A stretch of DNA of 64,000 nt from Woeseiaceae bacterium. Its GTDB lineage: Bacteria; Pseudomonadota; Gammaproteobacteria; Steroidobacterales; Woeseiaceae. Each line of letters starts with the position of its first letter. The first letter of the stretch is position 1. The position numbers and the translations under genes were made by a program. The stretch lies in contig JASJCM010000003.1 in the NCBI GenBank assembly GCA_030065985.1, positions 1 to 64,000 on the forward strand, given 5' to 3'. This document shows, one piece after another, positions 1 to 64,000 of this stretch. The notes beneath the pieces were generated by a model. That model had not been told where the DNA came from, did not search any database, and was given only the letters and a program-made list of their open reading frames with translations.

Positions 1-1
1 C

Positions 2-325
2 CCACGTTCGACCGAGCCACTGTCCGAACGTCTCTGGCGGCGCTATGGCTCCAATGCATTCGAGATGCTCGAGACGGTGCGTGAGAATCCTCGCAATGCC
101 GATCGTCTGATGGACCACGCAGAATATCTGCGCTGTGAGATCGAACAGGCTAGTCGACGTGAAATGATCACGAAGCTCGACGACTTCATGCGGCGCCGCT
201 CGAAGATCAGCCTCGTCGTGCGACGGCGCGATTACGTAAACGACCCGGGCCTGAAAGAGTGTTGTGAAATCTTGTTCGGCGATGAGGCGGACGCCAAGTT
301 GCGAGAGTACCTGGACAGGGATTAG
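2..325 (+). CDS. glpD: Glycerol-3-phosphate dehydrogenase, C-terminal fragment (5' end outside window)
   Basis: Open frame from base 2: PRSTEPLSERLWRRYGSNAFEMLE...YLRCEIEQASRREMITKLDDFMRRRSKISLVV, resembles the aerobic GlpD C-terminal domain. Confidence 0.7.
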   Translation, partial: PRSTEPLSERLWRRYGSNAFEMLETVRENPRNADRLMDHAEYLRCEIEQASRREMITKLDDFMRRRSKISLVVRRRDYVNDPGLKECCEILFGDEADAKLREYLDRD

Positions 326-447
326 TACAGCGACTTGCTGAATGCGAGTCACGAGCGACTGCGAAACCTGGGCATTTGCGAACTCCCCCCGAGCAGAATC
401 GCCATCGTTGCGCAAGCCATATGCGATTCTATCGATCTGGTTTCAGT

Positions 448-891
448 CTAGTCGGGGCACGCCATCACGATGTGCTGCGATAACAACCATTTCTCCTCAA
501 TCTTGTCAGCAAAGTACCAGCCGCATTCGTACTCGGTGCTGCCGTCATGATTGAGATCACGCCACTTGATATCGAAGACCGAGGTCGTCGCATTCAGCAA
601 TTTGGTGTCCAGCTTCTCAACTTCGGTACCCAGCCAGCCCTCGCTGCGCCAGACTTCGAGAGAGTCCACAACAAATTCGTTGACGTTCAGTTTGTAGTGG
701 CCCTCATCTGAGCGATAAGTGATGACCTCTGTCAAATACTGCGCAAACTCGTCCGCACGATCCCAGGCGTTCTCGGCATACAAGGCGGCATAACCGTCTC
801 GGAATCACTTGTCGAGGTCCTCAGCCGTCTCGGTCGATGCCGGCATCGCGGTCAGTATGATCAGCAGTGCTGGCCCGATCAGGTTCTTCAT
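448..891 (-). pseudogene. Small secreted SnoaL-like protein interrupted by an in-frame TGA at 805-807
   Basis: ATG at 891-889 gives MKNLIGPALLIILTAMPASTETAEDLDK*FRDGYAALYAENAWDRADEF...; signal-peptide-like start in the same frame as the 111-aa ORF. Confidence 0.6.
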
Positions 892-947
892 CGTTGTTGT
901 CCTTATTGTGTTTCGCGTAGTCTCAAACGCGAGGTGAGGAGACGCTT

Positions 948-1541
948 TTGCCAATCGTTCGCATAGCCATACTGGCAGCCGGCCAGGCGAGCCGTTTCGG
1001 CGCTAACAAGCTGATGCAGCTCTGGCGCGGGCAACCGCTGCTCTCGTATGTGCTTGAAGCCGCATCGCGAACCTGTCCTGGGCAAGTGCTTGTGGTCACC
1101 GGTGCAGACGCTGAAACAATAGCCCCGGTTTGTGCGGAGTTTGGCGCGGATACTGTTCTTAATCCGAGCTTCGCGAGTGGGATTGGCACGAGTATCGCGA
1201 CGGCAGCCCGCGCCTGCAAAGGAGACGCCGATGGAATGCTGCTGCTGCTCGGCGACCAACCGCTGGTAACGGCCGCTCACCTCGGCGAACTCATCGACCT
1301 CTGGAATGGCGATCCCGAACGTATCTGCGCCAGCCGGTATGCCGGAACGCAAGGCCCGCCGGTTTTGTTTGGTGGTGCATATCTCGCTCGGCTGTCAGAA
1401 CTCAATGACGATAGCGGGGCAAAAGAAGTGGTCACAGGCAATGACCGGGTCATCGCGATTGATTTCGAGCCAGCCGCGATCGACATCGATGAACTGGACG
1501 ATCTATTGCAGCTCGACAAGTTCTCGTCCAATCCCAAATAA
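948..1541 (+). CDS. MobA/MocA-like nucleotidyltransferase (molybdenum cofactor cytidylyltransferase-like), TTG start
   Basis: ILAAGQASRFGANKLM and LLLLGDQPLV motifs; followed by XdhC-family gene. Confidence 0.8.
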   Translation: MPIVRIAILAAGQASRFGANKLMQLWRGQPLLSYVLEAASRTCPGQVLVVTGADAETIAPVCAEFGADTVLNPSFASGIGTSIATAARACKGDADGMLLLLGDQPLVTAAHLGELIDLWNGDPERICASRYAGTQGPPVLFGGAYLARLSELNDDSGAKEVVTGNDRVIAIDFEPAAIDIDELDDLLQLDKFSSNPK

Positions 1542-1548
1542 TAGAAAT

Positions 1549-2466
1549 ATGAGCCACTCGGTGACACCGATCGCGCCACTGCGCGCACTCCTTGCCAGGC
1601 CCGACGGTGCGATCCTCGCAATCGTGTCCCGGATCGAAGGTCCCTCGTATCGACCGTTGGGCGCGATGATGGCCATTGTCGACGAGTCGGATCTTGTGGG
1701 TTCGCTCTCGTCCGGCTGTATCGAGGCGGACATTGCGTTACAGGCTCGTGCGGCACGAGATAGCGGTAAGCCCATGTGCGTTCGGTATGGCAAAGATTCG
1801 CCGTACGTGGACATTCAACTCCCCTGCGGCGGCGGCCTCGAGATACTGTTGTGCCCACGCCCCAACCTCACCGTTCTGGGCGAGGTTGTGCGACGCAATG
1901 ACGCACGCCAGTCCTGTTCGTTGGTGATTAAAACCGAGGACGGCGCGATGCGGCTCGGCGATGCGCAGCTGACCACTCGCGATGACGACCACATCACGAT
2001 AAAAGTCGATCCGGAGATCTGCTTTCACGTATTTGGCAAAGGGCCTGAAGCAAGCACGTTTGCCGCGCTTGTCGAGGCGGCAGGATATCCGAATCTCCTG
2101 CTGTCGCCGGATAAGGAGACCCTGGATGCCGCCGCTTCATCGGGCTGCGCGACGCACCATTTGAAGATGCCGCACTACCCGACGGACGTCTCCATTGATC
2201 CATGGACGGCCGTTACGCTGTTCTTCCACGATCATGATTGGGAACCGCCTATCCTCGCTTCAGCTCTGCAGGCGGACGCTCTGTATGTCGGCGCCCAGGG
2301 CAGCCGTGCATCGGCAGAAGGGCGGTTGTCTGCCCTGAGAGAATTGGGGGTCGGTGAAGTATCGCTGGAGCGCCTGCGGGGGCCGATTGGACTGATTCCC
2401 TCCGCGCGTGACCCGAGAACGCTGGCGGTTTCGGTATTGGCCGAAGTCTTGGCGGAGGCTATGTAA
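1549..2466 (+). CDS. XdhC/CoxI-family protein
   Basis: MSHSVTPIAPLRALLARPDGAILAIVSRIEGPSYRPLGAMM...GSLSSGCIEADI...PCGGGLEILL; start re-assigned to ATG 1549 within ORF 1306-2466. Confidence 0.85.
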   Translation: MSHSVTPIAPLRALLARPDGAILAIVSRIEGPSYRPLGAMMAIVDESDLVGSLSSGCIEADIALQARAARDSGKPMCVRYGKDSPYVDIQLPCGGGLEILLCPRPNLTVLGEVVRRNDARQSCSLVIKTEDGAMRLGDAQLTTRDDDHITIKVDPEICFHVFGKGPEASTFAALVEAAGYPNLLLSPDKETLDAAASSGCATHHLKMPHYPTDVSIDPWTAVTLFFHDHDWEPPILASALQADALYVGAQGSRASAEGRLSALRELGVGEVSLERLRGPIGLIPSARDPRTLAVSVLAEVLAEAM

Positions 2467-2601
2467 GCCAGATCGCAAGAGTGGAATTGACGGCGGCCGT
2501 CCTGGCCGCCGCCCTGCGGGCGCACTTTGTGCGTCCAAAATCGCTCCCGGCGATTTTGTGAACCGCTTTCGGTGGTTTGATTTCACCCGAACCCCAAACG
2601 C

Positions 2602-2629
2602 AAAAGCGCCCCACAAGGGGGCGCTTTTT
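2602..2629 (-). terminator. Rho-independent terminator (apparently bidirectional)
   Basis: AAAAGCGCCCC-ACAAG-GGGGCGCTTTTT immediately 3' of tRNA-Met and 3' of xdhC. Confidence 0.8.
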
Positions 2630-2633
2630 CGTT

Positions 2634-2710
2634 TGGTGGTGATGGGTGGAATTGAACCACCGACCTGCGGGTTATGAGTCCGCCGCTCTGACCATCTGAG
2701 CTACATCACC
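2634..2710 (-). tRNA. tRNA-Met (anticodon CAT), CCA encoded
   Basis: Reverse complement GGTGATGTAGCTCAGATGGTCAGAGCGGCGGACTCATAACCCGCAGGTCGGTGGTTCAATTCCACCCATCACCACCA; cloverleaf arms pair. Confidence 0.9.
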
Positions 2711-2821
2711 TTGTGTCTATTCGGGGCCTACGGGCCCGCGAGGGCCGCAGATTGTCCTGCCCGGACCCGCGACTGTCAAGATATTGTACGCCGCCCTGCG
2801 CGATTCCGGTACAGTCCCGCC

Positions 2822-3442
2822 ATGAGCTTCGTGTACACCCTCGAAATGCTGGGAACCGCTGCCTTTGCCGTGTCCGGGGCATTGGCCGCATCGCGCAAGC
2901 GCATGGACATCTTCGGCTTCTGCGTCCTGGCCCTGATGCCGGCCGTCGGGGGTGGCACGATCCGCGACATCATCATCGACCGGGTCCCTGTCTTCTGGGT
3001 GGCCGACAACCGTTATATTGCGGTCGCGATCATCGCGGCACTGGTGGTCTTCTTCGCCCCACATCGCCGCCCCGGTATCCGGCGCGAGATCCTGGTCTGG
3101 ACCGACGCTCTCGGGCTTGCATTGTTCGCAGCACTGGGTACCGAGATTTGCCTGCAATTCGACACGGGGCCACTGGTTGCCGTGATGCTTGGTGTGACGA
3201 CCGCGGTCACCGGCGGCATGATCCGCGACATCATCTGCAACGAGATTCCGTTAATCCTGTCACGGGAGATCTACGCGACCGCCGCTTTCGCGGCGAGTCT
3301 CGCATTCGTCGCAGCCGACAAGCTGGCGCTCAGTGACAATACGTCCCTGGCCATTGCCGTCGTTACCGGCCTGCTGATACGAGGCCTCGCGATTGTCTTC
3401 AACTGGTCGCTACCCTCGTTCGGCGCGAACCGGGACAAGTAA
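2822..3442 (+). CDS. Trimeric intracellular cation channel (UPF0126/TRIC) family membrane protein
   Basis: GTAAFAVSGALAASRKRMDIFGF...GGGTIRDIIIDR...GGMIRDIICNEIPLIL duplicated motif. Confidence 0.88.
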   Translation: MSFVYTLEMLGTAAFAVSGALAASRKRMDIFGFCVLALMPAVGGGTIRDIIIDRVPVFWVADNRYIAVAIIAALVVFFAPHRRPGIRREILVWTDALGLALFAALGTEICLQFDTGPLVAVMLGVTTAVTGGMIRDIICNEIPLILSREIYATAAFAASLAFVAADKLALSDNTSLAIAVVTGLLIRGLAIVFNWSLPSFGANRDK

Positions 3443-3548
3443 TCCTTTGCGGTTTCCACCGACCGGCCCCACCGTAAGATTTTGTTAACAATATATAGCA
3501 ATTGCATTTCTATTCGTTATACAATGTATATACGTTTGGGCAAAACGA

Positions 3549-3842
3549 ATGAGGAATGTCGCCATGCTTCGACAACTACTCAGACTCTTCGCCGTGACGG
3601 TCGCTTTTGCGGTGGGCGCGGCAACAACTGAAATCCTGCTGGAACTCGAGGCGGTCCGAGTCTTCCTCGGCCTTGCAACGGATGCACCGGTTTCGCTGCC
3701 AGGCCTCGCAGAGTACTTCGGCATTGCCATGCTCGCCGGGCTCATCGTGGACAGTCTGCGTTTCGCAGCCGCTCATTGGTGGCAACGGAATCGGCAGCTG
3801 GAACACGACCTCGAGGATATCTTTACGAACAACCTCGCCTGA
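3549..3842 (+). CDS. Small hypothetical membrane protein
   Basis: 97-aa ORF with two hydrophobic segments; AT-rich upstream region. Confidence 0.55.
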   Translation: MRNVAMLRQLLRLFAVTVAFAVGAATTEILLELEAVRVFLGLATDAPVSLPGLAEYFGIAMLAGLIVDSLRFAAAHWWQRNRQLEHDLEDIFTNNLA

Positions 3843-3857
3843 CGCCTGTGATTCGGA

Positions 3858-4949
3858 TCAGACGTTGAAGCGGAAGTGCATGACGTCGCCCTCCTGGACG
3901 ACATAATCCTTGCCTTCCAGGCGCAGCTTGCCCGCTTCTTTCGCGCCATGCTCGCCGCCGAGCTCAACGAACTCGGCATAGCTGATCGTCTCGGCGCGGA
4001 TGAAGCCCTTCTCGAAGTCGGTGTGAATCTCACCCGCCGCCTGCGGCGCGGTTGCGCCGACTTTCGTCGTCCACGCGCGCACTTCCTTGGGCCCTGCCGT
4101 AAAGAAGGTCTGCAGGCCCAGCAGGTTATAACCGTGACGAATGACGCGGTTCAGACCCGGTTCCTTGGCGCCGAAATCAGCGAGAAACTCGGCCTTGTCT
4201 TCCTCGTCAAGAACGGCGATCTCTGCCTCGATCGCGGCACAGATCGCCACGACTTCAGAGCGCTCATTCGCAGCGTACTCTTCGACCGCTCCCAGGTGAG
4301 GATTGTCGACAAAGCCGTCCTCATCCACATTGGCGACGTACATGACAGGCTTCGCCGTGATCAGGTGGACGCTGCGCAGGATGTCCTTCTGTAAGTCAGT
4401 CAGATCCATCGACCGTACCGGGAGACCCTCATCGAGGTGTGCCTTGATGCCGGCGAGCGCATCGCGGTGGGCAATATCTTCCTTCTTGCCGGTCTTGGCA
4501 TTTCGCGTCGCCTTGTCGAGCTGGCGCTCGACGGACTCGAGATCGGCAAGCGCGAGTTCGGTATTGATGGTCTCGATATCGTCGATCGGGTTGATCGAGC
4601 CGGATACATGGGTGACGTCGTCATTTTCGAAACAGCGTACGACGTGAGCAATGGCATTGGTCTCGCGGATGTTGGCCAGGAACTGGTTACCTAGACCCTC
4701 GCCCTTCGATGCGCCGGCGACCAGGCCCGCAATATCCACGAATTCCATCGTCGTCGGAATGACCTTGGCCGGCTTGACGATCGCCGCGATCTCATCGAGA
4801 CGGGGATCCGGGACCGGCACGACACCGACGTTCGGTTCGATCGTGCAGAACGGGTAATTCTCCGCCGCGATCTCGGCCGCGGTGAGCGCATTGAACAGGG
4901 TCGATTTGCCAACGTTGGGCAGGCCGACGATGCCGCAGGTAATAGCCAT
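3858..4949 (-). CDS. ychF: Redox-regulated ATPase/GTPase YchF
   Basis: [23 protein letters not shown]..., C-terminal TGS-like domain ending [10 protein letters not shown]. Confidence 0.97.
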
Positions 4950-4952
4950 GGT

Positions 4953-5534
4953 TTAGGTGTCTTTCGTGTGCAGTTTCTTCATTGCCGCGCTGACGTTGCC
5001 GTCAACGACCTCTGGCATAACGTCGATCGCGTCGTCGATGTTTTGCTCAACGGCAGACTCGACGTCTGACGAGCCGCGCTTCAGTACGTAGTTGGTCACC
5101 TTGTGCTTCTCACCCGGGTGACCCACGCCCAACCGCAGCCGCAGGAACTCATTGCCACAGTGCTTGATGATGTCTCGCAGCCCGTTGTGGCCGCCGTGAC
5201 CACCACCTTCCTTGAGCCGCACCGTGCCGGGGGGCAGGTCGATTTCGTCATGGGCGACAAGCAGCTGGTTGGCACGCAGGCGATAGTAGTCAAGTATGCC
5301 GCGAATGGGCTGGCCGCTGCAGTTCATATAGCTCTGCGGCTTGACCAGCCAGACGTCTTCGCCGTGCAGATTGATGCGGCAGTAGTCCGCATCGAACTTC
5401 TTCTCGTAGCGAAAGCTGCCGCCATACTTGCGCGCAAGCTCGTCGACGAACCAGAACCCCGCATTGTGCAGGGTGCGCTCGTACTTCTCCTCGGGATTCC
5501 CGAGACCGGCGATGATGCGTATGGGCTTGGTCAT
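4953..5534 (-). CDS. pth: Peptidyl-tRNA hydrolase
   Basis: IIAGLGNPEEKYERTLHNAGFWFVDELA...LVKPQSYMNCSG...HDEIDLPPG. Confidence 0.97.
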   Translation of the reverse strand: MTKPIRIIAGLGNPEEKYERTLHNAGFWFVDELARKYGGSFRYEKKFDADYCRINLHGEDVWLVKPQSYMNCSGQPIRGILDYYRLRANQLLVAHDEIDLPPGTVRLKEGGGHGGHNGLRDIIKHCGNEFLRLRLGVGHPGEKHKVTNYVLKRGSSDVESAVEQNIDDAIDVMPEVVDGNVSAAMKKLHTKDT

Positions 5535-5552
5535 GGCGTCGCAATCTTAAAC

Positions 5553-5579
5553 AAAAAGACCGCCGTGCGGCGGTCTTTT
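5553..5579 (-). terminator. Rho-independent terminator-like hairpin between rplY and pth
   Basis: AAAAGACCGCC-GTGC-GGCGGTCTTTT. Confidence 0.75.
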
Positions 5580-5599
5580 CGCAAAGCCGTGGATCGAGA

Positions 5600-6298
5600 T
5601 TACTCGCTCTCTGATTCTTCGCCCTCGCCTTCGGCGGGTGCTGCGTCTTCCGGAGCCTCTTCGCCCTCGACAGGTACTGCACCTGGCTCGAGCTCTTCCT
5701 CTTCCTCGATGACAACTTCCTTGATGACCTGGATCGTCACGACCGGACGGTCGGCTTCCTCGCCCTGGGCCAGTGCCGGGATCGACACGCCCTCTGGCAG
5801 CTTGATATCCGACATCTTCAGCATTGCGTCGAGTTCCAGCTCGGATACATCGATATCGAGGTACTCGGGCAGGTCCTTCGGCAGGCAGACGATCTCAAGT
5901 TCGTTGATAAGGTGCATGACCTTACCGCCGCCGAGCTTCACGCCCGGGGCGACGTCTTCGCCCAGGAAGTGGATCGGCACGAGCATCTTGATTTCCTGGT
6001 CCTCGACGATGCGCTGGAAGTCCATGTGCATGATCAGCGCCTTCGACGGGTGACGCTGTACATCCTTGAGGATCGCAGCCTGGCTCTTCTCACCGACCTT
6101 GATGTTCAGGACGGACGAGTAGAACGACTCGTTCGCAAGCTGCTGAATGACCCGGTTGTGGTCAAACGTGAGCGCGCGCGGCGGGCGGCCGGCGCCATAG
6201 ATGATTGCGGGTACCAAACCCTGGTGACGCAGGCGGCGGCTCGCACCTTTCCCCTGGTCTTCTCGGATTTCCGCAATCAGATCGAAATCGTCACTCAT
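5600..6298 (-). CDS. rplY: 50S ribosomal protein L25/general stress protein Ctc
   Basis: AEIREDQGKGASRRLRHQGLVPAIIYG; acidic C-terminal extension. Confidence 0.93.
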   Translation of the reverse strand: MSDDFDLIAEIREDQGKGASRRLRHQGLVPAIIYGAGRPPRALTFDHNRVIQQLANESFYSSVLNIKVGEKSQAAILKDVQRHPSKALIMHMDFQRIVEDQEIKMLVPIHFLGEDVAPGVKLGGGKVMHLINELEIVCLPKDLPEYLDIDVSELELDAMLKMSDIKLPEGVSIPALAQGEEADRPVVTIQVIKEVVIEEEEELEPGAVPVEGEEAPEDAAPAEGEGEESESE

Positions 6299-6438
6299 GA
6301 CTATTCTCCATATCTGATTGAATTTGCTAAGTTTTTCTTAGCGAAAGAACTTACGCGAGTCGCGACCAACCCGCGCAAGGGCGCGCATAGTAACCGAAGG
6401 CGACAGTGAATACCACCACGAAAAACGCCCTGCGGCGA

Positions 6439-7392
6439 CTAGTCTACGTACAGGCTCGAGACCGATTCCTCGTTGGAGATCCGGCGCATGGTCTCGGCGA
6501 GCATTTCGGCCACCGACAGCTGGCGGATTTTGTCACAGGCCTGGGCAGCTTCGTTGAGCGGAATCGTGTCCGTGACGACGATCTCGTCAAGCGCGGATTC
6601 GGAGATTCTGGAAACAGCAGGACCCGACAGAACCGGGTGGGTAATGTAGGCGGCCACGCTGACCGCGCCGTGCTCCTTGAGGGCAGTTGCCGCATGGCAG
6701 AGCGTGCCCGCGGTATCGACCATGTCGTCGATCATGACGCAGTTCTTGCCCTCCACCTCGCCGATGATGTTCATCACCTCGGATTGATTGGCGCGGGCGC
6801 GACGCTTGTCGATGATGGCGAGATCGGCGTCACCAAGGCGCTTCGCAAGGGCGCGAGCACGAACCACGCCGCCTACGTCCGGTGAGACCACCACCATATC
6901 CGGATATTTCTGCTTCCAGACGTCCGCCAGCAGGATCGGTGACGCGTAAACGTTATCGATATTGATATCGAAGAAGCCCTGGATCTGGTCAGCGTGCAGG
7001 TCAACCGTCAGGACGCGATCAATGCCGGCCGTGGCGATCAGCTTGGCCACGAGCTTGGCCGTAATCGGCACGCGCGACGAGCGCGGGCGACGATCCTGGC
7101 GGGCGAAGCCGAAATACGGGATGACGGCCGTAATACGTGCGGCGGAAGCGCGCCTTGCAGCGTCGGCCATCACGAGCAGTTCCATCAGGTTTTCAGATGC
7201 GGGCGGGCTCGTCGATTGCACGATGAATGTTTCGCGGCCGCGGATGTTCTCGAGAATCTCAACGTTGATCTCGCCGTCCGAGAATCGGCCGACATGGGCG
7301 CGGGCGAGAGGCAGTCTAAGGTAGCGTGCGATGTCCTGGGCGAGTTGCGGGTGTGCATTCCCCGAGAAGACCGCCATTGTTGCCAGATCCAC
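6439..7392 (-). CDS. prs: Ribose-phosphate pyrophosphokinase
   Basis: [17 protein letters not shown]...[10 protein letters not shown]...[12 protein letters not shown]...[10 protein letters not shown]. Confidence 0.96.
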
Positions 7393-7415
7393 GTTAGCCC
7401 CCTGCTAGTTCTGGA

Positions 7416-7490
7416 TGGCTGGGGCGGCAGGATTCGAACCTGCGATACACGGGATCAAAACCCGATGCCTTACCACTTGGCTACGCCCCA
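7416..7490 (-). tRNA. tRNA-Gln (anticodon TTG), CCA encoded
   Basis: Reverse complement TGGGGCGTAGCCAAGTGGTAAGGCATCGGGTTTTGATCCCGTGTATCGCAGGTTCGAATCCTGCCGCCCCAGCCA. Confidence 0.92.
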
Positions 7491-7538
7491 AAAACCGATT
7501 ACGCGTGCGGCGAATTGTGCGGGGCGGTCCGGTGACTG

Positions 7539-8144
7539 TCAACGATCGAAAAACAGCCAGCGGTCGATCACCATGCGCACGCGCGTATCGGGATTGGTCG
7601 CAGACAAAATGCGCGGCATCTGCTGCCCTCCGCCGTCGCGGTAGCGCGAAATCTGGACCAGCCAGCCGCGCTGTTCGAGCCGCACGAGCCGGCCATCATC
7701 GTCGACTTCCGTAACGGCTGGCTCAGAGGGATCGGGGATGCCTAACGCCCAGTAGCGCAGGCTGGCAACGGGAATGGTCCAGCCATAGCGGTAGCGAAGC
7801 TCGAGCTCCGCGTTCTGTAGCACGGTCTCGACGCCGTCCTTATCCGTCAGCACGACGGTCCGACCATCACCCTCGATGCGCACGGTTCCCACGCCCAGTG
7901 GCCCGCCGACAGTTGCGTCAAACGCATCGCCATTCTGTGACCAGTTGAACTTGCCGTTGAAGCCCTCTTCACCGGCCTTGACGGCAATACGGCCGCGGAA
8001 CTGCCAGTCCTTGAGGTCGCCGAGTACCGCGGTACGCGTATCCCAGGAGTCAATGGCAGGTAGCGGCACATTCTCGGGAACGGTCGCGCAGCCTGCGAGC
8101 AGCAGCGCGGCCGACAGAAGTGCGAGACCAGTTCTAGGGCTCAT
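7539..8144 (-). CDS. lolB: Outer membrane lipoprotein LolB
   Basis: Lipobox LLLAGCAT; DWQFRGRIAVKAGEEGFNGKFNWSQ; next to hemA/prs. Confidence 0.85.
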   Translation of the reverse strand: MSPRTGLALLSAALLLAGCATVPENVPLPAIDSWDTRTAVLGDLKDWQFRGRIAVKAGEEGFNGKFNWSQNGDAFDATVGGPLGVGTVRIEGDGRTVVLTDKDGVETVLQNAELELRYRYGWTIPVASLRYWALGIPDPSEPAVTEVDDDGRLVRLEQRGWLVQISRYRDGGGQQMPRILSATNPDTRVRMVIDRWLFFDR

Positions 8145-9813
8145 CAGGGAACAGCCGTTTCCTGACGTCCTCCAGGAGGTGACTGTCCGGCGTCAGCGCT
8201 TCGGCCGCCTCCAGGAATTCGAGCGCCTCATCGCGTCGGTCGAGCGCATCAAGTGTTTCGACAATATGGGCCGCCACTTCGTGGTCCTGCATGCCTTCGT
8301 AAGCGCGCTCGAGTTGCACGAGGGCTTCGTCGTGGTGGCCGAGCTTGAACAGCACCCAGCCGAGGCTGTCGATAATGGCCGGACTCTCTGGATCGTAGCG
8401 CAGCGCCTTGCGAATGAATTTCTCGGCCTCAACATAGCGATCCGTGCGATCTGCCAGCGTATAGCCATAGGCATTCAGGGACAGGGCGCTCTTGGGGAAG
8501 CGTCGCGCCGCTTCGGCGTAGGCGGCCACCGCATCATCAATGCGGTCCATGTTCAGCAGCAGCTCCGCGCGACTCAGGGCCGCACGCTCGCTGTCAGGGC
8601 GATCGCGCAATGCCTTGTCATAGATCTTCAGCGCTTCGTCGTGTTCCTCAGCGATCGAGAGTAATTGTGCCTTGGCGAGCTGCACGTCGAACCAGTCAGA
8701 CGGCGACTCGTATTTGAACTGGTCGAGCTGCGCCAGCGCGCCATTCAGATCGTCATTCTCGTAGAAACGAAGTCCGGCTGCGCGGCGCTGCGACGTCATG
8801 GCATTCGAACCGCTCGTGACTTCGCTATAAAAACGAATTGCCCGATCCTTTTCGTCGCGGTAATCGGCAATGCGCCCGAGATAGTAGAGCGCATCCATGC
8901 GGTACTGGCCGGAAGCGAGCAGATCCTGGAAATCATCCCAGGCCGCGTCGAGGTTGCCCTGGTGGAAGCTGATGATCCCGGCCATGCGCAGTGCATCGAG
9001 ACGACCCGACTGCTCGAGCAGCACCTGGTTGACCTGGCTCAGCGCGTCGTCCTGACGATTCACCATCATGTAGAGGACGGCGAGTTCCATGCGTGCATCC
9101 GGGTCCGGGTCGGGGTCGTCGCCAATAATGCGTGCGACATAGTCGATAGCTTTGTCGTGCTCGCCCTGGGCGAGCAGCACACGCGCATACAGAAGCTTGG
9201 CCCGGAGAATATCCGGGTCGAGTTCGATGGATTTCTGCACACGCTCGAGCGCGTGGTCGGTATCGCCTGCTCGAAGCGCGACCGTCGCGACTGCGTACTG
9301 CGCCACCGCTGAATCAGCATACGGGCGCGCCAGCGAGCGCATCAGCTTGTCGGCTTTTTCCGGATCGCCATCCGACAAATAGCTGACGAGCATCAACAGC
9401 TTTTCACCCGCCGGCTCGTTGCTCTTTTCGAGCAGGTGGCTGAAGTGGCGGCGAGCCGTCTTTACGTCGCCGAGGCGGAAACTGATCTGTGCCAGGAGCG
9501 CCCTTGACTCGTCACTCTTGTTATCCAGTTTGTACCAGCGCTTCGCGGCAACCAGCGCTTCGCGGTAAAAACCGTAGGTCATGCCAACCAGTGCCGCCTG
9601 ACGCGCGAGATCGGCATCGTCGCTGAGCTCGGCGGCCTTGCGATACTCCTGCACGGCCATCAGGTATTCCTCGCGTTGCAGGGCCATCTCGGCCTGCAGC
9701 ACGTACGCGCTGGCATCGGACGATGCGTCGTCGTCCGCGGAGGCGGTCTGGGGTGCGATGGCAGTCAGTAAAAGCAGCAGCGACGCCGCGAGCCATCCGG
9801 GGTATTGGTGCAT
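8134..9813 (-). CDS. Tetratricopeptide-repeat protein
   Basis: Multiple TPR-like repeats; preferred start ATG 9813 (MHQYPGWLAASLLLLLTAIAPQTASA signal peptide). Confidence 0.85.
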   Translation of the reverse strand: MHQYPGWLAASLLLLLTAIAPQTASADDDASSDASAYVLQAEMALQREEYLMAVQEYRKAAELSDDADLARQAALVGMTYGFYREALVAAKRWYKLDNKSDESRALLAQISFRLGDVKTARRHFSHLLEKSNEPAGEKLLMLVSYLSDGDPEKADKLMRSLARPYADSAVAQYAVATVALRAGDTDHALERVQKSIELDPDILRAKLLYARVLLAQGEHDKAIDYVARIIGDDPDPDPDARMELAVLYMMVNRQDDALSQVNQVLLEQSGRLDALRMAGIISFHQGNLDAAWDDFQDLLASGQYRMDALYYLGRIADYRDEKDRAIRFYSEVTSGSNAMTSQRRAAGLRFYENDDLNGALAQLDQFKYESPSDWFDVQLAKAQLLSIAEEHDEALKIYDKALRDRPDSERAALSRAELLLNMDRIDDAVAAYAEAARRFPKSALSLNAYGYTLADRTDRYVEAEKFIRKALRYDPESPAIIDSLGWVLFKLGHHDEALVQLERAYEGMQDHEVAAHIVETLDALDRRDEALEFLEAAEALTPDSHLLEDVRKRLFPDEP

Positions 9814-9918
9814 AAATAATCGGTCCTTACCTACACAGACAAGGAACTCGTGGTTCAGTTCGCTTATCATACGCACTCGCAAGAATCTTGAGTGCTAACT
9901 CGGCGCCAATTTGAAACT

Positions 9919-11172
9919 ATGCCGCTGCAAATTCTCGGGCTGAACCATAACACGGCACCTGTCGAAATACGTGAACAAGTCGTGTTCTCGGGCGACGAGG
10001 TGAAGCGTGCGCTCGGTCGCCTCGCGAGCCTGGACGGGGTCGACGAGGCCGTGCTGCTGTCGACCTGCAATCGCACCGAGTTTTATGTCTTCAGCGAAGA
10101 AGGCGGCCGCGAGCGGCTGAGGCAGTGGCTGCATGAAGATCGCCAGCTCGGCGACGACTTTGCCGAGTCGCTGTTCACGCTCGATGAAGAGGAAGCGATT
10201 CGACATATCTTCCGGGTGGCGTGCGGCCTGGATTCGATGGTCCTCGGCGAACCGCAGATCCTCGGGCAGCTCAAGGATGCGTTTCGCGACGCCCAGGGTG
10301 CCCAGACGGTCGGCAGTAATCTGAGCCGCCTGTTCCAGCACACCTTCGCCGTGGCAAAGAAGATAAGGACGGACACCGAGATCGGCGCGAGCCCGGTGTC
10401 AGTCGCATCAGCAGCCGTCAATCTCGCGCAGCAGTTCTTCGCAGGTTTTAAAAAGCACACGGCATTGCTGGTTGGGGCGGGCGTCACCGTCGAACTTGTC
10501 GCCAAACATCTCAAGAAACGCGGTATCGGCCGCTTGTTCGTGGCGAACCGCAGCATCGAACGTGCGCAGGAGCTGGCCGGTCAGTTTGGCGGCTATGCTC
10601 TGCCACTGTCGGAAATCGAAGGCACCCTGCCTGAGGCTGATTTGCTGTTCACATCGACCGCTGCGACGGAGCCGGTCATCACTACCGTTCAGGTCGAGGC
10701 GGCGATCAAGGCACGCAAACGCAAGCCAATCTTCGCCGTCGATATCGCTGTGCCTCGCGACATTGAAGCTCAGGCAGGTGAGCTCGATGACTTTTACCTG
10801 TACTCGATCGACGATCTCGACAAGGTCATTCTCGAAGGACAAGGCAACCGTGAAGCGGCTGCCGTTGAAGCACATCGCCTCCTCGACGACGAGATTCGGC
10901 GGTACGCCGCCATCGAGCGCTCGAAGCAGGTCGCACCCGTCATCTCGACGTTGCGCGAAGCCAACGAGGTCGTGCGCAAACAGGTCGCCGAGCAGGCTCG
11001 TCGCCGCATGGCGCGCGGTGAGTCCGCCGAGGACGCGATCGAGTTTGCGACCGCCTCATTAATGAAGAAGATGCTCCATAAGCCGAGCGTCGAACTGCGC
11101 AAAGCGGGCGAATCGTCGAACGCTGAACTGATCGAAGCAGCGCGCAAACTGTTCGGCCTCGAAGAAGACTGA
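9919..11172 (+). CDS. hemA: Glutamyl-tRNA reductase
   Basis: [19 protein letters not shown]...[11 protein letters not shown]...GEPQILGQ. Confidence 0.96.
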
Positions 11173-11177
11173 CGGTT

Positions 11178-12263
11178 ATGAAGGACTCCATACGCCTGAA
11201 ACTGGAATCAGTTCGCGACCGTTTCGAAGAAATCGCCGGTCTGCTCGCGGATCCGGACGTCATCGCGGACCAGAACCAGTTTCGCAATTTGTCCAAGGAG
11301 TATTCTCGGGTCGAGCCTGTCGTCAAGTCGTTCCAGCAATACGAAGGCATTCTTGATGACATCGCCGCTGCACAGGAAATGGCGACCGATGCAGACGAGG
11401 AAGTTCGCGAGATGGGCCAGGAAGAACTCGTGTCACTGGAGGAACGGCGCGAGGCTTTGCTTCTCGACCTGCAGAAGGCCCTGATTCCAGCCGATCCATT
11501 CGACGACAGCAATGTCTACCTCGAAATTCGCGCCGGCACAGGCGGCGACGAAGCGGCGATCTTTGCCGGCGATTTGTTCCGTATGTACTCAAAGTACGCG
11601 GAGACCGCGCGCTGGCAGGTCGAGATTCTCTCGGCTCGCGAAGGCGAACACGGCGGCTACAAGGAGATCATCAGCCGGGTAACGGGCGATGGGATCTACG
11701 CCAGGCTCAAGTTCGAGTCCGGCGCACACCGGGTGCAACGTGTGCCGGCGACGGAGTCGCAGGGCCGCATTCACACATCAGCGTGCACGGTCGCCGTGCT
11801 GCCCGAGCCGGATGAGGTCGAGGAAGTCGACATCAATCCCGCCGACCTGCGTATCGACACGTATCGTGCATCCGGCGCCGGCGGCCAGCACGTGAACAAG
11901 ACCGATTCGGCCGTACGCATCACTCACATGCCGTCCGGCATTGTCGTCGAGTGCCAGGATGAACGGTCGCAGCATAAGAACAAGGCGCGCGCGATGTCGC
12001 TGCTGCAAGCCCGCTTGCTCGACCAGCAGGTTGCCGCCCAGGAATCGGAGCAGGCCCAACAGCGCAAGTTGCTCGTCGGCTCAGGCGATCGCAGCGAGCG
12101 CATCCGTACCTACAACTACCCGCAGGGACGTGTCACGGACCACCGCATCAACCTGACCCTCTATAAACTCGACGAAATTCTGGAAGGCGGCCTGGAACAG
12201 GTTATCGAGCCGCTGACCAATGAGTACCAGGCCGACCAGCTCGCGGCGCTCGGCGAGAACTAG
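11178..12263 (+). CDS. prfA: Peptide chain release factor 1
   Basis: GGQ motif [22 protein letters not shown]-terminal coiled coil. Confidence 0.97.
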
Positions 12264-12269
12264 CCCGCT

Positions 12270-12622
12270 TCAGCCGCTCAGTCGCCCAAGCGACGACATC
12301 ACAACGTAGTAGACGGTCAGCGAAAACCAGATGACCGGCAGCGCCAGCTGCACAACGTACCGGCGCGTCAGCAGACCGACGACGGCTATCACGTACTGGA
12401 TCCCGACGAACAGAAAGTACTCCTGCGGAACCGGCCGCAGGTTGGCATTCGCCTTATCAGCAGGATGAAGATCAGGACGTTGACGGTCCAGAGCGCATGG
12501 GGCAGGTAGAACTTCACCGAGTCGCGATTATGAATCAGCTTGCTCGCACCCGTGGCAAGATGCGTCACACCCAGGCCCATGATGACCGAGATAAGCACGC
12601 CTAGATATTCGAATACGCCCAC
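12270..12622 (-). pseudogene. Small multi-pass membrane protein with apparent frameshift or internal deletion
   Basis: VGVFEYLGVLISVIMGLGVTHLATGASKLI...LPHALWTVNVLIFIL in one frame; ADKANANLRPVPQEYFLFVGIQYVIAVVGLLTRRYVVQLALPVIWFSLTVYYVVMSSLGRLSG* continues in another frame from about 12460. Confidence 0.6.
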
Positions 12623-12623
12623 G

Positions 12624-12821
12624 CTAGGCCTCCTCGTCACTGAATATGTCTTCTATCGTCAGCCCAAACAGTCGCGCCGCTTTGAAGGCGAGTGGCAGGC
12701 TGGGATCGAACTTTCCCTTCTCAATCGCATTGATAGTCTGCCGCGAAACTTCGAGACGATCGGCGAGTTCTGCCTGCGTCCAGTCGTGCTCGGCGCGCAG
12801 GACCTTCAGTCGATTCTTCAT
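12624..12821 (-). CDS. XRE-family (YozG-like) transcriptional regulator
   Basis: MKNRLKVLRAEHDWTQAELADRLEVSRQTINAIEKGKFDPSLPLAFKAARLFGLTIEDIF. Confidence 0.9.
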   Translation of the reverse strand: MKNRLKVLRAEHDWTQAELADRLEVSRQTINAIEKGKFDPSLPLAFKAARLFGLTIEDIFSDEEA

Positions 12822-12900
12822 CGGTAGTTGCGGCGGGTTCGGGCCGCCCAGCTGCCGGATTCAGAGTTTGCTGTGCTCATTTGTCTATAACCCTTGTCTA

Positions 12901-12961
12901 AAAGTAAAGTTTAATTTACTTATAGTATGGCTTGCCTATCACAAAGTCAAGTTAACTTTAC
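12901..12961. promoter_or_regulatory. Candidate operator pair upstream of XRE regulator
   Basis: AAAGTAAAGTTTAATTTACTT (12901-12921) and AAAGTCAAGTTAACTTTAC (12943-12961), starts 42 bp apart, both palindromic. Confidence 0.45.
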
Positions 12962-13064
12962 AAAACTGTCCGACATCCCGGTTGATTGATTCGCGACATC
13001 GCTCCCGACGGCGGCATCGCGCAGGCTGCTAGAATCGATCCAGAATTCGCGCGGAGAAATACCA

Positions 13065-13592
13065 ATGCACATCGTTCTGGGCCTGCTTGGGACGCTCGTC
13101 ACTATTCTCTACCTGCTCGACCGCCTTGGCATCGACATCGGCGGACTCAACCCTTTCTACTGGTACCGCCGCCGCGCATTTGCAAAACGATACGGTGCCG
13201 ACCCGATCTATTCGATTGAGGACCCGGTCCACATCGCGTCTCTGCTGATCATCGGCGCCGCAAAGCTCGACGGTGACCTGACGGCCGAGCAGCGCAGCGT
13301 GGCTCATACCGAGTTCGAAAAGAACTTCAATCTCGACACCAAAGAAGCATCTGACCTGTTCGGTTCCGCGGCACACCTGTTGGCTGCACCACAGCTGCTC
13401 GAGAATCAGCTCAATAAACTCGCCGACAAGCACGCCTCACGCTTTACGCGGGAACAGGCAGAATCGCTCATCGAGATCATGACGACGGTCGCGGCAACGA
13501 GTGGGGGACTGTCGATAACTCAGAAGGAGTTCATCGACAGCATTCGTGCTCGGTCAGGAACGACAACGGAGCCGCAGGGAACCTGGGGCTGA
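13065..13592 (+). CDS. Hypothetical protein, possibly TerB-like
   Basis: N-terminal hydrophobic segment; LLIIGAAKLDGDLTAEQRSVAHTEFEKNFNLD resembles TerB-like helices. Confidence 0.6.
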   Translation: MHIVLGLLGTLVTILYLLDRLGIDIGGLNPFYWYRRRAFAKRYGADPIYSIEDPVHIASLLIIGAAKLDGDLTAEQRSVAHTEFEKNFNLDTKEASDLFGSAAHLLAAPQLLENQLNKLADKHASRFTREQAESLIEIMTTVAATSGGLSITQKEFIDSIRARSGTTTEPQGTWG

Positions 13593-13638
13593 TCGGTCCT
13601 GGTTTCGAAGCGACATGACAAGTCGCTCTCGCCTTACG

Positions 13639-14097
13639 TCAGTCAACGATCAGATCGGCGGCTCCCTGCAACATCTTCCTGGTCGAAATCGATGTTTCCA
13701 GAAGAAGGCACAACAGCGCCAATGCCAGTAGCAGCATCGAAAGGACGAAAAGCACCGCAAGAAAAGCACCAATTTTGACCGAAGCGAACGCGCCAATGAA
13801 AAGGCTGATGATGACGAAGCAGATCAGGAGCGCCGACCCTACTGCCAACCTCATCGCCCAGTTGATGGTCTTGATGCGACGCCATAACGCAGTGCTTTCG
13901 GCCTGCAGCCGCTCCCGGGCGTCGTCAGTACTTACCTGCGAGACTCGTCGTTCCACCAGCCGTGCACGGTCGATGACACGACCCAGTCGGATGGTCAGCA
14001 CGGACAGGATGGCGCCGATACTCGCCAGCAGGAAGACAGGGGCAATCGCGAGTTGAATGGCCGCGGATACGGTATTAAGAGGCGCGATTGAATCCAT
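13639..14097 (-). CDS. DUF2721-like membrane protein
   Basis: IQLAIAPVFLLASIGAILSVLTIRLGRVIDRARLVE. Confidence 0.75.
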   Translation of the reverse strand: MDSIAPLNTVSAAIQLAIAPVFLLASIGAILSVLTIRLGRVIDRARLVERRVSQVSTDDARERLQAESTALWRRIKTINWAMRLAVGSALLICFVIISLFIGAFASVKIGAFLAVLFVLSMLLLALALLCLLLETSISTRKMLQGAADLIVD

Positions 14098-14138
14098 ACA
14101 GGACGCTCAACAGTTCAGATTTCGATTATAAGGATTGC

Positions 14139-15290
14139 TCAGGATAGCGCCCGCTCGAGATCAGCTATCAGATCATCGACGGCTTCAATACCGACAGATA
14201 GCCGGATCAACGTATCGCTGATACCCAGTTTCGCTCGCTCCTCCGCCGGCACGCTTGCGTGGGTCATGATCGCAGGGTGATCGACGAGGCTCTCAACGCC
14301 GCCGAGACTCTCGGCCAGTGAGAAGACTTCGCAGGTTTCCAGGAAACGGCGCGCGTCCTCGAGATCGCCCTTAATAAAGAACGTCACGATGCCGCCGTAG
14401 CCCGGCATCTGCTTTTTCGCGAGCGCATGCTGCGGATGAGACTCAAGGCCCGGGTAAAGCACTCGCTCAACCTTGTCGTGACCTGCCAGCCAATTGGCGA
14501 TCTGCAGCGAGCTTTTGCAATGGCGCTCCATTCTGACGTCCAGCGTCTTCACGCCGCGCAACGCAAGGAAGCTGTCGAACGGGCCCGCTACGGATCCGAT
14601 GCTGTTCTGCAGGTAGGCCAGCTGCTCCGCCAGCCCATCGTCTTGCACCGCGACGATGCCACCGACCATGTCGGAATGGCCATTGATGAACTTTGTCGCC
14701 GAGTGCATCACGATATCGGCGCCCATCTCCAGGGGGCGCTGCAGGTAGGGTGTGGCGAACGTGTTATCAACAACGACGAGCGCCCCACTCTTCTTCGCGA
14801 GTGCAGCAATCGCTTCGAGGTCGACGAGCTTTAGCAATGGATTGGTCGGCGTTTCGATCCAGACCATCGCCGTGTCGTCGCTGATGGCCGCCTCAGCGGC
14901 GGCACTGTCACTCAGATCCACATAGTCGAATGTCAGTCCGGCGCTGCGTTCGCGCACGTTGGAGAACAGTCGTCGCGTGCCGCCGTAAAGATCATCCATC
15001 GCGACAATCTTCGAGCCGCTGTCGATCAACTCGAGGATTGTCCCGATAGCCGCCATGCCTGAGGCGAATGCGAACCCATGTTTACCAGACTCGAGGTCGG
15101 CAACGCAGCGTTCGTACGCCATGCGTGTCGGGTTCTGCGTGCGAGAGTACTCGTAGCCTTTGTGCTTGCCCGGGCTTTCCTGGACGTACGTCGACGTCGC
15201 GTAAATAGGCGGCATGATCGCGCCGGTGGTCGGGTCAGGCTCCTGACCCGCGTGAATCGCCCGCGTCGCAAATTTCTTTTTGTCAGCCAT
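14139..15290 (-). CDS. Cys/Met-metabolism PLP enzyme (cystathionine gamma-lyase/synthase type)
   Basis: ATRAIHAGQEPDPTTGAIMPPIYATSTY...EYSRTQNPTR...HSATKFINGHSDMVGG. Confidence 0.92.
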   Translation of the reverse strand: MADKKKFATRAIHAGQEPDPTTGAIMPPIYATSTYVQESPGKHKGYEYSRTQNPTRMAYERCVADLESGKHGFAFASGMAAIGTILELIDSGSKIVAMDDLYGGTRRLFSNVRERSAGLTFDYVDLSDSAAAEAAISDDTAMVWIETPTNPLLKLVDLEAIAALAKKSGALVVVDNTFATPYLQRPLEMGADIVMHSATKFINGHSDMVGGIVAVQDDGLAEQLAYLQNSIGSVAGPFDSFLALRGVKTLDVRMERHCKSSLQIANWLAGHDKVERVLYPGLESHPQHALAKKQMPGYGGIVTFFIKGDLEDARRFLETCEVFSLAESLGGVESLVDHPAIMTHASVPAEERAKLGISDTLIRLSVGIEAVDDLIADLERALS

Positions 15291-15298
15291 GGCCTCTC

Positions 15299-16660
15299 CT
15301 ACATCTGGCGGCGCAGGTAATTGAGTACGTCAGAGCGCGTGATCAGCCCAAGAAACTCCTCGCCATCCATGATGGCGGCATAAGGCTGCACACGCAGCAT
15401 TGCAACGAGATTGTTGAGGCTTTCGGACTTGTCGAGCTGGATATACGCCGACTCCATCGCGTCCTTGACCGGGGCCGTCATCAGTTCGGGATGTCCGTAA
15501 ACGAATTGCATGAGCCCGTCCTCGGTCACGACGCCCACGAGTTTGCCCTCGTCCATAACCGGCAGCTGCGAGAAGCCGGCATTGCGCAGTCGGTTATGTG
15601 CCGTCGTGAGAATATCGGTCGGCCCGACCGTGATCGTGGCGCGCTCGCCGTGTGGTCGGCCGATCAGGTCACGCAGGTCGCCGCTTTGTTTGCGCTGGAT
15701 GAAACCCTGATCTTCCATCCAGAAGTCATTGAAGAGCTTCGACAGGTACTTGTTTCCGGTATCGCAGGCGAACGTGACCACGCGCTTGGCTTCGGTCTGT
15801 TCGCGACAGTACTTCAGTGCAGCCGCGAGCAATGTGCCGGACGACGAACCCGCGAGCACACCTTCCTTGCGCAGCAGGTCGCGCGCAGCCGCGAAAGACT
15901 CTGCATCCGATATCGGGTAAGCCTTGGCGACCTTGCTGAAATCGGCGATATCGGGAATGAAGTCTTCCCCAATGCCTTCAACCAGCCAGCTGCCGCCCTC
16001 GCCAAGCACACCGTCGTTGATGTAGTCGGTCAGCACCGAGCCGACCGGGTCAGCCAGGATCAGGTCGACGTCTGGCGCGCTCTCCTTAAGGTACTTACCC
16101 ATACCCGTGACCGTACCGCTCGAGCCGACGCCCAGGACGATAGCATCGAGATCGCCGCCCATCTGCTCGACGATCTCCGGAGCTGTGCCGGTCTCGTGCG
16201 CCAGCGGGTTGTCGGGATTGCCGAACTGATTAATGAAGTATGCGCCGCGCGCTTCGGCCACGCTCTTGCCGAGATCCTGGTAATACTCGGGATGCCCGCG
16301 GCCGACGTCGGAGCGCGTCAGGATCACCTCCGCACCCATCGCACGCAGGTTGAAGATCTTTTCCTGGCTCATCTTGTCGGGCAAAACAATGACAAGGTGA
16401 TAACCCTTCTGTGCCGCGACGAGTGCGAGACCGAGACCGGTATTGCCGGCGGTCGCCTCGACGATCGTATCGCCCGGTTTGATATCGCCGCGCTTCTCCG
16501 CTTCCTCGATCATCGAGATGCCGATGCGATCCTTGATCGATCCGCCCGGATTCATGAGCTCGAGTTTCAGGAAGAGCCGGCACGGGCCCGTGTCGATGTG
16601 CGTAACCTCGAGCATCGGCGTTCGGCCAACCATGTCGAGAATGTTGGAATACACGTTCAT
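15299..16660 (-). CDS. Cystathionine beta-synthase (PLP domain plus C-terminal CBS-domain pair)
   Basis: LELMNPGGSIKDRIGISMIEEAE...EATAGNTGLGLALVA...C-terminal VGPTDILTTAHNRLRNAGFSQLPVMD. Confidence 0.9.
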   Translation of the reverse strand: MNVYSNILDMVGRTPMLEVTHIDTGPCRLFLKLELMNPGGSIKDRIGISMIEEAEKRGDIKPGDTIVEATAGNTGLGLALVAAQKGYHLVIVLPDKMSQEKIFNLRAMGAEVILTRSDVGRGHPEYYQDLGKSVAEARGAYFINQFGNPDNPLAHETGTAPEIVEQMGGDLDAIVLGVGSSGTVTGMGKYLKESAPDVDLILADPVGSVLTDYINDGVLGEGGSWLVEGIGEDFIPDIADFSKVAKAYPISDAESFAAARDLLRKEGVLAGSSSGTLLAAALKYCREQTEAKRVVTFACDTGNKYLSKLFNDFWMEDQGFIQRKQSGDLRDLIGRPHGERATITVGPTDILTTAHNRLRNAGFSQLPVMDEGKLVGVVTEDGLMQFVYGHPELMTAPVKDAMESAYIQLDKSESLNNLVAMLRVQPYAAIMDGEEFLGLITRSDVLNYLRRQM

Positions 16661-16705
16661 GGGCGAAACAGTTACAGTGAAAAGCGCTAAGGAGTGTACT
16701 GGAAC

Positions 16706-17542
16706 ATGAGGCTCGATGCTGCAATCGCCGATGCGACGGACCGCCTGCGGGACGTCTCGGAATCACCGCGTCTCGACGCGGAGATCCTGCTGTGTCGCAC
16801 GATCAACATGCCGCGTGCTTACCTCTTCGCACACCCTGAGGACACGCTCGACGACCTCACCATCGATCGCTTCGAAGACGTTCTGGGCCGCCGCGAAGCG
16901 GGGGTGCCCATGGCCTATATCATGGGTATCAAGGAATTCTGGTCCCACGAGCTTGTGGTGAGTCCTGCCACGCTAGTGCCGCGGCCCGAGACTGAAATCC
17001 TCGTCAACCTGGCGATATGCGAGATACCTCGTGAAGCGAACTGGCAGGTGCTTGACCTCGGTACCGGAAGCGGCGCGATCGCAATTGCGATCGCCTGCGA
17101 GCGTCGTATGTGCGAGGTCACGGCGGTCGACATCAGCGAGGCGGCGCTCACGGTTGCGCGCGAGAACGCCCGCCTGATTGCGCCAGGCAATGTGACCTGT
17201 CTGCTGGGCGACTGGACCGAACCGGTAAGTGACCGGGTGTTCGACCTGATCGTTTCGAACCCTCCCTATGTCCGTGCCGACGACGAGGCGCTGACCAAGC
17301 TGCAGCACGAGCCACAGTCCGCGCTGGTCGCGGGTGACGACGGACTGGATGCGATTCGGGTACTGGCCAGGGACTGTGTCAATATACTCGCCACAGGCGG
17401 CGCGTTCATGATCGAGCACGGCGCGGACCAGGCCGCCGATGTAGCAAACCTGCTTGGAGAACACGGGTGGACCGACGTCACCTGTCATAATGACCTCGCC
17501 GGACTGCCGCGCGTGACAGTGGCGCGCCGGAGTGGTAAATAG
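16706..17542 (+). CDS. prmC: Peptide chain release factor glutamine methyltransferase
   Basis: VPRPETEILV...DLGTGSGAIAIAIA...IVSNPPYV. Confidence 0.94.
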   Translation: MRLDAAIADATDRLRDVSESPRLDAEILLCRTINMPRAYLFAHPEDTLDDLTIDRFEDVLGRREAGVPMAYIMGIKEFWSHELVVSPATLVPRPETEILVNLAICEIPREANWQVLDLGTGSGAIAIAIACERRMCEVTAVDISEAALTVARENARLIAPGNVTCLLGDWTEPVSDRVFDLIVSNPPYVRADDEALTKLQHEPQSALVAGDDGLDAIRVLARDCVNILATGGAFMIEHGADQAADVANLLGEHGWTDVTCHNDLAGLPRVTVARRSGK

Positions 17543-17569
17543 CTGCATCCTTTTTATCGGTAAGACAAC

Positions 17570-18055
17570 ATGATCACCATCAAGACCAACCACGGCGACA
17601 TCATGGTCGAGCTGTTCGACGAGAAGGCTCCGATCACTTGCGAGAACTTTCGTCAATACGTTACGGACGGCCACTTTGCCGGCACGATTTTTCATCGTGT
17701 CATTCCGAACTTCATGATCCAGGGCGGCGGTTTCGACGCGGACATGCACCAGAAGCCGACACGGGATCCGATCAAGAACGAAGCTGACAACGGCGTTTCG
17801 AACAAGCGCGGCACGCTGGCCATGGCGCGCACCATGGTTGTCGACAGCGCGACGGCGCAGTTCTTCATCAACCTCAAGGACAACGATTTCCTCGACAATG
17901 GCACGCGTGACTTTGGTTACGCCGTATTCGGCGAGGTGTCCGATGGCATGGACGTTGTCGACGCAATCGCCGGCGTGCAGACCGGCAACCTCGGCGGCCA
18001 CCAGGATGTGCCGGTTGAAGCTGTCGAAATCATCGCAGTCACGATCGACGAATGA
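17570..18055 (+). CDS. ppiB: Cyclophilin-type peptidyl-prolyl isomerase
   Basis: [26 protein letters not shown]...[13 protein letters not shown]. Confidence 0.94.
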
Positions 18056-18780
18056 CCCTGAGCCGCGATGCCCGTCATCTTGCCCTGCCGCAGGTAGGCA
18101 CGGATGGGCAGCGGCGCATTCGTGAGGCCAGTGCTCTGCTCATCGGCGTTGGCGGCATAGGCTGCCCGGCTGTGGCCTATCTCGCATCGAGTGGCGTGGG
18201 TCGGCTCGTCGTCTGCGACTTCGACACCGTCGACGCGACCAATCTTGGCCGCCAGGTGCTCTATACCGACAAACACATCGGCGAATACAAAGCGGATGTC
18301 GCGGCGGAACGACTGACCAAGATCAACGCCGAGGTGACAGTTACCGCCGTTAATGAGCGTCTGTCGGGAAAAGCACTTGCCAAGGCGGTCGAAGACGTCG
18401 ACGTCGTGCTCGACGCGAGCGACAACTTTGCAACCCGTTTCGAGGTCAACGACGCGTGCGTTGCGGCCTCGCTGCGGCTTGTGTCCGGCTCCGCGATTCG
18501 CCTGGAAGGACAGCTTGCTGTTTTCGGGCCGGACTATGGGTCATCACCGTGTTATCGCTGCGTTTACGACGAGCATGACGAGTCGGTCGGCGACTGCGCC
18601 GGTAGCGGTGTCCTGTCGCCGGTCCCTGGCGTGATCGGCACCATGATGGCCGTCGAGACGCTAAAATATATCGCTGGCATGGATGCCAGGCCTCTGCTGC
18701 GTCTCTACGACGCGACAGCGGTCGAATTCCGGCGACTGGAGATTAGCAAGAGGTCATCTTGCCCGACGTGCGGCGCGTAA
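18052..18780 (+). CDS. ThiF/MoeB-family adenylyltransferase
   Basis: [41 protein letters not shown]; Cys pairs CYRC...CPTC. Confidence 0.9.
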
Positions 18781-19709
18781 CGATAAAGGGTCTTCTTCAG
18801 GCTGCGGCTGTGCTTACGGTCGCGTTCTCGCTCACAACTCTGCTGCCGATCGACCACCACGCGCTGCAACTCTTTACGCATTTTCGCCTCCAGTACCTGG
18901 CCGTCTCGTTGCTGTTGATGGTGGCTTTCGCCTTCCTGCGCAGTCCGGGTTACAGCGCCGCGATGATGGTCTCCGTCGTCGCCAACGCCTTGGTTGTGAC
19001 CCCCTGGTACCTGGACGGGGTTGCAGATTCCGGCGACGTGGAAATTACGCTCCTGCATGCCAATGTGCTGGCGACAAACGGCGAACACGACAAGCTGTTT
19101 GCACTGCTTGCCGATGAAGAGCCTGACCTGGTATTCCTGCAGGAGATATCACCCCAATGGGAAGCAGCGCTCTCGGCTCTGCATGCCGATTACCCGCACC
19201 GCTACGTTGAAGCTCGTGACGGCAACTTCGGCATTGCGCTGTTGTCGCGCCTGCCCCTTGCGAGTGTTGGCCACGTTGAGAGCGCACCCTTGGGCTTTCC
19301 GACATTGCACGGCGAACTTTCGGTTGGGTACAAGACTATTCGCTTTATCAGCACGCACCCGATGATCCCGCTGGGCGCGGATAACTACGCAGCGCGGAAT
19401 GAGCAGCTACACGCGGTTGTGCAACTCCCCGGTTTTTCCACCGGGCCGACAGATGATTCGATGATTCTCGTAGGCGACCTGAATATCACGATGTGGGACG
19501 TGAACTATCGTGACTTTGAGGGATCGACGGGACTTCGCAACGCCCGGCAAGGTCACGGCATCCTGCCGACCTGGCCGACGTTCATGCCGTTCGCAATGAT
19601 TCCGATCGATCATGTATTGGTATCGAACGACATTGAAATAAAACAGATCAGGACCGGTGCTCGAATCGGCTCCGATCATCTTCCGCTGGTCGTTACGTTG
19701 AGCCTGTAA
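18759..19709 (+). CDS. Endonuclease/exonuclease/phosphatase-family protein with N-terminal transmembrane helices
   Basis: HANVLATNGEHDKLFALLADEEPDLVFLQEISP...LVGDLNITMWD...GSDHLPLVVTLSL. Confidence 0.85.
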   Translation: MPDVRRVTIKGLLQAAAVLTVAFSLTTLLPIDHHALQLFTHFRLQYLAVSLLLMVAFAFLRSPGYSAAMMVSVVANALVVTPWYLDGVADSGDVEITLLHANVLATNGEHDKLFALLADEEPDLVFLQEISPQWEAALSALHADYPHRYVEARDGNFGIALLSRLPLASVGHVESAPLGFPTLHGELSVGYKTIRFISTHPMIPLGADNYAARNEQLHAVVQLPGFSTGPTDDSMILVGDLNITMWDVNYRDFEGSTGLRNARQGHGILPTWPTFMPFAMIPIDHVLVSNDIEIKQIRTGARIGSDHLPLVVTLSL

Positions 19710-19722
19710 CGACCAGCGGAAG
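19680..19722. terminator. Long stem-loop at convergent gene ends
   Basis: 17-bp perfect stem CTTCCGCTGGTCGTTAC / GTAACGACCAGCGGAAG with 9-nt loop; contains TAA stop of the upstream CDS; no U tract. Confidence 0.5.
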
Positions 19723-19734
19723 TCCAACGCACAC

Positions 19735-20070
19735 TTATGCGCCTCTCTGGCGAATTCTGAAACGCTTGATTTCGTCGTCGTCGTTTATGGCGCAGTTGGT
19801 CTTGTACTCACGAATGAGCGTGTGACCGTCCTGGCCATAGACCAGCGTCTGGATGCTCATGATGTGGCCTGATACGCGACGCTTGGACGTCTCGACGTTG
19901 TGCAGCACCTTGGCGCTTTCGTTGTAGTCAGCTTGCGCGTCGACGGCGGCGACACAGGTATCAACACTGCTTTGCGGCGCTTCTTCGTCGAAGCCCGGCA
20001 AAGCCATGGCTACATTGGCAGCAAACAGGCCGATCAGGGTAAAAGCAGCTACAGTTTTCGCGTTTTTCAT
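19735..20070 (-). CDS. Small secreted hypothetical protein
   Basis: Signal peptide MKNAKTVAAFTLIGLFAANVAMA; two operator palindromes upstream. Confidence 0.65.
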   Translation of the reverse strand: MKNAKTVAAFTLIGLFAANVAMALPGFDEEAPQSSVDTCVAAVDAQADYNESAKVLHNVETSKRRVSGHIMSIQTLVYGQDGHTLIREYKTNCAINDDDEIKRFRIRQRGA

Positions 20071-20094
20071 TGTTTGTCTCCTTGGTCAACAATT

Positions 20095-20110
20095 CAGAAC
20101 GTTCGTTCTG
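20095..20110. promoter_or_regulatory. Candidate TetR operator 1
   Basis: CAGAACGTTCGTTCTG. Confidence 0.7.
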
Positions 20111-20148
20111 TTTTGGTCAAATTAAAGGCACCTCGCGATGCCAACAAA

Positions 20149-20168
20149 ATCAGAACGTACGTTCTGAT
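20149..20168. promoter_or_regulatory. Candidate TetR operator 2 (perfect 20-bp palindrome)
   Basis: ATCAGAACGTACGTTCTGAT. Confidence 0.75.
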
Positions 20169-20182
20169 TGTTACAAAAAAAC

Positions 20183-20779
20183 TCAGTCGACCGGCGCGCT
20201 TTTCAGCGAATTCAGCGTACTGTCGACAATGCCCTCCAGGGTCTCCCTGGGGAATCCGGTGCGTCCGAGAACCACGAGACCGAACATCGAGCTGGTCAAC
20301 AACTCACCGGCCTTATCCACGTCAACGTCCTTGTGGATCTCTCCCCGGCCCTTCGCCGAGTCGAGCCCGATCGCAAAGGCCTTCGAAATGCGCTTCATGA
20401 AACGCTGCAGTACGCCGCGCAGTTCCTCGTCCTGCGGCGCCAGCTCCATGGCGGTGTGGATGAACAAGCAGCCCCTGTTCGCCTCAGAACAACAGATATC
20501 CGCGACACGATCGTCGAAGATCTTGCGGATATGGTCGAGTGAGGCCCCGGGCTCCAGCAAGCGCAGGAAGGACTGCTTGCCCATGCCTTCTGCGTAGCGC
20601 TCGAGCGCCTGCTCGAACAGCTCGCGTTTGTTGCCGAACGTGCCGTACAGGCCGTAGCGACTAACGCCCGTCGTCTGCACGATATCCTCCATCGAGGTCT
20701 CGGAGTACCCCTTGGACGCAAACAAATCAACGACTTGCGACAGCGTCGTGGATGGATCGAATGTTCTTGCTCGGGTCAT
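20183..20779 (-). CDS. TetR-family transcriptional regulator
   Basis: QVVDLFASKGYSETSMEDIVQTTGVSRYGLYGTFGNKRELFEQAL. Confidence 0.92.
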   Translation of the reverse strand: MTRARTFDPSTTLSQVVDLFASKGYSETSMEDIVQTTGVSRYGLYGTFGNKRELFEQALERYAEGMGKQSFLRLLEPGASLDHIRKIFDDRVADICCSEANRGCLFIHTAMELAPQDEELRGVLQRFMKRISKAFAIGLDSAKGRGEIHKDVDVDKAGELLTSSMFGLVVLGRTGFPRETLEGIVDSTLNSLKSAPVD

Positions 20780-20786
20780 GGCTAAG

Positions 20787-20802
20787 CAGAATAGTCGTTC
20801 TG
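20787..20802. promoter_or_regulatory. Candidate TetR operator 3 (autoregulatory position)
   Basis: CAGAATAGTCGTTCTG, just upstream of the tetR start. Confidence 0.6.
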
Positions 20803-21142
20803 GTTAGTGATGTCAACTCCATCCTGTGACGGATGTCTCGCGATCAGAACGACCGGTCCGGAAAGACCCCTGGCCGCGAGGGACGTGCAATGCTACTGAC
20901 GCATCGTGAAAGACGTTTCCCCACTCTCCAGTACCTCGTCTATAGCATCTCGGAATGCGTCATGAACAGCACCGCGGCCATGCTTCTCCCAAAATTCGCG
21001 TCCGCCAGGCTCATTCATCATCGTGATGACGTGTTCGTCTCGCCGTAGGCTTCGATACAGGTGAAGGTTCGTTGTTTGGCCGGTCGTGGAGGAATAGAAT
21101 CACTGTCAGACTTCGACAACAAACGACAAGTGAGGTCGAGCC

Positions 21143-22393
21143 ATGCTGACTGCTTTGAGAATCACCCTGCTCGCGGCCGTTGTCGCGCTCTTCAGTCCGG
21201 TCGTAGTCGCGGATGACTGCGTCGATTGTCATCGCGTGGAAACCCGAAACATTGTGACTGACTGGCAGATCAGCAGACATCACACAGAAGATGTCGGGTG
21301 TCGCGATTGTCACAAGGGTCGGCACAAGTCTGCTGAGGATGTCGGCAAGCTCAAAACCGTGACGGCAGAAACCTGCGCGAAGTGCCATGAGGAACGTTTC
21401 GAGCAATTCGCGAAGGGCAAACACGCGCTCGCATGGGCCGCCGTTGAGGCAATGCCAACTACGCATGCCCTGCCCATGGCCTTGTCGCATGGTATGAAGG
21501 GGTGCGGAGGCTGCCACAAGCTCGGGCTCAAGGACGAACAGGCTGTCGAGCAACTCAAGGAAGAAGGCAGCATGTTTGGCCACGCGTCATGCGACGCTTG
21601 TCATACACGCCACACTTTCTCGGTCGTCGAGGCTCAACAACCGCAGGCCTGCCAAACCTGCCACATGGGGTTCGACCACCCGCAATGGGAGATGTGGTCC
21701 TCATCCAAGCATGGAGTTCGTTACCTGTTGGCCCAAAGCGGTGTCCTACCGGACGACACGTCAGCCCCATCCTGCCAGGACTGTCATATGGTTGATGGCG
21801 ATCATGAAGTGCGGACCGCCTGGGGGTTCCTCGCCGTTCGCCTGCCTTTACCCGAAGACGAGCAGTGGGCCGCGGATCAGGTCACCATTCTCCAGGCCCT
21901 CGGTGTCCTCGATCCGGAGGGTAACCCGACCGCTCGGCTCGACGTCGTCAAGGCTGCCGATGTCGCGCGTCTGACCCAGGAGGATTTCGATCGCGAGCGC
22001 AACAAGATGATCGCCGTATGCGGCGACTGTCACTCGGACAATTTTGCAAGGGCCGAGCTGGCCAAGGCGGACGACATGATCCGCGAAGCCGACCACCTGC
22101 TTGCCGAGGCAATACGCGTCATCGCCGGGCTATACGCGGACGGCATTCTCGAGAAGCCGGAGGGATACGCCTATGCGTTCCCCGACCTGCTTTATTTCCA
22201 CGATGCGCCCACGTCCATCGAAACGCGGCTCTTCGAGATGCATCTCAAGCATCGCATGCGCGCGTTCCAGGGAGCGTTTCACGCGAACCCGGATTACGCG
22301 CTTTGGTACGGGTGGAGCGAGATGGTCCGCGACCTGCAGGACATTCGTGAAAAGGCCGAGGAATTGCGCTCTCGCGCTACGGCCGGGCATTAG
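21143..22393 (+). CDS. Octaheme c-type cytochrome, hydroxylamine oxidoreductase-like family
   Basis: Signal peptide plus eight CXXCH motifs (CVDCH, CRDCH, CAKCH, CGGCH, CDACH, CQTCH, CQDCH, CGDCH); HPQWEMWSSSKHGVRY and GAFHANPDYALWYGWSEMVRDL. Confidence 0.85.
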   Translation: MLTALRITLLAAVVALFSPVVVADDCVDCHRVETRNIVTDWQISRHHTEDVGCRDCHKGRHKSAEDVGKLKTVTAETCAKCHEERFEQFAKGKHALAWAAVEAMPTTHALPMALSHGMKGCGGCHKLGLKDEQAVEQLKEEGSMFGHASCDACHTRHTFSVVEAQQPQACQTCHMGFDHPQWEMWSSSKHGVRYLLAQSGVLPDDTSAPSCQDCHMVDGDHEVRTAWGFLAVRLPLPEDEQWAADQVTILQALGVLDPEGNPTARLDVVKAADVARLTQEDFDRERNKMIAVCGDCHSDNFARAELAKADDMIREADHLLAEAIRVIAGLYADGILEKPEGYAYAFPDLLYFHDAPTSIETRLFEMHLKHRMRAFQGAFHANPDYALWYGWSEMVRDLQDIREKAEELRSRATAGH

Positions 22394-22413
22394 ATCATGT
22401 AGGCGGAGGCGCT

Positions 22414-22860
22414 CTAGGTCTCCGCCGGCTGCTGTATTGGAAAGACACGGTCGTAGGCGAGCGTGAAGTAGTACGTGTATATGACGACGACGGCCATCGC
22501 GATGATGTCGAAGCCGAGTGCCTGCCAGAAGCTCCATTGCATCCACCACATGATGATCGGCAGGTTTACAACGACAAGCGTGAATTCGAAACCCAGGGCG
22601 TGCACGATCCGCCAACCACGAGAGCGCTCGGTCGGAATGCGGCCGAAGCGGACATCGATGCGATCGTAGATAGAGTTGTAGATGAAGTTGACGGCCAGCG
22701 CGATCAGGCTCAGCGTGACACTGAACGCACCCATGTCGAGCAGCCCGCGCTCGAACATCACGAACATAGCGACACTGAATATCGCGACAAGCAGGCCTTC
22801 GAACATCAGCGCATAACGTAGCCGGTCGAGCCCGGTACGTATGACGATTTCAGTGGCCAT
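22414..22860 (-). CDS. PACE-family efflux transporter
   Basis: Two repeats of the bacterial transmembrane pair: DRLRYALMFEGLLVAIF...NFIYNSIYDRI and RIVHALGFEFTLVVVNLPIIMWWM...YDRVFPI. Confidence 0.85.
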   Translation of the reverse strand: MATEIVIRTGLDRLRYALMFEGLLVAIFSVAMFVMFERGLLDMGAFSVTLSLIALAVNFIYNSIYDRIDVRFGRIPTERSRGWRIVHALGFEFTLVVVNLPIIMWWMQWSFWQALGFDIIAMAVVVIYTYYFTLAYDRVFPIQQPAET

Positions 22861-25800
22861 CAGGCCGCGTTGGCCTCGCTTGGGTCATAGCCCAGGTTCG
22901 GCGCGAGCCAGCGCTCGGCCTCGTCAACACTGATGCCCTTGCGCGTGGCATACGACTCGACCTGGTCGCGATCGATCTTGCCGACCGCAAAGTACTTCGC
23001 CTCGGGATGCGAGAAGTAGAAACCGCTGACCGCAGCCGTCGGGTACATCGCGTAGCTATCCGTCAGCTGCAATCCAATGCTGGCCTCGACATCGAGAAGC
23101 TCCCAGAGCTTGGCCTTTTCCGTATGGTCCGGACACGCCGGGTACCCGGGTGCGGGCCGAATCCCACGGTATTCCTCGGCAATCAGTTCCTCGTTTGAAA
23201 ACTGCTCGTCGGACGCATAGCCCCAGAACTCCTGGCGTGCGCGTTCGTGCATGTACTCGGCAAGCGCCTCGGCGAGCCGATCGGCAAGGGCTTTGAGAAC
23301 GATTGAGCTGTAGTCATCGTGCTCCTTCTCGAAACGCTCAACGTGTTCGTCGATTCCGATGCCCGCCGTAACGGCAAAGCCACCGATGTAGTCTGCCTGG
23401 CCGCTGCCCGAAGGTGCGACAAAGTCTGCAAGGCATGACTGCGGATGCCCCTCGGCCTTGGCGCGCTGCTGACGCAGGTGCACGAGCCGATACGCGACCT
23501 CTTGCCGATCTTCATCGGCGTAGACGAGGACATCGTCCTCCTCGTGTGCATTGGCGGGATGGAATCCAAGCACCGCTCTTGCCGTCAGCCACTTCTCATC
23601 GATAATGCGGTCGAGCATCGCCGTCGCATCGTTAAACAACGCGCTGGCCGCCTCGCCAACCACATCGTCCTCGAGGATCTGCGGGAACTTCCCATGGAAT
23701 TCCCAGGCATTGAAGAACGGCATCCAGTCGATATAGTCGCGCAGCACCGCAAGATCGATGTCATCGAAGACACGGTTGCCCAGGAAGGACGGTGCAGGCG
23801 GTGTGTATCCTGACCAGTCTATTTCCTTCTTGCGATCGCGCGCCTGCGATAACGACAGCTGCGGAGCAAGGCGCTTCTTGTTGGCGTGCTGATCGCGACG
23901 TCGTGCGTTGTCCTTGCGATTCTTTGCCACGATTTCGTCACGCGTGCCGGGCTCGACGAGCGCCTGGGCAACACCGACTGAGCGCGACGCATCCTTGACG
24001 TAGATTACGGGTCCCTCGTAACGCGGTTCGATCTTGACTGCAGTGTGCGCCGGCGACGTGGTCGCACCGCCGATCAACAGCGGCAGGTCCATGTCGAGAC
24101 GCTGCATTTCGCTCGCGACGTGCACCATTTCGTCGAGCGACGGGGTAATGAGCCCTGACAGCCCAACGATATTGGCATTCTCGCGCTTTGCCGCCTCGAG
24201 GATCTTGTCGCAGGAGACCATGACACCGAGATCAACAACCTCGAAGTTGTTGCACTGCAGGACTACGCCGACAATGTTCTTGCCAATGTCATGGACGTCA
24301 CCCTTGACCGTCGCAAGGACGATCTTGCCGTTGGAGCTGCGTTCGCCATTTTTCTCGTCCTCGATGAAGGGCACGAGATGGCCGACGGCCTTCTTCATGA
24401 CGCGCGCGGATTTCACGACCTGCGGCAAGAACATCTTGCCGGCACCAAAAAGGTCTCCGACGACGTTCATGCCGGCCATGAGCGGACCCTCGATGACCGA
24501 GAGCGGTCGGTCCACTTCGAGACGCGCTTCCTCGGTATCGTCGATGACGTACTCATCGACCCCGTTGACAAGTGCGTACTCGAGGCGCTTTTCGACCGCG
24601 AGCTCGCGCCACGACAAATCGGCACCTTTGGCGGCAGCACCGCTCTTCTGGTCCTTGTACTCTTCAGCGACTTCGAGAAGCTTCTCGGTGCTGTCGGCGG
24701 TGCGATTCAGGACAACGTCCTCGACGGCGTGGCGAAGTTGCTCCGGCAGGTCCTCGTAAATAGCGAGTTGACCCGCGTTCACGATGCCCATGTCCATACC
24801 CGCGCGAATCGCGTGGTACAGGAACACGGAGTGAATGGCCTCGCGCACGACGTTGTTGCCACGGAACGAAAACGAGACGTTGGAGACACCACCGCTCACG
24901 AGCGCGTGTGGCAACGACGCCTTGATCTCGCGCGTCGCCTCAATGAAATCGAGGCCGTAGTTTGCGTGCTCCTCGATACCGGTTGCGACGGCAAATATGT
25001 TCGGATCGAAGATGATGTCGGCAGGATCGAAGCCGACTCTGTTGACCAGCACATCGTATGATCGCTTGCAGATCTCGACCTTGCGCTCGATCGTGTCGGC
25101 CTGCCCGCTCTCGTCGAAAGCCATGATGATCACCGCAGCGCCGTAGTCGCGGCACAGCTCCGCCTGCTCGATGAAAGACGCTTCGCCTTCCTTGAGACTG
25201 ATCGAATTGACGACCGCCTTGCCCTGCACGCACTTGAGTCCGGCCTCGATGACGGACCACTTGGACGAATCAATCATGATCGGTAGCCGCGCGACGTCGG
25301 GCTCCGCGGCGATCAGGTTGAGGAATGTGACCATTGCCTTCTCGGAGTCGAGCATGCCCTCGTCCATGTTGACGTCGATGACCTGCGCGCCGTTGTCGAC
25401 CTGCTGTCTTGCGACATTAACCGCCGCCGTGTAGTCGTCGGCCTCGATCAGCCGACGGAAGATCGCGGAGCCGGTGACGTTGCAGCGTTCGCCAACATTG
25501 ACGAAAAGGTCTTCGGGCCCGATGTTGAAGGGCTCAAGACCCGACAGCCGGCACCGAACCGGCACATCCGGCACCTCGCGCGGCGCAACGCCTTCGACGA
25601 CCTCGCCAAGCGCGCGAATGTGTTCGGGCCGCGTACCACAGCAACCGCCAATGAGGTTGACGAGACCGCTGGAAGCGAATTCGCCGACGACCTCCGCCAT
25701 TTCCTCGGGTGTCTCGTCGTATTCACCAAATTCGTTCGGCAGGCCGGCGTTTGGATAGGCGCTGACGCGCGTATCGGCAACGCGTGACAGCTCGGCGATG

Positions 25801-26573
25801 TAGGGACGCAGTTCGCCGGCACCGAGCGCGCAGTTGAGCCCAATCATGAACGGCTTGATGTGGCGTACCGAATTCCAGAACGCTTCAGTCGTCTGGCCGG
25901 ACAGGGTTCGTCCGGACGCATCGGTGATCGTTCCCGAGATCATGACGGGCAACTCAGTACCGCTCGTTCGGAAGGCTCGCTTGACGCCAACGATCGCCGC
26001 TTTCGCATTCAACGTGTCGAAGATCGTCTCGATCAGAAGAATATCGACGCCGCCCTCAATTAACGCGACAGACGCTTGCTCATAGGTATCCGCGAGATCG
26101 TCGAACGTGATATTTCGAAAGCCCGGATCGTTGACGTCCGGTGATATCGATGCGGTGCGATTTGTGGGCCCCAGCGCGCCGGCGACATAGCGCGGCGTAC
26201 CGGTTTTCGTGGCAACCGCATCCGCGCATTCGCGCGCTAGCCGCGCGGCCGCGATGTTGAGCTCGGTAACCATCGACTCCATGCCGTAGTCGGCCATCGA
26301 TGGCGCATTCGAGTTAAACGTGTTGGTCTCGATGATGTCCGCGCCCGCGTCCAGGAACGCGTTGTGGATATCGCGAATGACATCCGGGCGCGTAATCGTC
26401 AACAAGTCATTGTTGCCCTTGAGGTCGCGCTCCCAGTCGGCGAAGCGCTCGCCGCGGTAGTCGTCCTCGGTTAGGCCGAAACCCTGGATCATCGTGCCCA
26501 TTGCCCCGTCGAGCAAAAGGATGCGCTCGTCGAGCGATTTGAAAAGAGTATCGAGTCGTTCGTTACGGTCCAT
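22860..26573 (-). CDS. metH: Cobalamin-dependent methionine synthase
   Basis: [49 protein letters not shown]-terminal activation domain; 1237 aa. Confidence 0.97.
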
Positions 26574-26582
26574 GTCGATGTC

Positions 26583-28315
<1,733 letters not shown>

Positions 28316-28319
28316 TAAA

Positions 28320-28339
28320 ATATAAATATATATTTATAT
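28320..28339. promoter_or_regulatory. Perfect 20-bp palindrome upstream of the ArsR-methyltransferase/metF/metH operon
   Basis: ATATAAATATATATTTATAT. Confidence 0.65.
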
Positions 28340-28371
28340 AAATGGCCGGACAGTGTAGCACGGCGCCTCCA

Positions 28372-29214
28372 CTATGTCGCGCGAGCGTCTTCCCTGTAGA
28401 CGTCGAAGTTGGCGTCATCGAGGCGATAGACCTGGAACGACATGAACGCGATGACCTGGAAGTAGACACTGCGCGCGAACGGCTGAAACTCGCGGTACTC
28501 GGCCGCACTCAACAGGATCGTCATGACGGCGTAGAGCGTCGCGGCGATGCTGACGAGTCCAAGCAACATCGCAATACGGCGCGTATGGCGCATCCGGTCC
28601 TCGTCTGTCTGGTGCGGGTTCAGCTTCTTGCCATACAACTGCCAGCCCAGAATCGACGCGAAGAACACATTCATCGCCGTGATGATCAGGTTGTTCTGGT
28701 AGCCACCGAACCACGGGTAGTCGAACTGCCGGAACCAGGTGACGAACACCCAAAAACCCAGGTAGACGACTACGATCGACCAGAACAGCGCCGGCGACAT
28801 GACGTCGAACAGGCGCCGGGGACTCAGGTCTGCACTGCGTGTCGACCGTGTATTCAGCTCACGCATGAGTTTGAGTTCGGCGCGCAGTGTGTGCTCGATC
28901 CAGAGCATAGGGACGATCTGCAAAAGGAAATACCAGAACGCGGTATTGCCAAACGTTTTGCGGTTAAAGTCCACCGTCGTGAGCGCCACAAACGCGGCTA
29001 TGCCGATGGCCACAATCACGTAGTTGAGTGTGCGGTACGTACTCCGTTTGCCCTCGTAATGCTCGAGCGGCCGCGGATACAGGCGCGGGTGCGTACTCGG
29101 TGGGTAGTTGTCCAGAACGTGGGTCATGCGACGCACGATGGTCTGCGGAAACACCATGGAGATCAGCAATATCTGGCCCGCGAAGGCAATGAAGAAAAGC
29201 GATTGTGCAGTCAT
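28372..29214 (-). CDS. Multi-pass membrane protein of unknown function
   Basis: 280-aa ORF with several hydrophobic segments; 10 bp downstream of the GntR gene. Confidence 0.8.
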   Translation of the reverse strand: MTAQSLFFIAFAGQILLISMVFPQTIVRRMTHVLDNYPPSTHPRLYPRPLEHYEGKRSTYRTLNYVIVAIGIAAFVALTTVDFNRKTFGNTAFWYFLLQIVPMLWIEHTLRAELKLMRELNTRSTRSADLSPRRLFDVMSPALFWSIVVVYLGFWVFVTWFRQFDYPWFGGYQNNLIITAMNVFFASILGWQLYGKKLNPHQTDEDRMRHTRRIAMLLGLVSIAATLYAVMTILLSAAEYREFQPFARSVYFQVIAFMSFQVYRLDDANFDVYREDARAT

Positions 29215-29224
29215 GAATAATTCC

Positions 29225-29605
29225 TCAGGATTCGCGTCGATTCATGATCGCGGCGAACGCAATCCGGATTTCCGAATCGGTCGCGCCGCTCTCCTTCAGC
29301 GCCGCAATAGTGTTTGTGAGTTTGGCCGTAACGAGCTCATTGAGATCGACGAGACTGGCGGCCTTCGCATCCGGGTGCACGAAGGTGCCCCGATAGCCGC
29401 GCGCCTGAATGACGGAATCGCGCTCGAGCAGCCGGTACGCCTTGGCGACCGTCTTGTTGTTCAGATTCAGATCATTGGCGAGCTGCCGAATCGACGGCAG
29501 CGGATCGCCGGGTTTCTTTGCCCCGCTCTGCACCGCCCGCTTGACCTGCTCGATGAGCTGGGCAAACAACGGCGTGGGGCTTTCTATGTCGACGACAATC
29601 TGCAT
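29225..29605 (-). CDS. GntR-family (YtrA-like) transcriptional regulator
   Basis: PLFAQLIEQVKRAVQSGAKKPGDPLPSIRQLANDLNLNNKTVAKAYRLLERDSVI; preferred ATG 29605. Confidence 0.9.
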   Translation of the reverse strand: MQIVVDIESPTPLFAQLIEQVKRAVQSGAKKPGDPLPSIRQLANDLNLNNKTVAKAYRLLERDSVIQARGYRGTFVHPDAKAASLVDLNELVTAKLTNTIAALKESGATDSEIRIAFAAIMNRRES

Positions 29606-29620
29606 GATGTCTCTTGACCC

Positions 29621-29650
29621 ATATGTACCATGTGTGCGCATGGTACATAT
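29621..29650. promoter_or_regulatory. Candidate GntR/YtrA operator
   Basis: ATATGTACCATG-TGTGCG-CATGGTACATAT, 12-bp perfect arms. Confidence 0.75.
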
Positions 29651-29687
29651 GGGGTACATCCCTGTCAACCGGGATCGCGATTGATTT

Positions 29688-30548
29688 CTAATGCATGGAG
29701 TCGGGTGCAGGCACGACGTTGTCAGAGAATATGCGTTCGACGTCGACGGCATCGAAATGGCGGCGACGGCCGCAGTATTCGCAGGTCACCTCGATGCTGC
29801 CAAGCTCTTCCAGGGCCTCGCGCGACTCGGCCTCGCCGAGCATCTTGAGGACATCCTCTGTCTTGCGCGCCGAGCAGCGGCACCGGAATTTCACCGGATG
29901 CGGCTGGTAGACCCGGACATCATCTTCAGCGAACAGCTTGCCGATCAGCTCGATGCCCGCCTCGCCAGCAAAGTCCTTCTCGGTGAGCGTCTCGGCCAGG
30001 AATTTCAGGCGATTCCAGTCGTCGGCATCCATCGTCTCGCCCGGCACTTGCTGCAACAGCAGTCCGCCGGCCACATCTGCATTGGCGACGAGCGCTATAT
30101 GGCTGGGCACCTGCACCGAGCGATCGAAGTAGTGTTCGAGACTCGCCGCAAGCGATGTATCGTCGATCGCGACAATGCCCTGGTAGGGGCGATCACCCGA
30201 GTCGACGGTCACCGCGCAATGCGCATTCGCGGTGAGCTCCGCGAAGTCCCTCGCATGGCCGCCTTCATGGACTGCGGCCATGCCGCGCACGTCGAACTCA
30301 CTGGTACATTGCATGACGAGCATCTGCAGGACCCCGGCGCCCTGGATCTGCAGGGTGATCGCACCGTCGAACTTGAGGCTCTGTGCAATCAGGCCGGTTA
30401 CCGCTGCCGCATGCCCGAGCGTCTCAGTGACGATCGCGTCGTAGTCGTGGTCGCGCAACATACGGCGCCAGGACTGCGACAGGTGGATCAGCGCTCCACG
30501 AACCGGCAGCGCCTCGAATCCAAACGGCGTAACACTATCGGCCGACAT
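29688..30548 (-). CDS. hslO: Redox-regulated chaperone Hsp33
   Basis: C-terminal CRCS...CEYCGRRRHF zinc-binding motif; N-terminal VRGALIHLSQSW. Confidence 0.92.
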   Translation of the reverse strand: MSADSVTPFGFEALPVRGALIHLSQSWRRMLRDHDYDAIVTETLGHAAAVTGLIAQSLKFDGAITLQIQGAGVLQMLVMQCTSEFDVRGMAAVHEGGHARDFAELTANAHCAVTVDSGDRPYQGIVAIDDTSLAASLEHYFDRSVQVPSHIALVANADVAGGLLLQQVPGETMDADDWNRLKFLAETLTEKDFAGEAGIELIGKLFAEDDVRVYQPHPVKFRCRCSARKTEDVLKMLGEAESREALEELGSIEVTCEYCGRRRHFDAVDVERIFSDNVVPAPDSMH

Positions 30549-30549
30549 C

Positions 30550-31986
30550 TCAGTCCGACAGTTTCTGCTTCAGGATCTGGTTCACCTGTCCCGGATTGGC
30601 CTGGCCCTTTGTTTCTTTCATGACCTGGCCAACGAAAAAACCGATCAGCTTGTCCTTGCCCGCCTTGTATTCCGCGACCTGGCCAGGATTCGCCTCGATG
30701 ACCTTGTCGACGACAGCCTCGATGGCTGACGAATCCGTAATTTGCTTCAGGCCCTTCGCTTCGATGATCTCATCGGCCGTGCCCTCGCCGCTCCACATGG
30801 CCTCGAACACCTGCTTCGCAATCTTCCCCGAGATCGTGTTGTCGTGAATACGCGTTACGAGACCGGCCAGGTCCTCAGCCGAGATTCGGCTGTCGGCGAG
30901 ACCAAGGCCTTCCTTGTTCAACGCACCGAGCAGGTCGCCGATGACCCAGTTGGCCACTACCTTTGGCTTCGCTTCGCTCGCCGCAACGGCCGTTTCATAG
31001 TAGTCAGCAAGCGGTCGCGAGATCGTCAGCTGCGCCGCATCGGCATTCTTGAGGTCGTATTCGTCGACAAAACGGTGCTGCTTCGCATCAGGGAGCTCGG
31101 GCAGCTGTTCCCTTACGTCTTCGATGTACTCGGCACTGATCTCAACCGGCAATAGATCCGGGTCCGGGAAGTAGCGGTAGTCGTTGGCCTCTTCCTTCGA
31201 GCGCATCGAGCGCGTCTCATCCTTGGCGGCGTCATACAAGCGCGTCTCCTGTACGACCTCTCCACCGTCCTCGATGAGGTCGATCTGGCGTTCGATCTCG
31301 TAATTGATCGCACGCTCGACGAAGCGGAACGAGTTGAGGTTCTTGATCTCCGTTCGCGTACCGAACTCTTCCTGGCCTCGCGGTCGAACGGAAACGTTGG
31401 CATCGCAGCGGAATGAACCTTCCTGCATGTTGCCGTCGGAGATGCCGAGGTAGCGCACGATCGTGTGAATCTTGCGCATGTAGGCGACCGCTTCTTTGGC
31501 AGAGCGGATGTCCGGTTCCGACACGATCTCTAGCAGCGGCGTGCCGGCTCGGTTCAGATCGATGCCCGACGAGCGATCGAGCCCCTCGTGAATCGACTTG
31601 CCGGCATCCTCTTCGAGATGCGCGCGGGTAATGCCGATACGCTTCTCATCGCCTTCGTCATCCGTGATGAACAGCTCACCGTGTTCGACGATGGGCAACT
31701 CGTACTGGCTGATCTGGTAGCCCTTCGGCAGGTCCGGGTAGAAGTAGTTCTTGCGCGCAAACACGGAACGCGGCGCGACGGTCGCGCCGACAGCAAGCCC
31801 GAACATGGCCGCCATGTGCACGACTTCCTCGTTGAGGACCGGCAGCACGCCCGGGTAACCGAGGTCGACGAGGCACGCCTGAGTATTGGGCTCTGCCCCA
31901 TAAGCCGTTGATGCGCCTGAGAAAATCTTGGACTTCGTTGCAAGCTGCGTGTGGATTTCCAGACCGATGACGACTTCCCAGCTCAT
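30550..31986 (-). CDS. gatB: Asp/Glu-tRNA amidotransferase subunit GatB
   Basis: [26 protein letters not shown]...[12 protein letters not shown]. Confidence 0.97.
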
Positions 31987-33443
31987 GCGAAGTCCTCCGG
32001 GCACGCCGTGTGGAAATCAGTGACCTGCTGGTACGCGTGTGCGCAACGCAGCAGAGTACTTTCGTCGAAATGGTGGCCGACGAGATGCAGGCCAACGGGC
32101 AAGCCGTCAACGAATCCGCACGGTATCGACATGCCGGGAAAGCCGCCGAGGTTGGCGCCGATCGTGTAAATGTCATTGAGGTACATCGTGATCGGATCGT
32201 CGACTTTGTCACCGAGCTTGAATGCGGGCGTCGGTGCCGTCGGCCCCGCAATCACATCAACCTCTTCAAACGCGTTCTTGAAATCGTCGGCGATCAGATG
32301 ACGCACCTGTTGTGCCTTGAGGTAGTAAGCGTCGTAGTAGCCCGCCGACAGTACGTAGGTGCCCGTCATGATGCGGCGTTTCACTTCGTCGCCGAAGCCT
32401 TCGCCACGGCTACGGCAGTAGAGGTCGAGCAGATCTTCGGGATCGTCGGCACGATGGCCGAAACGCACGCCGTCGAAACGCGACAGGTTTGACGAGCATT
32501 CAGCCGGCGCCACGACGTAGTACGTTGGCACCGACAGGTCAATGTTGGGCATGTCGACTTCGACCACGGTTGCGCCGAGTGACTCGAGTACGGCGATCGC
32601 CTCCTTGATCCTGACACTGCAGTCGGCGTCGAGGCCTTCGTCGAAATGCTGGCGCACGAGACCGATCTTCAGACCCTCGATCGACTGGCCGAGCTCCGCA
32701 ACGTAGTCAGGAACGGGCTCATTGAGACAGGTCGAGTCGCGCTCGTCGAATCCGGCCATTACGCCGAGCAGGCGAGCAGCATCTTCGGCCGAGCGCGTAA
32801 TGACGCCCGCCTGGTCGAGACTCGAGGCAAACGCGATCATCCCGTAGCGCGAGACGCGGCCGTAGGTCGGCTTGATCCCAACGGTCCCTGTCAGCGCCGC
32901 AGGCTGGCGGATCGAACCGCCCGTATCCGTTGCAGTGGCCGCAGGCGCCAAACGCGCAGCAACGGCTGCCGCCGAACCACCCGACGAGCCACCAGGCGAA
33001 CGGTCGAGATCCCAGGGATTCCTGACGGGCCCGAAAAAGCTCGTCTCATTCGACGAGCCCATCGCAAATTCATCCATGTTCGCCTTGCCAAGGACGACAG
33101 CGCCCGCGGCGGCGAGTCGCTCGACGATCGTCGCATCGTAAGGCGATACAAAATTGTCCAGCATTCTGGAGCCGCAGGTCGTCTTGACGCCACGCGTACA
33201 GAAAATGTCTTTGTGCACGATCGGCAGGCCGTTCAGGACGCCACCCTCGCCGGCCGCGCGTGCCTGATCCGCGCGCTCGGCCGCGGCCAGCGCGTTATCG
33301 GACGTCACCGTGACGAAGGCATTGAGTTTCTCATCGTGCGCGGCAATGCGCTCGAGTAGCGACTGCGTCAGCTCAACCGACGAATACTCACCGCTGTCCA
33401 GACCGGCCGCGAGCTCGGTCAGTGTTTTCGCGTGCAGGTCCAT
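31983..33443 (-). CDS. gatA: Asp/Glu-tRNA amidotransferase subunit GatA
   Basis: Amidase signature [24 protein letters not shown]. Confidence 0.97.
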
Positions 33444-33730
33444 CACTCGATGACCTTCGGCACGAGATACAGCCCATCGGTCACCGACGGGGCATTTTCC
33501 TGGAATCGATCGCGTTCGTCGGACTCGATGACGGCATCCGGGCGCAGGCGCTGGGCCACGTCGAGCGGGTGCGCCATCGGTACAACGCCCTCGGTGTCGG
33601 CTTCGGACAGATGGTCGACGAAATCCACGATTCGAGAAAGCTTGTCGACGAGTTCGGCATGCTCTTCGGGCTTTAATTTGAGGCGGGCCAGCGTCGCGAT
33701 CTGCTGGACCTGGTCTTCAGTGAGTGACAC
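33443..33730 (-). CDS. gatC: Asp/Glu-tRNA amidotransferase subunit GatC
   Basis: [23 protein letters not shown]...[19 protein letters not shown]. Confidence 0.94.
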
Positions 33731-33851
33731 GGGGTTTTCCGGCCTGTTTCTGGGTTCTAGTCAGCGGTGTTTCGGGACCCGCGAAAGCGGGGACGCAATA
33801 ATACACGCCGCCTTGTGGAAAGTCGTGCGCATTGCTAGATTACGCCGTTAA

Positions 33852-34919
<1,068 letters not shown>

Positions 34920-34937
34920 TCTCCCCCACGCGGAACC

Positions 34938-35816
34938 ATGGTCGCGTCCCGGGGAAATAACAGCAGTCCAGCACGTATCCCGGCGCTGGGGCTCCGCGTC
35001 ATCGTTCTGATTCTCGTCAGCATCGTGCTGATGTACCTCGATCACCGCCAGAATCACCTTGACGGCATTCGCCGCGGTATCGGCGCAGCCGTGTATCCCG
35101 TGCGCCTCCTGGTCGATGCCCCGGTGCGCTTCTGGGCCTGGCTCGGTGAGTCGACGACCTCGCGTAACGAGCTGGAGCTCGAACTGGGGCGGCTGCAGGC
35201 GGAACGCCTGCTGACGAACGCGCGCCTGCAGCGCCTTACCGCGCTCGAAGCCGAGAATGCGAGGCTGCGCGCCCTGCTTGAGGCGCGTACGCGTGTGCGC
35301 GACGAAGTGCGCGTCGCGGAGATCATGGCCGTCGACGCGAATCCCTATGAGCACAATCTCGTGATCGATATCGGTACTCGCGACGGCGTCTACGACGGCC
35401 AGGCCATCGTGGACGCGAATGGCGTCGTCGGCCAGGTCATCGAAACGGGCATCATGACGTCGCAGGCCGTGCTCATCAGCGACGCCGACCACGCGCTCCC
35501 GGTCGAGGTAAACCGCAACGGGCTGCGCACGATCGCCGTCGGTACCGGCGAGATCGACAGACTCGACCTGCCCTTCCTGCCCAACAACGCGGACATTCGG
35601 GCAGGTGATCTGCTGGTGACTTCAGGCCTTGGCGGTGCATTCCCGTCCGGTTATCCGGTCGCCGTTGTCGATTCGGTCACGCGCATGCCGTCCGAACCGT
35701 TTGCAGACGTTTCCGCTACGCCATCAGCAGCGCTCGACCAGGTACGCGAGGTCATGCTCGTCTGGTCGGCGCCTCCCGTTGCGCCCGAGGACGACGTCGA
35801 GGAGGACAGCGAATGA
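34938..35816 (+). CDS. mreC: Rod shape-determining protein MreC
   Basis: One TM segment, coiled coil, VDANGVVGQVIETGIMTSQAVLISD. Confidence 0.92.
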   Translation: MVASRGNNSSPARIPALGLRVIVLILVSIVLMYLDHRQNHLDGIRRGIGAAVYPVRLLVDAPVRFWAWLGESTTSRNELELELGRLQAERLLTNARLQRLTALEAENARLRALLEARTRVRDEVRVAEIMAVDANPYEHNLVIDIGTRDGVYDGQAIVDANGVVGQVIETGIMTSQAVLISDADHALPVEVNRNGLRTIAVGTGEIDRLDLPFLPNNADIRAGDLLVTSGLGGAFPSGYPVAVVDSVTRMPSEPFADVSATPSAALDQVREVMLVWSAPPVAPEDDVEEDSE

Positions 35817-36298
35817 GCCGCGCCGAGCGCCGCCTGCCTGTACTCATCACGCTCCTCGTTGGCCTGATGCTGTCGATCATGCCGCTGCCCGATTCGGCCG
35901 AGCCTTTCCGGCCCGACTGGCTGGCATTGCTGCTGATCTTCTGGGCCATGCAGCTGCCGCGCAGCTGGAGCGTCGGCACGGCGTGGATCGTTGGGGTTGT
36001 CCTCGATGTCTCTTACGGCACGCTGCTCGGTCAACACGCCGTTGCGCTGTGTGTCATCGTCTTTATCACGGTGCGCTTCCACCTGTTAATGCGTGTATTC
36101 CCGCTATCTCAGCTCACGCTGACCGTGTTCGCACTCCTCGCCTTGTACCAGTTCATCCTGTTCTGGATAAACGGTGTTGCCGGTGTCACGGCGCCGTCCA
36201 TCACTTACTGGGCGCCGGTCATTACCGGTACCCTCCTCTGGCCGTTCTTCCACATGTTCCTCTCTGGCATCCGGTTCCGGCCGTCCTCCGGAGCCTAG
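35813..36298 (+). CDS. mreD: Rod shape-determining protein MreD
   Basis: Multi-pass 161-aa protein, overlaps mreC stop. Confidence 0.87.
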   Translation: MSRAERRLPVLITLLVGLMLSIMPLPDSAEPFRPDWLALLLIFWAMQLPRSWSVGTAWIVGVVLDVSYGTLLGQHAVALCVIVFITVRFHLLMRVFPLSQLTLTVFALLALYQFILFWINGVAGVTAPSITYWAPVITGTLLWPFFHMFLSGIRFRPSSGA

Positions 36299-36303
36299 AC
36301 GAC

Positions 36304-38199
36304 GTGGCCAGCCTGCTTTCGCCAATCAAGGACGTCCACTCCGAACGTCGCCTGTTCATCGCCCGCGTCATCCTGTCATCCGTCGTATCCGTGCTGCTGC
36401 TTGGATTCGTGATCGTCAGGCTCGTGCAGCTGCAGGTCGTCGATCACGAGCTGTTCGCTGAGAAGTCGCAGGGCAACCGTGTCCGCATCGAACCCGTGCC
36501 GCCAATTCGCGGCCTCGTGTTCGATCGAAATGGGCGCGTCATTGCCGAGAACCTGCCCGCCTACCAGTTGGAGCTGATTCCGGAGCAGGTGGGCGATATT
36601 GATGACACGCTGTCGCGGCTTTCCGGGCTCGGGCTCATCGAGGAAGAGGAAATACCCCGCTTCAAGGAGCTCAGCCGCAGCGGGCCCCGATTCAAACCGG
36701 TCACGCTCAAATTCCGGCTGACTGACGAGGAAATCGCCAACTTCGCGATTCAGCGCCCGCGTTTCCCGGGCGTCGATTTTCGCCCGCGCCTCGTGCGCCA
36801 TTACCCCAACGGGTCGGCGGTGGCGCATGCCGTAGGGTATGTCGGTGCATTGAGCACTGACGATCTGGAGCGCCTCGACCCTGCCGCCTACGCCGGCACA
36901 TCCCACACGGGGAAGACCGGTGTCGAGAACGCTTTCGAGGCAGACTTGCATGGCGACGCCGGCTACCGTCACCTGATTACCAATGCTCGCGGCCGTCAGA
37001 TTCCGAGCAACACGAGCGAGCTTCTCGACACGCTGCCCGATGACCTGACTCCGGAACCCGGCGATAACGTCTACCTGAGCCTCGATCTTGACCTCCAGCT
37101 TGTCGCGACCCAGGCATTCGAAGGACGCCGTGGCGCGCTCGTCGCGCTGAACCCGAACACCGGAGAAATTCTCGCGCTTGTCAGTGCGCCATCGTTCGAT
37201 CCAAACCTGTTCGCCGTTGGTATGAGTACCTCGCAGTATCGCGAGCTCAGTGAGAACCCGGACCGGCCCCTCTTCAACCGCGCCGTGCGCGGCGCTTATC
37301 CGCCGGGCTCGACGATCAAGCCGATGCTCGCGCTGGCGGCGCTCGAAACTGGCGCAACGAACCTGACACGCAAGAGCTTTTGCCGTGGCTTCTTTCAACT
37401 GCCCGGTGACGATCATCGCTACCGCGACTGGAAACCCGAGGGTCACGGTCCTGTCGATATTAGCGATGCTATTTCGCAATCCTGCGACGTGTACTTCTAC
37501 GAGATCAGCGTGGACATCGGTATTGATGCCATGCATGACTACCTCTCGCGATTCGGGCTCGGGATGCAGACAGGTATCGACACCGGTGGCGAACATGAAG
37601 GGCTCGTCCCTTCGAGGGAATGGAAGCGGCGGTCATTCCGTGACCGCGATGACAAGCGCTGGTATCACGGCGAAACCGTTATCGCTTCGATCGGCCAGGG
37701 CTACATGCTGGCCACACCGCTGCAGCTCGCTAACGCGATCGCGGCCGTCGGGACGCGCGGCAAGCGTTTCAAACCTTACATTGTTGCCGCGGTCGAGGAT
37801 CCGCTGACGAGTTCACGCCACCTGACGCAGCCGCAGCCGCTGCCCGATGTAGAGATCAGCAGCGACTTCTACTGGGACAATGTCATCAACGCGATGAATG
37901 ACGTGCTGCAAGGTGAGCGTGGGACGGCGCGTGCCGTCGGTTACGGCGCCCCGTACCGCATGGCCGGCAAGAGCGGTACGGCGCAAGTCATTACGGTCGC
38001 CCAGGACGAAGAGTACGACGAGCTGGAACTCGAGGAGCGCCAGCGAGATCACGCCTTGTTTGTATCGTTTGCGCCGCTCGATGACCCGCAGATCGCCGTC
38101 GCGCTCATTGTAGAAAACGGCGAGAGCGGCAGTAATGTCGCCGCGCCGATTGCCAGAACCGTGATGGACGCGTGGCTGGGGTACGACGATGCGCCTTAG
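36304..38199 (+). CDS. mrdA: Penicillin-binding protein 2
   Basis: VPPIRGLVFDRNGRVIAENLPAYQLELIPEQ; GAYPPGSTIKPM; GKSGTAQV; GTG start at 36304. Confidence 0.95.
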   Translation: MASLLSPIKDVHSERRLFIARVILSSVVSVLLLGFVIVRLVQLQVVDHELFAEKSQGNRVRIEPVPPIRGLVFDRNGRVIAENLPAYQLELIPEQVGDIDDTLSRLSGLGLIEEEEIPRFKELSRSGPRFKPVTLKFRLTDEEIANFAIQRPRFPGVDFRPRLVRHYPNGSAVAHAVGYVGALSTDDLERLDPAAYAGTSHTGKTGVENAFEADLHGDAGYRHLITNARGRQIPSNTSELLDTLPDDLTPEPGDNVYLSLDLDLQLVATQAFEGRRGALVALNPNTGEILALVSAPSFDPNLFAVGMSTSQYRELSENPDRPLFNRAVRGAYPPGSTIKPMLALAALETGATNLTRKSFCRGFFQLPGDDHRYRDWKPEGHGPVDISDAISQSCDVYFYEISVDIGIDAMHDYLSRFGLGMQTGIDTGGEHEGLVPSREWKRRSFRDRDDKRWYHGETVIASIGQGYMLATPLQLANAIAAVGTRGKRFKPYIVAAVEDPLTSSRHLTQPQPLPDVEISSDFYWDNVINAMNDVLQGERGTARAVGYGAPYRMAGKSGTAQVITVAQDEEYDELELEERQRDHALFVSFAPLDDPQIAVALIVENGESGSNVAAPIARTVMDAWLGYDDAP

Positions 38200-39328
38200 C
38201 GATACGCAGCGACTCATCGCACCAAAGTCCGCGCCACTAAATGACTTCGCGCGCCTAATGCGCAAGCTGCACGTAGACGGGCCGCTGCTCGTCGGTCTTC
38301 TGCTGATCTGCGGCCTCGGGTTGTTCGTCCTGTATAGCGCCGTTGGTGAAAGTAACCGGCTGCTCATGAACCAGGTCGTGCGCCTCGGCGTCGCGTTCGT
38401 CGCGATGCTGATCGTCGCGCAGCTTCCGCCAGGGTTCCTGCGCCGCTGGACACCCTGGGGTTATATGCTCGGCCTTTTACTGCTCGTCCTCGTGCTGTTC
38501 AAGGGCGAAGTCGGACAGGGCGCGCGGCGCTGGCTCGACATCGGCATCCGCTTCCAGCCGTCGGAGGCCATGAAGCTCGGCGTGCCGATGATGGCTGCAT
38601 GGTTCCTGCACGACAGACAGATTCCGCCGAAGCTCGGACACATCGCGATTATCGCGGTCATGATCGTTGTGCCTACCATCCTGATCGCCCGGCAACCGGA
38701 TCTCGGCACGTCGCTGCTAATCGCGGCATCGGGAATCATCGTCATCATTCTGGCCGGCATGTCATTCCGCCTGATTGTCGGCCTGGGCATCGCCGCAATC
38801 CCGGGCGCACTCGTGCTCTGGAATTTCATGAAGGACTATCAGAAGCAGCGCGTCCTGACGCTGCTCGACCCGGACAGTGACCCGCTTGGCGCGGGCTACA
38901 ACATTATTCAATCGAAAATCGCGATCGGCTCCGGCGGCACCTTCGGCAAAGGCTGGACGAACGGGTCCCAGGCCCAGCTCGAATTCCTGCCGGAACGCGA
39001 CACGGATTTCATTTTTGCGGTGCTTGGCGAGGAATTCGGGCTGCTCGGTGCGCTGACGCTGCTCGTCCTGTACATGTTCGTGATCGCACGCGGCCTGTAT
39101 ATCGCGGTGCAGGCACACGACACCTATTCCCGCTTGCTCGCCGGGTCTATCAGCCTGACGTTCATGGTCTACGTCTTCGTCAACACCGCGATGGTGACCG
39201 GACTCGTACCGGTCGTCGGGGTGCCGCTGCCGCTGGTCAGTTTTGGCGGCACGTCGATGGTGACGCTGATGGCTGGTTTCGGTATTCTCATGTCCATTCA
39301 CTCGCACCGGAAACTGTTGCCGCACTGA
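38189..39328 (+). CDS. rodA: Rod shape-determining protein RodA
   Basis: SEDS family: QPDLGTSLLI, FLPERDTDFIFAVLGEEFG, VGVPLPLVSFGGTSMV. Confidence 0.96.
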   Translation: MRLSDTQRLIAPKSAPLNDFARLMRKLHVDGPLLVGLLLICGLGLFVLYSAVGESNRLLMNQVVRLGVAFVAMLIVAQLPPGFLRRWTPWGYMLGLLLLVLVLFKGEVGQGARRWLDIGIRFQPSEAMKLGVPMMAAWFLHDRQIPPKLGHIAIIAVMIVVPTILIARQPDLGTSLLIAASGIIVIILAGMSFRLIVGLGIAAIPGALVLWNFMKDYQKQRVLTLLDPDSDPLGAGYNIIQSKIAIGSGGTFGKGWTNGSQAQLEFLPERDTDFIFAVLGEEFGLLGALTLLVLYMFVIARGLYIAVQAHDTYSRLLAGSISLTFMVYVFVNTAMVTGLVPVVGVPLPLVSFGGTSMVTLMAGFGILMSIHSHRKLLPH

Positions 39329-40338
39329 TGACAATTCGCCTACTCGCAGTCGCTGCAATCCTCTTCGTTTCCGTCTCCTGCTCGCAAGCTGCCGAAGACG
39401 CGCACGTCGATGTGACGCGCCCGAATGTCGCTGCGTTCATCGATGAGATGGTCGACGAGCACGGCTTTGACCGTGACGCGCTTGCCGCAACGCTGGGCAA
39501 GGCGAAGATCAAGCAGTCAATCATTCGCAAGATCTCGACGCCCGCTGAAAAGAAACTCTCCTGGGGTGAGTACCGCGAGATCTTCATAACGAAAGAGCGT
39601 ATTCGCGCGGGCACGGAATTCTGGCTCGAGAATCGCGAGATGCTCGAACGTATACAAAAGGAAACCGGCGTTTCGGTCGAAATGATTGTCGGCATTATCG
39701 GCGTCGAAACCTACTACGGTCGGATCACGGGCAGGGACCGGGTTATCGATGCACTATCGACGCTGGCGTTCGACTACCCTCCTCGGCAGAAATTCTTCCG
39801 CAACGAGCTGGTGCAGTTTCTGATCCTCGCGCGCGAGGAGGAACTCGACGCGACGTCACCGGTTGGCTCCTACGCAGGCGCGATGGGCAGGCCGCAGTTC
39901 ATGCCATCGAGCTTCCGCGCCTACGCCGTTGACGCAACGGGCGACGGGAAGCGCGATATCTGGAACAACTGGGCAGACGTCGCAGGCAGCGTCGCCAATT
40001 ACTTCGTCGAGCACGGCTGGCAGTCGGGTGAGGAAGTTACCTCGCCAGCCACACTCGGCAGCCGTTGGGCAGGTGACGTGCCCACGCCTCGCAACACGTT
40101 GACACCGACGGAAACCGTCGAGTCTCTGAGCAACAAGGGTGTTGTGTTCGCAACCGACCTGGCCGACGACAGCAAGACCGAGCTGCTTACGTACGAGGGT
40201 GACAACGGCACCGAACACTGGGTCGGCTTCCACAATTTCTTCGTCATTACGAAGTACAACCGCAGCGTCATGTACGCGCTGGCTGCCCACCAGCTTGGCC
40301 AGGAGATCGCCCGCGAGGTAGCGGCCGATGCGGGCTAG
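39328..40338 (+). CDS. mltB: Membrane-bound lytic murein transglycosylase B
   Basis: IVGIIGVETYYGRITGRDRVIDALSTLAFDYPPR...GSYAGAMGRPQFMPSSFR. Confidence 0.94.
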   Translation: MTIRLLAVAAILFVSVSCSQAAEDAHVDVTRPNVAAFIDEMVDEHGFDRDALAATLGKAKIKQSIIRKISTPAEKKLSWGEYREIFITKERIRAGTEFWLENREMLERIQKETGVSVEMIVGIIGVETYYGRITGRDRVIDALSTLAFDYPPRQKFFRNELVQFLILAREEELDATSPVGSYAGAMGRPQFMPSSFRAYAVDATGDGKRDIWNNWADVAGSVANYFVEHGWQSGEEVTSPATLGSRWAGDVPTPRNTLTPTETVESLSNKGVVFATDLADDSKTELLTYEGDNGTEHWVGFHNFFVITKYNRSVMYALAAHQLGQEIAREVAADAG

Positions 40339-41185
40339 CCTCCCGCTCCTGACACTAACGCTGGTCGCCGTCGCCGGCTGTGGCGGCAGCAAGGTACGAG
40401 GCGACGGTCCGCCGTCGGGCAGCGTGAGCATTCCCGACCTTCCCGGCGATGCCGTGCCAAGACCCGAACCACGTAGCAGGTACGGCAATGGACCCGTCTA
40501 CGAGGTGCTGGGCAAGCGCTACACCGTGATGAACACGGCAAGGGACTACCAGGAACGCGGCGTCGCGTCCTGGTACGGCAAAAAGTTTCACGGCAATCTG
40601 ACGTCGAATCGCGAGACGTACAACATGTACGCGATGACGGCAGCGCACAAGACGCTGCCGTTGCCGACCTACGTGCGTGTGCGCAACCTGCGTAACGACA
40701 AGTCTGTCGTCGTGCGCGTCAACGACCGCGGCCCGTTCGTCCACAATCGCATCATCGACCTCTCTTATGCCGCGGCGCTCAAGCTCGACATGGTCCAGGA
40801 CGGTACGAGCCTGGTGGAGGTCACGGCCATCAACTTCGACGAGCCGGCGGGTCCCCGACCAACCCGATCGACTGGCGTCGGCAAAACGCCTCCCGCAGCC
40901 GGCACCGAACCCGACCCGGTCGACAGCAAACCGACTCCTTCGATTACGTCGAACCTCGTCTATGTGCAGGTTGGCGCGTTTGGCGACCGCGCAAACGCAG
41001 AGCGTCGCCTTGGCGCCCTGTCGCTGGCTGGCATCGAGAAGGCCTTCATTCACGAGGAACGCGCGCCGGAGCGGACGCTGTACCGCGTGCGCATCGGTCC
41101 CGTGGACGACGTGATCCAGTACGACATCCTGGTCGAGGAACTCGAGAACATCGGTATCATCGATCCATACCTAATTACCGAATAG
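40328..41185 (+). CDS. rlpA: Septal ring lytic transglycosylase RlpA with SPOR domain
   Basis: Lipobox VAGCGG; GVASWYGKKFHGNLTSNRETYNMYAMTAAHKTLPLPTYVRV; C-terminal SPOR-like VQVGAFGDRANAERRL. Confidence 0.92.
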   Translation: MRASLPLLTLTLVAVAGCGGSKVRGDGPPSGSVSIPDLPGDAVPRPEPRSRYGNGPVYEVLGKRYTVMNTARDYQERGVASWYGKKFHGNLTSNRETYNMYAMTAAHKTLPLPTYVRVRNLRNDKSVVVRVNDRGPFVHNRIIDLSYAAALKLDMVQDGTSLVEVTAINFDEPAGPRPTRSTGVGKTPPAAGTEPDPVDSKPTPSITSNLVYVQVGAFGDRANAERRLGALSLAGIEKAFIHEERAPERTLYRVRIGPVDDVIQYDILVEELENIGIIDPYLITE

Positions 41186-41232
41186 CCGCGTACAATACGC
41201 GCCCGAAGCCAATACCCGATTTACGAGGCCCC

Positions 41233-42378
41233 ATGTCGCAGCGTCTGTCTTTTGTTTTCGCTCTCTTAGCTTTTCTCTTAATTTCAAATAGTTACGCTCA
41301 GGGACAAATGCCGGTCCCGGCACCGCCGATCATCGGTGCCAAGAGCTATCTCGTTATCGATGCGACGACGGGCCATGAACTGGCGACACTCGACCCCGAT
41401 GTGGCGCTCGCGCCGGCGAGCCTGACCAAGCTCATGACGGCTTACGTCGTCTTCAAGGCACTGAAGCAGGGCCAGATCCAGCTTCAGGACGAAACGACTA
41501 TCTCGGAAAAGGCCTGGCGCACGGAAGGCTCACGCATGTTTGTCGAAGTTGGCAAACGCGTGAAAATTGAGGACCTCCTCCTCGGCATGATCGTCCAGTC
41601 GGGCAATGATGCGAGCGTGGCGCTTGCCGAGCACATTGCCGGCACCGAAGACGTGTTTGCCCAGATGATGAACCAGTATGCGTCGCAACTCGGCATGCTC
41701 TCGAGCAGTTTCCGCAATGCGACCGGACTGCCGGCGGAGGGCCATGTGACGACGGCGCGTGACCTTGCGACACTGGCGCGCGCGATTATCGAGGAGTTCC
41801 CGGAGTACTACGCATGGTATGCCGTCAAGGAATACACGTTTAACGACATCAAGCAGCCGAATCGCAACCGTCTGTTGTGGCGTGACGCATCGGTCGATGG
41901 TCTGAAGACTGGCCATACCGATGACGCGGGCTATTGCCTCGTCTCGTCGGCCAGTCGCGACGGCATGCGCATCATTTCGGTTGTTATGGGCACGTCCAGC
42001 GACAAGGCGCGCAGCGATGGCAGCCAGGCTTTGATTAATTATGGTTACCGCTTCTTCGAGACGCGCTTGTTGTACAAGGCTGGCGAGGAAGTAACGACTG
42101 CGCGCGTGTGGAAATCGGCAAACGAGACATCGCGCCTCGGCGTTCTCGAAGACCTCTACATAACAGTGCGACGCGGCGCTTACGATCAGCTCGAGTCGAC
42201 ACTGGACATTCCCGCTATCGTCGAGGCTCCGCTCTCGACCGGGCAGCCAATCGCTGAATTGCGTATCAGCCTGGGCAACAGCGAAGTCCTTCGCACGCCG
42301 CTGCGCGCGCTCGATGACAACCCCACGGGTTCGATGTGGCAGCGCATGCGCGACGGCGTGAGTCTCTGGTTCGAGTAA
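41233..42378 (+). CDS. dacA: D-alanyl-D-alanine carboxypeptidase (PBP5/6-like)
   Basis: PASLTKLMTAYVV, SGNDAS, DGLKTGHTDDAGYCL. Confidence 0.94.
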   Translation: MSQRLSFVFALLAFLLISNSYAQGQMPVPAPPIIGAKSYLVIDATTGHELATLDPDVALAPASLTKLMTAYVVFKALKQGQIQLQDETTISEKAWRTEGSRMFVEVGKRVKIEDLLLGMIVQSGNDASVALAEHIAGTEDVFAQMMNQYASQLGMLSSSFRNATGLPAEGHVTTARDLATLARAIIEEFPEYYAWYAVKEYTFNDIKQPNRNRLLWRDASVDGLKTGHTDDAGYCLVSSASRDGMRIISVVMGTSSDKARSDGSQALINYGYRFFETRLLYKAGEEVTTARVWKSANETSRLGVLEDLYITVRRGAYDQLESTLDIPAIVEAPLSTGQPIAELRISLGNSEVLRTPLRALDDNPTGSMWQRMRDGVSLWFE

Positions 42379-42381
42379 CGC

Positions 42382-42645
42382 ATGTCCGAAGCGTCGGCAA
42401 TCGAGTTTCCGTGCCAGTTCCCCATCAAGATGATGGGTCGCGATACACCTGAGTTTCGCGCCACAGCGCGAGCGCTGGTCGAGAAGCACGCCGGTCCCGT
42501 GGCCGATGATGCGGTGCAGGCTGCGCTGAGCCGCAATGCGCGCTTCGTGTCAGTTACCGTAACCATCACCGCCGAGAGCCAGGAGCAGCTCGACAGTATC
42601 TACCGGGACGTCACGTCTCACGACGACGTTCTCATGGCGCTGTGA
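42382..42645 (+). CDS. ybeD: YbeD/DUF493 family protein
   Basis: EFPCQFPIKMMGRD...FVSVTVTITAESQEQLDSIYRDVTSHDDVLMAL. Confidence 0.9.
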   Translation: MSEASAIEFPCQFPIKMMGRDTPEFRATARALVEKHAGPVADDAVQAALSRNARFVSVTVTITAESQEQLDSIYRDVTSHDDVLMAL

Positions 42646-43253
42646 AGACCAGCTTCCTCGGTCGCGAAGACTACGTGCCGCTATGGCACGCGATGCAGGC
42701 TTTCACCGACGAACGCGACGAGTCGACGCCCGACGAAATCTGGTTTTGCGAGCACCCGCCCGTTTTTACGATGGGCCTGAACGCGGCTGAAGAACACTTG
42801 CTCGCACCCGGCGATATTCCTGTCGTGCAGATCGACCGCGGCGGCCAGGTCACTTTTCACGGGCCGGGGCAGCTCATGGTCTACCCGTTGATCGACATCC
42901 GGCGAGCCGGCATCGGCGTGCGCACGCTGGTCACGGCACTGGAGCAGAGCGTCGTGGACCTTGTCGCCGAATTCGGAATCGACGCGGCTGCAAAGCCCGA
43001 GGCCCCCGGGGTTTACGTAAACAACGACAAGCTGGCGAGCGTCGGCTTGAGGATTCGACGTGGGTCGAGCTTTCACGGCATGGCCCTGAATGTCGATGCC
43101 GACCTCGAACCTTTCTCAAGAATCAATCCCTGCGGCTACAAGGGACTTGAAATGACGGACCTCAAAGCGCTCGGCATCAACCTTGATCTTGAACAGACCG
43201 CTGACAGGTTGCTACCGCATTTCCTGCGACACCTTGGGCTCGATGTCGAATGA
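42642..43253 (+). CDS. lipB: Octanoyltransferase LipB, GTG start
   Basis: RGGQVTFHGPGQLMVYPLID...SFHGMALNVDADLEPFSRINPCGY. Confidence 0.95.
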   Translation: MKTSFLGREDYVPLWHAMQAFTDERDESTPDEIWFCEHPPVFTMGLNAAEEHLLAPGDIPVVQIDRGGQVTFHGPGQLMVYPLIDIRRAGIGVRTLVTALEQSVVDLVAEFGIDAAAKPEAPGVYVNNDKLASVGLRIRRGSSFHGMALNVDADLEPFSRINPCGYKGLEMTDLKALGINLDLEQTADRLLPHFLRHLGLDVE

Positions 43254-43317
43254 AGATGCCAGCCATCGACATTGGGCTTCTAATCGCGCCGCCTGGATTT
43301 AACTGACTCGGGCTTGT

Positions 43318-43713
43318 TTACAACCAGGCGTGCTGCATCGGCAGTTCATTCGAGAACCTGATCGAGCCGCGCAGCAGCCGATACGCCAGCCACGGCAGGA
43401 ACAGGTAAGAGCCGCCAAGCAGAGCGAACGTGGCGACTATCGAAATCGGCGAATCGTTGTTGACGCCGCTGAGTCCGACAAACAGAAGGATGATCGCAAT
43501 CGGTATCGCGAGGATCGTAACGCTGGCCGTGACCAGCTGCCACGAGACGTGCGAATAGATATCGCGGTTCAGAATACGCTTGCGTATCCAGAGCAGATAC
43601 AACGCTGACGCGACGATTGCCGGCGGCCACAGCAGCGTGCACCACTGAACGGCATAGCCCCAGTGCACCAGCTTTTCCTGTTCCTTAATGCTGCTCAATG
43701 AATACGCGCCCAA
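43318..43713 (-). CDS. Small multi-pass membrane protein
   Basis: 131-aa ORF with several hydrophobic segments. Confidence 0.6.
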   Translation of the reverse strand: MGAYSLSSIKEQEKLVHWGYAVQWCTLLWPPAIVASALYLLWIRKRILNRDIYSHVSWQLVTASVTILAIPIAIILLFVGLSGVNNDSPISIVATFALLGGSYLFLPWLAYRLLRGSIRFSNELPMQHAWL

Positions 43714-43792
43714 AACGATCGCAGTCGGGACATACTAGGCAGGACATTGTTTGCCCGCTGCCGATGGCGTCACACTTGCAGGAAGTGTGTGT

Positions 43793-44140
43793 CTATTCCA
43801 GGTAGCCGCCTTGCTTCGCCTTGGCTATGCAGCTCTCCATGAAGTCAGAATCGGTCATGATGATCGAGACGTAGGACTGGACGACGTTCAGCGCGGCTCT
43901 TGATTTTGAGAGGACGAGTACTTCATCCGCCTCATCATCAAAGTCGATCGCTGCGAGCGTTGCAGGTGATTCAATTTGCAGCGCTGCCTTGATCAGACCC
44001 ATCCAGGTAGGCCCTCCTCCCTGCAGCGCGTTCTTCTCCATGAACTCCAGGGTTTCCGGGCGGTGATCAAAGACGCAGAGAGACAGCCCGAGTCCGGGCA
44101 CATTCGAGATCACATTTCCGACGAGTATTTCTTCTGACAT
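43793..44140 (-). CDS. Hypothetical protein, possibly Imm51-like
   Basis: ORF 43793-44185; preferred start MSEEILVGNV at 44140; GGGPTWMGLIKAAL...DFDDEADEVLVLSKS pattern resembles Imm51 from memory. Confidence 0.5.
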   Translation of the reverse strand: MSEEILVGNVISNVPGLGLSLCVFDHRPETLEFMEKNALQGGGPTWMGLIKAALQIESPATLAAIDFDDEADEVLVLSKSRAALNVVQSYVSIIMTDSDFMESCIAKAKQGGYLE

Positions 44141-44260
44141 GTCGCCCATCCTGGCCGCGGGCGAATCATGATACATGGATTTCATGGCGCCGAGATCGAT
44201 CGGCTACAATGAAGCACATCCAGTAGCGACGGGCGTCCGCTATTGGATGTTCTTCGCCTG

Positions 44261-44347
44261 ATGGATTCTCCGCTGGTTTATGCCCCGGCGATAATTGCGG
44301 CAAGCCACCTGGTCGGATTGCTGATTATCAAAGCAAACGAGGAGTAA
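44261..44347 (+). CDS. Candidate 28-aa hydrophobic microprotein
   Basis: ATG...TAA encoding MDSPLVYAPAIIAASHLVGLLIIKANEE, 13 bp before next CDS; no clear Shine-Dalgarno. Confidence 0.25.
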   Translation: MDSPLVYAPAIIAASHLVGLLIIKANEE

Positions 44348-44360
44348 CGCAGGTCCGCCT

Positions 44361-44822
44361 ATGAGCAACCCGAAATTCGCGAAACTCATTCGCAAGGTCA
44401 ATATCTACCCGCCTTATCTCGGCATGGGTATACGGGTGCGGTCATTCAGCGATGACTTCACGCGTTTCGAGGTCCAGCTCAAGCCGCGCTGGTATACGCG
44501 CAATCTGTTCGGCACACACTTCGGGGGCAGCTTGTACGCGATGGCCGACCCGTTCTTTGTGTTCATCGTTACGATGAACTTCGGAAAAGGCTATGTCGTG
44601 TGGGACAAGTCGGCGGCTATCGACTTCCTGAAACCCGCTAAAGGCACGATTACCGGCGTTTACGAAATCAGCGCAAAGCGGTTGCAGGAGATGAGGGCGG
44701 AGGTCGATGCCCTTGGCAAGAACACTTACCACTTCGAAGCAGACCTCGTGAACGAGTCCGGCGAGGCTGTCGCCCGAGTCAGCAAGGAAGTCTATGTGCG
44801 CGCCAAGGACGCATCGCGCTAG
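44361..44822 (+). CDS. DUF4442/hotdog thioesterase-like protein
   Basis: NLFGTHFGGSLYAMADPFFVFIVTMNFGKGYVVWDKSAAIDFLKPAKG. Confidence 0.82.
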   Translation: MSNPKFAKLIRKVNIYPPYLGMGIRVRSFSDDFTRFEVQLKPRWYTRNLFGTHFGGSLYAMADPFFVFIVTMNFGKGYVVWDKSAAIDFLKPAKGTITGVYEISAKRLQEMRAEVDALGKNTYHFEADLVNESGEAVARVSKEVYVRAKDASR

Positions 44823-44829
44823 CGACTTC

Positions 44830-45477
44830 TTACCGGATCGCCTCGAGTCGCTCCGGTGTTCCGATGTCGGCCCACAGCCCTTTATAGAGCGAGCCTGACA
44901 ACTGACCATTGTCCGCGGCCTCACGAAGCATAGGAGCGAGCGGGAATCGGCCTGGTTCGCAGCCGTCGAAAAACGAAGGCCGATACATCGCGACACCGCT
45001 GAACGTGAGTCGCTGCGTCTCGCCATTGCGGATCAGGCCGTCCTCGATATCGAAGTCGCCACCGTCCCTGTATTCCGGCGACGGCACCATGACCAGATGG
45101 CCAATATGTTCGTCGGCCAGCTCGATTGTCGGCACCGGCATATCCGTGTAGATGTCTGCGTTCACAACGAGGAAAGGGTCTTCACCGAGCATTGGCAGGG
45201 CCTTATGTATGCCACCGCCGGTTTCGAGGATGTTGTTGCCCTCCTGGCTGTAAAGTACGTCGAGTCCATAGCGTTCGCCGGAGCCGACGCGCTGGACAAT
45301 TCTGTCGCCTAGCCAGCCGAGATTAATCACAACCGTGCGGATACCGGCCGCGTGGATGTTTGCAAGATGGCGTTCGAGCAGACTCTCTCCGCGTACCTCG
45401 ACAAGAGACTTGGGAATCTCGTCAGTGAGTGGCCGTAAGCGTTCGCCGCGACCAGCGGCCAGCACCATCGCCCTCAT
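44830..45477 (-). CDS. murU: N-acetylmuramate alpha-1-phosphate uridylyltransferase-like
   Basis: MRAMVLAAGRGERLRPLTDEIPKSLVEV; overlaps amgK. Confidence 0.87.
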   Translation of the reverse strand: MRAMVLAAGRGERLRPLTDEIPKSLVEVRGESLLERHLANIHAAGIRTVVINLGWLGDRIVQRVGSGERYGLDVLYSQEGNNILETGGGIHKALPMLGEDPFLVVNADIYTDMPVPTIELADEHIGHLVMVPSPEYRDGGDFDIEDGLIRNGETQRLTFSGVAMYRPSFFDGCEPGRFPLAPMLREAADNGQLSGSLYKGLWADIGTPERLEAIR

Positions 45478-46556
45478 TGGTTGGATTCCAGGCCTGGCAG
45501 GACCTGGTCTTCGATCAGGTCGATGAGAAAAGCGAGCTCCTCGTAGCGCGGCGCGACGTCGACAATGTACGAGAGCGTCCGCGGTATGTCCTTGAGGTAA
45601 CCATCCTTGCCGTCGCGATGGTTCAACCGACAGAAGATTCCGGCGGCTTTGATCTGACGTTGCACGCCCATCAGCTCGAAATAGCGCCGGAACAGAGACT
45701 CGGGAACCTGTTCTCGCAACGACGAATCGCAGCCATTGTAAAAGTCGAGCGCCCATTGCCAGATACGGTCTTCTGGCCACTTCACGTAGCAGTCCTTGAG
45801 CAATGAGACGAGGTCATAGGTCAAGGGTCCCTCAACGGCGTCCTGGAAATCGAGAATGCCGGGATTGTCTTCGGCCATGACCATCAGGTTGCGCGAATGG
45901 TAGTCGCGGTGCACGAATACCTGCGGCTGGTCGAGCGCGTTGGCAACAAGCAGGTCACACAGCGACTGCCAGCTGCGTTCCTCGACATCATCGAAGTCGA
46001 TACCGAGATGCGTACCGCACAACCAGTCGTGAAACAGTGAGAGCTCGAAACGCAGCAACTCTTCATCGTAGGGCGGTAGCTGTGACTGAAAGGCTGCTCC
46101 GTTCTGCTGCATCACGAGCAGCGCTTCAATCGCATCGCGATACAGGAACTCCGCCTGTGACTTATCCTGGAGTAGCTCCTGGAGATACTGGCGCGTGCCG
46201 AGGTCGGTGAGCAGCAGGAAGCCTTGCTCCATATTCGCCTCTACGATACGCGGAGCATTGAGCTGCATCGCTTCGAGATAGCCGGCAACGCGCACGAACG
46301 GCACGGAGTCTTCCTTGTCCGGCGGCGCATCCATAACGATGAAACTCTCGCCCGCACCCTGGAGTCGAAAATACCGACGGAAGCTCGCGTCGATAGACGC
46401 AGGCACCGGTTCACTACCGGCCACGTTGTCGATCTGCAGTGTCCATTCACGCAGTGCGTCCAGGCGGACGTCGGACGAGGTCGTTGAACTTGCTATCGTG
46501 GCTCTCCGTAACGCGTTGAAGCAACTAGGAAACCAAGGGAAGGTATCAAATCCCAA
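45474..46556 (-). CDS. amgK: Cell-wall amino-sugar kinase AmgK-like (aminoglycoside phosphotransferase fold); exact start uncertain
   Basis: FVHRDYHSRNLMV...GILDFQDAVEGPLTYDLVSLLKD. Confidence 0.87.
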   Translation of the reverse strand: MGFDTFPWFPSCFNALRRATIASSTTSSDVRLDALREWTLQIDNVAGSEPVPASIDASFRRYFRLQGAGESFIVMDAPPDKEDSVPFVRVAGYLEAMQLNAPRIVEANMEQGFLLLTDLGTRQYLQELLQDKSQAEFLYRDAIEALLVMQQNGAAFQSQLPPYDEELLRFELSLFHDWLCGTHLGIDFDDVEERSWQSLCDLLVANALDQPQVFVHRDYHSRNLMVMAEDNPGILDFQDAVEGPLTYDLVSLLKDCYVKWPEDRIWQWALDFYNGCDSSLREQVPESLFRRYFELMGVQRQIKAAGIFCRLNHRDGKDGYLKDIPRTLSYIVDVAPRYEELAFLIDLIEDQVLPGLESNQ

Positions 46557-46611
46557 AGGCTGATAACATCCCGACTAATCAAGCCAGTCGAACTCTGACC
46601 CGACCATCGTT

Positions 46612-48810
46612 TTGTCCGCGAAACCCCTAATTCTCGCTTGCTCCCTGTTGGCCTTCGCTCAGGCACAAGCGGACGATCCCCTCAGCTGCGGTACGTCGCT
46701 CGGCGAGCGACTTGCCGAAGACTTCCGACTGGGCGACGGCGCGCTCGACAATCCGGACACGGTTGTGCTCGAGGCCGGCTCTGTTGAGGCGCAGCTGGGC
46801 GATGATCCGACCGCCCGTATGAGCGGTGGCGTCCTGTTGCGAAAGGATGACAAGCTCGCGGGCGCCGACTCGGCCTACTACGACCCTGACCAGCGGGCGC
46901 TGTTTCTCGAAGGCGGCGTGCGTTACGAGGATCCCGGCACGCAGATTCGCAGTCGCTCCGCGGAGTTTGGCTACGACATGGGGCGCATTCGCTTCGAAGG
47001 TGCGGACTTCTCCCTGGGCAGCAGCAACTCCCGCGGTGCAGCCGATTCACTCGAGATAAACGAAGCCGGAACGCTGACACTCACGGGCGTCGAGTACACG
47101 ACCTGCCCGCCAGGTTCGGAAGACTGGCTGCTGCAAGGCAAGTCGATCGAACTCGACACGCGCGAGGGCATCGGCACGGCGAAGGGGATGCGGCTGCGTT
47201 TCTTCGATGTGCCCATCCTCTACCTGCCCTACATCTCGTTCCCGATTGGCGATGCGCGCAAGTCGGGCGTTCTGACGCCCGAGATCGGCAGCTCCGGACG
47301 CAGCGGCAATGAAATACGGGTGCCGTACTACTGGAACATCGCGCCCAACTACGACGCGACAATAACCCCGCGCCTGTTGACGAGTCGCGGCCTGCAACTC
47401 GAAACGCAGTTCCGCTACCTGACGCTTCGCAACGAAGGCACGATCACCGCCGATTACCTGCCCGACGATGACGAGGTCAATCGCACAAGGCACCAGATGC
47501 GCCTGACCCATCGAACGCTGTTCGATAACGGCTGGCGCAGTCGCATCAACTTCCGTGAAGTCTCGGACAGCCAGTACTTCGAGGATCTCGGCGGCAGCCT
47601 GAGCATTTCGAGTATCACGCACCTCGATCGTCACGTGAGCTTCGACTATTTCTCCGATCGCGTGTCGATGTTCGCCCAGGTGCAGGACTACCAGACCATC
47701 GACGACACGATCGCACCGAGCGACGAACCGTACCGCCGGCTCCCACAGGTGCTGGTAAATGCAAACCTGCCGCTCGGCCCGATGCGCTTCGGCGTCGACA
47801 CCGAGCTCGTGAATTTCGATCGCGATACAGGTGCAACGGGTTGGCGATTCAATGCGGCACCGTCCGTGGAGCTGGCGCTCGGGCGTCCGGGATTGTTCTT
47901 CAAGCCGGCCGTATCCGTCGACTACACGACCTACGAACTCAGCGACACGTTGCCCGGAGAGGACACGACGCCGGAGCGCACCGTGCCAATTTCGAGTGTC
48001 GACACTGGCCTCATACTCGAACGCACAATGGCGAATGCGGGACGCATTCAGACGCTCGAACCGCGCCTGCTGTATGTACACATCCCGTTCCGTGACCAGA
48101 ACAACTTCCCGGTCTTCGACACGATCACGCCGGACATCAACCTCGTGCAGCTGTATCGCAAGAACCGTTTTCTCGGTATCGATCGGATCGGCGATACGGA
48201 TCAGCTCAGCGTTGGCGTAACGTCGCGCGTGCTCGATGTCGGCACAGGTCGCGAACTCTTGTCGGCAACGGTGGGTCAGACGCGTTACTTCAGCGATCGT
48301 ATCGTGACACTGCCGGGAACCTCAGCCGCTACGTTCGAAACCTCGGACTACATCGCCCAGGTGCGCGTGCTGCTGCTTGAAAACGTCAACTTTGACTTCG
48401 GCCACCAGTGGGGCACGGGCGAGAACGGCACGACCAAGTCCGAGGCGCGCCTGCAGTACAGCCCGTCGCAGAACAAGATTCTGAACCTCGCCTATCGCTT
48501 CCGGCGCGACTCGCTCGAACAGGGCGATCTGTCTTGGTCCTGGCCTGTCGCAAAGCAGTGGAACTTCGTTGGCCGTTACAACTTCTCTTTCCGCGATCAG
48601 GAAGTCCTTGAACAGTTTTTCGGCCTTGAATACGAGAGCTGTTGTTGGGGTTTGCGTCTCGTATCGCGCCGTCATATCTCGACACGTGACGGAACTCGCG
48701 ATTCGTCCTTCGGTCTGCAATTGGTATTGAAGGGAATGACGAGCGTCGGCACGGCTGCCGACAAACTGCTCGAACGTGGTATTCTTGGCTATTCTGCAGA
48801 TCTTCGGTAG
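46612..48810 (+). CDS. lptD: LPS-assembly protein LptD, TTG start
   Basis: OstA-like N-terminus; SFPIGDARKSGVLTPEIGSSGRSG; ESCCWGLRLVSRR C-terminal Cys pair. Confidence 0.95.
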   Translation: MSAKPLILACSLLAFAQAQADDPLSCGTSLGERLAEDFRLGDGALDNPDTVVLEAGSVEAQLGDDPTARMSGGVLLRKDDKLAGADSAYYDPDQRALFLEGGVRYEDPGTQIRSRSAEFGYDMGRIRFEGADFSLGSSNSRGAADSLEINEAGTLTLTGVEYTTCPPGSEDWLLQGKSIELDTREGIGTAKGMRLRFFDVPILYLPYISFPIGDARKSGVLTPEIGSSGRSGNEIRVPYYWNIAPNYDATITPRLLTSRGLQLETQFRYLTLRNEGTITADYLPDDDEVNRTRHQMRLTHRTLFDNGWRSRINFREVSDSQYFEDLGGSLSISSITHLDRHVSFDYFSDRVSMFAQVQDYQTIDDTIAPSDEPYRRLPQVLVNANLPLGPMRFGVDTELVNFDRDTGATGWRFNAAPSVELALGRPGLFFKPAVSVDYTTYELSDTLPGEDTTPERTVPISSVDTGLILERTMANAGRIQTLEPRLLYVHIPFRDQNNFPVFDTITPDINLVQLYRKNRFLGIDRIGDTDQLSVGVTSRVLDVGTGRELLSATVGQTRYFSDRIVTLPGTSAATFETSDYIAQVRVLLLENVNFDFGHQWGTGENGTTKSEARLQYSPSQNKILNLAYRFRRDSLEQGDLSWSWPVAKQWNFVGRYNFSFRDQEVLEQFFGLEYESCCWGLRLVSRRHISTRDGTRDSSFGLQLVLKGMTSVGTAADKLLERGILGYSADLR

Positions 48811-48816
48811 TAAAAA

Positions 48817-50115
48817 TTGTTTAATATCAAGAACATATGCGCGGTTGCCGCATTAGCGACCGCGCCTGTCGCCGTCGCTGACGAGCTCTCCGAGACGGGT
48901 GAATTCCTCGATGGCGTGGCGGCTATCGTCAACGAAGGGGTGGTGCTCAAGAGCCAGCTCTACCTGCAGATCGACACGGTCGCAAAGAACGCCGAGCAGC
49001 AAGGCATTCCACTGCCGCCGATGGACGTCCTCGAGGAGCAGCTCCTCGAGCGCCTGATCCTCACGGAAATCCAGCTGCAGCGCGCCGCCCGCATCGGTCT
49101 GAACGTCTCGGACCAGAACCTGAACTCGGCGATTGCAAACATCGCCGCGCAGAACCAGGTGGCCTTTGAAGACATGCCTCGTCTGCTCGCGCAGGACGGC
49201 GTTGACTACGCGCAGTTTCGCCAGCAGCTCCGTGAGGAAATCACGGTCGACCAGCTGCGCCGCATCGAAGTGGGCCAGAGCATTAATGTCACGGAACGCG
49301 AGATCGAACAATGCGTTGCCGATCTCGAAGGTAACGTTGTTGCTAACTCCGAGTACCAGCTATCGCACATCCTGCTGACATTCAATGAAGCCGCAAGCTC
49401 GGATGAGATTCGCGAAGTCGAAGAGATGGCCAACGAAATCTACCAGCAGATTCAGGACGGTGCTGACTTTCGCGAGCTCGCGGTGCGGCATTCGAAAGGA
49501 CCGACCGCATTGCAGGGCGGTTCACTCGGCTGGATGCAGGGTCAGCAGGTACCGACGGTATTCACCGATGTGCTGCAGGACATGGGTCGCGGCGAGGTCT
49601 CTGAGCCGATTCGCGCCGCGAGCAGTTTCCACCTTGTGCGTGTCGACGACCTGCGCAGCGCTGTGGAGCGAAGCGAGATCAACCAGGCCAACGTTCGCCA
49701 TATCCTGATCATGCCCAACGAGATCATTGACGACGCAACAGCAAGGCAGCGCCTCGAGGAAGCTCTCGGCAAGATCCGTGAGGGTGAGGACTTCGGCGAG
49801 CAGGCCAAGCTGCTGTCGGACGATCCGGGTTCCGCGAATCTCGGCGGTGAGCTCGGCTGGGCGGGACCGAACACGTACGCACCGGAGTTTGAAGCCACGA
49901 TTGCCGCCAGCGAGATCGGCGTTATATCGGAGCCGTTCCGCACTCAATTCGGCTGGCACATTCTCGAAGTTATCGATCGCCGCGTTTACGACAACACCGA
50001 GGAAATGAAAGAGCGCAACTGCGACCTTCGCATCCGCAATGGCAAGATGGAGGAAGAGTCGCAGCTCTGGATTCAGCGGCTGCGTGACGAGGCGTTCGTA
50101 GAGCCCAAAATCTAG
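48817..50115 (+). CDS. surA: Periplasmic chaperone/PPIase SurA
   Basis: LDGVAAIVNEGVVLKSQL; two parvulin domains. Confidence 0.95.
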   Translation: MFNIKNICAVAALATAPVAVADELSETGEFLDGVAAIVNEGVVLKSQLYLQIDTVAKNAEQQGIPLPPMDVLEEQLLERLILTEIQLQRAARIGLNVSDQNLNSAIANIAAQNQVAFEDMPRLLAQDGVDYAQFRQQLREEITVDQLRRIEVGQSINVTEREIEQCVADLEGNVVANSEYQLSHILLTFNEAASSDEIREVEEMANEIYQQIQDGADFRELAVRHSKGPTALQGGSLGWMQGQQVPTVFTDVLQDMGRGEVSEPIRAASSFHLVRVDDLRSAVERSEINQANVRHILIMPNEIIDDATARQRLEEALGKIREGEDFGEQAKLLSDDPGSANLGGELGWAGPNTYAPEFEATIAASEIGVISEPFRTQFGWHILEVIDRRVYDNTEEMKERNCDLRIRNGKMEEESQLWIQRLRDEAFVEPKI

Positions 50116-50117
50116 GC

Positions 50118-51020
50118 GTGACCGCGGCCAAGCCACTCGTCATCACAGCCGGCGACCCGGCGGGCGTCGGTCCTGAGCTATGCAATGCGCTCGCGGACAG
50201 CCGTTTTGTCGATGAGATCGTCGTCGTTGGCGACAACCGCCAGTTCGATAATCGCTTGCGCGTCATCGACACGCCATTCCCGACACCGGTAACGCCCGGC
50301 AAGCCCGACTCCGCCAATGCGGCGACTCTGCTCAAAGGCCTCAAGATTGCCGTGCGTGGCTGTCTCGACGGCGAATTCGGCGCCATGGTGACAGCTCCTC
50401 TCGCCAAGAGCGTGATCGCCGATAGCGGTGTGCCGTTCACGGGCCACACCGAATTCCTTGCGGAACTCTGCGGTGCGCCTCTGCCGGTAATGATGCTCGT
50501 TGCCGGCGATCTTCGTGTGGCCCTTGCCAGTACACATCTTCCGCTGCGCGATGTGGCGGACTACCTGACCGAAGACGGTATCGAAAAGGTCTTACGAATT
50601 CTCGAGTCCGACCTGCGCCTGAAATTTGGTATCGACGTGCCCGAAATTGTCGTTTGCGGGCTCAATCCACATGCCGGCGAAAGCGGACACCTTGGCGATG
50701 AAGAAGAGCGTTTCATCGCGCCTCTGATTGAGCGTCTCCGCGGCGAAGGCCTGAATTTGCGCGGCCCGCTGCCGGCCGACACCGCCTTCACACCATCTGC
50801 GGGTCACAAGGATGCCGTATTGGCGATGTACCACGATCAGGGCCTGCCTGTTCTGAAGTACGCAGGCTTCGGCCATGCGGTCAACGTCACGCTTGGACTG
50901 CCGATCATCCGCACCTCCGTCGATCATGGCACCGCCTTCGATATCGCAGGCCAGGGCAAGGCAGACGCGGGCAGCCTGCTCGCCGCCGTGACGCTTGCGG
51001 CGGACCTGGCAAATCGTTGA
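50118..51020 (+). CDS. pdxA: 4-hydroxythreonine-4-phosphate dehydrogenase
   Basis: ITAGDPAGVGPEL...GLNPHAGESGHLG...MYHDQGLPVLK. Confidence 0.96.
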   Translation: MTAAKPLVITAGDPAGVGPELCNALADSRFVDEIVVVGDNRQFDNRLRVIDTPFPTPVTPGKPDSANAATLLKGLKIAVRGCLDGEFGAMVTAPLAKSVIADSGVPFTGHTEFLAELCGAPLPVMMLVAGDLRVALASTHLPLRDVADYLTEDGIEKVLRILESDLRLKFGIDVPEIVVCGLNPHAGESGHLGDEEERFIAPLIERLRGEGLNLRGPLPADTAFTPSAGHKDAVLAMYHDQGLPVLKYAGFGHAVNVTLGLPIIRTSVDHGTAFDIAGQGKADAGSLLAAVTLAADLANR

Positions 51021-51802
51021 TGGGCAAGCACCGCGCACGTAAGCGCTTCGGCCAACATTTCCTCACGGACTGGGGCGTCATCGATTCGATCATCCGCGCC
51101 ATCAGTCCGTCCGAAGACGACGTGATCGTTGAAATCGGTCCCGGGCAAGGTGCCATCACAGAGCCGCTCGCGGAGCGCGCCGGTCACTTGCACGTGATCG
51201 AGCTGGACCGAGATCTCGTTGCGCAGCTGCGACAGCAGTACCGCGATCACGACAATGTCACGGTGCATGAAGCCGATGCGCTGCAAATTGACTTCTCGTC
51301 CATCGGCAACGACCTGCGAGTCGTAGGCAATCTGCCCTACAACATCTCGACGCCGCTGTTATTTCACTTGCTGAAGTTCCGCGACGAGATCATCGACATG
51401 CATTTCATGCTGCAGAGAGAAGTCGTCGAGCGCATGGCCGCGGTCCCCGGGACCAAGGCTTACGGCAGACTCGGCATCATGCTCGGTTGTCACATGAGTA
51501 TCGAATCGCTTTTCGATGTGGAGCCCGACGCGTTTTCGCCGCCACCTGCAGTAATGTCGGCTGTTGTGCGGCTCGATCCACTGCCGCCCGGCACCTTTGA
51601 GATCAACGACGAACAGCGACTGTCAACGCTGGTTGCGACGGCGTTTATGCAGCGGCGCAAGACACTGCGGAACTCTCTGCGCAACGAAGCAAGCGGGCAC
51701 GACTTTGAAGCTGTGGGTATCGACCCGGGGCAACGCCCGGAGCAAATTGCGATCGCTGACTACGTTCGCCTTAGCAATCACCTTGCCGGCAAATCAGGCT
51801 AG
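51020..51802 (+). CDS. rsmA: 16S rRNA dimethyladenosine transferase
   Basis: KRFGQHFLTDWGVIDSI...EIGPGQGAITEPLAE...VGNLPYNISTPLLF. Confidence 0.96.
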   Translation: MGKHRARKRFGQHFLTDWGVIDSIIRAISPSEDDVIVEIGPGQGAITEPLAERAGHLHVIELDRDLVAQLRQQYRDHDNVTVHEADALQIDFSSIGNDLRVVGNLPYNISTPLLFHLLKFRDEIIDMHFMLQREVVERMAAVPGTKAYGRLGIMLGCHMSIESLFDVEPDAFSPPPAVMSAVVRLDPLPPGTFEINDEQRLSTLVATAFMQRRKTLRNSLRNEASGHDFEAVGIDPGQRPEQIAIADYVRLSNHLAGKSG

Positions 51803-51811
51803 AATGCCGCC

Positions 51812-52192
51812 ATGGATGACAAGCACTGCGACATTCGCATCAAGGTAGCGACGAGTTACATGGACGACCAGTCCCAACCGGACGCAGACCGCTATGTGTT
51901 CGCCTACACAATCACTATCTCCAACGATGGTGATGAGCCTGCCACGCTGCGCAGCCGTCACTGGATTATCACGGACGCGAACGGCAAGGTGCAGGAAGTG
52001 AGTGGCGATGGTGTCGTCGGCGAACAGCCGCATCTGAATCCGGGCGAAGATTTTCGTTACTCGAGCGGCGCCGTACTTGAAACGCCGGTCGGTGCCATGC
52101 AGGGCATGTACCGAATGGAAACGGACTCGGGCGATCATTTTGACGCGCCGATCGCACCGTTCACACTCGCAGTGCCCGGATTGCTTCATTAG
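51812..52192 (+). CDS. apaG: ApaG protein
   Basis: FAYTITISNDGDEPATLRSRHWIITDANG...VGEQPHLNPGEDFRYSSG. Confidence 0.95.
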   Translation: MDDKHCDIRIKVATSYMDDQSQPDADRYVFAYTITISNDGDEPATLRSRHWIITDANGKVQEVSGDGVVGEQPHLNPGEDFRYSSGAVLETPVGAMQGMYRMETDSGDHFDAPIAPFTLAVPGLLH

Positions 52193-52204
52193 GAGAACCT
52201 GCAC

Positions 52205-53026
52205 GTGGGTGTCTACGCTATCGGCGATCTGCAGGGCTGCTACGATCCGTTCCGACGCTTGCTCGACGAACTGGATTTCGACCCCGCCGCAGACACGCTG
52301 TGGCTTACCGGTGATCTCGTTAATCGCGGTCCCAAGTCGCTGAAAACCCTGCGCTTTGTGAAGAGCCTCGGTGATTCCGTGATTACCGTGCTCGGCAATC
52401 ACGACCTGCACCTGCTGGCGCTGCACGCAGGCATGGTGCGACGCGGCAAACGCTTCAGTTCGCTGAATTCGTTGCTCAAGGCCGACGATGTTGACGAGTT
52501 GTGTGACTGGCTTCGCCACCAGCCGCTGGCGCACTACGACAAGAAGCTCAAGACCATGCTCGTCCACGCGGGTACTTATCCGGACTGGAACACAAAGAAA
52601 ACGCTAAGACGCGCGGCGGAGGTCGAAGCCGCGCTGCAGGGCGACGACTATCACAATGTGCTCGGCAAGATGTACGGCAACACGCCGACGAAGTGGTCCG
52701 GAAACCTGACCGGGTACAAGCGCCTGCGTTTCATTATCAACTGCCTTACGCGCATGCGTGTCCTGACGCGCGGTGGCCGACTGGACCTCAATTTCAGCGG
52801 CTCACCGTTTCGGGCGCGCCGCGGCCTGCGGCCGTGGTTCGAAGCCGAGGAGCGTGCATGGGCCGGTACGCGAATCGTCTTCGGGCACTGGTCAGCCCTT
52901 GGCCTGATCGTGTTGCCCGAGTACATTTCGATCGACACAGGCTGTATCTGGGGGCGACAGCTGACCGCCGTTCGCCTCGACAAACGTCGCCCCCGCGTCG
53001 TTCAGGTGCACGGACAGTACTGGTAG
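52205..53026 (+). CDS. apaH: Symmetrical bis(5'-nucleosyl)-tetraphosphatase, GTG start
   Basis: MGVYAIGDLQGCYDPFRRLLDEL...LGNHDLHLLAL. Confidence 0.96.
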   Translation: MGVYAIGDLQGCYDPFRRLLDELDFDPAADTLWLTGDLVNRGPKSLKTLRFVKSLGDSVITVLGNHDLHLLALHAGMVRRGKRFSSLNSLLKADDVDELCDWLRHQPLAHYDKKLKTMLVHAGTYPDWNTKKTLRRAAEVEAALQGDDYHNVLGKMYGNTPTKWSGNLTGYKRLRFIINCLTRMRVLTRGGRLDLNFSGSPFRARRGLRPWFEAEERAWAGTRIVFGHWSALGLIVLPEYISIDTGCIWGRQLTAVRLDKRRPRVVQVHGQYW

Positions 53027-53029
53027 TAC

Positions 53030-53524
53030 TCAGGCCGAATTGCTGACTCGTTCAAAACGCTGAAACGAGAATGCATGCTCATTGCGTTCGTCCGCGTCAT
53101 GGTGTTCCTCATCCGCGAGCCGCCACTCCGAGTCGCTGATTGAAGGGAAGTACGCATCGCCTTCAACGTCGGCGTGCACGCGCGTCACGTATAGCCGGTC
53201 AGCGGCTGGCAGAAACAACGCATAGACCTCGCTGCCACCGATGACCATGACCTCAGCAGCATCGCCTGCCGCGCTCAGCGCCTCGTCGACGGATCCGGCG
53301 ACGTCGCAGCCCTCGGCGGTGAAGCCCTGTTGCCGCGTAATGACGATGTTTTGCCGGCCCGGCAACGGCCGACCGATCGAATCCCAGGTTTTGCGGCCCA
53401 TGATGATGGGCTTGCCGATCGTGACTTCCTTGAAGCGCCGAAGATCGTCAGAGAGACGCCACGGCAGTTCACCCTGCAAGCCAATGACGTGGTTCGTCGA
53501 CGCGGCGACGATGAGACTGATCAT
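53030..53524 (-). CDS. folA: Dihydrofolate reductase
   Basis: ISLIVAASTNHVIGLQGELPWRLSDDLRRFKEVT...MGRKTWDSIGRPLPGR. Confidence 0.96.
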   Translation of the reverse strand: MISLIVAASTNHVIGLQGELPWRLSDDLRRFKEVTIGKPIIMGRKTWDSIGRPLPGRQNIVITRQQGFTAEGCDVAGSVDEALSAAGDAAEVMVIGGSEVYALFLPAADRLYVTRVHADVEGDAYFPSISDSEWRLADEEHHDADERNEHAFSFQRFERVSNSA

Positions 53525-53533
53525 GCGACGGAC

Positions 53534-54328
53534 TCAGACCGCGACCGCGGCCTTGATGTGCGGGTGCGCTTCGTAATTGAGTATTTCGAAGTCGTCGTAC
53601 TCATAATCGAAAATGCTTGGCGGACGACGTCTTATGGCGAGCGTCGGCAGTGGCAGCGGCTCTCGCTTTAGCTGCTCGTCGGTTTGCTCGAGGTGGTTCA
53701 GGTACAGGTGGCAGTCGCCACCCGTCCAGATGAACTCACCAACATTCAGATCCGCCTGCTGGGCAAGCATGTGCGTCAGCAACGCGTACGACGCAATGTT
53801 GAACGGCACGCCGAGAAAGATATCGCAGCTGCGCTGGTAGAGCTGGCACGACAACTTGCCGTCCGCGACGTAGAACTGGAACAGGCAATGGCACGGCGGC
53901 AATGCCATGTTGTCGATTTCGGCCACGTTCCACGCCGACAGGATAATGCGCCGCGAGTCCGGGCTGTTGCGAAGCTGGTCCATGATCTGCTGGATCTGGT
54001 CGACCTTGCGGCCGTCCGGCGTCGGCCAGTTGCGCCACTGCACGCCGTAGACGGGCCCGAGATCGCCGTTCTCGTCGGCCCACTCATCCCAGATCGAGAC
54101 ACCGTTCTCCTTGAGATAGCGAATGTTGCTGTCGCCCGACAGGAACCACAGCAGCTCGTGAATGATCGAGCGCAGGTGCAGTTTCTTGGTGGTCACGAGC
54201 GGGAAGCCCTGGCTCAGATCAAAGCGCATCTGGTGGCCGAATACGCTCAACGTACCGGTTCCCGTCCGGTCTTCCTTGCGCGCGCCCGTGTCCCGGACCA
54301 GGCGCATCATGTCCAGGTATTGCTGCAT
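53534..54328 (-). CDS. thyA: Thymidylate synthase
   Basis: [19 protein letters not shown]...[13 protein letters not shown]. Confidence 0.97.
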
Positions 54329-54331
54329 AAA

Positions 54332-55108
54332 TCAGGCCGTCCTTTTGCGATAAGCAAGGGCGATCAGTAGCGCACCGCCGATGATCATTGGAAGCGACAG
54401 GATCTGTCCCATCGTCACCCAGTCGAGGGCCAGGTAGCCCAGGTGCGCATCCGGAACACGAACGAATTCGACCGCGAAGCGGAACACACCATAAAGCAGC
54501 AGGAACAAGCCCGTCACCGACATATACGGCCGCTCGCGACTGGTGAACAACCAAATGATAACAAACAGCACCAGCCCTTCGAGAATGGCCTCGTAGAGCA
54601 TCGACGGATGAAGCACAATGCCGTCGACGTTGAATCCCCAGGGCAGGTCGGTCGGCTTGCCCCAGAGCTCGCCATTGATGAAGTTGCCGATGCGACCAAA
54701 AAACAGACCGAGCGGCACTAGCGGTGCAACAAAGTCGAGTACGCCCCAGGCCCTCACGCCGAGTTTGCGCGAGTACAGCCACATGGCGAGCATGACGCCG
54801 ACGAGACCGCCGTGGAACGACATGCCGCCCTCGGTAATCTTGAACAGGTACAGCGGATCCGAGAACAGCTGGTCGGTACCGTAGAAAAGCGCGTAGCCGA
54901 TGCGCCCGCCGAGAATTACGCCGAGCATCACGTAAAATGCCAGGTCATCGACCTGGGCCGGCTTGATGATCGACCAGGGCTTGATGGACCGCCGCCTCGC
55001 GAGCCACCAGCCAAGCACGAAACCGACCACGTACATGAGGCCGTACCAGCGCACGGCCAGCGGTCCGATCGAGAATATGATCGGATCAATGTCTGGGAAT
55101 GTCAGCAT
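54332..55108 (-). CDS. lgt: Prolipoprotein diacylglyceryl transferase
   Basis: [13 protein letters not shown]...[20 protein letters not shown]. Confidence 0.97.
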
Positions 55109-55130
55109 GCGGGGTATGATAGAGGAATCT

Positions 55131-57155
55131 ATGACGAATCGCCTCGCCCAGGAAACCAGCCCCTACCTTTTGCAGCACGTCGACAACCCCGTCGACTGGT
55201 ACCCATGGGGTGAGGAGGCGTTTGCCGAGGCACGCAGTACCGGCAAGCCTATCCTGCTGTCTGTCGGGTACTCGGCGTGTCACTGGTGCCACGTAATGGC
55301 ACACGAGTCATTCGAGGACCCGGAAACCGGGAAGCTGATGAATGAGCTCTTCGTCAACATCAAGGTCGACCGCGAGGAGCGCCCCGACGTCGACAAGATT
55401 TATCAGACGGCGCACCAGCTGATCACGCAGCGCCCCGGCGGCTGGCCGCTCACCATGTTCCTGGACGGTGAGGATCAGCGGCCGTTCTTCGGCGGCACGT
55501 ATTTCCCCAACGAGGCACGGTACGGCATGCCTGCCTTTGCGGACCTCCTGAAGAACATCGCCTCGTATTACGACGAGAAGCGCGATGAGATCCGCGCGCA
55601 AAACGATCGCCTGCTCGACGTCTTCGATCGGCTCGAGCCTGCGCCGGCAGGCGGCGACCAGGCCTTTACGCGCGCACCACTCGATGCCGCACGCGAGACC
55701 TTCGAGCAGAACTTCGATCGCGAGTACGGTGGCTTCGGCTCCGCGCCGAAGTTTCCTCATCCAACAACGATTGACAGGCTGCTGCGTCACTGGCGAAGCA
55801 CGGCGAACGACACCGAGCCCGACGTCGAGGCACTGTTCATATCTGCGCTGACGCTCACGCGCATGGCCGAGGGCGGCCTGTTCGATCACATCGGCGGTGG
55901 CTTCTATCGCTATTCAGTGGATCGCTACTGGCAGATCCCGCACTTCGAGAAGATGCTTTACGACAATGGCCCACTGCTCGCGCTTTACGCGCAGGCGGCC
56001 ATTGCGAGCGGCGATGCCGCCTTCGCCGAGGCGGCCAACGCGACCGCCGACTGGATGTTAGCCGACATGCAGGACCAGAACGGTGGCTTCTACGCGACTC
56101 GAGACGCCGACTCCGAAGGGCATGAAGGACTGTATTACCTCTGGGACCCCGACGAGGTCAGTGAACTGATCGGCGACCGTTACGCAGTATTCGCACGACG
56201 CTTTGGCCTGGACCAGCCCGCCAACTTTGAAGGACGCTGGCACCTGACGGCGCGCGAGGCAGTCACAACCGACGAAGCCGCTATCATCGACGAAGCGCGC
56301 ACGCTGCTTCTCCAACAGCGCAATACACGAGTGGCGCCGGGACGGGACGAAAAGCAGCTCACTGCCTGGAATGCCCTCGCCATACGGGGACTCGCCATCG
56401 CAGGCCGCGCGCTGGAACGTCCCGATCTCATTGACGCCGCCACCGGCGCGGCTGACTTCATACGCAGCCAGCTGGTCGACGGTGACCGGCTGCTCGCGAG
56501 TTTCAAGGACGGCGTCGCCCGCTTCCCGGCATATCTCGATGATCACGCATTTCTGCTCGATGCGTTGCTCGAACTGCTGCAGGCGCGCTGGAACTCAGAC
56601 CATCTTGCATTTGCACAACAACTGGCAGAGATGCTGCTTGAGCATTTCGAAGACAGTGACAACGGTGGCTTCTGGTTCACCGCGAACGACCACGAGAAGC
56701 TCATTCACCGGAGTAAGCCTCTGGCTGACGAGGCTGTTCCTTCTGGCAATGGTATTGCAGCGTTTGCCCTGCAGCGCCTCGGATTCCTGCTCGGGGAGAC
56801 GCGCTACCTCGATGCCGCAGAGCGCACGCTCCGAGCCGCGTGGCGCGCGATCGAGGAGTATCCACACGGCCATGTCAGTCTGCTGAATGCACTCGAAGAA
56901 TACCTCGACCACCCCGAAGTCATCGTCATTCGCGGCGCGGACGAGGAGATCGATCGCTGGCGCGAAGCCGCCGCCAAGCTCTATGCGCCGCGGCGCCTCG
57001 TCTTTGCGATTCCGACGAGTGCAGAGAACCTGCCCGGCGTGCTCACCGACCGCAAGGCCGTAGAAGGTGAGACCGTCGCGTACCGCTGCCTGGGAACCCA
57101 CTGCGAGATGCCCGTCACAACCTGGGAGGCGCTGGCTACCCGGATGGCTGGCTAG
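55131..57155 (+). CDS. Thioredoxin-domain (DUF255/YyaL/SPATA20-like) protein
   Basis: [31 protein letters not shown]...[16 protein letters not shown]; start ATG 55131. Confidence 0.93.
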
Positions 57156-58105
57156 GGATACGCCGTCAGCGTATTGCCGGAAGCCGGCGTGATCTGCAAC
57201 TCGTTCGGCCCACGGAAATCAACGCGCAACGAGTCGACGCGCATGCCGACATTGCGCAGCACCGCAAAATGCAGGTGCGGACCGCTCGTGAAACCCGTGT
57301 TGCCCGAATCAGCGATGTACTGACCCGCGCGCACGCGCTCGCCCGGCCGGACACGAATCGAGTTCCAGTTGAGATGCGCGTAAACAGCGAAGGTGCCATC
57401 GTCATGCAGGATACGCACGATGTTGGCCAGCTCAGCGTATTCGCTACTGTCTAAGCCACCCTTGTAGTTGTTGCTCGCGACGTCGAATACGATGCCGTCA
57501 CGCGCCGCGACGATGTCCGTGCCAACCGGCATCGCCAGATCAACGGCATACATGCTGTCCCGGGTACGGTGCGTGATCGATTGGGGATAAGTCTGCGTGA
57601 TCTCGAAACTGTTGCCCGCTGAGAACGGCGCCCGGTACACGTGGTCGATGTCCGGCTGTGCGGCAGGATCCCCTGGCAGGTAGACAAAGCGGTAACGCAC
57701 GGCTGGCGCCGCAACGCCCGCGACGACAGGCAGCTCGAGCAAGACCTGCTCGCTGCGCGCAGGCAGCACCCAGTTCAATCGTTGGTCAGGGTGCGGATAT
57801 TCGACACCGATGATGCTGTCGAAATCGATTACGACTTCCATCGGTGCGTGGAAGCGATTCACGGCCGAGAACGTCATGCCGTTCTCGGTAAGCTCGTGAG
57901 AAACGATGACCTCGCCTTTCTCGACGCGGCCACGTATGGATCGGGTTTCGGCCTCGCTGCCATCGTCGGGCGGACGGTCCGAGTAGATCCACTCGCCGTT
58001 CTCGCCGCGGTACTTGTAGAGAGTCTGTGCGCCCACGATCCCGGATGCCACCAGGGTCGCCATGAGCACTAGTGCCGTCAGTCTACGATGTTGAGTCCGA
58101 GCCAA
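57152..58105 (-). CDS. M23-family metallopeptidase with N-terminal DUF4124-like domain; start uncertain
   Basis: [60 protein letters not shown]. Confidence 0.88.
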
Positions 58106-60893
58106 GGTCTGTACGCCTCCAGCCTTCTCGTGTACGACGAATCTCGTACGCGGGCCAGTATTGTGTGTCCAGCTTCAGTGTAATCACCTCGGCCGTACCA
58201 TTCCATGACTTGGTCTTGAGGCGCACCGACTCGCGGTGGCCTATGTCCTTCACAGCATCTATGAACGCCTGCAGATTCGGCGTCGGGGTCTCATTCACTT
58301 CAACGACGCGGCGGCCGGCCCAGAGCCCGTAGCGAGTGGCCGGCGAGCCGTAACTAAAGTAGGCGATGTAAACGCCATCGGTCGACACGCCGCGTTGCGC
58401 GGCCATCGCCCGATGCGGATTCTGAATCAGTGCACCAGCCCACGAGATGGCGCGGTCAATACCGTCACCGTTGAGGGCCGCCGTCTGAAGCTCGATCTCG
58501 AGTGCCTCACCGTTTCGCCAGACGGTGACGGTCACCTCGGGCTTTTGCACCGCGAGCTCCAGCTCACGGAATGACGTCACGACTTCACCATCGATAGCGA
58601 GCACCATGTCGCCGTTCTTGAGCAGCTCCGCAGCAGGCGTTCCGGCGACAAGGCGCGTAATGCTTAGCGCGCGGCGCCGCACCGGGTTGTTTTCCTCGAG
58701 CCGCTCGACCCAGTCCTCGTCGACACCCATTTTGCGCGCGGCGAACAGTGGCGCGTAGACAAATTCGGCTTCGAGCGAATAGAACGGGCGGTCCTCGCGG
58801 ACGGTTTCAACGAAATGCTGTGCCAGGTCTGAGCCGACACCGCGATTGACCTGTGCCGAATCGCCGCCGCCCTGTACGGCGAAGCTCGACCAGGTCGCAA
58901 GTACCTCACCGCGCCTGTTGATCAGGACCCCGTCGAAATCGCTCGGTCCATTGACGAGTGAGACCGCCTCGATGTTGGAATCACGAAAACGGAGCGTGCG
59001 CGACAGCGGCAGTATCAACGGGTCTACCGAGGCGACCGTGCTCTGCTGATGCACGAGCTGGTGATCGCCTTTGATGCCGACTACCCAGACGTCATCGCCC
59101 GGCTTCAGCGTCTTCGTGTTGAACGTCGCCGCCTCTACCGGCGTCGTGCCGATGCTGGCGGGATCGTAGGAAACAATCGCGTAGTTATGCAGCGGGTGCA
59201 GCTGCTCAATCTTGCCTTTGACCTCGAGCGACCCGGCAAACGTGATAGTCACGTCGCCGATCGCGATCGGCACCGTGTTGCGATCGACGAGAACGTAGCC
59301 GCGCTCTGTGTCCACGATCAGGCCGGTACCGTAATAGTGCCGATCGGCGACACCCGACAGGGTGTATGGCAGGTCGAAGGTAACGACGACAAGGGACGGG
59401 GCAATGGACTGAACAATCGGGTCCTTGAACCGGGTAAGGCGCGTACTGCCTGTTTCAGGTGGCTTCGGCGGGGGGCCGTCCGCAAGGTCACGGCATGGCC
59501 AGACGCCCAGATCATCGTCGCGCGCGCAGCGCCGCGACGGGAACCAGACGCGGTCCATCTCGAGCAATCGCACGATGGAGTTTTGCGGGTTCTCCATCGT
59601 GACATAGCGCACGAGAGCCCGCTCGCCGTCGGCGAGCTCCGCCAGCGCCGCTTCAAACTCGTCGAGTGTATTGACCGGCTCGCCGTCCATTTCGGTGATG
59701 ACGGCCCCGCGCGGAATCGCCGCACGTGACAACAGGTAGCCCGGGTTCGCAACATAGACGCCCTGGACCGCACGGTTGTAATGCCGAGCCTGCTGGTAGG
59801 AAAGCGGGTTGACGATCGCGTCGCCGAATTCGAGGTACTCGTCGGGCGTAATAGCGTGCAGATCGTCCACCAGGATGGTCGCTTCGATACGCTGGCCTCC
59901 GCGCTCAACCTGGATTGCGATTTCCTCGCCCACATGGTCATCGAGAATCGCGGCGAGCGGCACGAACTCGATCACAAGTTCGCCGTCGACGCGGATCAGA
60001 ATGTCGCCAGGGGCCAGCACTTCCGATGCCGGTGAGCCGGGAATCACCTGGTCTACCGTCAACATGCCAGTCTGCTCCGGGAACCGTTCGCGCGCGAGCG
60101 ACTCGGATTCCTCAGTCACACCCAGGCGACGCAGTTCGTCATAGGGTTCACTGCGAAATGTTGTCTGCAGCGTGCCTCGCGTTACGTCCTCGCCCTTCTG
60201 CAGTTTCTGCAAAGCGCGCTCGATGCGATCGAGTGGCAGGAAGAAACTGCTGGCGGCCGAGTTGTTTGCGCCCGCATTCAGCGCGACGACCTCGCCTTCG
60301 ATATTCACGACAGGCGAGCCTGATGAGCCCCCGGACGTGCCCGACGCGGCTTGCAGATAGAAAGTATTGAAGTCGTTGTACTTGCCGCGACCGTACTCGG
60401 GGGCCTGGCGATCCAGGCGAGCGATCGTGCCGGCGAGAATCGACAGCTGCTCACCAGCATCGTTGCCGATGACGCGAATCTCTTTGCCGATGCCCGCCGA
60501 GTCCGGGACGAGTGGCAGCTCGACGGGCTCGATGTACCGCAGGTCCTCAGGGTCGTAGCGGAAAAAACCGAAGTCGTGCACAGGGTCACGGTAGACCGGC
60601 GTGAGCGCAACTTCCTCGTTGTTGCGGAAGACGGCCTCCGCGATGACCGGGCCGGGCGTAACGACGTGGCGATTGGTCAGGATCAGGCCGCGCTCGGCAT
60701 CCACGACGAAGCCAGTCGCCTGGCTCGAGGTGTTCCACTCGGTATCGAAGGCGCGCGTGCTGTCCACTCGAATCGAGACGACGCCGGAGGATATCCGCTC
60801 GAGTGTTTCGGTCCACGCCGGCTCCTCCGCATGCGCAGCGGGGAGCAATAACAACAGCGCGGCACCAGCCGCCAACATCCTGCCAAAAGTCAT
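58083..60893 (-). CDS. Tandem HtrA/DegP-like serine protease with multiple PDZ domains (Nma111-like architecture)
   Basis: First domain LTNRHVV / HDFGFFRYD / GTSGGSSGSPVVN intact; second domain VDRNTVP / HNYAIVSYD / NGPSDFDGVLIN degenerate; several PDZ-like segments; 936 aa. Confidence 0.85.
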   Translation of the reverse strand: MTFGRMLAAGAALLLLLPAAHAEEPAWTETLERISSGVVSIRVDSTRAFDTEWNTSSQATGFVVDAERGLILTNRHVVTPGPVIAEAVFRNNEEVALTPVYRDPVHDFGFFRYDPEDLRYIEPVELPLVPDSAGIGKEIRVIGNDAGEQLSILAGTIARLDRQAPEYGRGKYNDFNTFYLQAASGTSGGSSGSPVVNIEGEVVALNAGANNSAASSFFLPLDRIERALQKLQKGEDVTRGTLQTTFRSEPYDELRRLGVTEESESLARERFPEQTGMLTVDQVIPGSPASEVLAPGDILIRVDGELVIEFVPLAAILDDHVGEEIAIQVERGGQRIEATILVDDLHAITPDEYLEFGDAIVNPLSYQQARHYNRAVQGVYVANPGYLLSRAAIPRGAVITEMDGEPVNTLDEFEAALAELADGERALVRYVTMENPQNSIVRLLEMDRVWFPSRRCARDDDLGVWPCRDLADGPPPKPPETGSTRLTRFKDPIVQSIAPSLVVVTFDLPYTLSGVADRHYYGTGLIVDTERGYVLVDRNTVPIAIGDVTITFAGSLEVKGKIEQLHPLHNYAIVSYDPASIGTTPVEAATFNTKTLKPGDDVWVVGIKGDHQLVHQQSTVASVDPLILPLSRTLRFRDSNIEAVSLVNGPSDFDGVLINRRGEVLATWSSFAVQGGGDSAQVNRGVGSDLAQHFVETVREDRPFYSLEAEFVYAPLFAARKMGVDEDWVERLEENNPVRRRALSITRLVAGTPAAELLKNGDMVLAIDGEVVTSFRELELAVQKPEVTVTVWRNGEALEIELQTAALNGDGIDRAISWAGALIQNPHRAMAAQRGVSTDGVYIAYFSYGSPATRYGLWAGRRVVEVNETPTPNLQAFIDAVKDIGHRESVRLKTKSWNGTAEVITLKLDTQYWPAYEIRRTREGWRRTDLGSDSTS

Positions 60894-60916
60894 AATTTTC
60901 CTGAATTCTGCGATAG

Positions 60917-61003
60917 AAATGGGGACATTCTGCTTTTTTCCCTTCCAGTTCGACAGCAGTCACACGCCGAAGGTCCGCGGAAAAAAGCAGAATGTCCCCA
61001 TTT
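60917..61003. repeat. Perfect 25-bp inverted repeat with 37-nt spacer (REP/RAYT-like stem)
   Basis: AAATGGGGACATTCTGCTTTTTTCC (60917-60941) and GGAAAAAAGCAGAATGTCCCCATTT (60979-61003). Confidence 0.85.
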
Positions 61004-61084
61004 TCGGCGGGCCGCAGGGGTTCCCTATTTCAGCAGAATCAGGCGATTAGCGCGACTGCACAGGTCACAGATGGGGTGACTGAC

Positions 61085-62548
61085 TCACTCGGGGGCGTAG
61101 CGCAGATCGAGTTCGCGGGCTGCTTTCACGTCGTCGAGGCGCCGCACCGGCATCTTGTAAGGCGCTTCCTTGAACTGCACGCCCTGCTCCTTCGCTTGCG
61201 TCACGATATCGATCATCGCGGCCACGAAGTTATCGAGCGTTTCCTTGCTCTCGGTCTCGGTCGGCTCGATCAGCAGACACTCGGGCACGAGCAGCGGAAA
61301 GTACGTCGTCGGCGCATGATAGTTGTGATCCAGCAGCGCCTTGGCGACGTCCATCGCGGTCAGGTGATAGTCCTTCGCCTCGTGCTTGAGCGTGATAATG
61401 AACTCGTGGCTCGCGCGACGGTTAGGAAACGCAAGCTCAAAGCCCGCATCGCGCAACCTGGCCATCAGGTAGTTCGCATTGAGCGTTGCGTACTCGGCGA
61501 CCTTTTCCATACCGTCGCGACCGACCATGCGCATATAGACATACGCACGCAGCAGGACGCCTGCGTTACCCATGAAACCGGAGAGCCGCCCAATCGTCTG
61601 CGGGAAATCGTCTTCGGTCGCCCAGTCGTACACGGTCTCGCCGTCCACCTCCGTCTCCTTCACGACGGGTACGGGGATGAACGGCAGCAGGCGCTTGTTA
61701 ACGCCGACCGCACCCGAACCCGGACCACCGCCGCCGTGCGGCGTCGAGAAGGTCTTGTGCAGGTTCATATGGATGACGTCGAAGTCCATATCGCCCGGAC
61801 GAACCTTGCCGAGAATCGCATTGAGGTTCGCGCCGTCGTAATACAACAGGCCGCCGGCTTCGTGCACCATGTCGGCGATGTCTTTGATATGGCGTTCGAA
61901 TACGCCCAGCGTCGACGGATTGGTGAGCATAATGCCCGCCGTCTTCGGGCCAAGTACGCCTTTAAGTGCCTCTATGTCGACGTCACCGTCGGACAGTGTT
62001 GGGATTTCCTTGACGACACAGCCACACATATTGGCGGTTGCCGGATTGGTGCCATGCGCCGCGTCAGGAACGATAATCTCGGTGCGCTCGGTGTCGCCGC
62101 GCGAATCGTGATACGCCTTGATCATCGCAACGCCGGCCAGTTCGCCCTGAGCGCCAGCCATTGGCGTCAGTGACACTTTGACCATGCCCGTCACTTCCTT
62201 GAGCATCTGCTGCAGTTCGTGCATGCACTTCATGAATCCCTGGCCGAAACGGACCGGGCCCAGGGGATGGCGTCCCGCGAACTCGGGCAGCAACGCCAGC
62301 GAATTGCAGGCACGCGGATTATATTTCATCGTGCATGAGCCCAGCGGGTAGAACTGGGTGTCAATCGAGAAGTTCTTCTGCGACAGGCGCGTGTAGTGCC
62401 TCACGACCTGTAGCTCGGAGGCCTCCGGCAAGCCAGGCCTGTCTTCTCGCAGGAACTGCTTCGGAATACCCAGGTCGTCATCCGCTGTCGGCGCCTGGGC
62501 GAATGCCCTGCGTCCGCTGCGCGATTTCTCAAAGATCAATTCACTCAT
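61085..62548 (-). CDS. gcvPB: Glycine dehydrogenase (decarboxylating) subunit 2
   Basis: [51 protein letters not shown]; start ATG 62548. Confidence 0.96.
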
Positions 62549-63071
62549 CGATATCAATTCCCAGCGCGCGGAAGGCCGCAGCGTAGTCGGGCTCCTGCGT
62601 AATGTCTTCAATGTGCTCGCGGTGCACGACCGTGTTGTTCTCGTCGAGCACGACGACGGCCCGCGAGAACATGCCGGCCAATGGTCCGTCCATGATCTGC
62701 ACACCGTAATTCTCGCCAAACCCGGCGTGACGAATCGCTGACAGGCCCTCGACATTGTTCAGGCCGTGTTCCTTCTGGAAGCGCTTGTGCGCGAACGGCA
62801 AATCGTAAGACACCATGAGCAGAGCGAGATCTTCTTCCCCGTCAGCGTAGCTGTCGAATTTGCGAACAGATTCGGCACAGACCGGCGTGTCGATGCTGAC
62901 GAAAATATTCAGAATCTTGCGCTTGCCGGTCCAGTGCGCCAGCGAGACGTCCTGCAGCTTGGTATTGACGAGCGATACGTCCGGCGCATGACTGCCGACG
63001 CGCGGTAGCTCGCCGAAGGTCTGGTAGCTACTGTTGTCGAACAGAATCTTTGCAACGATTGTCCCGGTCAT
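62541..63071 (-). CDS. tpx: Thiol peroxidase (Tpx-type peroxiredoxin)
   Basis: [47 protein letters not shown]; start ATG 63071. Confidence 0.92.
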
Positions 63072-64000
63072 TTGCCCATCGCCCCCTTGAACGCCCCAAT
63101 ACACGCGTCAATGTCGGCCTCTGTCTTGGTCTCGGTCGCGCAGATGAGCAGCGCGTCGGTACCGGCATGGTCCGTCAGGTCGTAGCCACCGATGATATTC
63201 CGGTCGGCAACCGCATCGAGGACCGGCGCGACGGGCCGATCGAACTTGAGCGCGACTTCGTGGAAGTAGGGTCCGTCATACAGCCGCTCGATACCGTCGA
63301 TCTCACACAGGCCATCGACGAGACGCGCCGTATTGGCATGCGATCGGCGCGCGACGTGAGCGATGCCGTCAACGCCCAGCAAGGACATATAGATCGTCGA
63401 CGCTGTGACCATGAGTCCCTGGTTTGTACAGATGTTCGATGTCGCTTTGGTACGGCGAATATGCTGTTCGCGAGCCTGCAGGGTGAGCGCGAAACCGGGG
63501 TTACCGTCGAGATCGGTCGTCCGGCCGACAATTCGGCCAGGCATCTGGCGGACGTGTTTCTGCTTGCAGGTCATATAGCCGTAGTACGGTCCACCCGAGG
63601 ACAGGGGGACACCAAGCGGCTGTCCTTCGCCACACGCAATATCCGCGCCCTGCTCGCCCCACTGACCCGGCGCCTTCATAAGCGCGAGCGAAACAGGATT
63701 CGCGATGCCGATGGCAAATGCGCCTTCCGCATGCGCCCAGTCGGTCAGCCGGTCGACATCTTCCAGCGTTCCCGGGAACGAGGGCTGCTGCATGACAACG
63801 GCAACCGGGTTTTTGCCCTCTGGTAACTGATCGAACGCGACGTTGCCCGTCGTTGCGTCCTGCGGCAACCACTCGAACGTGAGGCCCTGCCCGCCCGTGA
63901 TCGCGTGCGCGACCTTTTCGTAGACCGGGTTGACGCCCGGCGCCAGCAGTACGAGGCCGGTCTTGACCCGCCGATTGGCACGCACGGCCATGAGCGCAGC
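63068..64000 (-). CDS. gcvPA: Glycine dehydrogenase (decarboxylating) subunit 1, N-terminus outside window
   Basis: AALMAVRANRR...QQPSFPGTLEDVDRLTDWAH; open frame continues past 64000. Confidence 0.94.
   Translation of the reverse strand, partial: AALMAVRANRRVKTGLVLLAPGVNPVYEKVAHAITGGQGLTFEWLPQDATTGNVAFDQLPEGKNPVAVVMQQPSFPGTLEDVDRLTDWAHAEGAFAIGIANPVSLALMKAPGQWGEQGADIACGEGQPLGVPLSSGGPYYGYMTCKQKHVRQMPGRIVGRTTDLDGNPGFALTLQAREQHIRRTKATSNICTNQGLMVTASTIYMSLLGVDGIAHVARRSHANTARLVDGLCEIDGIERLYDGPYFHEVALKFDRPVAPVLDAVADRNIIGGYDLTDHAGTDALLICATETKTEADIDACIGAFKGAMGK

Follow-up and report, generated by a model that had tools for sequence, protein, structure and literature searches.

An eight-heme protein of the hydroxylamine oxidoreductase family in a Woeseiaceae bacterium and the clade to which it belongs

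Judged from its sequence and predicted fold, the gene investigated here encodes a real eight-heme protein of the hydroxylamine oxidoreductase (HAO) family. It belongs to a clade of this superfamily (hereafter the family) that keeps the catalytic Asp-His pair of oxidative HAOs without their cross-linking tyrosine, and for which we found no name or model in Pfam, NCBIfam or the literature consulted. The superfamily itself and reductive HAOs are already known. Considering sequence, model and relatives together, we regard it as probable that the protein is a soluble periplasmic octaheme reductase of NO, hydroxylamine and/or nitrite, which may serve nitrosative-stress defense or low-oxygen scavenging.

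The octaheme gene and its surroundings

The gene begins with an ATG and lies within the window, the 64,000-nucleotide stretch of contig JASJCM010000003.1 that was analyzed (Table 1). A first-pass annotation had described an orphan HAO-like cytochrome with exactly eight CXXCH motifs, a signal peptide and two family-like motifs in only 416 aa. All eight heme motifs are present, and in 2000 shuffled versions of the protein CXXCH occurred 0.035 times on average and at most twice. The N-terminus reads by eye as a cleavable-looking Sec-type signal peptide with a probable cleavage site between PVVVA and DD and no lipobox in residues 1-23, and both quoted motifs were found, DHPQWEMWSSSKHGVRY from residue 178 and FQGAFHANPDYALWYGWSEMVRDL from residue 375. 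The length was likewise given correctly, but it is the normal length for the subfamily and no sign of truncation. The GC content of the gene equals that of the window (60.1% each). Contamination or recent acquisition was rejected on composition, as GC and GC3 resemble those of the neighbors, and on the shared synteny with metH. Since the octaheme locus with metH recurs in related Woeseiaceae genomes, it is no assembly artefact.

Table 1 Features of the octaheme gene and its divergent neighbor, in window positions.
Feature	Position	Strand	Basis or remark
Octaheme HAO-superfamily cytochrome gene	21143..22393	+	416 aa; Pfam, PDB profile, Foldseek
Sec signal peptide, residues 1-23 (putative)	21143..21211	+	by-eye reading
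Heme 1, CVDCH (residues 26-30)	21218..21232	+	sequence, alignment
Heme 2, CRDCH (residues 53-57)	21299..21313	+	sequence, alignment
Heme 3, CAKCH (residues 78-82)	21374..21388	+	sequence, alignment
Heme 4, CGGCH (residues 121-125), counterpart of the HAO catalytic (P460) heme	21503..21517	+	order and HAO alignment
Heme 5, CDACH (residues 150-154)	21590..21604	+	sequence, alignment
Heme 6, CQTCH (residues 170-174)	21650..21664	+	sequence, alignment
Asp178-His179, counterpart of the HAO catalytic Asp-His pair	21674..21679	+	alignment
Heme 7, CQDCH (residues 211-215)	21773..21787	+	sequence, alignment
Family-specific conserved segment between hemes 7 and 8 (residues 221-276)	21803..21970	+	spacing, invariant residues
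Heme 8, CGDCH (residues 293-297)	22019..22033	+	sequence, alignment
His380	22280..22282	+	common to oxidative HAO and HAOr; Met in epsilon-Hao-like clade
Leu387-Trp388 at the cross-linking Tyr site of oxidative HAO (no Tyr)	22301..22306	+	alignment
TetR/AcrR-type regulator, divergent	20183..20779	-	PF00440; accompanies the gene in several Woeseiaceae only

Upstream of the gene are a 111-aa ORF and the TetR regulator; farther upstream in the window lie ORFs that we take to be prmC-like, peptidylprolyl isomerase-like, moeB-like and endonuclease/exonuclease-like. Downstream follow a PACE efflux gene (NF033664; 22414-22860, minus strand) and metH, an ORF of 1237 aa whose product looks like a cobalamin-dependent methionine synthase. 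In most Woeseiaceae copies the octaheme gene sits between the TetR gene and metH. Other Woeseiaceae loci lack the PACE gene between octaheme gene and metH, which rules it out as a partner; being confined to the window locus, it is probably a recent local insertion. As the first-pass annotation had stated, no nitrogen or cytochrome gene is among the neighbors in the window. "Orphan" in fact describes nearly the whole family: a conserved operon partner was sought and not found, the largest neighbor cluster covering 7 of 85 loci, and multiheme neighbors of family genes are sporadic across loci.

Fold and clade

Pfam, PDB profile matches, Foldseek and the tree all agree with the earlier assignment to the HAO superfamily. 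PF13447 matches the protein with 96.7 bits (cut-off 21.9; best stretch residues 50-216) and likewise 55 of 55 family members. When a profile of these 55 relatives was compared with the PDB, eight sequences were found, all of them HAO, HDH, HAOr or IhOCC, with the reductive HAOr 6h5l at the top (149 bits; 129 for Nitrosomonas HAO). An AlphaFold2 model built from the alignment of the same relatives reached a mean pLDDT of 79.6 and a pTM of 0.75, and is weak at hemes 4-6 with a pLDDT of about 50-60. With this model Foldseek gave 11 matches at E<0.001 (8e-11 to 1e-7), again all HAO, HDH, HAOr or IhOCC and again headed by 6h5l. ONR, NrfA and OTR are multiheme periplasmic reductases, as we read the window protein to be, but their fold does not match it significantly. 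NrfA gave E-values of 0.23 or more and ONR (8rv0) one of 2.5, and OTR is absent among the Foldseek matches listed; we therefore rejected all three as its family.

A scan of one genome per species yielded at least 507 confirmed relatives, not all of them necessarily in the clade. The 80 highest-ranking ones are 64-86% identical to the window protein; among their hosts are Woeseiaceae, Shewanella, Ferrimonas, Calditrichota, Zixibacteria, KSB1, Acidobacteria, Aminicenantes, Planctomycetota, Deltaproteobacteria and Beggiatoa-like bacteria. A family hidden Markov model separates members (at least 450 bits) from the next best HAO-like protein (235 bits) and from most others (100-180 bits). Heme spacing is near-constant in the family at 27-25-43-29-20-41-82 residues, whereas oxidative HAOs have about 66-26-56-10-20-51-49. 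The difference between hemes 7 and 8, 82 residues against 49-50 in oxidative HAO, coincides with segment 221-276, in which many residues are invariant within the family.

In a tree of 92 octaheme proteins the family forms a single branch (SH-aLRT 100, stem length 1.11), as obtained by a quick search with SH-aLRT support only and with some long branches outside the family. This branch stands apart from the oxidative HAOs, themselves a clade with support of 100, and from HAOr, a gammaproteobacterial group and a large epsilon-Hao-like group, which was recognized by its Met motif in a tree without Campylobacterota sequences. The closest known system is Kuenenia stuttgartiensis HAOr (Kustc0458, 6h5l). 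Fold, eight hemes and Asp-His pair are common to it and the window protein, as are a histidine at position 380 and a tryptophan instead of tyrosine at the cross-link site. It differs in heme spacing, branch and sequence (~24% identity over the Foldseek alignment), and it acts with a partner, Kustc0457, whereas the window gene stands alone. The family thus unites HAOr-like marks with a heme spacing and a conserved segment of its own.

Active site and direction of catalysis

Asp178-His179 is found in every one of 55 family members and aligns with the Asp-His pair present in all seven oxidative HAOs and in HAOr. The eight conserved free histidines of oxidative HAOs are matched in the family by His46, 61, 94, 157, 179, 190, 221 and 380, the one after heme 2 by position rather than by alignment column. 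Seven of these are predicted to be the expected distal heme ligands. With seven distal ligands assigned and the eighth histidine, His179, placed as the catalytic residue by Asp178, one heme would be left open, and this would be heme 4. His108 and His370, also invariant in the family, are candidate extra ligands.

The first-pass annotation had advised checking for the cross-linking tyrosine of oxidative HAOs, and in the alignment it is absent. Where oxidative HAO reads GGFTYTEGW the family reads DYALWYGW, so that the tyrosine site corresponds to Leu387 or Trp388 of the window protein depending on gap placement. None of the 29 family members examined has tyrosine there, while all seven AOB-type HAOs do; Trp388 is kept in 29/29. 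Loss of this tyrosine has been tied to reductive catalysis (PMC8940962, PMC12758564), and in epsilon-Hao its site is occupied by tryptophan with a methionine eight residues earlier (PMC8940962). At the latter position all 29 family members carry a histidine, His380, whereas 41 of 42 members of the large epsilon-Hao-like clade carry methionine. We regard tyrosine loss as a suggestive sign of catalytic direction.

With oxidative HAO (1fgj, 4fas) and anammox HOX/HDH the window protein shares the superfamily, the Asp-His pair, the seven-His ligand set and, for oxidative HAO, His380; it is shorter than these enzymes by roughly 100-200 residues and spaces its hemes differently. The shared features could suggest that it oxidizes hydroxylamine (or hydrazine), like the dehydrogenases of nitrifiers or anammox bacteria. 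Yet its family is a separate clade and no nitrogen-oxidation gene adjoins the gene, which together with the complete lack of the tyrosine among the members examined makes such a function very improbable. Of the small-molecule redox role that had been suggested from the sequence, the missing tyrosine therefore favors the reductive option and makes hydroxylamine oxidation unlikely.

Seven bis-His hemes would accordingly transfer electrons to a five-coordinate catalytic heme 4 beside Asp178-His179, which would lack a tyrosine cross-link. Electrons may enter from periplasmic cytochromes or from quinol-linked tetraheme proteins encoded elsewhere, and would be used to reduce NO, hydroxylamine and/or nitrite. 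Its likeliest role would be to protect the cell against nitrosative stress or to scavenge nitrogen oxides at low oxygen.

Regulation in relatives and redox context

The 300 bp upstream of family genes were scanned for FNR- and CRP-type palindromes chosen beforehand. TTGA[TC]N4[AG]TCAA precedes 11 of 75 family genes, compared with 6 of the 626 remaining genes at these loci (Fisher p = 7.6e-8), and all eleven matches begin with TTGAC. Upstream of family genes (22.8 kb) there are five copies of the strict form TTGACN4GTCAA and six of the mixed form, TTGACN4ATCAA or its reverse; 1.08 Mb of sequence outside these stretches contain three of each. Four of the carriers are Zixibacteria, and Calditrichota, Deltaproteobacteria, Nitrospirae and a gammaproteobacterium are also represented. 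Since the carriers are partly related, as the four Zixibacteria are, the eleven genes are not fully independent. Canonical FNR (TTGATnnnnATCAA), Desulfovibrio HcpR/CRP (TGTGAN6TCACA) and NsrR motifs were not found upstream of family genes. The reading as HcpR sites was made after the matches had been seen: TTGACnnnnGTCAA is the HcpR consensus of delta-proteobacteria, where Rodionov et al. (2005) described the motif wyTTGACnnnnGTCAArw in front of hcp and of frdX paralogs; in two cyanobacteria its core also precedes hcp and norB (PMC1274295). The theme extends beyond the family, as 8 of 67 other octaheme genes also have FNR- or HcpR-type sites.

A three-Cys Rrf2 regulator (PF02082) directly adjoins the family gene in six further loci (L029, L041, L042, L082, L044 and L085), which span several phyla and do not overlap with the eleven palindrome loci. 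The Rrf2 superfamily includes NsrR, but these proteins cannot be called NsrR, as every equivalog model scored them below its cut-off. The gap to the octaheme gene is 15-19 bp in three of the six. With eight Rrf2 genes in 1.07 Mb of loci, the chance of six lying so close is about 1e-6, or 1.4e-5 when two sister species are counted once. At the window locus and at the other Woeseiaceae, Shewanella and Ferrimonas copies we found no HcpR-type site and no Rrf2 gene, and the upstream regions of these copies also contain no clear palindrome as a conserved operator. The regulatory argument hence reaches the window gene via orthology only.

The regulation in relatives points to nitrogen-oxide stress, and it bears on whether the protein has any catalysis of its own. 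An electron-transfer or metal-reduction cytochrome, for example a periplasmic shuttle to an MtrC-like cluster, would agree with His108 and His370 as candidate extra ligands and with the MtrC/DmsE/MtrB-like genes on another contig of the window genome. The octaheme gene is, however, unlinked to these Mtr genes, and retention of Asp178-His179 and of near-constant heme spacing across phyla is unexpected for a pure shuttle. Taken with the regulation in relatives, we find a shuttle rather improbable.

A respiratory reductase of nitrite (or nitrate-derived nitrite) resembling epsilon-Hao, which would ammonify for energy and not for detoxification, deserves more weight, though we still consider it unlikely. 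Epsilon-Hao of Campylobacterota and Caldithrix is of the same superfamily, lacks the cross-linking tyrosine as the window protein does, keeps the counterparts of Trp388 and Asp178-His179 and has a proposed reductive function, in Caldithrix as nitrite reductase (PMC5317091). The Shewanella and Ferrimonas carriers moreover encode NapA and several NrfA-family proteins. On the other hand, epsilon-Hao has methionine where the family has histidine, and its linkage to nap or a dedicated quinol-oxidizing cytochrome has no counterpart in the family loci compared, where neither a nap gene nor a shared quinol-oxidizing partner was found beside the gene. In one KSB1 genome it is a long epsilon-Hao-like paralog that adjoins napA; the family copy is found on a different contig. 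Finally, two carriers of the Woeseiaceae that are 98-99% complete, G021 and G029, were tested for NrfA, NapA, Hcp and NirK and gave no match above the thresholds used; G021 encodes a NapC/NrfH-type gene.

For the reductase of NO, hydroxylamine and/or nitrite that we favor, electron donors would have to be encoded away from the gene. The first-pass annotation had seen no redox partner adjacent and proposed a genome-wide search: none adjoins the gene, as it said, but NrfHA, an MtrC/DmsE-like cluster and CcmH are encoded elsewhere in the window genome. This genome (84% complete) gave no above-threshold match to NapA, Hcp or NirK. Its nrfA and nrfH pair lies on contig C77 (L094, 5276-7263, minus strand), and among ten genus members checked only the window genome and G005 have NrfA. 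A PF13447 protein is present in 4 of 37 genomes of the genus, and with these four carriers only, no association with Hcp, NapA, NrfA or NirK was seen. Contig C74 (L095, 1-8000) encodes an MtrC/OmcA-like decaheme cytochrome, a DmsE-like cytochrome, an MtrB-like porin and a cytochrome b561-multiheme fusion, which suggests extracellular electron transfer in this bacterium.

For the clade as a whole we tentatively propose, with less confidence than for the reductase reading of the window protein, that it is an unrecognized nitrosative-stress enzyme, a stand-alone periplasmic reductase under HcpR or Rrf2/NsrR-like regulators in many phyla. If so, it would take on in the periplasm the task that Hcp and NorB have elsewhere, and would occur in marine-sediment bacteria in which the other known reductases of nitrite and hydroxylamine are missing. 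Metagenome surveys, which probably already contain the clade under the name hao, count such genes as hao, and this can make them look like evidence of nitrification or anammox. With its own spacing, no cross-linking tyrosine and an HcpR/Rrf2 link in relatives, the clade would be miscounted in this way. In sediments, of which Woeseiaceae are abundant members, it may act as a sink for NO, hydroxylamine or nitrite. The regulatory link offers a direct, testable function for this unnamed and widespread protein family.

Other multiheme genes were observed along the compared loci. In two of them (L057 and L063, about 5.0-7.8 kb) the family gene is immediately preceded by genes for a Rieske protein, a cytochrome b and a nine-heme cytochrome, which in that lineage may carry electrons from quinol to the octaheme protein. 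In two others (L082, 5935-7290; L059, 5271-6596), at most 1.4 kb separates the family gene from a second, long HAO-like octaheme gene of 25-27% identity. In a separate gammaproteobacterial HAO-like clade (L168-L175), Pro-Pro-His replaces the usual X-Asp-His, so that the catalytic Asp is lost, and a five-CXXCH gene, apparently a dedicated partner, adjoins in most loci.
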